A stretch of 64,000 nt of DNA from Nautilus pompilius (Eukaryota; Mollusca; Cephalopoda; Nautilida; Nautilidae), in the NCBI GenBank assembly GCA_018389105.1, contig JACATO010000332.1, positions 1,501,001 to 1,565,000 on the forward strand, given 5' to 3'. The translations under genes were made by a program, and so were the position numbers. The notes below the pieces were generated by a model that saw only the letters and a list, made by a program, of their open reading frames with translations, was not told the origin of the DNA and searched no databases. Position 1 is the stretch's first letter. Every line of letters begins with the position of its first letter. Shown one piece after another: positions 1 to 64,000 of the stretch.

Positions 1-1740
1 TCTTAGCTAATTCATAATTATATTTCCTAGTATTCGTAACTGTCAACAGCCAAAACAATTTGCCCCTGTTTAGACGCTCAGTGGTCCCTAATTATTTTAA
101 CAGTCTCTATAAAGTTTCGTCTTACACGAATACCGTTTAGAACTGATAGCTGTACTATTTTAAATATTTTCAGCGTATTTCAAATGCTTACATTTGTAAA
201 TATTCAAGTAAAGTGAACTCTATTAAATTGGTGTTCTTTCTCAGATAAGGACTCCATATCTGCATAGAAAATTGAAAATCTAGATAAAGTAAAAATTTGT
301 ACTTCCAAAACTAAAACTTCTGTTTGTATGCAACTTTCCTTTGGTAATCGTTTGTTCCATTGAAAGAAGTTACATTTTTATTCAGATTTTCATATATGGA
401 ATTTTTACAATGCTTTTAAAAATTTATTTTTATGTGATTGGATTATTATTTTTAAAAAAAATGAAAATCACGAGTTGTATAGAACAAATTTTTTTAAAAT
501 TATGCCTGCCATAGATTTCATTTGTAAGAAAAAAATTAAGGAAAATTTGGACCTTTATATTTTTTGTCTTAAGATTGTTGAATTTGCAGCAGCGATCTTT
601 AAACAGTGTGAGTATATCTGGATAAAGAGGTTCCTTGGCGTGCTTAATTATATGGTGGCACGGGTCCCGTCATCTTTCGATGTTCTATTGAATGACGTGA
701 TCTACTGACCCTCCAAAATTATAAGGATAGAACAAAACAGAATCCCTAAATACTTCAAAATAAGCAGATTACATTAATAAATGAATAGGCAAATATTCGT
801 AAAAAATATAACCGAAAGCCGATGGAAATAAATGTTTTATGTACCCCGAATCCAAAGGATTGCAGATACAATAGGTACTCTTACAAAATTCCTGAAAAGG
901 TTGACATTCGCCATTTTTGTACTCTGGTAATGAATAATCCTGCGAAATGTAATTATTTTTCTCTACTCAGCATTCCGCTCTGCATTTTCTTCTGGTATCT
1001 TTATAATATCGTGAATGGACAGGAAATATCACGTGATTTTAATCTGGAGACTTACATCCGATGGCAAGTACTGTTATCACGTGGCACCACTTAGCGGTCA
1101 AACACTGATTAATGTCCTAGCTGGATGAGTAATACGTTTTTGTTTTGTTTTTGTTTTTACCTTTGACTGTTGATACTAGGTATTTATTTTATCATTTGTA
1201 AAATTATTAAAGGCGACATAAGTAATCTTATAGGAATAAAATCACAAAACCTCTGGTCTTTAAAAGTATTTTAATGACGGATACCATATAAACATAATTT
1301 ATGTAATTTTTTTACGAGATACTACAAGTCTAGATGACTATCGGGTTATGCTCGTGCTCTTTGACGGACGGCGAGCGATAAACAGTGGGACACTTCTAGC
1401 AGAATATCGTATTAAGTCGTTACTACCACGATAAGCCAGCAAAGAAATTAACGACCGTACCATCTGGCTATTTACGGGTGGCTTCTGGTCAGATTGCGGG
1501 GTGGGTTTATCTTGTTGGCCACATAACAGTCACGGTCGAAGGCAACATATGTCGGAATCGTATTACGGATATTTGCACTAACCCGGCAGCACGAAATATA
1601 ATTAGAAGCCATCAAATTTATTGTTCCATTGCCTGTTGAGTTCGGTTTATATCGTTATCAAAGTTTTTTTTTCTTGTTTTCTTATCCGTATAGATCGAAA
1701 TTAAAGTGATTTTCTTTTTTTAAAGTTAGAGAAGCACATA
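1..1740. other. AT-rich stretch, no gene recognised
   Basis: Short open frames at 475-708 and 822-1094 have no recognisable domain, no convincing splice context and composition like their surroundings. A GC-richer patch at about 1340-1600 may be old transposon DNA, but no motif is clear. Nothing else is supported here. Confidence 0.6.
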
Positions 1741-2180
1741 CTTGAGCAATGGGACGTTGGTATAATCCAGCAGGAAATTTCCGATGCCCTGGATTTGGAT
1801 CTTCTGCTGTCGATTTTTAACTTAGCGGTTTTCAATTCCAAGAGGAGTCGGAGATGGGAGGAAGAGGGTGGGAGCCGCACTCTTAAAATCGGCTATAAAC
1901 GTGGCAGAGCACGGGTGGATGTCCACGAGAATTGCCAGACGTTATCGCAGCAGTATGGGGTACATTGGAAGAACTACACAAAATCCATTCGTTACCTACA
2001 CGCAATGTCGATTGTTAACTGCAACAAGCCAAGAAGATGCTGGCAATCTCTTCCTTTTCAAAATGCCTTCAGGCTTTCACAGTTCTCAGACGGTGATGGT
2101 TCCTGGGTGAGGTATTGCGTTCCAGCACAGAAGATTTTTTCCGAGCCATTTGCAAGATGCTATTTAAAAAAATTATAGCG
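1741..2180 (+). pseudogene. Decayed Tc1-like transposase fragment (DNA-binding part)
   Basis: Translated pieces in mixed frames resemble the N-terminal helix-turn-helix region of Tc1-type transposases. One frame (from about 1745) reads LEQWDVGIIQQEISDALDL, which fits the first recognition helix region. A second frame (1868-2110) contains QNPFVTYTQCR and then SSQT, which fit the linker and second helix-turn-helix motifs. No catalytic segment, terminal repeat or TA duplication was found, so this is an old 5' remnant. The two overlapping frames show at least one frameshift. The match is by eye to family patterns; a chance resemblance is possible. Confidence 0.4.
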
Positions 2181-2831
2181 GTTTGTTTATCATGGTGTGG
2201 GCTACCACAGGAATCTGGGACTGTCTCCGAAATATCCTCCCCCTAATAAACAGGGTGAAATAATGCAATTGCTATATCCAGGCCATAAAATAACTGCATC
2301 TTCATATGTTGGTGTATAGCTAGGTGCTATGCGGCAGCACACCAATGCGGATTATACATCAAAGCATTCCAAGATTAAATGTTGAATGAAAATGACTGCT
2401 TCGCGATCATATTTGTTTTTGTTGAAACCGCATTTAAGATCACAACACCTATATCTGAACATATAAACCATAAATTATACGTTTATCAATTCAAGTTTTT
2501 CCTATAGTTATGAAGCCTCTAAGTTATTTCAGGGAATGTTAAATTAGGTTTTTTACTGAAAGCAGTCGTGCTAATCTTATCTCATTTCTTACTCATAATT
2601 TAAATACTTAGCTCATATTTTGCTTTTGTAGAAATGTTAATAGATCCATCATTAGTGACTACCATTGCTTTGTTTTGCAGATAAAAATACTTGCTAAAAA
2701 TGAAATTCCATATGAAACAAGGCTAGCATCCATTATCATCTTTTATCAACTTAATCTGACTCAACTATAAATATAAAGACCTGATGACTAAGAGAGAAAG
2801 ATCAAGTAATGGAATTAAAGTATTAAACTGT
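2181..2831. other. No gene recognised
   Basis: AT-rich sequence without a supported open frame, repeat or RNA gene. Confidence 0.6.
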
Positions 2832-2900
2832 AATAATAAAATAATAATAATAATAATATAATAATAATAATAATAATAATAATATAATAATAATAATAAA
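2832..2900. repeat. (ATA)n microsatellite
   Basis: Runs of ATA/TAA triplets with two interruptions. It directly abuts the truncated 3' end of the mariner relic at 2920-3346. Confidence 0.95.
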
Positions 2901-2919
2901 AGTATGATTATATCTTAAT

Positions 2920-3346
2920 TTTGGATTTTAAAAAAATCAGATGATGCCAAGTTTGGTAAATATGGTAGCTATACAATATTAGAAGCGGTGATTGCACAAA
3001 AAATCGGCACGTACGGTAATGAATTCCCAAGATGCAACATCCACGTTTTAGATTTTCACCTTTCTGGTTACTGTCTGTGAACTGTATCTCATAGGGATTG
3101 TAAAACAGTTACATACAATTCCTGGTTTAATGTCTGGCTTTTTGAAGAAAATTTTTGATCTCACTTGTGTTGGTTTCATTGGTCTGTGTGGTTCTACCAC
3201 CTCTAAATGGAGAAAACAATTCAAATGCTGTGGAATAGTAGAGTGCCGTATCAGCGAAATGCATGCAACATTTTATGCTTTAGTGCCTGTTTTTCCTGGC
3301 AAAAATTTATGCATATTCGTTGATCGTACACTTCTGACATTTTAAA
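2920..3346 (-). pseudogene. Decayed mariner transposase, internally deleted
   Basis: Reading the minus strand downward from 3346, the translation opens with MSEVYDQRICINFCQE, close to the HTH_48-type start of many mariner transposases. YSTAFELFSPFRGGR follows in another frame, where the family has a W-x-x-RF-x-x-GR motif. Further down come KSKTWMLHLGNS, matching the region of the second catalytic Asp (usually HHDNAP), and LPYLPNLASSDFF, matching the conserved PYSPDLAPSDFF. The middle of the gene is missing, the second Asp is not preserved, several stops are present, and the 3' end is lost in the ATA tract. This is a fossil with no coding capacity. Confidence 0.6.
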
Positions 3347-4556
3347 ATACGACGATCACTGTTGGCATGCGAGCTTCCTGCTATAAGACATGATCGACAG
3401 GAAATCATCATGCACAACTGAAGGTTCTTTTGATAATTGCATATCCAATTTCATTATTGGTGTTGCACACTTCGTATGTCGCAGCCATGTCTGATACTTG
3501 ATCCAGTCACCAACTGAGCCGATCAAAACTGCAACAGACTTTTAAGGGGGGGATAATAGGTGAGGTATCTATGACAGGTGCTTCTTTTGGCTCAAAATGT
3601 CGCTTGTTAGTATCAATTGAGACATCCTGTCTTCGTCTACTAATTTCTCATAATGCCGATTTTAATTTAAACTTTAGCACTAATTTACCGTAAAATCTCT
3701 GCCACCTGAGCTGAATTCCCTGCTGATTATTTTCTCTTCCTGACAGGTGTTTCGGTTTGTGCTAGACGAGTTGGCGCCCAGGCCACGAAGAAATCTAGGA
3801 TACAACATACAATAGGGTCCTTGGACAAATCCTGATTCTATTAACTAGAATCTTGTGAGAAATAAAATATATTGATTTTTTTTTTTGCATTTTACTGTTC
3901 AGATATCAATCGATTAGATTTCAGATCAGATTAAAAATAGAAGCAGACGCACAAACATAGAATGCCAGATGTGGAGCAGCTGCAGAATAGCTAATTTCCT
4001 AGATGAATATATCAGACGTTGAAATCATCCGCCTAAACACACCAAGTCACCGTGGCGGCCGTCTCGTGTGTGTGTGTGTGTGTGTTTACTGGCCACTTAG
4101 TCACCCGATAATTTTGCGCCATTTGGCTTTTTTTTTAATACTTAAAAACCTGGGAAAATGTTGGTAAAAAAGTAGTAAATTGCAGTTAGCTGACTCCGGC
4201 GGTCTTAAAGGTTTGCAAGTGTTCGTCATCAAAGTAAACTTTATAGGGAATTTTGTTTGTTGGGTTGGAAAGTTGGAGTACGTAGAGCTTCGGTGCCCGC
4301 GTCTTCCCCGGTGCGTTCCCGACATTGGGCGCGACAACCGACTAACAAAACTCTAAATAACCTGGAAGGACACATTTTAACTGATACATAGCGCAAGCTT
4401 ATTTATGCTTCTTTTTAATAAACGCCATAAAGAAGCAAAAAAGAGCAATTTACATCTTGTTTACATGGCATTATATATAAGAGAGGCTAAATAGGGTATG
4501 CTTTTCATTTTTGGTCAGCAAAGAAAAAGCGTCAAAGGTATTCAAATATAAATACA
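3347..4556. other. No gene recognised; short GT tract
   Basis: A minus-strand frame without a start codon runs for about 62 codons near 3365-3545 and another lies at 4101-4337. Neither has a recognisable domain. A short (GT)n run lies at about 4067-4085. Confidence 0.5.
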
Positions 4557-4734
<178 letters not shown>

Positions 4735-4986
4735 ATTTAAATGCTGAACTTGTGTAATCATGCGATCAATCGTCATGTCTTGAATCAGTGACTTCGGTAC
4801 CATACAGCTGTCGAAACAGTAGCCATAAGTCTGCGAATCCTTTTTAAAATATGAAAATACATAAATAAATACTTTTAAAAAAAATAAAAATAACAATTTT
4901 GTTTTCATTCTGGAATTATGTAGTTTAGTCAGTCATTAGCATGTCACGCATTTTTTAAAATTTTATTTGATGTGCTTCATAGAGCA
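4735..4986. other. AT-rich spacer
   Basis: No gene or repeat recognised between the ATT tract and the Tc1 element. Confidence 0.6.
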
Positions 4987-4988
4987 TA

Positions 4989-6527
4989 CAGGTGCATCTC
5001 AAAAAATTAGAATATCGTGGAAGAGTTCAATATTTTAGTCAGTTATTTCAGAAAGTGAAAATTGTATGTATTCTAGACTCATTACATGTAAACTAAAATG
5101 TTTCATGCATTTTTTAAATTTTAATTTTGATAATTACGGCCTACAGCTATAAAAAAATAGAAAAAACGTATCTCAAAATATTAGAATATTCCATTTCGAG
5201 TTTCAGTAAATCACTATTTATGCAGTATAAATACCATGAATCTCTCAGTTTGGTTCAGTACACACAACCACAATCATGGGGAAGACTGCTGACTTGACAG
5301 TTGTCCAGAAGACACTCATTGACACCCTCCAAAAGGAGGGTAATAAGCCACAGAAGGTCATTGCTGAAAGGGCTGGCTGTTCGCAGAGTGCTGTATAAAA
5401 GCACATTCATGGAAAGTTGACTGGAAGGGAAAAGTGTGGTAAGAAAAGGTGCACAAGCAAGAGGGATGACCGCAGCCTTGAGAGGATTGTCAAGCAAAGC
5501 CGATTCAAGAACTTGGGAGAGCTTCACAAGGAGTGGACTGAGGCTGGAGTCAGTGCATCAAGAGCCACCATGCACAGATGTGTCCAGGAAATGGGCTACA
5601 AGTGTCGCATTCCTAGTGTCAAGCTACTCTTGGACCAGAGACAACGTCAGAAGCGTCTTACCTGGGCTAAGGAGAATGAGAACTGAACCGTTGCTCAGTG
5701 GTCCAAAGTCCTCTTTTCAGATAAAAGTAAATTTTGTATTTCATTTGGAAATCAAGGTCCCACAGTCTGGAGGAAGAGTGGAGAAGCACAGAATCCAAGT
5801 TGCTTGAAGTCCAATGTGAAGTTTCCACAGTCAGTGATGATTTGGGGTGCCATGTCATCTATTGGTATTGGTCCACTGTGTTTTATCAAATCCAAAGTCA
5901 ACATAGCCATCTACCAGGAGATTTTAGATCACTTCATGCTTCCGTCTGCTGACAAGCTTTATGAAGATGCTGATTTCCTTTTCCAGCAGGACTTGGCACC
6001 TGCTCACAGTGCAAAAACTACTAGTAACTGGTTTTCTGACCATGCTATTACTGTGCTTGATTGGCCAGCCAATTCGCCTGACCTGAGGAAGATGAGAGAC
6101 ACCAGACCCAACAATACAGATGAGCTAAAGGCCACTATCAAAGCAATCTGGGCTTCCATAACACCTCAGCAGTGCCACAGGCTGATCGCCTCCATGCTAG
6201 GCAGCATTGATGCAGTGATTCGTGCAAAAGGAGCCCCGACCAAGTATTGAGTGCATAAATGAACATACTTTTCAGAAGTTCGACATTTCTATATTAGAAA
6301 TCCGTTTTTTAATTGATCTGATGAAATATTCTAATATTTCGAGACAGTGGATTTTTTTTATTTTCATGAGCTGTAAGCCGTAATCATCAAAGTTATAACA
6401 AAGAAGGCTTGAAATATTTCACTTTATGTGTAATGAATCTAGAATATGTGAAAGTTTCACTGTTTGAATTAAATTACGGAAAAAAATGAAATGTTCCACG
6501 ATATTCTAATTTTTTGAGATGCACCTG
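4989..6527 (+). mobile_element. Tc1-like DNA transposon, fish-type, non-autonomous by mutation
   Basis: The element is bounded by TA target duplications (4987-4988 and 6528-6529). Its terminal inverted repeats begin CAGGTGCATCTCAAAAAATT on the left, with the complement at the right end near 6498-6527. A second, inner pair of related repeats lies near 5169-5196 and 6320-6346 (core AATATTAGAATATT), giving an IR/DR layout like that of Sleeping Beauty-type elements. The single transposase frame lies at 5276-6250. The ends and protein strongly resemble a Tc1 family widespread in ray-finned fishes. Decay is light, so the insertion looks fairly young. Confidence 0.93.
5276..6250 (+). pseudogene. Tc1 transposase pseudogene (two stops, small deletion)
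   Basis: One continuous reading frame of 324 codons starts at ATG 5276 and ends at TGA 6248-6250. It is broken by TAA at 5396-5398 (codon 41) and TGA at 5684-5686 (codon 137); no frameshift was needed to follow it. Visible parts in order are an N-terminal helix-turn-helix pair, FSDKSKF with the first catalytic Asp, FQQDLAPAH with the second Asp, and NSPDL joined directly to RKMRDTRP. Members of the family have N-P-I-E-x-(L/I)-W after SPDL, so about 33 nt carrying the third catalytic residue (Glu) are missing. The Glu after the first Asp is Lys. Even without the stops this copy could not catalyse transposition, though its ends could be moved in trans. Confidence 0.93.
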
Positions 6528-6529
6528 TA

Positions 6530-7559
6530 AATACTCCGCAATATTTAATACCTTAACATTTTTATGAGAAAATTAACTTTTATGTGAGTAATTTCTTCAC
6601 TGAATAAAATTTGAATCTGCGTAACATTTAAATTGAATAGACTTATTAGAGAAATTTATTGATGTCTCACTCATATGATATTCATATGTTTACGCTCGCT
6701 CTTCTACTTTCGTTTTTAAAATGTTGGCAGGACTCGAAGATAAGTTGAACTAATATCATATTAAAGATAACTAAATCTGTCTATGAAATGAAAAATGCTG
6801 AGTTTTTTTTTTGTTTTTTATGTAAAAAAAATCTTATACTACAATATAATATGTCTAAAAATCTTGACTCATTTGGAGTTTTATTAATTTGTATTTGGTT
6901 TTTGACATTGTAAAGTTAATTTCTTTGTGAAGTGAAATATCAGATCGCTATACACTGTAAAAATTATCATTACTTTACTTCAGCAGTAAATGCTACCGTG
7001 AATTTCCATAATACCGTCTATAAAACGTCAAAAATAAGCAAAATTTGCAAATCATCAGATTAATAGATTTTATTTGAAATTTTAAAAAGTAATTTAAAGT
7101 TCCTTCTTTCGCAAATATATTAACTACGACACTGTAAATTATTAACTTATATTATCCTGCAATAAAATTTTTCCAGTATATTAGATATTGCAATAAATAG
7201 TATTAAAATAGTGCTTCCCTTTCGTGCAGTTGGACTGCTGTAGAAGATACTACTTAAAATTCTCTTAAGTTTAAATAATTATTAACAAACAATAAATATT
7301 ATATCCAATATTAGTAAAGTTTATTTTCAGTCTTTTACCCTTTGTCTCTAATGTGCCAATATTTGAAATGCACGTGAATATACAGACCCTGGTTTTTACA
7401 TAAATGCTATTGCGCTGCATGCAACAGGTTCAACACAGACTATACATCATCCGATTTGAGCTGATGTTATGCAGTCAAGAAAAATCTATAACTGAATACC
7501 ACTAACCAAGAGCCACTATAGGTCTTGGCAAAATTGGCTGTAGGTCACGTGTAATGGGA
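6530..7559. other. AT-rich stretch, no gene recognised
   Basis: No supported open frame, RNA gene or repeat. Confidence 0.6.
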
Positions 7560-8139
7560 TTGCGAACCCTCTGTACTTTTCACAGGTGTGTCCAAATTCT
7601 GTGTGGACATCACAGGCGGATGTGCCAGAGTGCGGAGAAGACCAGAGTAGAGGTTTCAATGCGTTTTGAACAGTACTGATATGGATGTGGGAGTCGGGGT
7701 GTGCCAATTAATTTCGATGGTGAGATTGACCCCGCCATGTTTTCCAGAACGGCACCGTGACAGATTTAACGCACAAGAATGAAATCTTTATTGTTTACGT
7801 GAGGTCGTACGCTGATGCTAATGAGAATATCATTCCCATAGATGGAAATAACTGTCCACGTCATGCCCGGATAATCGACCAGTATCTAAAACAAAAGTCA
7901 ATTATTTGTATGGCATAGCCAGCTCGTTCTCTTTACCTTAATCGATCAAACCGATTTAAGACCTGCTTCGGGCTGCCATCGCAAGACGTCCTGCGCTATC
8001 AAGAAACTTCCTGTAATTTTGTGAATTCTTCATAGAATAATGAGACGATCTAGCCCAGATCATAATTCGAGCACTGATCAGGAAAGTTCGACGCCGGTAC
8101 AAACATGTCATTCTGGCTAGAGACTCGCACATAAGATAA
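7560..8139 (+). pseudogene. Decayed Tc1-like transposase (catalytic half)
   Basis: Pieces in shifting frames line up in order with the C-terminal half of Tc1-type transposases. IPIDGNNCPRHARIIDQYL (7832-7888) fits the second-Asp motif, usually MDDNAxPHRA followed by a YL segment. DLLRAAIARRP (from about 7957) fits the segment after the NPIE-W motif. DDLAQIIIRALIRKVRRRYK and ILARDSHIR (ending at stop 8137-8139) fit the final L-I-x-S-M-R-R-R and A-R-G-G-H-T-x-Y motifs. There are stops between the pieces and the conserved WPARSPDLNPIE block is barely recognisable. No terminal repeats were found. This is an old fossil of a family different from the 4989-6527 element. Confidence 0.6.
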
Positions 8140-9304
8140 ATTTCTGAAAAGTAAATTTGTCACTTTGGAGCAAAGATTCCTTTTTTTAAAACTATAAACC
8201 TCTTGAGGATCGCTTTGACCCACTACGATGTCGGTGTTTAATGGTGTCTTTGAAATTTTCTAACATTAATATATGTAATAAATCGGTTTTACATCTTCAG
8301 AGATAACATTGTTATGACGTCCACGTTGTATCCATTAATCCCTAGCCATTGTTAGTAGTAGATCCAACCGTTTATTAGAAGTTTTAATGAAAAACTGCCA
8401 AAACGTTGTAACGGAAAAAACTTTTTTAAAAAAGCAACAGGAGTTTCCAAATAATTTCCGGGTTTGTTTCTTGAATCACGATGTTTGGGCTGTTAAAGTG
8501 TCATTATTTAAATCTTGCAGCTTTCAAAAAAAAAAAAATCATCTAACTTGCGACTGTTAAAAATCACCATCTTTTTTTTTAATCTTTTAACATCTGCCGG
8601 CTATTATCTGGTAATTTTTAGAGCATAATGAAAAGTAATCCAATCTCCTGATTGATTGAATTAGGCAAGCTTAATTTACCTCATGTTATGAATTAAGTAT
8701 CGATTGAAATACAACTTTCGTATTTGTCTATACTGGTTGACGATCTCATCGATGCCCCCCTTTTTTTTCTATTATTTTTTAAGTTATTGCCCTGAGTTGA
8801 TTTCAGAGAAAACTGAGTAATTATTTCATAACCCAGATAACGTAAATTAGTGCATACAATGTCAACTTTACTCAAACCTCCTTACTCTAATGTTGCAATA
8901 CAAACTTGAAACAAAGAATGCAGAAATTTATCGGAATTTTTCGCCTGCTGGATCTCTCTAAACGTGTGGGCGTAAACGTTTGTTAAAATGGAATAATGCC
9001 AACATTCTACATTATAAGAATTTAAACTAATTAGTACGTTTATTTGTTTTTTTTTTCAGAATTACATATTCCGACAAACGATCCAAAGTAAATGAACACT
9101 AGGCATATTTTCTAAGGAAAAAGAAGTGACGGTTAATATTAGTTTAAATAATTGACAATTGCTTGTTTGTTGTTTTTTTTTTCGGAAGTGTTCGAACTGC
9201 ACGGATTGAAAGTACACGGAACTATTAGGTCTGAGACCCTGTATTATATTTTTAAAAAACCAATCAAGAGAACGCACAAGGCTTAGATTCGCCCTGATTA
9301 ACTT
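8140..9304. other. AT-rich stretch, no gene recognised
   Basis: Small minus-strand frames at 8693-8875 and 9062-9310 have no recognisable features. Confidence 0.6.
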
Positions 9305-9480
9305 CTTCACTTCACTTCACTTGTCCCATGGCCTATAGTTCGTCGGGACAGCTTGAGAGGAGTGTATAGCTCATTTTACAACCTGTCGGCGCCCATCCCT
9401 CTCCAGGTGCGACACAAGGACTGACGATCTGGCTCCCTACCCACTTCGCCGATGCACCCCTGATAATCTACGTGACGTAA
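9305..9480 (-). mobile_element. Possible 3' end of a retroposon with short tandem tail
   Basis: On the minus strand a GC-richer block ends in GGCCATGGGACAAGTGAAGT and then repeats of AAGTG before returning to AT-rich DNA. A unique body ending in a short tandem array is how many SINE and LINE 3' ends look. No A/B boxes or reverse-transcriptase motifs are visible, and no second copy was noticed in the window. Confidence 0.3.
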
Positions 9481-11587
9481 AAAAGAGAACTCCTCTCGCT
9501 AGTTTATTCAAAATAAAACTGTTGTTCGGTCGGCCATGGAGAAACGATCAATGGCCTGGTTTTAACTAACCTTTAGTGCACTTGTACTTCATGATGCAAA
9601 GGCCTAAGATAATCGACATCATGGACTGCAAACGTGCCATTTTTGCGGACAGCACACCTGGAACGATATAAAATGATTGAAAAATGAACGCCAAAAAATT
9701 AGATGTTAGCCTAGTGTGTAGCTAGAGTGAAAACGTCTGTTGAGTGCATCATAGCTGTTTTAGATGTCTTCAGATTGGATTTTTCGATACCTGCTTAGTA
9801 ATGATCTTCCGAAGGGAAGTAATAACGCTGCAAGTTTATGGACGCCTCGTGGAAACAATCAATGTAAACAGGGTCAGCTTTGAACCACACACGAACGATG
9901 TTATCGGAGAATTATTTAAGTATTCCGTGGAAAATCTTTGTTTTAGAACAAACGGATTTGATCACAATTTCGTTTTTTATTCCTTTGCTGGTTAAAAAAA
10001 AAATTACCACCTAACTTTCTGCATTAACCTTCAAATCTGTATTAGTCAGCTCAGTTGAGCCCTAGGGATTGTGACACAAAACAACATTAAAGAATTTTGA
10101 TACAGCTTCAATCACATCTGTTTTACATAGTGCGGTGACTCAAGATACAGCCAGTTCAGCACAAATACTAACTACTGCTTCTAGGCTGGGTTGGTATCTG
10201 ACGTAGTAAACGGAAAGTTAAATAAATTAGGTAAGGCAATCATGATTTTACATTACTCTGAGGAAATTTTATTTAGTAGCTACAGAAATTACTTCAACAT
10301 TATTATAGGCTAATCCAAATTATATTGGTAGATTTTTTAAACTGTCAACGATTTTGCATCAGTGTTGAAATTAAAAGTCTAACAGTTGATTTTAGAATAC
10401 CAAGTTGGTTAGAAACTGTAGAGAATCAGTAATGATGCCCGTATTTTACGTTAAGCTCGTTTTAATGCACTAGCATGTAGCATATTTGTCTGTTGTGATT
10501 TATTTGATACATTTGGTCGTTTGCATACTTTCTCATACTAAAAATGATACATGCATCTTTTGAAAATGAGAAATTAATCCTGCAAGAAGCTAATTTTTAT
10601 AGCAATTAATATCATTTGATTTTGCTCTATGAATTTATCCTATAAAACGTGTTTTGATATTTTTTGCTAATCAGAAGTAATCAATTTTTCACCCTTTCTT
10701 ATTTTAGGAAAGAAATTTAAAAAAATTGGAACCCTGGACAACAGGCCTAACTAAAATTAAATTATTATAAAGTTGAAAAGCTAAACATTTTCTTTAACAT
10801 TTGAAATTATTTTATTTAAACGTAAGAACAAAAAAAATTGCATGCAGTCTGTTATTTCAAAGTGTACAAAGAAAAAAGGGAAATTTTAGTCACATAGTTT
10901 CTAAATCATTAATTCAAATATAGCAAACTAAGATTATTCGTGCTTAGTTTCTCATTTTTCGTAACTTTCCTGCTATTATTTATTTTCTACGCTTATTATC
11001 CCAACTAGTGATTGGTTACAATCAAATTATGATTTATTGTGCTCGGATTTTCTTATAATACTAATGTTGGATAGAAACAAAATGCATATGTTGTTGAGAC
11101 TCTTAGTTTTGTTGTTCGACGATACTAGTATAATCTTTAAACGGGAATAAGACGGAATGCATGGATGTGTGGATGTAGGGCGGATCGTGGTCATAGTTAA
11201 TCGGTCTGTCTTGGAAAGCGAAAGGTCGGCCAGCAATAGGTAGCGAGCGGGTTAATAACCATTACGGTTTCCTGCTGGAGCAACTTAACATTCTAAGTGA
11301 TTTCTCTACTTAACTGACTCGAAATATACTGAACGGATTTTAAAACGCTCTATTTGAAAACTCTGACGAGAATAATGCGCTTCTGCTCGGTAAAACTTGA
11401 CGCGACGAGTATCGTGGTACAGCCTGCGTGACGATGGAAATATTGATCAGTAAGTTCGTAAACCCAGCGGACCGGCGCTGATTCTTTGACTTGGGCACAA
11501 GCTGCTTGAGAAATTCGCGAAAGCAGCTCGAAGCCTTACCGGATCACTGTTTTTCTCATTCGAGCGAACTGAGTTCGAAACGTAGTT

Positions 11588-11640
11588 CGGAGTAACGGCG
11601 CCCACCCGACTGGGCAGCTGGTTTGGACGCCGTTACTCCG
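11588..11640. repeat. Perfect 13-bp inverted repeat with 27-nt loop
   Basis: CGGAGTAACGGCG at 11588-11600 is followed by its exact reverse complement at 11628-11640. The arms are GC-rich inside an AT-rich neighbourhood. No gene or terminal-repeat context explains it. Confidence 0.85.
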
Positions 11641-13056
11641 AGCCGGGTCAGTGAGAAAGGCGAGTTCCAAGACAACGGAACTGCCACGGTGCCGTCGTTG
11701 TTCGTCTGAGTAAAACAGGTTCTGCTGGCAATTGTATCACGTGTTGGACAGCCAAAGGTAAGAAACGAATGCTGGCTAAACTCAAAATGCAGCTGGGCTC
11801 CTAATTTTTTTTTAAAGAAAAACCAAAAACTGAAGTAAAACCTGGCTCGTTCTGCTCTCACGCCAGCAAAGGTATTCTTTCGTTTTCTCAGCAAAAAGAG
11901 CTGTTGCGGGCAGAACCAGCACAGTCTTGTCATTCGTCCCTGACGGAATGAATTTGAACGTTCAGTTCTCTGTCCAGATGTCGCCTGTCCACAAGTCTTT
12001 CATAGGTCGCGACGGGAGATTTCCAGGCTCAATAAGACAGCGCTGTGCGGTGGACCGAGACCGGGCACCTGGCAGTCGCTACACATGGAAAACCTTTGTT
12101 TTACGTATGCTATCATTTTCAAGAGGTTCGCATCAATAAAATCTTCTTTTTTTTTCATGATTAAAAATGCTATTTATTTACACGGAAAAATATGGAAAAT
12201 TTTTAATTTTAAATAATTCATTTTAAAGCGATTATATAAATTATACCCAACTCAAGAATTGGCGAGTCGTTTTCTCGTCGGTTGTCCACACGTAAACTGT
12301 GTAGTGGGTCGCGGGTGTTACGTTCGACTGGAGCCCGGTCTTATCCGCGAATTTTTCCTACTTTTACTTCTTCCGCTCTATCAACGATATTTCCATACGC
12401 TATATCGTTTACCATCACTGCTTTTTAAAGGAAAGGAAGAGAGAGAGAGAGAGAGCGTCTTGTTTCTGATTTACCGACCTCAGAAGCTAGTACTTGATAT
12501 AATATAGGTTTTCTTTGTTTATATTGTAAAAGAAAAGAAAAATAAGTCAGTGAAGGAAAACATGACAGAGATATCCGCCTCTTGTCTGCCATTACTACGG
12601 CAGCTGTATAAATATGTACGTTATATCTCTCCATGGTTCTGTGGTAACACTGGCAACTGTGAATGAGCCTGAACATTGATTGCTAACGTCAGAATTCTGC
12701 TTCGCATGGAACTTCACCGGTTTCATTTACCCGACCGTCCATTACAGTAAACTTTTTCATAAATTTTCTTAAAGACGGGTTTGTTGAGATGGGGGGGACT
12801 TGTAATTAAAAAAAATACTTGCGTTGAAGTCTAGTTAAATTTTAGATTGATAAAAAAACACACGAGAACACAAACGATGCGCATAACATCCCCAACACAC
12901 GAAGCCCGCGAACACGTGGGATGTCGGATGATGAATTATACGCGATGCGTGCCCGCTTGACATGGCGGCGGCCGTGAATTCTCCTCCAATGGGTCTGGAC
13001 CGTAGTGCTCTCCCACTCTGCGATGTTTTCTCCCCTTTACTCCTTTATTCCCCCCC

Positions 13057-13058
<2 letters not shown>

Positions 13059-13098
<40 letters not shown>
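13059..13098. repeat. (CA)20 microsatellite
   Basis: Twenty uninterrupted CA dinucleotides preceded by a C-rich run. Confidence 0.97.
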
Positions 13099-13103
<5 letters not shown>

Positions 13104-14559
13104 CAAAAGACTACTGGTAAGTTCTTTTCCCGGCTGAAGTCGGGCATTGTTCAATCATCTGCTTCTGGCTCCGCCGCTGTTAACGCTGAATTGGAGAGCA
13201 TTAAAGATAATGCTCGCTCCTTCGCTGCTTTGCTGTGTTAGCCATAATTACCGTACTCTGCAATCATATGCGCATATACTTGGTTATAACGGACGCGTTG
13301 TGCCTCGGGCTCGGCGGACTCCACTGTTGTTATTATAACCTAATGTTGGATTGCTCTACTCCATTGTACATTTCTTTCAAGACCTCGACTGAGCCGATCT
13401 AGGCATCCAGTACGATCCGTGGAATTATTGCAGCAGTCCTCAAGAATGTCCGGTAAAGTGTTTCTGTGTCAATATATTTGACGCTTTATCTGAAACAATT
13501 GTAACCATTGAATAGACCAAATACGACCTGTATACGCGATAAATCATGTCTAGCATGTGCAGCGGGTGTGCCGAGATCGATTGTGAGTTAAGATTCGTTC
13601 GCCTGGGGAGGGGAAAAATAGAAACGGTTCAGTAAGTGCTGAAATCTTTTCCCCCCGAAAAAGGGGGAAGTTGTGGAAACAAAGGGCGAACCTTAACCAC
13701 CTTAAATACTCGATAGGCTAAGCTGGGGGCCAGTGTAGCCATATATAAACATCCGTTAGAAGTAGCGATCGGCTGGGAAATTCGCGTCTTTATGACAAAC
13801 GTTACAAGGCGGCTTCCTCTCGATACTGGAATCCGCTGACGTCACGTTCTTTTGTTGTTGTTTTTTTTTTTAATTTTTGCTTCTCAAAAATGTTAAGTGG
13901 TCGGTAATTAATTACGAATCACAAATACGGCAACAATGTGATCAGATGTGTAAACTACCATCGTCGTCTCCTGGAAACAAGAAAAATACTAGTCCTTAAT
14001 ATTAGATCGTCAAATGTAAAACATTCTCGATACCTTTTAAAACAAACAAAGGGCAATAATAAAAGGAAAAGCCGGTGTAGCCTTCCTTACCAAATAGTTA
14101 ATCTTCTGAATCCGACAGATTTGCTGATGTGAGCGGCGCATTTCTGTAGCGCACTGCTGTATCCTGCCCGTTAATGGGAGTTAACATGCACAGAGGGCTG
14201 GGGAAAAGACACGCGACAACCTAGAAGCGGACGTGGGAGCTCAGCTTGTAGCGTAGGCATGTCCCAGCTTTCAACGAGCCCCACCTGGTTTTTTTTTTTT
14301 TTGTATAGTTTCTAAAATTTAAAAAAAAAACTTAAACAATTTCTTTTTTTGTTTTCCTTTTGAAGCGATTTGCTATTCTTACAACAACAACAACAACAAC
14401 AACTATTCTGATATGTAGTTTCTAACGCTAACCCTATATATCTTGACGCTCTGGGTGAACTCTGCTAATTTCTTCGTCGTACCCATTCAGCCGTTTTTGG
14501 TGATTGTGGTGGTATAGAAACGAAGGCGTGGATTGTGACTTAATCGTGAAATCTCTACT

Positions 14560-15325
14560 GCTGGCGCAGTCTTTCCTCACACGGCCATTCGAGGTATTCT
14601 GAACACGAGGTGCTGCCGAAGCACCCTGTCATCAGTGCCCAGCTCAATGCGTGCAGGAGATAAACCTGCTGGCCTGAATAGTCTTCTTGAAGACCAGACA
14701 GCCGTATTGCAGTCTGTCTCAGAACTAGCTTAATTAATTGTAGTAGGCGCTAGAGAACACGAACTTTGGAAATAGTGGACTGGGAAAAATCGCTACTGTC
14801 GGATGAGTCCCAGTTCCAGATTTTCGAATTTTACTGACGTGGTCATGATCGAAATGCTTAAAACCGCTATTTATTTTTACAAAACGTTAAACACGGTAAT
14901 GGGATGACTGAGGTTCGAGAATACTTTGGTACTGACTCATTTGGAGATCTCGTCAGAATCAAATGGTGGTCAGGGATTTATCCAGCTCCACGATGATCTT
15001 GAATACCGCTTTTATCTCTGCAGTATCCATCTGAAGTCAAACGAGCACCTGCAGTTTTTTTTTTTTTTAAAAAATAATGCCTTGGCAATTGCAGTCACCG
15101 TTTGTTTTACTCGTAAGAGTTAGCGTCGAATGAACCCCACCGAAATGTCAAGAAGAAGTAAACAAGCAACCCTGACCCTGATCAGCTTTAGAAGTGTCTT
15201 CTGGAAGCTTGGCAACAGCTTTGAATGAGATCTTTTCCCGAATGAATGATTTGAAACAGCGCTCTATAATTTGCCAGGCTGTCATAAAAGTCAATGATGA
15301 TTTTCACGAAAAGAAAAGTTAATCC
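14560..15325 (+). pseudogene. Decayed Tc1-like transposase
   Basis: Ordered matches to the Tc1 transposase catalytic region appear in mixed frames. DWEKSLLSDESQFQIF (about 14780) contains the SDES motif with the first catalytic Asp. NVKHGNGMTEV and FGDLVRI (about 14890-14960) fit the V-K-H-G-G-G-S-x-M-V-W-G and following G-D-L-V-x-I blocks. FIQLHDDLEY lies where FxQQDNDPKHT is expected. Near the end, ICQAVIKVNDDFHEKKS (about 15270-15320) fits the C-terminal C-Q-A-V-I-x-A-K-G-x-H-F-D-E-K-K. Stops and frameshifts separate these pieces, and no terminal inverted repeats were identified. It belongs to yet another Tc1 lineage than the three better preserved elements. Confidence 0.65.
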
Positions 15326-15641
15326 CAATTATTTTAGACATTTCTTCTAATTTTATAGGATTATTATAAAATTCTATTTAAATCTCTTATGCTTTGATTT
15401 TTTTTTTTTCCAAAAGGAAATTTCTATACAGTCTCACAGCTGCGAATAGCAAAGTAGTTCATTTACGAGGTTTTGCCGAGATTAGCGAGAGGAAGGCTGA
15501 AGATAAAAACAACAACAAATTAGGAAAGTATCGATTACGCTATTGCTTTCATATACTTTGGCAGGGAAGTCTATAATGAAAATCGTAATGGTTATTCTTT
15601 ATTTTATATTGATGTTAAGTACTTTGTGTAGGACAATTAAA

Positions 15642-15698
<57 letters not shown>

Positions 15699-18600
15699 GT
15701 TATTTATAGATGTTTATAGAAAATGTATTTTATGAAAATATTTCAGCGTGTTTTACTTTTTACACTTGTTATTTTGCCCAGTTTCCATACATTAAAACTT
15801 CGATATAACGGATTAATAGTGGGGGAAGAAATGGAGTCCGTTAAATCGAGGTCACTTGAGCAGAGAGACTCTAAAATATCGTGTTTCGTTGCCAGTAAAA
15901 TTGTATGAGTACCAGTTTGCTTTTTGTGGGTGGGTAATTAATGGATACATGTGGGCTGTGTGTACGAATGTGTGTCTGCGTGTGAGTGCTTATCGGATGA
16001 GTGAATGTATGGAGGTGCTTGGTTTCACTGGATATTTGATGAGGTGCGCTGGGTGCGTGGTATTGATGTGCCTTTTAGGTTTGTGGATACACAGGTGTCT
16101 TGGGGATATTTAGGAGTGCTAAGTTAAATGCCTTTGCGAATATGTTTGCGCCTGCGGCTTGACTCGCTCTCTTTCTCTGGAGGTATCAATTCAATGAAAC
16201 GAGTCGCTGTGTCAGGACCTTCTACCTACCACCACTGCTCACTGCGGCGCTGGATCAAACGAGCAATCAATCTATGCCTCTTTCACGATGGCGTTGCTCT
16301 TACCAGCGTTCGTGCCGTTAATTAAAAATTTTTTAAAAAATATATATATATCAGGGTAGGAAGAGGGTACAATCAGGGAAAGACAGAAAAAACAGGCGTG
16401 ACTTTGGTAGTTAATTTTTACGATAAGCAGAAGAAAACTGCTCAAGTTAACAGAGGTTATCACTCTATTGGTTCATTTTGTGATGTAAAATCCAATTATT
16501 AGGAAATTCAATGGATATAGAAAGTTTTATTGGTGTAATTTACAAATAGTTGGTGTTATTTTGAGTTTAAACTACAGGCACTGGTTAGGCGGACTTTTTT
16601 TCGGTAATATTTCTGCACAGTACTGAATTCTGACCACCATCGGTGGTGTTCATGCTTTATGAATACGTCGCCCTAAACATTATCACGATGTCATTTAACG
16701 TCGTGCAACCCCTTTACTAACAGAAATAAGGCTGGTTACAGTTTCCGGTTTCACAACGACTCCCCCTTGCCCACACTCTGTCTCGACATGTTTTCCTCAA
16801 TTTTTAACCGGATCACCAACCGTCTCTGGTAGTGTTGTTGAGACGCTAGGCACACGGCAAATATCACATTCATGCCTGCCCCAGACTTTTTTAACGGGAT
16901 TCGTGCCGAGCTTTCCTCTGGGCCTGGAAAGTCTGGTCACGCCCTAACCTTTGAAAAACCAGTCGGTGGTTCTGGTCCGGTAGGGACAGAGATAGCCATC
17001 ATGAAGCAGGAAGTTGTACCTATGGATCCGAAAGGCCCTAAACCATGTTAGCCAGGCCTTGTTTTCGGAGTTCGTGCGGTGACGTGGTGTTGCCTACTTG
17101 TCGTAGAATTTGTCGACTCTGTTCTTTTCTTATTTATGATTCGTAGCTTTATTCCGATCTAAGTGGATTTAGGCATCAGTTTGGCGTCGATGCGATGTCT
17201 TTTATGCTGTACTTACGCGGAACATAAAATTTCGTCTACTTTATTCAAGGTATTTAATACCCTTTTACATGCAAAACATACAATTCTATCCCTTTACACT
17301 TGAAAACTATGCATGAAAATAATCAGGTAGAAAATGACTAATGGACTATTTTAAATCTAATTTTGTTGTTTTGTTATAAAATAGAAATTAGTGGCCATTT
17401 TAGATGTTCCGCAGCTCGAATGCCTCGGGATGAGGATAATTATCGGCAGGGTTAGGGTTAAACGTTTTCTTTCCTTGTTATGTCCGAGGGCGCGGATATA
17501 AAAATCGCTTTGAAACTAAAATCTTGAACCATCACCTGGTCGTGTATTTTCTTTTATTTCTTCTCGACTGATTCAATAAAACTGCTAAGAAACACAAGGA
17601 TGGTCTCGAATCCAACAAAATCGGTATCTTAGTAAAATACAAATACCTATAGGACTTGCCGGGTATTCGAATTTTTCGATTAAAATTAAATAAATAAATA
17701 AACATGTTCGCAGTTTTAGATTTAAATAAATTTTCTTCTCCAAGACGACAGGAGTCTTTCAGAGTTCAGTGTTATAGCCAGATAATGGACATTAATTGAA
17801 AATAGAAAGATGTCTCATGCATGTCACTCAAGACGTAAACGCGGTTATATATGTCGTAAAAAAAAAATCACTTCAGTACTTTTCCTTGTATTGTATCGTT
17901 TGCAACCCTTTGATTTTCATTTAGTTTCTTCCCCGAAAAAGTTACATTTTGGAGTCCAACACTGGTATTTTATTATCTCCATGTTAAAGATATGGTAAGT
18001 GATCATGAACATCAAGTGCTTACCCAGAGTCTTTATATCCGCCACAACAATTATGCATTCATCTCTCCACTGTTCTATCTTCGACGTGAGATAGGTGTAT
18101 TTATTTCCGTAGCGGATAATTTGATTTAGTTTATGTTTGAGAGGGAATAAAACAATTCTTCGTTAAACATACGTTTTTCTATCATTTTAATTTTTGGTTT
18201 AAAGGTGTAAAGAATGAGGGACAAAATTATATTTGCGAAATAAAATTCCCATAAACCTCGCATATCGATGCAAGTGCTTGCGCATCGCTTTCTGTGTAAA
18301 CGAATACATCGTACGGCTTTTAGTTTCGTTAGAAAAGCGAAGACAGGAAATTTCCATCCCCAAAACACAATATTTAGAACAAACACACGTACGGTACGTA
18401 CCTTTCCCGGAAGACCTTATAAACGTATTTCTGGGTTTGCCGTGAGCTCACCTGAGAACAGTATTATTGCAAGGTATCTTTTATATAGTCGGCGATCGAT
18501 CCGATCTGTGGAGCGGCTACGCGAAGGAGACAGATGGCAGCTATGTTTGACGTGCCAGCCGAGTCTTCCAGCCGAGCGTTATCAGCACCAAAATTTGATT

Positions 18601-18774
18601 TTTTTCATTTTTTTTTTTAATATTTGGAATAATAATAGGTGTGAAGACATCAAAGTTACGTGATTGATAAAAAGATGTCTCTGCTGTATAGCGCGCTGTG
18701 TCTGGTTATGGGGGAAATGTACTCCAGCCACAGACTTTGAGCCGAGAGTTGTAAGCGTGACGTTGTATGTAAGA
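15326..18774. other. No gene recognised; ATA microsatellite at 15643-15695
   Basis: Small frames (15856-16113, 16128-16325 and others) lack recognisable features. The GC-richer block 16560-17060 may be decayed repeat DNA, but no motif could be fixed on either strand. A double copy of the telomere-like hexamer TTAGGG occurs at about 17449 and is too short to mean anything. Confidence 0.5.
15643..15695. repeat. (ATA)n microsatellite
   Basis: About 18 tandem AAT/ATA triplets without interruption. Confidence 0.96.
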
Positions 18775-18840
18775 TATATATATATAAAGGAAACTTTGCT
18801 GCGCGGAGCGTCTTATAAAGTGATTTAATGTGTTGTTGCA

Positions 18841-18898
18841 ATGGAGAAACAGATAAAGTTTACATTATGGGCTAGCATCTTTGGAGAAATATTTGAAG
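18841..18898 (+). CDS. Candidate 5' coding exon, unidentified
   Basis: A TATA-like box (TATATAAAGG near 18779-18788) precedes an ATG at 18841 with a favourable context (gcaATGG). Nineteen codons follow, MEKQIKFTLWASIFGEIFE, then one base and a donor GTAAATA starting at 18899. The peptide is short and hydrophobic in the middle, like a weak signal peptide or leader, and the exon would end in phase 1. No matching downstream exon was found on the plus strand, so the gene is not established. Promoter, start and donor in the right order within 120 bp are suggestive but can arise by chance in AT-rich DNA. Confidence 0.22.
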
Positions 18899-19499
18899 GT
18901 AAATAATTTTATCTTTTTAGAAAATATTTTTTGACGAAACGGTCATTAAAAAAAACACGGCAATCGTGATATCACAGCTTGGCTTGGGGCAGCCCGACTG
19001 TCCCCGTTTAAGGCTTGAGTTCGAATCTCGGTCGCGACAGATTCCTCTTGCGAGTTTAATGTGCATCATGATATTCGTCTTAAGACATGAATTCTTTCTT
19101 GCATAAATATGTATACAAAAATGCCATTATTGCTATACATAGTTTTCATAAATACAATTACCATTTATGATGGTTACTGGACAGCAATATACTGAAATCT
19201 GCAAATACAAATACAAATCCTGACAGAAAAAAATATGCTTATTTTGATGAGTTTTCATTTTCGTTTGGAAGGTATCTGTGGTAAGCTTCACCGTCGGCAT
19301 TACCGAATTTCCAAATTATTTTATATTTACTTTGAAATTTTGCAGTAGATTTTATCGAAGTGCACAGCAAAACAAAACGAACGACTAGAATTATTTTGGT
19401 AACCACAAAACTGTTTTATACTTTTAACAGTGCAATTTAATATACCAAAATCACTGTATTTAATACAATAATTGTATACGACTCATTCGCACTATTCTA
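18899..19499. other. No gene recognised; possible tRNA-like SINE relic near 18970-19045
   Basis: GAGTTCGAATCTC at about 19018-19030 fits a Pol III B box, and a weak A-box-like stretch with TGGCTTGGG lies about 40 bp upstream. The pieces do not fold into a tRNA by eye, so a degenerate tRNA-derived SINE head is the most that can be said. The remainder is AT-rich. Confidence 0.3.
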
Positions 19500-20212
19500 G
19501 AGAGAGAGAGATGATGATGTAACTACAGAGAGAGAGAGGGGATGGAGAGAGAGAGAGAGATAGAGATGATGATGTAACTACAGAGAGAGAGAGGGGATGG
19601 AGGAGAGAGAGAGAGATAGAGATGATGATGTTGTAACTACAGAGAGAGAGGGGATGGAGAGAGAGAGATGATGTAACTACAGAGAGAGAGAGAGAGAGAG
19701 ATAGAGATGATGATGTAACTACAGAGAGAGAGGGGATGGAGGAGAGAGAGAGATAGAGATGATGATGATGTAACTACAGAGAGAGAGAGAGAGGGGATGG
19801 AGAGAGAGAGAGAGATAGAGATGATGATGTAACTACAGAGAGAGAGAGGGGATGGAGGAGAGAGAGAGATAGAGATGATGTAACTACAGAGAGAGGGGAT
19901 GGAGAGAGAGAGATAAAGATGATGTAACTACAGAGAGAGATGGAGAGAGAGATGATGTACTACAGAGAGAGGGGATGGAGAGAGAGATAGAGATGATGTA
20001 ACTACAGAGAGAGATGGAGAGAGGAGATGATGTAACTACAGAAAGAGGGGGGTGAAGAGAGAGAGATGGAGAGAGAGAGAGATAGAGATGATGTAACTAC
20101 AGGAGAGAGGGGGATGGAGAGAGAGAGAGATAGAGATGATGTAACTACAGAAAGAGATGGAGAGAGAGCGATGATGTAACTACAGAGAGAGGGGGATGGA
20201 GAGAGAGAGATG

Positions 20213-20257
<45 letters not shown>
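19500..20257. repeat. GA-rich minisatellite, about 15 units
   Basis: Tandem units of roughly 35-60 bp each contain a conserved core GATGATGTAACTACAG flanked by variable GAGA runs and a GGGATGGAGAGA segment. About fifteen cores can be counted. Units differ in the number of GA and GAT repeats, as expected from slippage. The serine/leucine frame on the minus strand (20002-20337) is an artefact of the repeat. Confidence 0.95.
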
Positions 20258-20258
<1 letters not shown>

Positions 20259-22655
20259 TTAATACAATAAATGTACTTTTAACTATATCAACAGAATTAT
20301 CTAAACCAAGAGCAGTATAGAAATAAAACAATGTCATCGGTTCAGCATCAAACTGAGACTAATCGTTCCTTTATCTTCTCACAATTTCATCCTTGCTTTT
20401 ACTGTCAAGTTATAATGTAAACAACAAGCGACACTGAAATGACATCTTAAAAAAAATTGAGGATGTGAACAGAAAGATTCAGATCACAAATTTGATTTTT
20501 TTTAAAAAAAATGTATTCGTACTTCCGAAAATTCAGTTTAAAATCGATTTTTAAAAAAAAAAAAAAATATTGATTCTCCGAGTGTTGACCAACCACTGAA
20601 AACCCGATACGTTACGGAACCCCGCTGTTGGTGAACGAGCACTGTTCTCGAGACTTGATTAGTGAGGAAGTCTGGGTTACCGTTCGCTACCGAAGCTTAT
20701 TGATGGTTGTTCTTTACGTAAAAAGAAATTTATGTTCTCATGTAACTCGGTCTTTGCTCATGAATCGCAACCCCTTAGCTACTTCGGAAAAAAAAAACCG
20801 GAAGTATTACTGCGGGTTAATAATTTGACTGTTTTCAACAACATTCGTTTAAGCTGTCATCTGAAGAGCACTAATTTAGTTCATTAAAAGTTTGCCGAAT
20901 TTTTCTTTGAGGCATCGCGAACGAAATACCCGTCTATTATCCACCAGTTCATGCTTAGTCGGTCGGGTCATCTGATTGGCTATGGTATCGCGCCAAGGTA
21001 GATAATTAGGTCGCACAAATCTGAGCGGTATTTACTTCTCGTTCCTATTAAGTTATGATGCCTCGAGAGTACTGGTAGTTAGGGATCTGTGTTTATGCGG
21101 TATCTGTTAGACGTTTACCTACCGGCTATACACGATGTGGGAAGGGGCACCGCTATACACGATGTAGGGAGCATTAGATTTGTAAGTAAAAGTGCGACTT
21201 AGAATTCGAGTATCGACCTAAACTACTCGATGATTTCCAACACTTAGCAGTGCCAATATAGATTCCTATGATTTATGTATTATATGATACCGTCTTTAAC
21301 TCGGTACGACAGCTTGCGTGATTAACAGCAAAGCTGCGGGTGGTTACTTAGCCACGGACTGAGTTTTATCGCCAAATTAATAAAACTTTAGAACACTTTT
21401 TTGACAGGTAAGACAAACTGACGAGAAATAATTTACGTACTATAATTGAGAAGAGCTCGCCTTTGAGATACACTGTCCGCATTAATACAGCTGAAGGCGG
21501 GTCTGACTCCGTTCCTCTCATGATTTATAGTGAAGAGGTCTTGTTACAGTTTACGAAGAAATCAGTTTGGGATGAACGTAACTGAATCGTGGCCTCCCAG
21601 GAGGCAAAGTAAAGGGTCTGTATCCTTTAGCTTTAGACCACGTGCTACCAAAAAAATCTCCCCGCGCACCCATGTATAATGCTCGTTTATAATTCGGATA
21701 ATAAAGATTTTCGCATTATAGACAAAAAATATGGATAAATATTCTTCGTCAGAGCAGATAGAAGTCCATCTTTAATTTATTTAGGGACCGTACAGATGGG
21801 GTTATTAGTGACGAGAAGGGAAAGGTGAAAGGGTTGATCCAAATAGTGCGGACTCGAGACCAAAAAACGAAACTACTGCAGGTGTGTCTACACCAAAACT
21901 GTTGTTGGTTTTCCGGAACCGTCCATCTTGTAGATAAACCTGGATAATGGCGACAAATCGTCGAGGAGAACTTCCCATCTCGCTTCATTTATTTCTCTCT
22001 TTTGTTTTTTTTTTTATAGATTAACGAAAATCTTCTCTACTTCTTTCAATTGCTGAATTGAAATTAACTGTGGAAATCATTTTTTTTTTATTTTATTTTC
22101 CTTAATCAAAAAATCTAATTTGTTTTCTTAATTTCGGGAAAATGGTATTTGTCAAACAGCACAAAATAGAAAAAAAATGGTCCTTGGAAACATTAGATAA
22201 ACATGCAGGTAAACCTGTTTACTAGATACAGGATCAGCTGATGTCTTATTTGATCTCGTATGCATGACAAGTATAAAAGAAAACAAATGCATGGTGTTTG
22301 CCACAATTATGAAATATTTAAGAAGCTCACTTTGCTTTCTAAGAAATGACAAGAATTTTAATGGAACTGATTCAACAACGATACTCTATCGAAGAAACCA
22401 TCTGATTTTTATTTGTAGGGGCGTCAGAAACAATAAATATGTTAACTTTATTGTGCTTATACACGGACATCGTCCGCGGCTGAAAAGCTGAACCGACAGT
22501 TTTTCAGCGTGGAGTGTAAGATCTGTTACAATTCTTTAATTTGTTTGTTAATCAAAGGATTTTAATCTCCGGAAATTGGATAAAACAAAAATGGTGGGGG
22601 GGAATGAGATTTAACAGAAGACAATTATGATAGAAATAAAACTGATACTCTTGCA
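20258..22655. other. No gene recognised
   Basis: Small frames (20628-20828, 21749-21988 minus, 22152-22352 minus, 22264-22491) show no recognisable domain. The segment 20590-21720 is less AT-rich than its flanks and may be old repeat DNA. Confidence 0.5.
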
Positions 22656-22880
22656 TTACTCCACCATCTTTATTAAATCTTGCCAAAACTCTGAGAGTGT
22701 CTGTTGAACAGACATAAGAGACAGTCTAGTACCAGGAATCAGATGCGGATGCTGCTGGCATGGGAGCAGTGCAGTATTCAGTCTTTCATTTGCTTCTTGC
22801 AAAGCACTTAAATTTGTTACTAAAGAAGCTTGTACAGTCATCGATGCGATCAGATGGTACACAGGAGTTCCTCTGTACAC
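22656..22880 (-). pseudogene. Unidentified coding-like frame of 74 codons
   Basis: The frame ends at a stop (22656-22658) and contains a helical, charged stretch including NLSALQEANERLNTALLPCQ and TLSEFWQDLIKMVE. Its composition looks more like a real protein than most random frames here. A possible acceptor (GTGTTAG followed by GTGTAC) lies just upstream on the minus strand near 22882. Another coding-like fragment on the same strand with YREMNEISVQFGLIIDVSED lies at about 23135-23200. I do not recognise the family. It could be a terminal exon, a retropseudogene piece or transposon relic. Confidence 0.25.
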
Positions 22881-25800
22881 CTAACACACTATAATGGCTT
22901 AAATTATTTAAGTTCTGCCTAACGTTCCTGGTATCTCACAGCCATATGGCTCGGTTTGTCGCATGTGTTTGATTTTAATTGTGCAACGAGTGATTGCGGT
23001 CTTATTACTGAATCCTTCAACATTTCACATAATGTTTTCGCCATTGTTGATGAAACTTGGTAAAAGCCAGAAATTTTCTTTCAATTTTACATTTATCAGG
23101 GTTATAACGCATACAGACTCCTGCTCTCTTCCAGAATATCTTCAGATACATCGATAATCAAGCCAAACTGCACGGATATTTCGTTCATTTCTCTGTAACT
23201 GCATTGAAAAACAGCATTTCTTAATACTTTCACTCTAATTTTGTATCTGCCCACTTGTAAATTTTGTCTTCTATGATAATCAGATTTTAGGTTGTTATCT
23301 TCTTCGGCTGATGTTTATAGTACCTCTGAAAATCGTCTTATATTGGTTCCTTTACTCTAATTTCGATGCCTTTTTGTGCCTTATACCGTAATTTTGCTAA
23401 GTTTTTAGTAGTGTTCTTCGTACACGTATTTGCAGTTGCTGATTCTTAAGCTGTACATTTGCAGTTGTTTACTAAATTTAATATTAAACTGATGTTAATC
23501 GAAGAATGTGACATTTTACATTTTTGAGGGTTTTCCCCCAGTTCCTAAATCTTGTAGAGATAATGGAATCTTCAGCCAATCTAGCACAATGGTGCACGAA
23601 GACCAGTAACGTACAAAGATACCAAAAAAAGAAAAAGAAAACACATTTGTTAAAAACTTAAGATATGGATAAACAGTAATTAACAGGAATACAAGCACTA
23701 TTTTGGGACTAATTAGACTGTTGAAGAAATTCAACATAGTAATATTTTCGTTTTCATGATCTTTTGGAGTATTTTTAAACGATTCCATAGATGAAGATGA
23801 AAGATTTGGTGTTGATATTAAAAAATTTCCTGATGTGCATCTATATAAAACACAAACTTGCATATTAATTAATATGTCACAACCAAATTAAATTAACCCA
23901 TGTCTGACCAACCTAAGTTTTGTGCTCTTGTTCTGATTTATCCGCATTTATTTCTGCTAGAACGAGATGGTTTTTTAATGAAATTCCGTTTACAGAGATT
24001 TCAACTATGGCGACTAACATAGCGCTATTATTTTAAATATTTTAAAATAAATGATCGATCTCTATACCACATTAGGTAAAAAAATCTATAAAATGTAAAG
24101 TAACGCCTACTTCGTTTAAGAAATGGCTGCCGGAGGGTCCACGTCACCGGTTACCAGTAGTGCTGATTGTAGTCCTAGCATACACAATATGCATTTTTCA
24201 CACAAAAAACTAAATTGCTTTTTATTTAACAACATATAATATTATAATTACGTATAAAACATTTTTTTATATAGAATAAAAGGAACGTTTCTTGCTCTGT
24301 TAATTATTTCCTCTGTCTCCACTTTAATGTTCGCAATCTAAACATAACAGTTCTGAGCCATTTCAATATTTCATATCTGATGCTACCTGTATCCTCATCT
24401 TCAGTGTGTTGGAAGTCTTTCTACAGTTGGTGTTGCAGCGGTAAAGGTGAAAATAACTTTAAAATTGCGCTTACTTCAGGTAATTTCTTGAATCATCTTT
24501 TTCTCTTTGAGTTAGTCGGCGTCCTTTTGCAAGGCGAATTACCTTCGTGCTGGCATGTTTTCCTCCACGTTTGTCAGCTTCTTTACGCCACGTCGGTCAT
24601 ACACAGACAAGCGCACCTGCCTTGGCTCGATATCGTTAAGGAAAAAACGTTTCCGCTTCAGTTCTTTTCCAATGGTAAAGCAGCTGACCTAAAACCTAAC
24701 TTTTCTTCACAGAAAAGTGGCTATACCGTAAATAACACTAAATATGAAGGAGTTCTTTTTTTTTTAGATAAAGATTGCTCCTTTGTCTGCTTTGGTAGCC
24801 ATGATTTCATGTAGATGTATACGTTTGTAGGCATATGTATGTACATATATTTGTTTATAATGAATGTGTTCTACCGTGAGATCAGAGGCTTTGATTATTT
24901 GATTTTGGACTGTTTTACTTCTTCTTAGTGTGAGCCCCTCAGGAAGCAGGTTGACAGATTATACACAGCACGTGTTTATCAAAAGAAGACTATGAATGAA
25001 TTAGAGAAACTTTTCCTCAAAATTAGTGAAGATGGGTAACATAAGGCAATCAACAACAACAACACAAGACTGAGAGACATCACGACAGTCAATCGTGAAG
25101 ACAGCCTGATTTAGACTATCTACACATTTTGCTTTATCAACTCGCATTGGATTTTTAGCTATAATGCCATCAAGAAATGTAAAGGTATATCGGCTTAATT
25201 TACTACAGGACACAGTGTACGTAATTTACTTTTTATTAACAAAAAACAAAACAAAATCAGTTGTGAATTATATTCGTAGTTAAAATACAAGTAAACACTA
25301 GAATTCTCATAAAAAACAAACGTTTCACATGCACTTGATTGAATAATAAATCTGATTAAAATTACGTCGGATTTCACAATGTATATAATCTTTACATGGT
25401 TGGGCAATTTGATGGGAAGTTCTTTTTTTTCTTTTCAAGATCGTCTAGAGTAATTTTCCAAATATAAATTAAATTGCTGAGCCTATACACTTTTTTAACT
25501 CACGCGGTCTTTATCATCTCACGATTTAAGAATCTCGGGTAATTAAATACTTCCGACCTTTAAATGACATAGATCTTAATTCACGCTTTCTGATATGCTT
25601 TTAGTGTCTTAAATTTATTTTTGGCATTAATTATACCAGAGTATATTTTATGTCTCAATTTGCATCCCTGAAAAATTCCACTTAAATTTGCAAATATGCA
25701 AAACTTCATATTATTTCTTCAACGACACAATTAAAAACGAAATATTTCTATTCATGCATTTTGTTTACTTGGTCGTAAAATCGGGGTTTCTTTATATCTA

Positions 25801-26439
25801 TATAACCTGGTACCCAGCAGTTGATTTATTCAGTAATCTTGTAGGCTTGGTCGTCTTTATATGCTCTTTGAACTTCTGAACACAGTGCGAAACTAAAAAG
25901 TGTCAGTAAACGTTATCTGAAAACAAAAAAAAGCAAACAAAATAAATGGCAAACTCCCGGAGATGGAGTAGCCAAAATAATTCTGCAGACCATTCCTGGC
26001 AAATACCATGTGTAATAGACTCAGGGGAGGGTTTTCCCCCGCTGTTGCTATTAAGTCTCGATTACTGTTATCAGTCATCGATTAGCTGTTTCTAGTCTAC
26101 GTGCGATTAAACTTTAACTATTGAAAGTAAAACAACAGTTTAAAGTAAATTAAAATGCAAATAAAATCGTGTAGCGTGTGCTAAGCAGGTAGCCGATTAC
26201 ATATACTAAAGAGATTGACGTAAATGTTTGGCTGACGTTTCTACCTCCGTGTTGTTATTCTGTGGACCTGCTACAACGTTTTAATAGATTTGGTGTAGGT
26301 TCGAAAAATAGGGGTATTGACAAAGTCCCCGCGTGCTTCTAATGTTTAATCTTCTTGTGGAGCAAACAAACAAATCATATTAGAAAGCAGTACGCTTGAC
26401 TGATGAATCGATGGATCCATACCTTCATAGATGGTTGCT
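22881..26439. other. No gene recognised
   Basis: Frames at 23516-23863 (minus, one hydrophobic stretch), 24380-24814 (plus, 144 codons) and 25001-25213 (minus) have no recognisable family. None has both a plausible acceptor and donor. Confidence 0.5.
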
Positions 26440-27560
26440 ATTTTCATTATTACAGCGTTCCCTCAAATTCAACACTGTCCAGCTGTTGGGGTGCCATATG
26501 ATTAAAAACTGCCTTGGTGAGGCAACTTTATTTTCAAAACACTGACCTATCCAAACAAGGTTTAATTATTACGTAGAACATTGAAACATTTCTGCTGGTA
26601 TTGTTAACGGAATCTGCTTCTTTAAACTTCATCCAAGCTTCAACTCCTAATAACTGAGTAGTGTCGGATGGTGGATCGTAGCTTCTGTTTTCCTTTAGTG
26701 AAAAACTTCAATTTAGTTTTTTTTTTAATTTTTAAACTGGATCCTTGCCATTTTTTTTTGTTTCACAGCAGTTTAAAGATTATTTAGAGAGTTTGTAATA
26801 CAATTACCTGTTAGTTTATAGTTGTTGCTTCTTATGTAGTTAAGCCACTCAAAAACTTTAAAGATTGCGCAAATCTGGTTATTTTACTTTTGAAATCAGC
26901 TGATACTTGACAGTAATCAAACTGGACTGCTTGAAATAAATCAAACTCGAATATGAGATCCAAGAATGAAAAGGTCGAACGATCCTCTATTTTTAATGTT
27001 TATTAAATGTTAGTAAAAGCCCTTATGAATTGTGGTGAGACGAATTTGGAAGATGTCATCTGAAGGATTCACTTCTTCAAAGTGTTGCATTTATGATTCA
27101 TTACTGGCCATGAAATCGCCATCTTCCGCTTCGCGTCCTTGAAGCTATTACATGCGAAGGATTTTCTCGTTGAGCTTCAATCTCTTCAGTCAACCAGGAC
27201 ACCCACCGAGAAGAAACTTCCTTATGATCTAAGACTGTTATTGATGGTCTTTCATAAGGAAATGATGTCACTGCAGCAGCCTTAACAAGTACAGGCCAAC
27301 TCGGCGATAACGTCTGGTTTTTGTTGCCAGGTGTCACAGCACTTGGTGGCCTGATTGTGGCTGATTCCAACGTGAACTGTTTGTGCATGGTTGAAATGTA
27401 ATAACTACTGATTGTTTGCCATCTTGCTTAACTGATGCTACAATCACCAGACACTCTCCCCATCCCCATGCAGTCACACAAGAATGGTTTTAAATCTTGC
27501 GCTTTCTGCGGAGAACCCCACCACTGCTCTTTAGTTCAGCACAGTATTCGTGGATAACTC
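26440..27560 (-). pseudogene. Unidentified decayed coding-like region
   Basis: Several coding-looking fragments occur on the minus strand in different frames: AWGWGECLVIVASVKQDGK near 27470-27410; an open frame at 27101-27388 with SSRWVSWLTEEIEAQRENPS; and SYDPPSDTTQLLGVEAWMKF near 26680-26620. Stops separate them. Their order on one strand suggests a broken gene or mobile-element open frame. I could not assign a family; no catalytic motif is visible. Confidence 0.25.
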
Positions 27561-28398
27561 AATTCCCATTGATTACTCTGCTGCTAGGCGTGAAGTAACA
27601 ACAATACAAATGATGTTAATAAATGCAAATATCGTTGGAATAATATTTTTTTTATAATTAAAGATAATTTTTAAAACATTTTGTGCTTAGTAAATCTTTA
27701 AATTACGCATATTATCAGCAGCTATTTAAAATATGATGTATTTATACACTAAAATATGTATAATACACTTTTTTGTAAAGTATATCTTTTCTATATCGAT
27801 ATCTTTCCGGCGTTAAAAATAAATTTTCCGTCAGTTTCAGCTACATTATTAATAAATTCGTTTATTTCTTATTAACTCGCAGCAGATAGTGAAACAGCTG
27901 GCAAAACTAAAAAAAATTATTCCAAATTAGTTTCATTAGTATCAATACAACTTAGCGTGTTTACTTTGATTAAAACAAGCAGATTATTATTATTATTCAT
28001 TTAAGATGATAAAAAGATGGGCACTCGAGTATGATACATCGCACACGAAGCGGATTACTGATATTCATCTCAGAAATGATCGCACACTTGGTACCTAAAA
28101 TTTGATGTTTTCAACTGTATAGTAATAATAATAACATTTACTTGCCAGGGCAACAAAATTCAGTGCACTATGTTATCTTTTTCAAGAATCTTTCTAATTG
28201 ATTTTATTACTTGACATGTCCGACCGATGACGAACGTATAGCGTTTTTCTTTTTGCGTGATCACAAATCACACGCCATCTGCGTTTGGCACTTTTTCAAT
28301 ATCTTTTCACGTTGCATAATTAATAGGCGACTTTGAATTGTTCCAGCGAACTACCGCCAACCAATAAGGTAATTAAGTAAAAAAAAATAAAAAGGTAC

Positions 28399-28429
<31 letters not shown>

Positions 28430-28741
28430 AGAGATGGAGAGAGAGAGAGAGAGAGTCTTTAGTAAACCGCTCGAAGTAAATATGTCTGCGATAAAAATTG
28501 GAACACTTTGATTATAACACACGAAACTTACGATTTCAAAAATATATCCTAACAATATTCGGCTGCAATACCTTTTTCATGGTGGAGAGCTTATAGACAC
28601 CTGAGAAAAATGTAGGATTTCCTAATAACTTGCAGGTACTTATTCAATTGCTGAAACAGGTTGGTCTTTAGTTGAGTCTGTTAAAAACGTTTCTATAGTA
28701 CTATCACAGTTTGGTCCTATCAGAGCTGTTCTTGTAATTAT
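27561..28741. other. No gene recognised; GA microsatellite at 28398-28456
   Basis: AT-rich sequence. The GA tract contains GATGGAGAGAGA, a motif shared with the minisatellite at 19500-20257. Confidence 0.6.
28398..28456. repeat. (GA)n microsatellite with ATGGA interruptions
   Basis: GA dinucleotides interrupted twice by ATGGAGAGAGA. Confidence 0.95.
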
Positions 28742-29087
28742 ATCTTGCCAGGCAATGTGGCTCAGTGGTGAGTGTGTCGGCTTCAGGACCCTAAGGGTCC
28801 CGGGTTCAATCCCCGCTGCTGGAACATTGTTGTGACCCTTGAGCAAGATACTTTACTGGCATTGCTCCAGTTGTTGCTGGGGAGTGGCCTGTGTAGGCAC
28901 TCAGACAGAGGAACCAAGGGTGGGGGTGTGCTCTGTAGCCATGACAGAGGCAAGTCTCCTATGACAAGGAAACGTCAGAAGAATAAACCTCTGCTGAAGA
29001 CGGATGCACTGGGCCGGAGTGCGCATAACGACGGTGCAATGCATCCCACTTTTATGGAATGAGTGATCGAAGAAGAAAGAAAAGAAA
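28742..29087 (+). mobile_element. tRNA-derived SINE with V-SINE-like body
   Basis: The head carries a canonical A box (TGGCTCAGTGG, about 28758) and B box (GGGTTCAATCCCC, about 28802). After it comes TTGTGACCCTTGAGCAAGAT followed by ACTTTAC, which resembles the conserved central domain of V-type SINEs (consensus idea: TGT-x-C-C-T-x-G-G-C-A-A-G-x-x-A-C-T). A unique 3' part ends in an A-rich GAAGAAAGAAAAGAAA tail. An 8-bp direct repeat, GTAATTAT, flanks it at 28734-28741 and 29088-29095 and is the likely target duplication. The open frame at 28772-29062 is not a gene. Confidence 0.85.
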
Positions 29088-29095
29088 GTAATTAT

Positions 29096-32000
29096 GGCTA
29101 ATTACTTTGAACGACCGACTGAATTTATGAAAAAAACTACTACTTAGGATGTTTTCACACAACATTATCCAGCAGAGAAGTCGTTCCAATCAAATCCAAA
29201 AAAAAATGCTGTTGCTGGTTAATTTAAGGATGATCGTTTTTGAGAGAGTTGGATTGATGCAATCGAAGAAAGTGGCCTTTTCTATTTGACTTCTATTAAC
29301 GACTACTATTTTTCTATATAATAAAACACCTCAGCTTTATCGTCTCACATCCTTTAACGATTTTTTCCCCGAACACCACAAAATACTAGATGCCCGTTGT
29401 CATAAATCATTTTAATGTGTTTGCTTTCGGGAATTGCTTTTTATCAAGAAAGCAGTGCTTCCCTAACGCTTACGCACGGTATACAAACGAATTCATCTTA
29501 CAATTTATATAGTTGTAAACAAGAGTGTCCGTACGGTTCAAAAGGTGTGCTAGCGTGACGACAAACACGCAGGCTCTTTCACATGTTTAATTTGTTACTG
29601 AGGAAACCTTACTCACCAATCGCTTTATGTAAAAAGACTTGATTCATCGTCTTCTACAGACCACCTGAATAATTCCGTATAGGTTAACAAAACGTTAACG
29701 AAAAATGGTTTGAATCCTTTTAATCAACTGAAAGCATCAAGAGGGAAGAACAGGAAATCTTTCAGATGTCTTAAAGATGGTGCGGAAGTCAAGTCTCCCA
29801 TCCCTTTTTTTATTTAAAAACCCCTTTTTAGTTCTTTTGAATGAATTTTTCATTCAGCTCATGATCTCCCTTTTAAAATGTATCAAACGTCTACACAGCT
29901 TCGCTTTGAGTCGATCATCAAAATATTATTACTTATTGTTTGTCAGGGTCTAATCTACTGGCTCAAAGTGACTGAACGGAATGACTAATCCAAACCAGAT
30001 ACTTTGTGGGCCATTAAAAGACAGGGAGGAAGATTTAACAAGTGGCAGAGCAGGTAGCGAATTCATAAATCAAGACAGCGGGGAAAAGGAGGGAAACCAC
30101 GAATAATTTCTTTAAAAGCCGAACAACTGAGAACCTAAACCTTCGTCAGTTTTTGCCTCTTTTTTTTTTGCAGAACTTCGTATTTATATGAAGGGAACAA
30201 TTTATCCTGAACCATCTACGTACTTTGGATGGAAATAAAAACAAAAGAGATTGGTAGAAGATTTTAAAACTTATTTATTAAAAAAATTATTTTCTGTGAG
30301 GTATTTTCTAACAATATTCTACGTTGTCGGTTACGTTTACGCGCAGTCATGTGCTAAATATGCGTTGGCGTACAGCTTGTACAAATATACATCCTGTAGC
30401 TTTAAATCGATTACACAATTAATGATTTTACATAAGGGCTTCCTGTCTGCCCAAATTATATGGTCGAGAACGGGTTGATACTGATTCAGCGTGAAGTGAA
30501 CGTGGTGCATCTGTAATGGCAAGGAATAGCTAATGTACTTCGGTGGACGCTTTAATTTCCAAATTCTCTTGAGCTAACGATTAAGCCAGAATTGATTTTG
30601 ACTGGACTGATACATCAGGATCGAAAAGTTGGCAGCCTTCCTCTGGTAGACACAGCTCGGCTTTTTGTTTAACGCATCCTCTTAGCACGCACCCTTTTGA
30701 ACATCTTTGAGCTAATACAATTTTATTTTCTCTGCCCCTTCGGCCAGAAATAGTACTGGTTTTATCTAACTTTACATTATTTGACGCTGTCACGGGGACT
30801 GAGAAATGATTTAAATCTTGATACCTGATATGAGATTAATGACCACGAAACTTTCTCAGTGTTGCATTATAATCTATCAAACGAGAATAAACAAGGGGAA
30901 AATATCGATAATGTAACTGTTTTAATTGGAGCATACAGAACATTTTCATCTGTGAGGTTTTGTTATATCTTTAAAAAACAAAACATGTATATTAAAATAA
31001 AAATATCATCAAGTCTAAGATTATTATTTCTGTTACTAACATTATCACTTAAGTAAATAAACAAATCTTTCGCTTCTAAACTAAATATAAAATTGCTATG
31101 ATTTCCAGTTAGCAAATACGGATTTTAAATAATCGATTACACGAAGAGACATTGTGTTTAGACGCCATTATTTAAAGAACGTTGAATTTTATTTATGTAC
31201 ACTTGTTCATAGCTTAAAAAAATACATTTTGTATCTGTCCCTGGTACTTATTCCATGGATTCATTTTATATGTACAAGTGAAGATCTCAAACTTTGAGTC
31301 TGCGACGGTAAGAAACCAATGGTTTTTGCTGTTTTTTTTCAAGATATTCTGGGAAATTTTACCAGTAATTCCTTAAATAAGAATGAATGCTTTTCCTTAA
31401 AAACACGACTTAAAAAGCTATTACTTCCATAAGTTAAATAATTAGTTTTAAATATTTAATGAACGTGTTTAAATTGATTTTATAAACTTGTCGGCTTGTT
31501 GAAATAGAGCAGACATAACTTACCTTAGTACCAAGAGTTATTCCATCTGAGAGTTTTTTTTCTACGTACTGACATTAAAAAAAACAGATTTCCTTATTTG
31601 CACATCCAGATAGGAAAGTGAGTTATTATCTTTGTTCCATGGTAAACCGTATGCATTGTCTTCAGGAATTAAGAAGAGAAAAAAACCCAGAAATAATCAT
31701 TTCCATGATGTGGTCACACATCAGACTTGATATAGTAAAACCACAGTTTCGATTTATTTTAAATATGATTTTAACTACTTTCTTTTCTTCTCTAAATCAA
31801 CACTTACAAGTTACCTAGAATGATGATAAAGAGGATGAACCCACGGATGTTTCTTCCTGCCCTTTTAAAGTAAAGTCAAGAGTTAGAAATAAGGAATTTA
31901 TGTGAAACAAAGTGAAGTAAATCGGCGGTGTCTCTAACCGAATGTCTGTTCATTGGACAGAGTATTGTTGGAACCTAACTTAATGGGAAGAACTTTACAA

Positions 32001-33901
32001 GTTTTACCAATGGTAATGCCAGTAAAGAAAAACATCAAGAGTAATGACTGTCAGAAGAATCTAATCAATCATTAGGATGTGATCATTGATCGATCTCCGA
32101 GAATATCGGGGAAAAGGTTAATGTTAATATTGAAGAAAACTGAATTTTTAGCAAAACAAGAGGAGAAATGAAAGAATTTTAAGTTTATTAATAATAAATG
32201 GCTTTATAGAATTATATCTATGATTATTAAGTACAACTTCGATGTAAAGATATGGTAGAATTGCCACCAAGAATTTAAAGTGACAATATAGTGTATTAAT
32301 TAAAATTATGATAACAAATGTTGTACTCCAAGTTAAATAGAAAAACAACAACAAAATGTTAATATTTGTGTAATTATAAGAATAGATTAAGTTAGAAAAT
32401 AAGAAAAAAATTATCAGTTGTAGTCAACTTCATTTCATTTTCAGTTTTTAGCAAAATAGATAAATTATTATTGGACAAGTTATAAAGGCAAAGATTATCT
32501 GTATAATAGTGGCCAAAATTGTTGGTTAACCAAAATACTAGTTAAGAGAGAATTGAAAAAAATCTTTCAAAGCAAAAAATGCATTTGATAATAATTTTAA
32601 ATAACTAAGTATTGATCAAGTCATATGACGATTATATACAGGTAGAAAATACACGCACTGATATAGGATATTTCTTTGGTAAGCCCACAATTATGGTTTC
32701 TAATGTAAATATTGTAAACAATTTAATATTCAGAAATTATCTGTTTGAATGTCGATCTTAATTCTCTCGTTCATTAAAATTTATTGATTATACTTTCTTT
32801 ACGAATATTTACTCCACTGTCTCTCCTTTGTGTTACTTGTGTGCGCACATCACGAATGGAATCTAGAAAATTAGGAAATTCTTTTTTTTCTCATATTGTC
32901 TTAATATAAAACATGGGTTATAAATTTAGGTATTGTTTAGTTGCGCAGAATCCAGATAAGATGATGTTTAAAAAAAATGCTTTTGCATTAATGAGAAATA
33001 ATATCTAAGATAAATGCGGCTATCACGTTGTGGGTACATTGTTATCACAAACTAAGTTTCTAGAAGAGAGTATAGCAAACAAATATAATCAAATAAGACG
33101 GGGTATTTGTAGTATTCTAAGAGACTGACAACTCTAGATGGTGGATATTTTTAGATGAGATTCATCGGTAGACCAAAAGTTTCAAAGATTTCTGGACTTC
33201 ATGGAATAAATCGCTACAAATGACCTATAGGCTAATAATTCAAAATAGGTAGATAAATAGTTGGATCTATTTTGAGAAATTATGAAGATTTTCTGAAAGA
33301 AAATAAATCTCCAGATTTTCTACATGCATCACTACTATTTACAATTTAGGTTTCACTACTTAGAGTAATCAATAATTATTCTATACATTTAGGCAATGGT
33401 TTACCTTATTTATATTGATAATTTCGTATTGAGTATTTAAGGTTTTAAAATTTTAATAACACCATATACGTTTGGCTTGGGAACATAGGGTGCAAATGCT
33501 TGTGATCTTTGACTCATTAAGGCTAATGTGCTTGGTACAAAAAATGTCAAGACCTTTTGTTATCTGTTTATTTGTTGGATACAGATTAACTTAAAGATGC
33601 GAGAAAACCAAGAGCCAAACTGATTATCGCCATATGCCGCATTGCAAAAGGTAAACACCATTAATCATCCCTTTGTTAAATACACAGGACACTTCAATTT
33701 CCTATCATGGTGGCTTCTGCTTACATGTCCATGCAATCAATGACTGTATGTTAACACGTTTTGAAAAGCATACATAAACGTTTCGATTTAAGTTAACTTA
33801 CGATACTGCGCTGTTTTTTAACGCGTGATAAGTAATTTTGTTTCTTTCTCTACCCTGTTTATTAATTAATTAATTTGTTGTTTTATACCTTGACATCTTA
33901 G
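29096..33901. other. Long AT-rich stretch without a recognised gene
   Basis: Apart from a cysteine-containing frame at 30581-30793 (see findings), nothing stands out. Frames at 30251-30478, 30859-31056 and 31618-31818 have no recognisable domain. Confidence 0.5.
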
Positions 33902-34208
33902 GAAGGGAATATGGGATGTATTTACCTAAACGCTGTCAGAAACCTGCAGCAATCAAAAGAATCGCATGGTATGCGCCCGTGATATCCGGCCTTCGGTATT
34001 TCCGCGTAGTTTTTTCCGTGTCATCTATCAGAAGATAGACGAACCCAAGCATCTCAAAAAGACCATAGAGATACTTCCTTATGTTTTCTGTCACGCTCAA
34101 TTTATGGAGGAGTTTAAACGATTAGCGGTGAGTCAGACATTTATTTCTGTTTTATTTATGAACTTTAACGTCGTCAGCTACGTTTCTGTAATGTTTTCAT
34201 TGAAATAG
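33902..34208 (+). pseudogene. Possible broken exon, unidentified
   Basis: A pyrimidine-rich tract ending CTTGACATCTTAG at about 33889-33901 could be an acceptor. The following block is GC-richer than its surroundings. One frame (about 33903-34037) contains YLPKRCQKPAAIKRIAWYAP and then stops. A second frame (33966-34206) contains KKTIEILPYVFCHAQFMEEF, with a possible donor GTGAGTCA at about 34129. The two coding-like stretches in different frames suggest one old exon with a frameshift. The family is not recognised. Confidence 0.25.
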
Positions 34209-35055
34209 CAAAGTTATGTAATAATTCATCTATATGTTTGCGTGCAAGTTCGCACTGGTTCTTGGTTTTATTCCAAGCTTTCCATAGTTTTCTTCATAAG
34301 CAATGAAAACAATACATGTTTTGCAATTTTGCTTTAAACAAAAACACCTAGCTTTATTTGTTGTGCGTAAATATAGGAATAAATTACTTTTCAATGATAT
34401 ATGAATAATTATAAAATCACGTGACAGCCCACTTTTCACCCAAATTGGCGATCGGTAAAAGATCGCCAAACCAGAATTCAAATAAATGGGAACACATTTG
34501 GGTTGCTAACCGGAAAGACTGGTTGTGGAATAATGTTTTAAATGGGAAGGTTTTTCCTAAGTTATCTTGTTCTAAAACTGAGCAACAGTGACTGATTGGA
34601 AGTAGCACAAGTAGCAAATAAGCGAAAACCTATGCGCGAGACAGTGGAGCGTGTGGAGAGAGCCTGACATGGTCCGCGATCTGAGATTGTTGACCACAGC
34701 TTGGTGACGTTGCTGTGTACGGTACCCAGTTATCATCCGAGTTCAACTATTATCTATGGTAAGAAAAAAATAAATAAATAAAGGTTCCTAAAACCAAGCT
34801 GTCAGTTAATAAACGTTCCTCTGTCTGAGTTATGTGATAGTCATTAACGTGGCTGATTTATTCGGAACCTCAAAGTGGTTAAAAACGGCCTAAGCTCCCT
34901 TACCTTTCAGAATCTTAAGGACACACAGAGAGAAAACTCTGTTCTAGAGGGTTCAGCCTGGATAAACCTACCTCTCCTGAGCGTATTAGATTACGAATGA
35001 GTTGGGTAGCCCGCTGCTCTCGCTAGGATGAGGTACACTAACACTAAGAAAAAAT
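34209..35055. other. No gene recognised
   Basis: Overlapping minus-strand frames at 34230-34617 show no recognisable domain. Confidence 0.6.
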
Positions 35056-35183
35056 AATACAGGTCGAAATAAGACCTCACTTATAAACAGCTGAGGCGGC
35101 CGGTCGTGGAACCGACCCAGCTACCACCACATACACTTGCAAACTTAACAAACATGCCCTAACAATTGCACCACACCACCCCC
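35056..35183 (-). mobile_element. tRNA-derived SINE, copy A
   Basis: On the minus strand the head contains TGGTGCAATTGTTAGGGCA, a plausible A box, and GGTCGGTTCCACGACCGG, containing a B box. It is followed by a short body ending GGTCTTATTTCGACCTGTAT. The same arrangement recurs at 50916-51028 with high identity, differing mainly by a deletion and a CA expansion between the boxes. Two dispersed copies with Pol III boxes support a SINE family. The element may be 5' truncated or very short. Confidence 0.75.
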
Positions 35184-35379
35184 TCAAAAAAGTTATGGAG
35201 TAGGGAAACCGCGATATCAGATGGAATTATTTTTTACGGCGGGTGCGTGATTTTGTGCGCGGTTCGAGTCCGGTGAGTAATGGCAAAAATACTGTCACGA
35301 AGACCACCCATCATTAAGAGACTGCAGCAAAAGAGCGTGTGAAAATAGTCCCGACATTTTCTGGGATTATGTTTTAAAT
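35184..35379. promoter_or_regulatory. Isolated Pol III B-box-like sequence
   Basis: GGTTCGAGTCCGG at about 35261-35273 is a perfect B-box match, but no A box is clear at the right distance and no cloverleaf can be drawn by eye. It is probably a relic of another tRNA-derived repeat. Confidence 0.25.
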
Positions 35380-35830
35380 GTAGAAAATTAACGACTTTTT
35401 ATGGTAAATAAATGGAGTTAAACGGTTTTTTAAGGGATTGATAGGCTAAAACGTGGACGGTTTGTATGAAAGGAAATGATGGAGAAAAAAAACTTTTACC
35501 ATCAGTAAGAAAAGTTTAGGATTATATTTTTCAGCAAGACAGGGTCAGTAGTCTGTGCAGACCTCCTCCCCAGACCTAATCCCAATCGAATGTCTGTGAG
35601 GGGATACATATATCACAGATCCAACCAGAGAACATTTACATCAGTGATGGAGGAAGGCTATATTCCGCTGTCGATCAACGGAAGCCCGGCTCTTCTGGAT
35701 ATAGGAGAAATTCTAGGTTTACTCAAAGAAAAACATTGGGAAGCTGTTAGTAAAACTGACAGTTTTCACCAACGTGAAAGTGGGCATAAGCAACAGTGTT
35801 CTGTAAATAAGCATATCACTGAAAATTAAT
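35380..35830 (+). pseudogene. Decayed Tc1-like transposase (catalytic core)
   Basis: DYIFQQDRVS (35520-35549) matches the second catalytic Asp motif of Tc1 transposases. SSPDLIPIECL followed by a stop in place of the usual Trp (35564-35600) matches SPDLNPIExLW with the third catalytic residue, Glu, preserved. The two motifs are in different frames and much closer together than in an intact gene, so both a frameshift and a deletion are present. About 20 codons further on, REHLHQ and WRKAIFRC lie where the C-terminal E-A-W segment is expected. No inverted repeats were found. Confidence 0.6.
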
Positions 35831-36250
35831 TCAGCAGAAATTTCCATGCTGCAATATGAAGTTGTAGATATTCACAACACCTGGTTTTTGTTATACACAA
35901 AATTACGGAAACATACTGTATAACGTGCACAGATATTTCGGCCGTTATCATTGTCAAAAGACCGATTGCTCTGAAGTAATTCAGTTAATCAATAAGTTAT
36001 TGAAATTTAATAACTGTTTTTCACTTCTCCGAAATGTGGCGCGAGGATTTCACTTGTATGAGATCTATCAGCCCCTTTCCTCGTGTTGTGGTTTCTCGAA
36101 ACTCCTGAACTAAGTATTTATAATATCAAGTGGTTTTGTTAAAGCTAAACCAATATCTAGCTATCTTCTGTACTGATTTCATTTTCCTTTAATAATAAAG
36201 ACAAACGATATATTGTAGCTCGTATATTTGCTTTTCTAACATAGAGAAGA
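35831..36250. other. AT-rich spacer
   Basis: No gene recognised. Confidence 0.6.
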
Positions 36251-37893
36251 TACACCGGTGTGCAAAAGTCTTGCATAAAAATAATTTTTCCTGTAAATTA
36301 GCTCGCATTTTGTCGAAAGCAGTTGTTATCAAATCTTGTTCAGTAAAGTATTTCTATATTACTGTTGTGCATCTATTCCAATAATACCAAGCATATTGTT
36401 TCATTGTAAGAAAGTTATAATTTTTAGAAAATCATTTGCATCAAATCAATGTGTGCAAAAGTGTTGCATAAAATCTAGACAGCTATCTAATCAATTCAGA
36501 TTCAATTCCAGTTATGCAGAAAGTGATCAGATCTATCAATAATGAGTAGAATATCCGAAATTCATGATAACTTGTTCACAACGACGAGGCATGCTGGCTA
36601 CCAAACGCTGACAATTGTCACTACTGAACTCCGACCAGGCTTCCTCGATTTTCCGTTTCAAATTAGATTTATTTTTCGGTTTTTTGGCTCTAACGCTGAG
36701 TTTAATCGAGTGCCAAATGTTTTCGATGGGATTGAGATCTGGGCTTTGAGCCGGCCAGTCGAGGAGGGAGATTCGCAACTCTGTCATCAAAGCCTTGACA
36801 CTCCTAGCTGTGTGGACGGGGGCGTTGTCCTGCTGATAGATGGCCGTCAGGGGCATGTGGTCACACACATACGGTTCGACAATGTCCGAGACGATCTTAG
36901 CATAGTCATGAGCATTCATTCAACCCTCCACGTGATGCGACGGACCGACACCGGACGATTGAAGACAGCCCCAAACCATGGCCGAATCTGCCCCTGCCTG
37001 CAGAGTCGGTCGAGTGCAACTAGGATAGTATTTCTCGGACACTGATCGCCGAACGTACACCCGACCCGTCGAGTGGACCCTCACGAATTTGCTTTCGTCG
37101 GAAAACAACACTCGGGACCGCTGGGCTACGGTCCAGTGGAGATGGTCGCGAGCCCACTGCAGTCGCTTTCGACGATTGTCCAGACAGATGAACGGTTTCT
37201 TCTGTGCCGATCGATCGAACAGTCCCATGTGGATCAAACGCCGTCTGATGGTGCACGAGGCCAACTGGATCCAATGGTGCCTTGACAAGGCGATCTGGAT
37301 GTCGGTGGAAGTGCGGAATCGGTCCGAGTTCGACATGCGGGCGATCAGACGATCCCGTCGAGCCGTCGTTTTCCGCGATCTGCCGGCTCTGCGTTTCGAA
37401 ATTAGGCTCCCATCGGCTTTCCAACCTTTCAGGGTGCGAGATATCGTCGACTGATTGCAACCGATACGATCCGCAACGACCCACTCAGTTTCGCCATCTT
37501 CTTTCATGCGAACGATTGTGGCCCGCTGTTCGGGGTCAAATATCGGGCTCTCGGCATCACTATATTGAACAAAAATTAATCAGAATAGTGGAAAATGACA
37601 GTTTTTCATATTTATATTCTACTATCCTAAACTATTATAGCACAAAATATATATTCTAATGTTTGTAATTTATGCAACACTTTTGCACTCGCCGATTTCA
37701 TGCAAATTATTTTATTAATATTTAAATTTTGACTCTGCAATTACAAAATGGATCTTAGTGTTATAAATCGTTTAAAGACACCGATACCTTTCAATTAAAA
37801 CAGAAAACATACAATAGCTACTAATTTCTACAAAATAAGAACCCATTTTCTAAGTGTAGTCATTTTTATGTAAGACTTTTGCACACCGCTGTA
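36251..37893 (-). mobile_element. Tc1-like DNA transposon, nearly intact
   Basis: TA dinucleotides at 36251-36252 and 37892-37893 flank terminal inverted repeats of about 31 bp. The left one is CACCGGTGTGCAAAAGTCTT with ATAAAAAT shortly after; the right one is its complement with two or three differences. Inner copies of the GTGCAAAAGTGTTGCATAAA motif lie at about 36450-36472 and, inverted, at 37671-37692. They are about 200 bp from each end, an IR/DR layout. The transposase is on the minus strand at 36536-37560. The family differs from the 4989-6527 element in both ends and protein. Confidence 0.93.
36536..37560 (-). pseudogene. Tc1 transposase, one stop and one N-terminal frameshift
   Basis: From the internal ATG at 37507 the frame runs 323 codons to the stop at 36536-36538, interrupted only by TGA at 36920-36922. 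A paired helix-turn-helix DNA-binding region includes VADRIGCNQSTISRTLKGW. All three catalytic residues are visible: FSDESKF (Asp), IYQQDNAPVHTA (Asp) and SPDLNPIENIW (Glu), in the DD34E arrangement. The frame continues upstream without ATG (DPEQRATIVRMKE), while an ATG at about 37551 opens MPRARYLTP in a frame one base off. A one-base deletion near 37530 therefore probably separates the true start from the body. Only these two lesions are apparent. Confidence 0.92.
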
Positions 37894-38618
37894 CTTGAGT
37901 CAGAAATCTAGGGGTATTATTACATTTTGCTTTATGTAGCTGTGCCATTTTAAAGTAACACGAAAAAATATAGTAAGTTCGATAAAAATTGTATTATTTA
38001 CTATTATATACGGTTTCCTTCCAGTATGGTGCTGAATGAAAAATGTCCTCATGGATCACGTTGGTTCTCCTTACTAATGTCAGAAGTCAAGAGTTTTCAG
38101 TTTGTTTCGCTCGTAGCCTTTCTTCTGTATATTACACCTCGGTTAATATTATTAATATATTCGAATTGTGGAAACACTTAAGAGTTCTTCATTAAGAGTA
38201 TCCGTATTATGAAAACTAAATGCTAAAATATTTAGCTTCGTTGTCTGAATGATAGAAACCCTGTTACAGGTCAGTACTCGAAAAAAAGAGAATTTAATTA
38301 AAGATTTTTTTTTTAATTAATGAACCTTTATACTTTATTTAATCAGGTCTTTGTACGAATATTTCGTTTAATAAATTATGAAATAAAAATATATTTTCAA
38401 CTAACAAGCATGAAAAAAAATATATTAGGGAAAAGTACTTATTTTAATGGGTTTTAATATCTTCGGTCTGAAAAAATAAGATAAATTAGAGGATTTCGAA
38501 ACAGCCAAAATGGTCCGCATCAATGGCGATTACTTCACCGGTAAATCACTGCCGCCTCTCTCTCTCTCCATATCTCTCTCTCTCTCCATCTCTCTCTATC
38601 ATCTCTCTCTCTCTCCCT

Positions 38619-38656
<38 letters not shown>

Positions 38657-39189
38657 AAATATGGATATTCTTGCTTTTTTAATGCACTATAGAACCAAAT
38701 TATTTCCAGACTATAGCAAAAATAAAAGCTTAAATGTGGTAAATGGATATTACTTTGATGATGATCAGTTTTGAAGAAATTTGAGTGAAAATGATTTTTT
38801 TTTAATAAAGAGAATTAATTCAAAAAATTTTAATTATCGCCTCCAGGCATTTTATCCAAAACATGGTTTTGCTATCGTTTGGGGTTTTAATTGCGTATTT
38901 ACGCAAAATAGCAATATGACAATAACAGATCGAAAGATATTTGGTAAACACCATAAAACTGGTCATTATGCTTCCAATACCATGAGCATCATCTGGAAAA
39001 CCATATTTAAAAAAAGCACATTCAACTAATCATTACTCGATTTTACCTAAATATTAAACTTTTTTCTTATAAAATTGCTGAATTACTTCAATGAAGAACA
39101 AATCAAATGCGCGAACACACATACAATGTGACCAGTCATATTAATCTGGTCATCCCAAAAAGGGCTATCTGACAAATTTACATATTGCA
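37894..39189. other. AT-rich stretch, no gene recognised
   Basis: Contains the CT tract at 38552-38654. Frames overlapping it (38510-38774) are low-complexity artefacts; 38781-39029 has no recognisable domain. Confidence 0.6.
38552..38654. repeat. (CT)n microsatellite with CCAT interruptions
   Basis: CT dinucleotides with CCATCTCTCT and ATCATCTCT interruptions. The complement (GATGGAGAGAGA, AGAGATGAT) shares motifs with the minisatellite at 19500-20257. Confidence 0.95.
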
Positions 39190-39700
39190 TATGTGGTTAC
39201 TTTATAAAGTAGGGCCTAAACGAGCAGACGACCCGAGTGCATTGTCAGTGTCGAAAAACAGGAGTTTGGCTATGTTCCTGTCTTCACGCCACCTCATATT
39301 GAAGGCCTTTGAAGGTGAGGCCAAAATCGACGACAGATTTTCCAATAGCACCCCAAACATCTTTATGAGTCTGTGGCCAACATGATCGCAAATTTCAGTC
39401 CCGGTCCGAATGTCGCAGCTTGGACAATGACATCAATACGAGAGTCGTGACGTCTTCCGCCACGGTCTCACTTCACATAACGTCGAGCTAGTTTCGTCGA
39501 CGTCGACAGAGCGACAAATGCGCCAGTGTACGGTCCACCGTCGTCTCTATTTGGCTAAAGATCATGCGTATCGCAGGTGAAACCCGATTCGCTCAGACAA
39601 GGGAATCGGGCCTTGGAAAGGGTCCGATCGGAAAACTGGCTCAAAAAATGGCACCGTATGCTCATCTCAATTTAAGTTACAGCAGTTCGCTCTGAAGGTC
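39190..39700 (+). pseudogene. Possible very old Tc1-like remnant
   Basis: This GC-richer block contains QMRQCTVHRRLYLAKDHAYR at about 39518-39577, which resembles the second helix-turn-helix segment of Tc1 transposases (vSxxTVxRRLxxxGLxxRR). No catalytic motif follows in a recognisable form and no terminal repeats were seen. The assignment rests on one short motif and the composition. Confidence 0.28.
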
Positions 39701-39999
39701 TCACCTGGGTTTTAAGATCTAATGACAACCTACATTTCAGTCCTACCAGACGTCTAGTAGAGGGATCAAAATGTTGTAAGGGGAGGAAACAATACTTAAA
39801 AATAACTTATATTTAGTTTTTAAATAACTAAAAAATTTTCATACATACGCACATACTTTTAAAAAAATTTCCATTATTTAAAATAAAAGAAAACAATATT
39901 TAAAATTCGCGATGAACTAATAGAGTGTCCGTTTTCTCTTAAAAACAATAATAGTTATGGTATAATGCTTTTTATTACGGGAAGAGTAACAATGGACTA
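39701..39999. other. AT-rich spacer
   Basis: Nothing recognised. Confidence 0.6.
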
Positions 40000-40334
40000 A
40001 TGCACGTGCTGTGGATTCTCATCTTCGTGGTCTGTAGTTTTAAAGCATCTAAGCTGGGAGAGCGGACTCTGTTGCTGCTAGAGCTTGGCGGTCACGAGAG
40101 AGTAAGAGTTCGTACCACGAGGAGGATAATCGCCACGACGACGTACCTTTGCCGGTTCATACTTTCGCCCATACTCCTCTTATTACTTTTATTTTTGGAG
40201 TTGCAAAAATCTTTGTTACAGAACCAAAAACACGTTTCCTCTAAAGCACTCTTGGTGCACTCGGTCTTCTCTTCCTTTATGCAACCTCTCCCGAAGGAAA
40301 AGACAAAGGTATTATCGCCATCTGCAAAAACAAG
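40000..40334 (+). CDS. Candidate signal-peptide exon, unidentified
   Basis: An ATG at 40000 opens a frame starting MHVLWILIFVVCSFKASK, which looks like a secretory signal peptide. The frame stays open for 111 codons and two bases to a strong donor, AAG followed by GTAAGTTC (40335). A second, earlier donor-like GTAAGAG lies near 40100. A further hydrophobic stretch (CRFILSPILLLLLLFLELQ) lies about two thirds of the way along. No downstream exon was found on the plus strand and no family is recognised, so this may be chance or a 5' exon of an alternative transcript. Confidence 0.22.
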
Positions 40335-40853
40335 GTAAGTTCGTGAGTGTTGTTGGCAAAAAACGTTAAAATCTTTCTCGAAATTTCTCTGCGCATTTCA
40401 CGTATTGATTGAAGTTTCGGTTAAAGCCCAATACACTGAACCGCATATACCTATTTTTTTTTTTTATTTTGCATCATCACTGCCATTCTTTTGAAATGAC
40501 AATACTAGAGAATAGAGATTGCTTGGTTAGCCTAACAACTCACTTTAAATCAGCTGCGCGGGGGTAAAAAAATAGACGCATATCAAAATCTTTTTTAGTA
40601 CACCCGTCCAGGTGGCGCTGCAAAAGGGAAGCAGATCGTATTTCACAGCAGCACTTCAATATAGACAATATGTATCTTGTCAGTGGGCGCTATAATCTTC
40701 TGTCTAACTATGGTAGCTTATTCAATGACCTGACGAATTTTAAATGTTTTTGTTAATGCATCAGTAGATGCCATTTTTTTTAAAACAGGGTTTATCGCTA
40801 ATATACGGAGATTTATTACGAAAAGTGTAAACAAATTAATTTGGAATACTTAC
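40335..40853. other. No further exon recognised downstream of Ly6 exon 2
   Basis: The minus-strand Ly6-type gene should continue toward lower coordinates. No exon with the expected remaining cysteines and CN ending was seen in this stretch. Confidence 0.5.
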
Positions 40854-41000
40854 CGATTCTGTTCACTTGCTTGCTGTAGCAGACAGTGTGATCTTTGCAA
40901 GTAACTTTGTTGGCAGTAGTGACGTTTTCGGGACTGTAAATGCATTCTTTGTCTCTGTCGGAACCACTGTGTATGTAAGAACAGCTGTAACACTTCAAAC
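40854..41000 (-). CDS. Ly6-type gene, coding exon 2
   Basis: This 147-nt exon is bounded by acceptor CTCTTTGTAG (41010-41001) and donor GTAAGTATT (40853 downward). It is phase 1 at both ends, as is common for extracellular domain exons. It carries the first half of the three-finger domain. Confidence 0.8.
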
Positions 41001-44000
41001 CTACAAAGAGAATTTCAAAGTGTAGAGGTCTGCTTCAGGTGGGTCATTATTGCCGAAAACCATCGCAGATCTGCCGATAAATTACTATTCGCCTGTTAGA
41101 TTTAAATTCTTTAACAATTAATCAGACGGCGCAAGAATTAAAGAGAATAATCGGTGGATTCAGTCGCATTTTGGTCCTTGATATTAAAATTCAAATACCC
41201 TCTCGAGTTCAGTGGTAATAAAGAAAGCAAAACGGGATAAACCAGTTAATGATAGCGAGGAAGTCTTGTTAGATTGCTCTTTTCTCCGAACAGTTGTCGG
41301 GTTATGGGGCAGCGCTCGAGTGTAGACTCTACTCGAGCTGGCTGCTCACCCGGTTTACTGGCGCAATTAAATGGCATTCGTTAATCCATATTCTATCGTA
41401 CTGACAGTCTGCTGGTAAAATGAAGGATGCGTCATGTAATAACCTGGCTCTACAAAGGTGGAAACTGAATAGCAGTCTGGCTCATTGGGGTTTAACCAGA
41501 CTCACTTAACTGAACACTCTAGCCGCTCCTCTGTCCGTTTCTTGAGCATATCTTTAACATTGATTTTAAACAAAACGGCTATGCAGTTTTGATATTAAAT
41601 CGTGTCAGTAAGGGCATGCTGACGCATATCGTATACTGTTATTGTTAGCCCTCTGAATACATTTTCATTCCGCTGTTACTTAAATCTATTTCTCGTACAG
41701 GTTGGCCGTAAGTACTATGTGTTCCAACCACTTCTTTGTTGTTATTAAAACTCTGTAACGACAAACTCGCGTACTTTCGGCTCGCCATTTGCATGACGAC
41801 TCTTCGGCCTGACATGAAGCCAGTTTAATATAATTACTAAAAGGCGGTAAAAGGAAAGTAGAACTTTATTGAAGCACACGGTCAAGATTCAACTTAGGAT
41901 TGGGATTTTTTGTTCGATTATATAACATGTCGGGAACCGCTGTTATAGCGATTGTTAAATAAGTAAATGCAGCTATCCTGTGAATTCAAAGCCCAGGGTT
42001 AGATCACGTGACGTGTGATTACGAATTCGGGTTTCAACCGTCAGCATCTTAAAGGACAAATACAGCTTTTCAGTGACAGCCCCTAGCCCTAAGCTGCTGC
42101 TATGGGACGTTAAGTCTGCAATATTAGGAACAGATACGGACCACGGCAGCCTATTATGGTGGATCAGCTGTACATTTTGTTTACATTAATATATGACGAG
42201 CAGTTGAAGACAGTTTTGTTTTAGCGACTTCATCTTCAGCTTTATCCACAATTGAGGTTTCTTTATTTTACAATTATTTTCACATTTTCTATTAGTTCAT
42301 AGCATAAAACAAAACTTTATTTGGAAAAAATTCCTGTTCGTTTGTACAGTAATATAAAATTTCCGAATGCAAAAACATCAATTGTACGCATTTTGTTAAT
42401 TTTCCATCTAAATTCAGTTTTTAAAGGAAATTAGAATGGAATATTATAACTACAAATAACTATGCGGTGATTTGCTACAAAATTCGCTGCAAAATCTGTA
42501 ATTGAATCAGTACTTTTTGTCACAAGTAGAATGATGTGTTGTATATGTTTCAGTATCTCAAGTTACCGTAAACACTTATACTGAAATAACCAGTAGGTTA
42601 TTAACTACACACATTTAAAGTCGTGCTATCGGACTAAATATTGTTTTATTTTCTTTATAAACTGAGTGAGCAAATGTGACTAAGGAAAATGTATTGTCTG
42701 CATTGCTTGAAATAACTCTGAGTGAAAGTTTCTTTAGTTCAGAGGTAGCCTAACTTTAGAACCATGTCATCTACCTTTTCCCAAAGACATCCTTGAAAAT
42801 AGCGGAGGGCAGCGTAAAAAAATTAATTTTTTTTTTATTTTAATTTCGAAAGTTTGATTTATTTCCTTTGTAATGTGATGGTTTACAATGGATGGTGTCA
42901 GTCACACCCAGGACAGTAGCCGCTAATTTGGAGTCTCAAACCGGCTTCCATGTGGTCATCAAACGTGGCTGGTCGGTGTTTAGATGTAATAATCCATCCG
43001 TATATGTGAGAACACTGACTCGCAGAGGTGGCTGGAACCGAAAATTGCAATCAAGTGAATGACATGTTCTGATATTCGGATATTTCCCAGCAGTCATTAG
43101 CTTCTAAAAGTTCCTCTTTGAGACCCCTGGATTTGATTTGAATGTCAAAGTTAAAATTCCACCCTCAACAGTTGTGTCCGCGTGGAACAACGACGTGATT
43201 TTCAAGGCCATCCATTAGTATCAGCTTTTGCACCCAACGGGAAGCCTCATCAGTGTTTCTACAGGTTAGAGTAATGTAAAGTTCTGGAACTGTCTGTTAA
43301 TTTCTGATATAACATTTTGCACCTGGTCAATGTATCGACTATTATCAAGGTGCGCGCATTCTTTACCCTGAAGGTTTAGCTCTGAAACGGTGTTTTTAAA
43401 ATTCCACAATTCGTATCGCTGTAGAGATATAAATTGTTCTTGTCTAAAAGCGTTCACCGACCAACCATTGAATTTTTCGAATCTTTGCGGCCAGTCTATG
43501 CATTTTCGAAGATCCTAAAGATGATGCTTCTGTTCACATACCGTATTTTTCTGCTATACATTCCAGCATAAATTTTCTGAAATCCATGGTTAACATTTTG
43601 GACAGGACTGTTTATTGCCAGGAGTAATCTATTTTCTTCCGTTATCTCTCCACAATGCCGGATCATTTTAAGAACTAACTTTCACAATCTACTTTTCCAT
43701 TTTATTATTTCTGACGTACATATTCTTTGATTAACTTCAGCCGTCAACATACATTTAGATTCGTTTAAATCTGTTGCTTGATCTTCACGTGCTTTAGGAT
43801 GGGTTCAGCTGTCGATGTAGTAGACAGTTATTTCCCATGAGTCTGACGTAAAAGGGCGGTTATTGGCAACGGGGAGATAATTAAATTTTCCATTATAATA
43901 TTTTTTCTGTATTTTTAATTTACTCCTTTGGGCTCAACTTAGGTAAGTGCGATGAAAACCGCGATCGCGTCCGAACCTTAAGAGATAGAATTCAATCGAT

Positions 44001-47000
44001 ACTCTAAATACAAGAAATAGATTTTAAATGCAAATTTAATTGTAAATAAAAAGTAATCAGGGTGATTTTAAAGACTAATAAAAGATAAGAAACCTTATTA
44101 ACGGCTTTGGTTCGTTCTCTATCTGCCCCGCTGTAAATACTACCTTGGGCAACCAGTCTAGCCGATTTTTACCATTAATTATTACGTAGGCTTTATCCTA
44201 TCGCTGCAACTATTTGAAATAACAGTCAGACATCTTAGCTTCGGAATCATTACGAAGTTTCTCGACTTATCACCGGTTGAATAATCTTTCTAGTTTATCT
44301 AAGTCATCACGTCTGCGTACATTTAATGCACTGGATTTCAAACCAAAACGGAAATCCTATATTTAATTACTAAAATCTAAACGGTTATATCTTAATCGGT
44401 GCTAGATATCTCGCTCTTGGTCTCAATTTAAATTGGAAAAGATTTAGTCGAATTTGTAAAGAAATTCCAGTTTTGAGTTTTATGGATCACGATGTGATTT
44501 ACGTAATCAGGTTAAATCTTTGCATTTAAACCGCTTTAGCCGTTTTTTTTTTAAATATAAATAAACAATAAAAAGGTAAGAATAGCATAGCTGATGTTAA
44601 ATTTTAGTTTACGACAATTTCATTTAAAAGTAAACTCTACAGGCCTTTAAGTTGAGTTTAATAAAATTGTGTGTACAATTAGATGGTGATAAATTGAGCA
44701 GTTTTCCTAAGATTTACTTATAAAATGAATTCTATGAAATTATATTAAATGAAGCATGATTTTATTGGATTTCTGAGTGGACATGAAAAGGAAACATTGA
44801 TGAGCACCTGGTGGAATAAATTTGAGTGAATAAACTGATGATTTCTCTATTCTTACTACAAAACTACATATCTATTTGAAAAATCGTGCCACAAATGATT
44901 CATTAGAAAATAAGGTGGTTTTATCTGTACTTTTTGGATAGTATACTACCTAAAATATATTTTGGGAAGTGGTTTTAATATGAAAGTGTAGAAACATTTA
45001 TTGCCTATAAAATTGGAATGCTTTCATGAATATTTATATAGATTTAATACGATTTTTAATGGAAATAGAAAAAAAGTGTGCAAATATTTAAAATTTGGTG
45101 AATTCTTTGGGAATATTTTGTTACCTATCATATATTGGAAAACTGAAACCTTATTTTACCATCTCTTCTTGCAGTATCCACAAATTTTCACCACCAGTCT
45201 ATGTTTAAAATGAGGAGGTAATTTACATGGTCTAGCAAATATGAGAACTCAAAATTAAAGTTATTTTCTATTTTAATATGGAAAGAAAAAACTAGACGTT
45301 TATAACTGTCTAATACTTTGACATAATTCATTTAAAGCGAATATTAATAACTGATGGTATTCTTTAATTATTAATTGTTAAGACTTAATTTTGAGAAAAG
45401 GTTTTCAATTTGTTATATTTTTCAAGGGAAGATTGGAAAATATTCTTTATGTAAACAGAATAAAATAGAATGTTGGTTTAAAATGCACATCCAATTAAAA
45501 TTATGATTGACTGCACTTTTAGGTATAAAGATAAATTTTGTTTTGGCTTTACCACTATGAAAATGTTAATTATTATTTTTAAAAAAATGAAAGTTTTATT
45601 ATACATGCGAAATTCAAAATAAAAAATGTTATTTGCGATTAGTTATTTGAAAATGAATAAATTAAAAATTATGGTCAATAATCTTATTAGAGAAGATTAT
45701 AACACAGTTCATTTGAAGATATCAAAAGGATAAATAAAAATCATTTGAAAAATTAAAATTAATTATTCTCTTTTTTACTTTAATGATGTAATGGTTTTTA
45801 AAACAAAGCCGAAACAAAAGAAAAATTGAATTTTATAAATAATCAAAGCTGATGTTTAATTTTAAGTGTTAAATGAGTAACTTATTTTGGTTTCAGTGAG
45901 TGATAATTCATCAAGATTTAGTTTAAACATTTTAAAAGATTGTACAAGTTTATTGACTGGAAATAAATTTAGATAATAGGATTATTTATAATTCTGCTTA
46001 ATTTTAAGGAAGGAGATAATCAACCAAACGTGCAGGCAACTGATTTGTTGCACTAAACTTTGGATAGATTTAGATTTTGGAAGCAATCTATTTAAATGTT
46101 TCAGTCATTTGGTAAAATTGGTAATAATGTTCCTGATACTGCTCTCATAATTTTAATATGTTCTCAACATAAAACAGATTGATACATGATAATGAATTAA
46201 ACATTTGCTCGTATAGTGTGATGCAAATAGGAAAAGTGAAAAGGAAAATTAACGTAGGAAATCTGGCTTCTCAGAATTTTTTATGCAAAATTAACTTTTC
46301 TAAAATTATCTGAAGCTGGCATTGATGGATGGCAGGCGAGCAGGCCTCTCCCTATCACCAACCCACTATAGACACTCTTCTCTTTTTGACTGTGCAGCTA
46401 GCACTCGACTGACCTCTTCACACAGTCCGCTGCATATCTCTGAGCTAGTTATAATGGAAAGCTAGCTCCACTTATGTTCTGATTAAGATAATTGTAACTA
46501 AAGGAAAAACAATGCATAATAGACCCGTTTCACATCATAAGTACGTACACCCTAACTATCGTGGGTACAGCTGACCTCAGAGTTTCCGGCCGTGTTAAAA
46601 CTATTTTGTCAAATGCACATAACTTTATTACGGACTAAAAACTTGCAAAAGTTCAGATTTATTTAGTGGCAGCACTAGGCGTATAGAGATACGTGGATTT
46701 CACCTAAATTTTAATGGCTATTACTAATGGTATGTTTATAGGGGGTGGATCATGAGTCGCTCCCGTGACTGCCTGTAGAAGCTTTTAAAGAAGCAACGCA
46801 ACGGAAAACAATCTAGGACATCAGAAAGGTGCCCGCGGCAACAGAAAGACGGACCAGCGTGTTTGTCTCGTGTTTGTCTCTTCCTAGCTGTCAACTTAAA
46901 GACGCCCTGGCAAAACAGACACGACAACTCCTCTGACCGATTGCCACTTCAGAGTTACTGCAGTATTTCAAAGCCAGGCAAATTCCTTGTGAAAAAACAA

Positions 47001-48222
47001 AAAAAAAAAAAAATGTACGAGTGGAAATCTTGTGAAAATTTATTTTGTGAGCTATCTTTCTGAACTACTCGTTTCGTTTACTGAGATCTGTCATCTCAGT
47101 CCACATGAGCAGGAATGACGATGCCGTGTTGTGATACCGTGTGAGATTAGATTATGGTCTGGACAGACACTGCCGACGGTTACTCAAATATATTTTGTAA
47201 AAATAACTTTCATATATATAGAGTTCACCTTGCAATTACAGCTGTACTACGATCAGTCGTTTCAATAGTTCGGACTACGATATCACTCTTATATAGAGAG
47301 TTCGACAGGTTACACCTCTACTTTAATAGTGCCAGAGTCTTGTGCTGCGCATTTGCCCTAACATACAGAATGACGCTTAATAGAAACTGTCCGTAACAAC
47401 GAGTCAGTAAATACCACTTGTGTCTACATTCGTTATTAAATGTCCTACAAGGATTGGCTTAATTTCACAGTGCATACGAGATGTTGTCCAGTCTTTTCTT
47501 ATTCTTCTACATTCATAATGAATGTGCCAGATTAACAAAATTAAGAACAAAAGACATTAAACATTGTCGAAAGGTATTTTCTTTTTACAATTAGCGTAGA
47601 AGAAAGAGAAAACTGCTTAAGGTAGAAAGTAAATTTACATTTCTCTGCCCCTTAGCTAAGAGTTTGGTATGACTCTAGGTTTCCTCTCTTCTTAAATTAT
47701 GACCTTTGGCATAAAATCTAAAAAAAATCAAATAACCTTCATTTGTTATGAAAAAGTGACAAAAAAAATTCTTATCATTCAATGCAACTAAGTTTTCCGA
47801 GAGAGTGTCACATGGTATTTCATTACCTACTGCTAATTCAGTCTCGGGTTACGTTTATGGAACGTTGAACTTGTTGAGTTCTGTGTACTGTTAAAGATAA
47901 ATTTAGTACACAAACTTTAGACGTATTATACCTGCAAAACTTTGCAAAATTATGCTTCCAGCCTCCAGAAAAGCTTAACATTAAAGTTATCGCCGCTTAA
48001 AAGATGTACAAAATCAATTTAATCACTAAAGACAGAAAATGTGTTTGTGTTGTGTTTTTTTTTTTTTAAACTCATGTGAGCTGCGTAGCTATAGCTACCC
48101 ACCCGATAATCACCTACAGAATGGCTCTAAATTTCAATGAAACATAAAGGTCAAGTAAATCGCTTACCTTCGACAGCGGGTAAAACTAGAAGGCATATGA
48201 ACAAAGGTAAAAAACAGGCCAT
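40854..48222 (-). CDS. Ly6/uPAR (three-finger) domain protein, 5' two exons
   Basis: Exon 1 (48168-48222) encodes an 18-residue hydrophobic leader, MACFLPLFICLLVLPAVE. It ends one base into a codon, with donor GTAAGCG. Exon 2 (40854-41000) follows acceptor TTTGTAG and completes Gly, then reads LKCYSCSYIHSG and so on for 48 codons to donor GTAAGT. The phases fit exactly. L-K-C-Y-S-C right after a signal peptide, further cysteines in KEC and TCKDHTVC, and an N-glycosylation site (NVT) are typical of Ly6/uPAR proteins, including the Quiver/Sleepless-like kind. Such proteins are secreted or GPI-anchored and often modulate ion channels, nicotinic receptors or cell adhesion. Five of the usual ten cysteines are present; the rest and any GPI signal must lie in a missing 3' exon. 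Positions 41001-48167 are intron. Confidence 0.8.
41001..42889. other. Ly6 intron, part 1; possible SINE-like segment near 41975-42125
   Basis: GGGTTTCAACCG at about 42030 resembles a B box. About 65 bp further, CTATGGGACGTTAAGTCTGC resembles a 3' end shared by several invertebrate SINEs. The match is partial. A small 8-bp palindrome with a 9-nt loop occurs at 41314-41338. Nothing else is recognised. Confidence 0.3.
42890..43500 (-). pseudogene. Decayed hAT transposase (C-terminal part)
   Basis: On the minus strand, an open stretch (43457-43266) contains VSELNLQGKECAHLD and VQNVISEINRQFQNF, matching the E-L-N-x-x-L-Q-G-K block of hAT proteins of the ZBED/GTF2IRD2-like kind. Further along in another frame LIAIFGSSHLCESVFSHI (about 43072-43019) matches the hAT dimerisation motif L-F-G-S-x-Y-x-C-E-x-x-F-S. 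KHRPATFDDHMEAGLRLQIS (about 42995-42936) then matches the R-x-x-L-T-D-x-H-L-x-x-x-L-R segment. Stops and frameshifts separate the parts. It lies inside the intron of the Ly6-type gene, in the same orientation. No terminal repeats were found. Confidence 0.72.
43501..48167. other. Ly6 intron, part 2, very AT-rich, nothing recognised
   Basis: Positions 44000-46300 are especially AT-rich with no open frame of interest. The block 46320-46960 is somewhat GC-richer, with no motif that could be identified. Confidence 0.6.
48168..48222 (-). CDS. Ly6-type gene, coding exon 1 (signal peptide)
   Basis: ATG at 48222 follows GTTAGAGAG on the minus strand. The 18 codons form a hydrophobic signal peptide ending P-A-V-E, before donor AAG followed by GTAAGCG (48167 downward). 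Cleavage would leave L-K-C-Y-S-C at or near the mature N-terminus, as in other Ly6 proteins. Confidence 0.78.
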
Positions 48223-49255
48223 CTCTCTAACTCAGCTCAGCTGAATGCGAAGTCCCGCCGGCGAGTTGCTTCGCAAGTTATGAATCTGGGCGTCAACGTA
48301 AGCTAATTATAAATTAGGATTTATCTTCATTCAAAAAGTACATATGTTTATAAATAGAGAAGTGCCTAATAAGTGAGACATAATTTTAAAATAAACATAA
48401 AGGGATTTTAATGTTAAATATGTTTATCTTAATTCAGTAAATATTATGTATCAGTACACTCGTATATATATAACAATTACCTTCCTCCCTATTCATGATA
48501 TATCTTTGGGTTTTTGTTTTGTAAAACTAACAACAAATACATAGGAAATAGCGGTTTGGTGTGAATATGTTATTATACTTACTTATATATTTTAGACGAT
48601 TGTTGATCTTTCTTTTATGTAGCGGATCGCTACACACGTGGAAACCTTGGCACTCTGGTAAGGAGTGTCTGCGAGATTATCCGATTGATTAAGAAAACGA
48701 CTGTTTTTTTTTTTTCTGATCCATAATTTTTCGTAGAAAAATAATTGTCACCAAGAGAAGAACGAGTTTTGGCAAAGCTTCAAGACGGGATAGGTTTGGC
48801 TGAGGTGGTATATTATGATATATTAGCTAGAGAATTTGAAACAAAAAGGTATTGCCAAGAAAATATCGAATGCATTGATTTTAAATCATACATCCCAGCT
48901 AAGAGACCAAGACATTCTGCCATAAAAACAGAAAAACAGACTCTGATTTTTTAAGATGTATCAAAATTGGAAATTATAAGATTAGTGCAAGGTGATATTT
49001 GCAGATGAAAGTTCACTTACCTTTTTTTTTGGTAATTGTGGTGTTTAGAGAGTTGAAAGAAATTCAGGTAAAAATTTGAAATCATTTGCATTTTACAAAC
49101 TCGGAATCCAGAGAGAGTCCATATCTGAGCTCCTTTCTCTGCTAATGAAAAAGGCAGTTTAGTAATCTACCAAAAAAACCCTGCAATGATTACAAATTAA
49201 TATTTCATTTTTAATATAGATGTTATCTATTTTAGAATATAGCGTTTAATTGTCG
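48223..49255. other. Upstream region of the Ly6-type gene, no further gene recognised
   Basis: Positions 48223-48300 are GC-richer and may be 5' untranslated or promoter sequence. A frame at 48745-48954 (plus, no ATG) has no recognisable domain. Confidence 0.4.
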
Positions 49256-49800
49256 TCATACAAAAAAATAATTATTCATTATTTTTAGTTTATGAATACT
49301 ATCCCCTAACTGGACAGATGGCTCTGCTTTTACTGTTGTAAGATCATCCTGTACGTTCGAGAGAAGTATCTGATGCATCTGTCTGGCATAAAAATTTCCT
49401 TTTGCTTTAGTTGGTTCTTCTGTAAATATAATTTGTGACTTGTCTTCCTCTGCTTTTTGAATTAGACTCTTTAGCTGGGCATTTGTTATCGACTTCTCTG
49501 GATTCATAATTGCTGCAGTGACGATTGTTTTGTAGTTCCGATCTTCGTTGATTCCTACTACCTGATAATGTCATGTGTGTCCTTTACTTCTACGAATGGC
49601 TATTTCACCAGACCTCTGGCTTTTATTTTAATGGACCAGCTCCAGCTGACCGCATTGCTGACAAGTCTTCTTGGAAAATGTCATGGAATGTTCAAAAGTC
49701 TTGTACGCTGGCTCCATGCGACTGATCGATCATCTCCAACGAGCCTATTCATCGCCAAATCCAGGAGTTTTCAAATACCACCTTTTTTTTAACTTGAAAC
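49256..49800 (-). pseudogene. Unidentified coding-like frame, partly decayed
   Basis: An open frame of about 104 codons on the minus strand (about 49567 down to 49256) contains VVGINEDRNYKTIVTAAIM, NAQLKSLIQKAEEDKSQIIF and TKAKGNFYARQMHQILLSN. It reads like a globular protein fragment and ends at a stop. Upstream on the same strand (to about 49800) further coding-like pieces such as FQEDLSAMRSAGAGP appear with stops. I do not recognise the family; it may be a broken gene or a transposon-encoded protein. Confidence 0.3.
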
Positions 49801-50915
49801 AATGCTTATACCTTTCGCTTTTTAATCGACTTCTAATAGATTAGATATAAACAATTTACCTAGCTTCTACTTTTTTATCTCAATTCCTCTCACCGAATCT
49901 GAAATTGTTTTCTAGTAATTCTGTTACTCAACCTTCCAAATCCCTTGGCCTCGATGATTTTTCTGTTGAACATTAAGTTCTTTCCTTCCTTCTGTTCGTA
50001 CGTTGATAGTTTCTTATTTGTTCATGAATTTATGCCGTTTTCTCCATACTTCTGCCTTCAACAATTAATTTGCTACCTAAACATAACTGTGACCATTCCG
50101 GTCCCTTCCAATGGAAAAATCTTTTTTAAATACAGTTTATACAATTCTCTCTAGATTTCCTTAACTTTGATTATTTTCTCTCCTCTCTTCATGTCTTTCT
50201 CTCCAATATTTCAGTGTTTCTCCCGCATGCATTCTTATCTTCCTTCTCACTATCTTCCCGCTATTTTTATCATCCTTGACCATAATTATTTATTTTCTCA
50301 TCTGTGTGCTTTTGACCTGTATCCCTTTACTTTACACTTCTGCTTCGACCTCCCCCCAACCCCTAAGGCTATCCGAACAAGGCATCCCTATCTTTATGAC
50401 CCCATTTTTGTTTGCAGTGTGAACTTTTTTATTGTGTTCATCATTCTCCATACTTTACTGTCGTTGGTAATTCAACCTTTTCTCGTACTTTTCTGTTATT
50501 ATTACGTGATATTTACATGTATTTGCATATGAAAGCAAATTTCATGTAAAAATGGCCTTTCGGTTGTTTATACAAATCAATAAAGTCGAAGTAAAAGTTG
50601 AATTTTTACCAATGTAGACCAACATTGCAACTCGAATTCAATGTTAATAAACGAGAAATGAAAGGAAAGAGGTGCGCAGGAAATCCGTTCGTTCAAATAT
50701 GTATCCATCGTGGACATTTTCTCTACTACTGACGCTTGTGTCTCGCCATATAGTAACAATTTCAAGATCTACATTTTTCTTTACGAGAATGACCAGTATT
50801 GGTATATCTGACTGTCTTTTCTTTTTTCTAATATATAATGCTTTTAAAAGCATTTTCCCCTGCTATTTTTTGTTTTATTCTGAGCCTCATAAGATTTCTC
50901 TGCTAAGATTGATAT
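49801..50915. other. Pyrimidine-rich stretch, no gene recognised
   Basis: Positions 49860-50520 are rich in T and C on the plus strand. The open frames there (50167-50532 and others) reflect composition rather than coding. Confidence 0.55.
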
Positions 50916-51028
50916 AATACAGGTCGAAATAAGGCCTCAATTATAAACAGCTGAGGCGGCCGGTCGTGGAACCGACCCAGCTCCCACCACACACACACAC
51001 ATAACCCCAACAATTGCACCATACCCCC
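50916..51028 (-). mobile_element. tRNA-derived SINE, copy B
   Basis: Close relative of 35056-35183 in the same orientation, with the same B-box region and 3' body. The segment between A and B boxes is shorter and carries a (CA)n run. Confidence 0.75.
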
Positions 51029-51244
51029 AAAAAGATTGGTCTCCACGAAAACAGATCACATTTAGCTGAACCGAACAAAATCTTTGACACTTGAATGATC
51101 CACTGGATCTGATTAAATATTTGCATCCAGATATTCAGCCTTTGTAGTAGAGGCTAAGAATATTATAATATAAAGGTTAAAATTAGTAAGTTATATCAAT
51201 GAAATAACATGAAGTTTATGGAGATGCACCTGTATATACATATA

Positions 51245-52531
51245 CGAGGTCTGTCGAAAAAGGAATCCGACCTTAGGCTGGGGAAAAAAAATTAAGTACT
51301 TGTTTGGGTTCAATTGCTAATCCCCTTCAAAGTAGGCCCCTTGTGCCTCCACACACTTAACCCAGCGATCCTTCCACTGTTCGAAGCACGTCTGGAATGC
51401 TTCTTCTGGAATGGCTCTCAGCTCCGCCGTCGCATTCCGCATGATGTCCTCTCGGCTCTCAAAGCGGGAGCCTTTCAGTGGCATCTTCATTTTTGGGAAC
51501 AACCAGAAGTCAGAAGGAGCCGTGTCTGGAGAGTAGGGAGCCTGGCGAATGAGCGAAATGCCTTTCTTTGCCAAGAAACCTTGGATCAGCTGCGACGAAT
51601 GAGCCGGGGCGTTGTCATGATGCAGCTGTCAGTTTTGCAAGGCCCACGGATCCAGTCTGTTGCGCCGAGCTGTATCACGAAGACGTCGGAGGACTTCCTG
51701 ATATTACTCCTTTGTAACTGTTTGTCCTTCTGGTGCATATTCGTGATTCACAACACCTCGGTAGTCGAAGAAAACAGTCAGCATCACCTTGATTTTGCTC
51801 AGGACCTGACGTTGGGTGCTTCCACTGTAATGACTGAGCTTTGGTTTCCGGGTCGTACCCGTCACGTCTCATCTTCAGTTATCACGGTATTCTGGAACTC
51901 AGGATCCCTGTGGACAGTATCCAGCAGGTCATGCGCAACCTCAAGACGAAGTTGTTATTGTTCCTGAGAAAGCAGCTTGGGCACAGCGCAAGCCCAAATC
52001 TTCCTTTAAAATTGCATGTGCAGAATCTTTACTCATCCCAACCTCGTCACCAGTTTCTCGCGCCGTCAAACGACGATCCTCCATTATCAAGGTCCGCACT
52101 TTCTCGATAACAACTTCATTGCGGCTTGTTGACGGCCTTCCGGAACGCTGGTCACTCTCCACCGATGCGTCCATCTTTGAACCAGTTGTACCATTCTTTT
52201 ATTTGGGTAACATCCATGGCATTGTCACCAAAAGCCTGTTGAATTTTTGCAAATTGTTTCCGCTTGGGTATCTCCAAGCTTTTGGCAAAACTTGATGCAA
52301 GATCGTTGCTCCACACGTTCCGTCATCACGGGCGAAATGAAAATGCGACGAGTAAGTAGTACAGCACCTCACACACTGGCTGCCTGACAGTGACTGACAC
52401 ATCCAGCAAGCCTGCCAAAAACCACGCATGCGCATGAAGGCATGCGGCTCCACTATGCACCCTTTTGCCTCCCTAACATCATTACTTCCCACAAGAAAAA
52501 ATAAAATCGGATACTTTTTCTTCAGACCTCG
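51245..52531 (-). mobile_element. mariner DNA transposon, inactive
   Basis: TA pairs at 51243-51244 and 52532-52533 flank inverted repeats that begin CGAGGTCTGTCGAAAAAGG on the left and, read from the other end, CGAGGTCTGAAGAAAAAGT on the right. The length (1287 bp) and single minus-strand transposase are normal for mariner. It sits between the Ly6-type gene and the esterase-fold gene, which are on the same strand. Confidence 0.92.
51317..52326 (-). pseudogene. mariner transposase pseudogene
   Basis: ATG at 52326 opens VEQRSCIKFCQKLGDTQAET, the HTH_48-type N-terminus. A frameshift follows, then KIQQAFGDNAMDVTQIKEWY and, after another shift, SVESDQRSGRPSTSRN and LTARETGDEVGMS, the second DNA-binding segment. 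The C-terminal frame (51574-51317) contains APYSPDTAPSDFWLFPKMK with the third catalytic Asp, as expected for DD34D mariners, and ends at 51317. HHDNAPAHSS with the second Asp is visible just upstream in another frame. The total of 1010 nt is not a multiple of three, consistent with frameshifts. Confidence 0.9.
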
Positions 52532-52533
52532 TA

Positions 52534-53043
52534 TATGTTGTTTTTTTTTTTAAATTGGGAAACGGCTTAATCAGATTACTAATTTAGGTTTTGATACTCA
52601 TAATTTTTTAAAAAATTAAAATAAATGCTAAGAAAAAACGTATATAAGAATTCAGAGTCGGGTGATTTGCTATCGTGCGACCAAGAATTGTTTAAATCAG
52701 TCACACGGTGATGGAGGAGAGAAAGATAACAATTTGAAAGACAAAAATGTGTTTTAGTCGGTCATCTTCTCCGAGAAATTTATTTCAGTAAAAAGCAACC
52801 AATCGTACAAAGGGAATGTTATGTTTACAACGGTTTATGTCGTTACTGTTTTTATCTATTGGCTGATAATTTAATTTAGAACATAAGAAGGCGAATGTTG
52901 GACCCAGTGTAAGTCAGCTAATCTCCTGACTGTGTATACATGAAACGCCATTTCGCTTTACGTCAAGTCCAAGCTCAACCAACCTTACGGAAAAAGAAAC
53001 AATAGGAAAAGTGTCTGGTTTGAATTTTTTGTTGTTGTTGTTG
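52534..53043 (-). other. Probable 3' untranslated region and flank of the esterase-fold gene
   Basis: No other gene is seen. An AATAAA on the minus strand at 52779-52784 lies about 260 nt beyond the stop codon and could be its polyadenylation signal. Confidence 0.4.
52779..52784 (-). terminator. Possible polyadenylation signal AATAAA
   Basis: A perfect hexamer in the correct orientation, about 260 nt downstream of the stop of the 53044-58556 gene. Such hexamers are common in AT-rich DNA. Confidence 0.3.
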
Positions 53044-53271
53044 TTAGAGTTTCGTGTTCTCTTCAATGGTTGGTTCTTTGTTCTGATTCATATATTCATT
53101 AACTATTCCGTGAGAACTCAGGCCAGTCCTTCCACACTCTTCAGACGACTTTTTATTCATTCTCATGTGCACTCTCACTTTGTGAATCTTAGAGATGATG
53201 GTGATCAGAGTAGCGCAGATCACAGCTAGGAAAAGGGTGACTATCAAAAGTGCCAGTAACAGTTCTTCAAC
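53044..53271 (-). CDS. Esterase-fold gene, transmembrane and tail exon
   Basis: After acceptor TTTTTCAAG, the exon opens in phase 0 with VEELLLALLIVTLFLAVICA, a transmembrane helix, then a basic stop-transfer segment (SKIHKVRVHMRMNKK). A polar tail ends N-T-K-L before TAA at 53044-53046. The last three residues fit a class I PDZ-binding motif (S/T-x-hydrophobic), like the ends of neuroligins. Confidence 0.85.
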   Translation of the reverse strand, partial: VEELLLALLIVTLFLAVICATLITIISKIHKVRVHMRMNKKSSEECGRTGLSSHGIVNEYMNQNKEPTIEENTKL

Positions 53272-54775
53272 CTTGAAAAAGTACAAAATAAGTAAATTAA
53301 TCTTGTTGATATAGTTACGAAATAGTTAACAATGAAAACATGATGTAATTATATAAGTTTAAACAATAATAACAACAGTGAATTTTAAGAATTTCACTTC
53401 TAACTTCCAGATACAAATACAAAATATTGTCTACAAAGCTCATTTTGTTACTTTTAAAACAAAAACTACATATAGCATATTACAGTTTTACACTATATAT
53501 GAAATTAATTATTTATATGTACCAGGTGACCTTAAACTTATTTATGCTTTCGGTAGCTGTAACTCTCAACAGAGTGCATACACAAGGAGTCATGGAAATG
53601 CGTTTTCGGAGTTTTCAGATTTTTTCCCACTGTGAGGCGCCACTTACGCTCTGTGACGAACTGTGTCAATTTTTCTTTTGTTTACAGATATGCGGAGCCT
53701 TGAGAATCGTTTGTCAGCTTGTAGAGATTCCTGCGAACAGTTGTTCTTCTTCTAGATCGCACGGCAAGTGAAAAGTTAGAATTAAACCACTTTAAAAAAA
53801 ATCGTCTAGAATTTGTTTCATTAAATTACTGTTAGTAACTAGGGAAATTCAACCCTAAAACTGACAATATCATGCCCCAAAAAAGAGAAAAACCTGGTCA
53901 GTTTTAAGATTGAATTTCCCTAGTTACATGGGCGCTACCACTGAGAGTTATCAGCAACCGACTGCAAATATTAACTTTGAGATAACTCGATTTATGCTTA
54001 ATGTCACAAACATTAAATTGAAATGCGTGTAATTATATTTGCATTCTAATACGCAAGTGTCAGGGTTCTTAGCAATCAGACCATTTTTGTGAAACCAGTG
54101 GTTTTAATGGATGCGTGATCCCTTTTATTACAGTTTCCCTGCCTCTTTCTACGATATATATATATAAGTCCCTTTCTGAAATTTGTCTAAAACCATATCT
54201 AACACCAACTAATGGTGTAGCTCTGTCACAGATCTAATCTCAGCGGAAATTTACCGAGAGTTATATGCTAGCGACTAAATCAATTCATTCTAACGGGAAA
54301 CTACAGACGTACCTTGTAGAATAAATTACCAGCAATAGTTTTAATAAGTTACCAAATGAATGAATGGTTAAAAAATAATCATAGTTAGTAAATTCATTAG
54401 TTGCTTTTTTAACATTTCTAAACAATGCTTAGTTGTGTTTTGTGTGTCTCTCTTTAACTAAATAAATGCCCACGTCGTGCTTGGCACGATGTATCAAAAT
54501 ATCAAAATTTTAAAATTTTTATTGATGTATTATAAATCATAGTTAAATTTTAGTCAACAAATCCATTGTATTGTTTAATCAAGCGATTATTGATTTTTAT
54601 TATATGATTTTTATTTAATTTTTTTGCAATACAAACTGTATTATAATTCAATTCTTCTATTTGTACCATAAATATTTCAACACATCTCTGCTTTATGGAT
54701 ATCAGACAGAATGTGGTTAAGATTCTTCGATAATAAATATTTCTTAATTCTATTGAAATATGCGCAGATAGATAC

Positions 54776-54807
<32 letters not shown>

Positions 54808-57800
54808 GATGATTATGGAACTTTCTTAAAATAAACTGGAACATTATTTTCCTCGAACTTGTGAGTGACTACACCACATAGAAATGGAGACGAATATTTT
54901 CTCAGCAAATCCTCCATCTAGTAAACATGGATTGATTCTAACATATTTAGTCGGGAAATAACTTCTGTAACAGCATACCTGTTTTTCTGTCATTCCCCAG
55001 TCAACAGAATTACCTTTAAAAGCAAAAGAAACCCAAAAAATCGTTTATTACAAATTAGCTAAACAGAAATTATGATTATTATAAAAGAAAAACGATAAGA
55101 TAACATAATTAAAGAGTGCATATAATACTACCGAAACATACTTGCATATATAAATATTTGTATACGTATTTAAATCATCGCAATCTTCATGGTTTGTAGC
55201 AACAACCTTCGAATACAATTCAAGTTTATGATTCTAATCTTTAGACAATTTAATCGGGATTAAAACATCAAAAATAAATGTAAGAGATAGATATCTGTAC
55301 ATGCACATACCTCTGCGCTGCATCGTTGGCATTATATGAGGCTTCACTAGTGTGTTGTTTTTCCAGGTGAGTAGAGTCGGTATCAGTTCGTTCCAAAATA
55401 TCCTGGCTCCTTCTAGAAGCTTTGTCTTCACTTTATCCTCCGTTATATTCGCTGTCAGTTCCAAGTACCACTTCTTTGACCCATCGTATTGCGGCCACGT
55501 GACGTTACTGTGTGATCTTGGACGGCTATGTACGTGAAGAGAAAGCACGACGAATATCGTTCACCATTAATGATAAAATCTGACCAGCGGTTTGGATGTT
55601 TTTATTTTGGTGTGTGTGTGTGTGTGTGTGTGCGTGTGTTTGTGTGTGTGTGTGTGGTGTGTGTGTGTGTGCGCGTGTGTTTGTGTGTGTGTGTGTGTGG
55701 TTAAAGCAAAACAACCAAAATGATCCAACTTTGTAATGAAAGTCAGTTTGCTATGCGTGAAAATAACAGTGTAATCCTACTGCATTTTGAGAATATGAGA
55801 ACCATATAATGGATGGAATGCAACTCTGATCATCAATTCTGTCAGTTATCCGGCCGTGATTAGCTAATAATTATTTGTAAATTTTGTTCCACTGACGACT
55901 GTCTTTTGTAGAATTTCTGGCATATCAAACACTACTTCATTGGGACTGCGGTTGACGAAAACTTATGTACCCGTTATTACCAGGAATTAATAACCAATAG
56001 CCGACATTCGATGTGTCGTTGTCGTCATCGTAGATTCGTTAATTATAGTTGCTTATCAAATGGTGACATCGGGCTGAAAAAATTACGTGTGTGTGCGTGA
56101 GTTTTGAATATCCAGCTGCAATGTTAACTATCTAAAGATATTAAATTATATTGCTTTTTGTGGGCATGGGCGTTTGTACCGCAACACTGTTATTCTGCTT
56201 CCAAATCCAACTTATATGTTTTTTTTTCTTTCTAGAATATGTTTGCCCCTCAATAGAAAGATGCATTTTGGTTTTGTTGGCCTTAATTTAACTTACGAAA
56301 CTAAGGCTAAAGAAAGGGGGTTCATGTTTTCTGATCGTTAAACAAGGAAGAATAAATATTAAATTCTAGCAAGGAACATTAAACTTGTCGAATAATTTTT
56401 AAATCAAATTTTTATTGTAAAGAAATTAGTTTAATCCTAGTAACATCTTAGTTAGGTCATCATCGCCATCCTTCGTCCGCTCCTGCAAAAGTTATGGTTC
56501 CGAAAACTGTTTTGGTGCCAAAGGAAAATCTGATTCTTTGAAAAGAAAAGTTAAGCCAGCTTCTATGTTGATAGAGTTTAAGAAACTTACCTGACGTACT
56601 GTTTGTAAGCGGGAACACCTGTATATATGCATTTACACCGTATTAATCGAATTTATTTAGTGATAAAGGTAAGGCATCTTTTCTTCGGAACGTTAAATAC
56701 ACTAATCAATAATAATATTTTCATTCAGATTCTAACCAAATTAAATATACGATCGGCAAAACAAGAAGAAAACACGAAGCTAATCGACTTGAACAGTCTA
56801 GCAACAAACGTTAAAAAAATGATAAATAGGTGGATCTTTAATTTTTTTTAAAAAATTAATTAAGTTTCCAGTAAAATAATGAACTTATTCAACGTGGACG
56901 GTGTCGAAGAAACATGAATTCGCGATGCAAATATCTACAACTAGTCAATAAAGGAATAGATATCGCTTCGGTTCGTTATATGGAATTAATTTTACACATT
57001 TTGAACATTTTAATATTAAATGTAGCTAACTGTTAGCTCTCTCATGATGATAATTATTTAATTTTGAGAAGAATGTTTTTTACTTACCCGTGATAAGCAA
57101 AAGTAGACAGGGCTGCCATCATCTTCTGGCTGATATAGAGCTCTTCAGTAGTAGCGGTGTCATTCGTAGAGTGCGCACCGAGAAACGTTTGTCCAAAGAG
57201 AAACGGAAGTTCCTGCAACACGGAAGCCGTAGAGGATGCAAGCGGCGGGGATTGGGGCCACCTGTGAGCGATATAATATAGGTAGGTCTGCGACCCTGAC
57301 AGCGAATAAGAATTAGCTGCTGCAACAGCGGAAGAAACCTGCTTGTCTCTGACAATGTTCAAGAAAGCTGCGACAAAGCCTTTAGCATTGGCTGGAAAAT
57401 ATTTGGCCAAAATGGCGTCCTTAGATATTTTATTAAATGGTGTGTGTAGATGCGAACCGAACCTCTTAATGACTCTACGAAGCAATTGTTCGTTTCTCGG
57501 CAAAGGATAAGTAGAAAGTAAAGGAAAAAACGCACTAGAATCTGCTCCAATTAGGCAGTCAACATTTGAGAAACTTCCTCCAATTCGTAGCTTCGATGGA
57601 TCGTCCGGAAGATATGCATAATCAACAACTGGCATAAAACTAAAAAAGCCAGTTTTCTGAGAGGCTTCAAAGAGATGAGAGGCTGCTTGGTGTCTTAAGC
57701 AATGAGCAACGTCAGATATTTTCGGTAATTCAGTGTCCCCTTTTACACATCCAACCAGTCTCGCCACGTTTATCATGGCTTCTGCTGGCTGAGTTTCGTT

Positions 57801-58556
57801 ACGTTTTTTCAGATGCAGTAATCCGTTCCAACTTGCTAATGCCGCTCTTTGGAACAACCCTTTGGAACGAGGACTAAGCACATGAAATTCGACGCTCATT
57901 GCGCCTGATGATTCTCCAAACAACGTTATTTTATTTGAATCTCCTCCAAAGTGATGGATGTTATGTTTAATCCACTGTATTGCTAACTGTTGGTCCAAAA
58001 TTCCATAGTTTCCCTGTAAGTCTTTATCTCCAGTGGCTAGAAATCCAAAAATTCCAAGGCGATAATTCAGAGTAACAACAATGACGTTACCCGTTAAGGA
58101 CAGTCTGGTTCCGTCCTGCGCCATTCCGCTTCCTATCTGAAACCAACCTCCGTGAATCCAGATCATGACCGGAAGCGCGGATTTCGGCTCCGATGAGAAA
58201 TTTCCAGGTAGGTATATGTTAAGGTACAGGCAATCCTCGGAGGTGTTGGCGTGAATAGGATTCGTGGCATACCACCAGGTTGTCGTCATGTTCTGCAGGC
58301 ATGCGTCTGAGAACATGATAGCCGTCCGTGCCCCGCGCCACGATGCTAACTTTTCGGGTGGTCGAAACCGCAGCTCCCCTAGTGGGGGTTTCCCGTAAGG
58401 CACACCCAGAAATACCGTAACGTTGGTTGATGGGTCGTAAAAACCTTCTAGCTCGCCCTGCTCTACTGTCAACTGAACTGGCCACCTGTCCTCCGCGTTT
58501 GCTTTTCCCGAGACAAAGCATTCCGCAACACAAACAACTAGAGCTAGATAATACAT
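53044..58556 (-). CDS. Cholinesterase-like adhesion/receptor protein, 648 aa, 4 exons
   Basis: Exons 57088-58556, 55311-55525, 54979-55013 and 53044-53271 join in matching phases (2, 1, 0) to 1947 nt. Residues 1-21 are a signal peptide; about 24-560 form the esterase fold; about 577-598 span the membrane; about 50 residues face the cytoplasm, ending T-K-L. Family marks include EDCLYLNIY (108-116), IHGGWF (134-139) and LFGESSGAM with nucleophile Ser216. Likely disulphides are C86-C109 and C270-C286. The catalytic Glu position is Ser (CLIGADSSAFF, 334-344) and the His position is Val446 (SVLQELPFLFG). The triad is therefore broken and hydrolysis is not expected. Membrane proteins of this type (neuroligin, gliotactin, neurotactin) bind partner cells. 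Several N-glycosylation sites are present. Orthology to any named member is not established. Confidence 0.92.
53835..53927 (-). ncRNA. Intronic long hairpin (possible small-RNA precursor or MITE)
   Basis: Arms of 31 nt at 53835-53865 and 53897-53927 are inverted copies with two differences, separated by a 31-nt loop. On the minus strand, the sense strand of the host gene, both differences become G-U pairs, so the stem is fully paired. On the plus strand they are C-A mismatches. It lies in intron 3 of the esterase-fold gene. A pre-microRNA-like hairpin, a tiny MITE or a chance palindrome are possible; expression is unknown. Confidence 0.45.
54778..54808. repeat. (TTTA)n microsatellite in intron 3
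   Basis: About seven to eight TTTA units inside the third intron of the esterase-fold gene. Confidence 0.93.
54979..55013 (-). CDS. Esterase-fold gene, 35-nt microexon
   Basis: Acceptor TTTCTTTTGCTTTTAAAG lies directly upstream and donor CAG followed by GTATGC directly downstream. It encodes GNSVDWGMTEKQ with the flanking base and converts phase 1 to phase 0, exactly as needed to join exon 2 to exon 4. The peptide forms part of the stalk before the membrane segment. Confidence 0.72.
55311..55525 (-). CDS. Esterase-fold gene, coding exon 2
   Basis: Acceptor TTCACGTACATAG precedes 55525 and donor GTATGTGC follows 55311. It encodes RPRSHSNVTWPQYDGSKKWY and, later, RIFWNELIPTLL, the C-terminal strand and helix of the fold. 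These correspond to the V-x-W-x-x-Y and F-W-x-E-L-x-P-x-L segments of neuroligins and esterases. Three N-glycosylation sites (NVT, NIT, NNT) lie here. Confidence 0.88.
55610..55700. repeat. (GT)n microsatellite in intron 1
   Basis: About 90 bp of GT dinucleotides with a few interruptions, inside the first intron of the esterase-fold gene, about 85 nt upstream of exon 2. The adjacent TH-repeat frame is an artefact. Confidence 0.95.
57088..58556 (-). CDS. Esterase-fold gene, coding exon 1
   Basis: ATG 58556 starts the hydrophobic leader MYYLALVVCVAECFVSG. The exon encodes residues 1-489 and two bases of codon 490, ending at donor GTAAGTA (57087 downward). Almost the whole esterase domain lies in this single exon, which is much less AT-rich than its surroundings. 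The intron begins where the family has F-A-x-x-G before the C-terminal W-P-x-Y segment. Confidence 0.93.
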
Positions 58557-61500
58557 TTAGGACAAGATGAACTGCAATCTTGTTTTGTAAATCTCCAGAA
58601 CGAGTTCGGTTACGTTACACAGTTTCCTGTTTGGCGTCTACGCTCTCGTTAAGGTTTATTAATGCAGTCGTTATATTCACTGGTGTAAGCTAGACTACCT
58701 GACCTAAATTTACAACCTCTATATATCATTCTAATGAAATGCTATTTAAATGTATTCAGCCGACAATAATACAGAACTCACGCTGTAAACAGCATCTCTT
58801 TGAGCGTTAATTTATTCTGACTGTATAAAACTAGGGATGTTGAAATGAATTATATATATATATATACACTACCCGGGACGAAGCCCTACCAACTTGCAAC
58901 TATTTTCTTTTTTCATTTATTTTCTCGTTGATTCCTGGGTTTTTATTTCAGTAAAAAAAACAACAAAAGAATGTAATTTATTACTCCAATAATGTTTAAA
59001 GGAAGGTAACAGGTACGAATAAATGTCTGAAGAACTAAATTGAGCAAACGTTTATATTAGGGTTTTTTTTAAAAAAAAGTAAAATTGGCATTCTTGGTGG
59101 ATTAGGGAGTACAGAAATTATGATTACAAGGTATTGCAAAGAAAAAGATATTTAATTAAGTATAGAATGATGAAAAAAATTAAAACTGAATTTAAAAAAT
59201 GCAGAAATAATTTTGCAGTATGAATAGATAAAAGGTAAAAAAAAAAAAAACATTTAGATTTTGAGTAGCGTATGTTTGCATTTATTCCAGATGAGACTAT
59301 GACAGTCAGCATGACACCAATGACAGTCACAGTTCAACCAGAGTAACTTCCATAAGAACAGTTGTCAGGGTGCGACTCAACTATAGTTACGATCACAACT
59401 GAAAACTCACCATTAAAATATTCAAGCATAAAGTAAGATATTTCTATTAAATTTTTACGTGGAAAAAGTTATAGAAAATAATTTTTTGCATGAGTAGGTT
59501 TTATAATAATCGTGTGCTTATAAACTATGTGCACCTATCAACTTATTTATGCAGTTTCTTTAGCTGTGGTCTACTATGGCTTGCTGCGTTATGGATATCG
59601 CTTTGCTTGCACGAACAGAGCTATTTATGTTGATCCTTGATGGACAAATATTCATTAAAATAAGTGGATATTTGGGTTTTTCCCCCACCATCTTTTTATT
59701 AGCAGTACACCTAGCTAATAAGTCTGAGGTTCGACAATCTTTTTTCTTCCTTATCTTCAGGATTTAGTTATGGAAAAGGTTTGCAAATGATGTTTTTTTG
59801 AAGCTGATATTCCTTATGCAAATTAAATTGATTTACAACAGGCGACCTGCTCGTTAAGTTGTCTTGTTATTATCATAAAAATGGGAGGAAATGGCATCAG
59901 TCGCATGTTCCGCAAGGGTATCCCAAAGTTACTATGCTCAACACTGGGTAGACTTATTATGAGATGATTCAAAGGTCATGAGAATTCTTTTGCTTTTTTG
60001 TAGTCTAGTTTCACGAATTACTGTGGATGGATGCACTGTTTCTTTGACTCGGTGATCATGCGCAATCTACTGGTGATCTTCAGCGTTACTCTATTGGTGG
60101 GGCCCCTCTGACCCGTCAATGTCTCCCTTCCAACAGCCGCAGGAGATAGATCTTCTTTAGGGGTGGTGGCATCGACTGATTCCTTCATGTTACAGTCTTT
60201 TGTGCCTAACATTTATTTATTATTATAACAAAAAAAGCAGAATAATGGGTATCTAGAATTATGTTTGTGCACCTCAGTTGTCCCCTTTTAATTTATTTTT
60301 ATTGGTGATCAGTTTTTTTTGCAATGCTTCAAAGTTTATTTATTGGTCGGGCGTTTTTGTAAACAAGATTAGAGCACTTAGTTGCTGACAGAAGATACTG
60401 ATTAGTGTTTTTAGTTGACAATAATTTTCCTAAAATTAATTGTACTTTGTATAGGTTTCTTATTTTTAAAATTATTCTATGTCGCTTAGGTCTCTGGAAA
60501 TAATAATTGAAAACAAAACAAATCGATTACAACGGCTCAAGATCGAAAAGGTAACCATTATCCGAATTCATAAATAAATAAGTAAATAAAATGTGAGGAA
60601 AGTAACTAGAGTTATTTTAATTTTATTCTATTACTCAATGATATTATTTACGTTTAGTATTTTCCTAATATAAAGATTTTGAAATCAGAGAAGAAACCTC
60701 CTACAATTAAGAAAAAAAAGAACAAAACGAAACAGAGATCAAGATAGCAGTATACTAGAGGTCATAAATTAAGTAGAATGGTGAATTATTGTAGAAAAAC
60801 AACAATTCCTTAATAATTTTTTCAAATGTCAATGCAACCGTATTCACTGCTTTCAAGATTTTCAGCTTTGCAGTGGAACTTTTCAAAGAATTTGTTTGTT
60901 TTTTTTGCTCTGTGAAGCCAAGGACTTGTTTCTCGTAGTCTCTAGTGGTTTTCGATATGATCACGTGGCCAGCAGATTTAACCTGACAACGTCTGTAAAC
61001 AAAGAAGATGGAATGACAGAGAGCGTGTTATTAGCTTCGTTTATATTTATCATGAATTAAAAAAAAACAATGAAACGCAAAAATAATACACCGACAGTAA
61101 AAATCATCTGCTAACAGAAGGAAACTGTAAAAACATGCATCACTTCTGTTTTTTTTTCTGATTTTGTTTTGGGTTTCCCCAGCTCTGCATTTGCAACATT
61201 AGTCGCTTCACATCCTTGTGCGCATATCAACGCATCCCGTTTTCTCTGCCGGCGTTTCGATAGTTAAGCTCAACCCGAATTTTGATGCAACAGCTCTACC
61301 AGGTTCTACACGCTACTCTATAGAAGAAAGGGGTTCCTACGAAATCACCATACAAATGGTTGTCGGTGTCCTGAAAAAAAGACGAAACAGATTGTTTTGG
61401 GGACAGTTTAAAGGGAAAGAAAGCAAACTCGACGCCTCAACGAGTAAAAAAACGACTAATGGTAACTAAGAATGATTAATAATTTCCATTAAACAAATTT

Positions 61501-63866
61501 TTTCGATTTAATCAGTTAATTAAGGTGGCATAAATCAAAAGTAAATCGCGATTTCAGATACTTTCTTAAAAGGTTTTATTATCCCTTTTCCATGTTGATA
61601 TACAGATGTACCTATTCACTGACAACTGCGAAATTAGAGAACAGAAGTAACACGAGGAACCACTTAAGCTAAGGTGAATAAACAGGTAACCCACCTTCCC
61701 CGGGATCTAGGTGATTTAAACATTGTACATGTAACACAAGCAAAATCATTGCTCACCAAATTAAAAACGTGCTGTATATCATAAGAGATAATGGTAATAC
61801 CAATCATTTTAATATAACGATATTCACCCTAGGCAGCGAACATAGAATCTACCAAAAGCTAAGCAATAACCTCAACAGACTCCATAGATCTATCTTAGAA
61901 GTATTGAGATTTACAAAACCTAGCGCACGTCTCAGTCTCTGAGTCCATCTATCGGCGGATATGGGAAGGTTGTCTCAACTCAGCGCTTCTTCCATGAAAG
62001 ACATTTTGGAGTAACTCTATTACTTGGTACTCCCTGCAAGGAAAATAGTCACAAATAGAAATTGATAGTTTCCCCAGATGTCTCGTATGTAAGAGGCTGG
62101 ATTACATGGTCATCCATAGTATCTTTACCTGCCCGTAGCATGAAGATCTGTGTAACTCGGTCCAAATTTTGTTTTAAGGTATCACAGTCGTCAGCACAGA
62201 CTTAATCTCTACCGGCGGGTTTTTGGGTGCATCCCTATAATATTAAAAAAAAAAACTCTTTCGAAATTCCTGGCTACATCTCTTCAACAGATAGCTTGTG
62301 GTATCCGCTGGGCTTCAGAGGGAGTAAGGTGTGCTCCATCCGAATTAATATTTTATACGCAGATAATACGTGGCACGATCTCCAGCTCGCTTGACAAGGA
62401 GACATTAGGCCGCCTGCAGAACAAAAAGTTAACTTTGCACGTTTATATATGCTTCTAAAAAAAAAAAAAAGTAAAACTTATCTCTACTTAGAACAGTCTC
62501 CTCGGTTAAAAAATGTTTTTTTTTTTTTTCAGCAAGACCGAATGTAGTAAAAATTCGATACTGCGCTGATTAGCTGCCAGGCTTTGATTGAATGGAATGC
62601 CTTGGCGAGGTCACGAAGGTGACAGAAGGGGTGCCGTTTTTCTTTGTGAACTAAAACGGATTTTGTTACGAATCAGAGGGGCAAAGAGGAACAGATGAAA
62701 GCTTTCCTTGACCCGCTCCCAAACAACACATTAGCTGATAAATTGAAAAGAAACTTTGCAAATTAAATCTAACTGACCGAGCATGAAGGTGAGTTCAGGC
62801 TTGCACGTAAACATTTAAATGGAGCCGCAACGCTGATGAATATTTACGCTGTCGTAGCAGATGTGACGAATTATCTTTATCGCCAGGTTATTTAAAGTAC
62901 ATCTGCGGTAATTATATACATTTCGTGCTCATTCACTGTGACCGGGATATTTCTACTTTAATTAACTAACATTTCTAAACATAAAATAAATTAATTAATA
63001 GGGCTGTATTCTGTACTCCTTTTATTTAGCAAACAGATTTATTTCACAAAGTAAAATTATAGGCAGTTTCCATCTACGTGATTTTTTGGGGGAGAGAAGA
63101 CTGAAATAAAACAAAGCCTGTCTATATTACTTATGAAAGGTACCATTGATAAATATATATTACAAGCAGGCTTTAAACCATTAAGAATTACTTCAAAGTA
63201 AAATTTCCATGCACTACAATTGCGGTAGAAAGTAGTGTAGCAAATTTCTCACTGTAATGAAGTCAGTTAATTATTATTCTTAAATTAATCCTCAAATATT
63301 CATTCTTAGATAAGAAACAGATTTGACGTCACAAAACGTTAGACGTTCCGGATATGAAATCTATACTATTTATATTCGGGCCCTAACAAACAGGACTTGA
63401 TTGCTTCCCCTGCAACATCCTTGTTGTGAGTCATGGTGGATTATTTTAGTTTGTTGAAAAATTCTTTGAAAAATCTAGATGGTGAATAAATAACTTTTTA
63501 AAAATAGAGTCATAATGGAGGGTTGCTAGACAACCATCTTTAAAAATCAGACTTCTATTTGCCATGGCATCACGTAAATAGGTTCTCAATATAAATTCAT
63601 ATGCCCTGGGGGAAATTCAGATAAACCATTAAAGCCACATTATAGGCCAGCGACTTTAAACTATATGAACAGACACAAGCCAGAGGATTCTATCTCTCCA
63701 CAAAGGAAAAGGTCTACAAAAACTGGACTTTGAAAGAGAGTGCAGAGTAAGCAATAATATATTTGTAAAAAAAAAAGGAGAATCTCTGAGGTACCAGTTA
63801 CTGTATTTCAATGTCAGTTGTTACCAGGGTGATTTTCAAGTTAAGAGAAGCCATTAAAACGTTCAT
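58557..63866. other. Upstream flank of the esterase-fold gene; no gene recognised
   Basis: The promoter of the esterase-fold gene should lie just above 58556. A TATATA near 58725 on the minus strand is the only candidate and is weak. Frames at 59576-59767, 60018-60212 (minus), 60755-60964 (minus) and 61218-61469 have no recognisable domain. Positions 61650-62400 are less AT-rich and may be decayed repeat DNA. Confidence 0.5.
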
Positions 63867-64000
63867 ATGGGTCTTGGACGTCCTAACCAAAAGAACAGAG
63901 GTTTTGCAGTGGAGAATTCAAACGATGACAGTCGGCTGCAAATGTATCGCAACATGTTCAGGTATCTACAAAACTATCAGTTATCTTCAGATTACGGGAT
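63867..64000 (+). CDS. Possible gene start running off the right edge
   Basis: ATG at 63867 opens a frame that stays open for 44 codons to the end of the window. It begins MGLGRPNQKNRGFAVENSN and includes RLQMYRNMFRYLQNYQLSS. An in-frame TAA lies three codons upstream of the ATG. Composition is polar with several Arg and Tyr and looks plausible for a protein, but no family is recognised and the frame is cut by the window. Confidence 0.25.
   Translation, partial: MGLGRPNQKNRGFAVENSNDDSRLQMYRNMFRYLQNYQLSSDYG

Follow-up and report, generated by a model that had tools for sequence, protein, structure and literature searches.

A predicted membrane-anchored esterase-fold protein of Nautilus pompilius retains the nucleophile serine while its catalytic acid and histidine appear to be lost

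Esterase relatives without catalytic activity, neuroligins among them, act as adhesion proteins. The loss of triad residues from membrane-bound cholinesterase-like proteins is described as a known mark of the cholinesterase-like adhesion molecules (CLAMs) (PMC9958613), and in GLIT-1 of C. elegans all three triad residues are reported to be replaced (PMC5773152). Ser is often the residue lost, a point on which the published locust counts and those of the N. pompilius genome given below agree: in the locust, 5 of 39 carboxylesterases are listed as altered, and all 5 are without Ser (PMC3983256). In the honeybee, one alpha-esterase reportedly lost His alone (PMC2784812), which counts against the uniqueness of the pattern reported here. 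Altered esterases have also been published from other arthropods, including mites, which have members without an intact triad (PMC4965064), and the silkworm, whose 15 altered esterases are cited here as a count alone; cases that retain Ser, like the present one, may therefore already exist in print. The CLAMs, among them neuroligins, gliotactins, neurotactins and glutactins, share with the gene described here a PF00135 ectodomain, a membrane anchor (in this gene a predicted helix) and the absence of at least one triad residue.

The window analyzed here is a 64-kb stretch (positions 1501001 to 1565000 of contig C323) of the 727.6-Mb Nautilus pompilius genome. On its minus strand, positions 53044 to 58556 carry a gene whose four exons encode a 648-residue protein and whose three introns all have GT-AG borders, in exact agreement with the coordinates, strand and length given in an earlier, sequence-only reading of this DNA (Table 1). 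Exon 1 contains about 489 uninterrupted open codons and holds nearly the whole esterase domain, and because this open frame matches PF00135 with 374.7 bits (curated cutoff, 27 bits), the esterase identity is more than a chance resemblance. NCBIfam gave three matches for exon 1, all far under their cutoffs, and none for exon 4. AATAAA or ATTAAA signals lie about 169, 260 and 841 bases beyond the stop codon on the minus strand. A 28-base candidate exon at 56618 to 56591 (minus strand, between AG and GT) was dropped because the direct junction of exon 1 with position 55525 preserves both the frame and the family-conserved sequence, and an alternative transcript could still use it.

Table 1. Features of the esterase-fold gene, in window positions
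Feature	Position	Strand	Description
Exon 1	57088..58556	-	residues 1-489 plus 2 bases, comprising start codon, signal peptide and most of the esterase domain; open frame, GT donor; PF00135 match at residues 28-488
Exon 2	55311..55525	-	end of the esterase domain and segment ARIFWNELIPTLL; splice junctions
Exon 3	54979..55013	-	35-base linker exon; splice junctions and frame
Exon 4	53044..53271	-	predicted membrane helix, cytoplasmic tail, stop
Signal peptide, residues 1-21	58494..58556	-	probable cleavage after AxA (ANA|ED); judged by eye
Trp138 in HGGW	58143..58145	-	relatives have Gly 46, Ala 25, Ser 8, Thr 1 (n = 80)
Ser216, nucleophile of GESSG	57909..57911	-	intact; Ser in 80/80 relatives
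Trp243 after Ser242	57828..57830	-	relatives have Gly 67, Ala 5, Pro 4, Tyr 3, Arg 1 (n = 80)
Glu loop GADSSAFF, residues 337-344	57525..57548	-	Ser340 or Ala342 at the Glu position
His loop, residues 432-449	57210..57263	-	no His in the loop; His position taken by Val446
Transmembrane helix, about residues 576-597 (about 22 residues)	53200..53265	-	predicted; hydropathy up to 3.04 over 19 residues
51-residue tail	53047..53199	-	basic start, YMNQ motif, end -TKL

Several repeats occur in the window. A GT microsatellite of about 45 units (window positions 55610 to 55699) lies inside intron 1. Pfam searches of 106 chosen frames, exon 1 included, from the 225 listed frames of at least 60 residues in the window gave Tc3-type helix-turn-helix and DDE_3 matches in two frames each. 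Pieces that we interpret as Tc1/mariner-type transposons occur at 5399 to 6247, 36539 to 37579 and 51320 to 52322, the last of them about 700 bases beyond the 3' end of the gene; the assignment to these positions, and the mariner name for the last, are our reading. An AG-rich tandem array in which a GATGATGTAACTACA core recurs (19527 to 20255) overlaps the block of highest GC skew (16001 to 20000), and Rfam and tRNA scans of the 64-kb window gave nothing. Genome-wide, 117 COX1-like matches were found with 96 of 180 candidates scored, many of them fragmentary or with stops (e.g., L119 to L121), which suggests that mitochondrial DNA has been copied into the nuclear genome many times.

The esterase fold, signal peptide, single membrane helix and short tail named in the sequence-only reading are all supported, the last three as predictions from sequence. 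With an 81-row alignment of prokaryotic and viral sequences, the ectodomain was modeled at a pLDDT of 84.6 in the usual cholinesterase, neuroligin and carboxylesterase fold, and structure comparisons agreed, with Foldseek and VIA-align not telling these three groups apart on the model. The mean pLDDT of the active-site loops is 62 at residues 341 to 350 and 60 to 61 at residues 431 to 450, with values below 50 at residues 437 to 444. This run replaced a fold of exon 1 made without an alignment, which was unusable (pLDDT, 35.8). The alignment left out L042 (824 residues) and the viral loci L082 and L083, the viral scan having given 3 relatives among 35 pattern matches; column counts refer to 80 relatives, namely, 79 loci from bacterial genomes and 1 viral contig. 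All nine N-glycosylation sequons precede the predicted membrane helix, which is encoded in exon 4 and follows the esterase domain, unlike that of neurotactin, which lies N-terminal of the domain (cf. PMC5943944). The exon 2 segment listed in Table 1 is reminiscent of the helix through which cholinesterases and neuroligins dimerize. In the tail, YMNQ may resemble an SH2 ligand, and the C-terminal -TKL fits the class I PDZ pattern and is a candidate for the kind of PDZ-binding motif at which neuroligins end; both are weak hints, and chance alone would give a C terminus like -TKL about 4% of the time.

The active site combines an intact nucleophile elbow with altered acid and base positions. The sequence-only reading had Ser216 preserved and Val at the His position, and both observations were borne out: Val446 occupies a column that is His in 78 of the 80 relatives and a gap in the other 2. 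No His occurs in residues 432 to 449 (RWPQSPPLASSTASVLQE), and the loss is therefore independent of the alignment. That reading also gave Ser at the Glu position, which is right in that the acid is gone and holds for the residue in gapped alignments only; Ser340 falls there, via a two-residue deletion, in phmmer and in MAFFT with rows from the same genome, and Ala342 does so in the ungapped alignment to the 80 relatives, whose column has 77 Glu and 3 Asp. As neither residue is acidic, the acid is missing under either alignment. Between positions 337 and 355 there is a single acidic residue, Asp339, which is near the Glu position. The Ser-Glu/Asp-His triad of active carboxyl- and cholinesterases is thus absent from this gene. 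Position 138 corresponds to Gly119 of Torpedo acetylcholinesterase (AChE) and comes third in the oxyanion-hole motif, and a Trp there appears to be a further sign of inactivity; Trp243, at a position that is mostly Gly, points the same way. Among the 72 columns that are conserved in at least 72 of the 80 relatives and filled in the window gene, 61 match, and the acid and His columns are among the 11 that do not. The catalytic center appears to have been lost while the fold itself shows no sign of decay, and the enzyme is very probably dead.

AChE and butyrylcholinesterase (BChE) share with the window gene the fold, the GESxG nucleophile elbow and the best blastp scores, whereas the window gene differs in having no Glu or His, a Trp in the oxyanion motif, and a predicted membrane helix with a cytoplasmic tail. 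The statement in the sequence-only reading that vertebrate neuroligins lost the Ser is true for the chain compared, NLGN2, which reads GSGAG and keeps Glu and His; the window gene therefore shows the complementary loss, as it also does relative to the neuroligin-like locus of its own genome.

PF00135 gave 39 exon-level matches over the N. pompilius genome, which were grouped into about ten loci. Ser, Glu and His are all present in six of them: the three residues lie within one open frame in the AChE-like loci C123 and C1321 and in C1091, and in C2028, C621 and C300 they were assembled from separate exon matches, some of them weak (10.8 to 21.4 bits), with one gene each not proven. A second cluster on C2028 resembles C621, and its triad was left out of the counts. 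The exons at C621:833789-864350 and C2028:556508-586964 have near-identical scores at a near-constant offset of about 277.3 kb and are probably haplotypes or a recent duplication. The triad is altered in four of the loci read, including the window gene. In C49, Asp fills the Ser position (GADAG), Lys the Glu position and Gln the His position; the neuroligin-like C597 has Gly for Ser (exon near 413 kb) and keeps Glu and His (exon near 332 kb), with a single gene not proven; and C23 has Asp at the Ser position, the only triad position recovered, and a hydrophobic stretch before the domain. Ser is kept in one of the four, the window gene, which alone loses both Glu and His with Ser retained. The "unusual intermediate pattern" of the sequence-only reading is accordingly unusual within this genome, but the order of loss implied by "intermediate" is not given by the trees.

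When exon 1 was searched against the whole genome, the window locus was the one match at 100% identity, followed by long matches to C1321 (33%, 177.7 bits), C123 (36%, 170.3 bits) and C49 (44%, 164.8 bits) and then by nine short exon matches at 36 to 56% identity; the AChE-like loci thus score slightly above C49. The main domain lies in a single exon in the window gene and the two AChE-like loci, and the GHSxG loci have many exons. C49 (L087/L092) resembles the window gene in its esterase domain, its broken triad and an open frame farther downstream that encodes a hydrophobic helix along with a short basic tail, at 43 to 44% identity over 230 to 242 query residues and 38% over 333 columns; unlike the window gene, it has Asp, Lys and Gln at the triad positions and the first part of its domain in another reading frame, a shift for which a short intron, an assembly error and decay are all candidate causes. 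As a locus in its own right (L092, 8014 to 9640), C49 is an esterase-fold sequence with no triad residue left. The C23 locus (L105, 7402 to 9351), with its hydrophobic stretch before the domain and a GKDSG elbow, has the neurotactin layout. Neurotactins have been called insect-only (PMC9958613), and some have been counted in a mite (PMC4965064) and in the salmon louse (PMC8387733).

Trees were built first from 19 rows and then from 17, without C23 and L006. In the 17-row tree, a branch with support of 96/93 (92/84 for the corresponding branch in the 19-row tree) unites the window gene, animal cholinesterases, neuroligins, C49 and the GHSxG loci against five bacterial esterases and C1091. The AChE chain 5hq3 pairs with BChE and is a stabilized variant of human AChE; it was therefore treated as an animal cholinesterase. 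The window gene appears to group with animal cholinesterases and neuroligins, and the trees fix no exact place inside the group. Its branch of 2.11 to 2.28 changes per column is the longest in the 17-row tree (2.11). Structure prediction and phylogeny, which the sequence-only reading had proposed as a check, thus gave the expected fold and no position among the animal families. A diverged neuroligin acting with neurexin would be a special case of an inactive CLAM, with overlapping odds, and has the same general architecture in its favor. In the tree alignments, no sequence is more identical to the window gene than NLGN2 (38% over 402 to 405 columns), which also has the best core-block score (52% identity, 136 bits), but AChE and BChE chains are as identical in the core block (55% and 53%), and over the whole domain blastp gives 230 bits to each of an AChE and a BChE chain versus 218 to NLGN2. 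In approximately unbiased (AU) tests, a clade with neuroligins (P = 0.295) or with neuroligins and C49 (P = 0.424) is not rejected, but neither is one with cholinesterases (P = 0.383) or with C49 (P = 0.471). The neurexin contacts of NLGN1 are reported to lie mainly in residues 395 to 402 (PMC2570956). The matching loop, which holds the Glu position, is not conserved, with GADSSAFF in the window gene versus GVNQGEGLKFV in NLGN2, and because it reads ADSSAFF, a neuroligin-style neurexin contact is unlikely. Some bee neuroligins are described as diverging in this loop as well (PMC2570956), so the mismatch is evidence less against membership in the family than against this mode of binding. A separate neuroligin-like locus exists on C597, and we regard this explanation as unlikely.

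It is conceivable that the old active-site pocket binds a small molecule without turnover, with Ser216 as a contact, and that the protein receives or sequesters this ligand, as the plant gibberellin receptor GID1 does after its His loss. The active-site His of GID1 is described as lost, with Ser kept and Ser and Asp contacting the hormone (PMC3531792). The window protein likewise keeps Ser216, the elbow glycines and Ser242, but GID1 retains the acid, which the window protein does not, and belongs to the hormone-sensitive-lipase relatives, a different branch of the fold. In addition, Trp138 and Trp243 replace mostly small residues beside the catalytic motifs and may fill the pocket, which leaves such a role quite unlikely. 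GID1 is intracellular. An animal cell-surface receptor that arose independently from an esterase by loss of acid and base, with Ser as a ligand contact and with a membrane anchor and signaling tail, would be GID1-like by analogy and is highly doubtful. A young or dying pseudogene would agree with the long branch and with the one copy found in the genome, but 648 open codons in four exons with GT-AG junctions and the 61 matching conserved columns speak against decay, as does a branch this long with no stop or frame change, and we hold this to be decidedly unlikely. The least probable of the alternatives is a hydrolase of weak or unconventional activity, with either a distant residue or Asp339, a near neighbor of the Glu position in the sequence, substituting for the triad; the oxyanion motif retains its GG and the elbow its Ser216, but the His loop has no His and Trp138 sits in the oxyanion motif.

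The gene is best explained as encoding a CLAM (probability, roughly 0.8), a carboxyl/cholinesterase family protein that has no catalytic activity and is anchored in the membrane in type I orientation, as the gene model, domain, predicted fold, predicted membrane helix and missing acid and base indicate. Because the catalytic machinery looks broken, a cell-surface binding or adhesion role is most likely, as in several known relatives, and by analogy the protein may function in adhesion or signaling, possibly as the receptor, perhaps a lineage-specific one, that the sequence-only reading envisaged. The ectodomain would be glycosylated and displayed on the cell surface, where, as in neuroligins, it may pair through a cholinesterase-type helix bundle and bind a partner protein instead of hydrolyzing an ester. 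The tail following the basic stop-transfer segment may anchor the protein, possibly via a PDZ protein. Ser216 is probably not catalytic and may be kept as part of the tight nucleophile-elbow turn or may simply not yet have drifted. Weighing against an inactive CLAM, the other inactive loci of this genome do not retain Ser, Asp339 is close to the Glu position, and both active-site loops are poorly modeled, from an alignment that is prokaryotic and viral.

The kind of protein is ordinary, and its loss pattern is uncommon, although a leftover Ser is not revolutionary. The succession of catalytic losses that leads from an enzyme to an adhesion protein is poorly sampled. A member that has kept Ser and lost the acid, the base and the small oxyanion residue is a natural case for asking whether, after catalysis, the elbow Ser still supports the structure or binds a ligand. 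Even as one more CLAM, the protein would enlarge the set of those that lie beyond the well-studied neuroligins.
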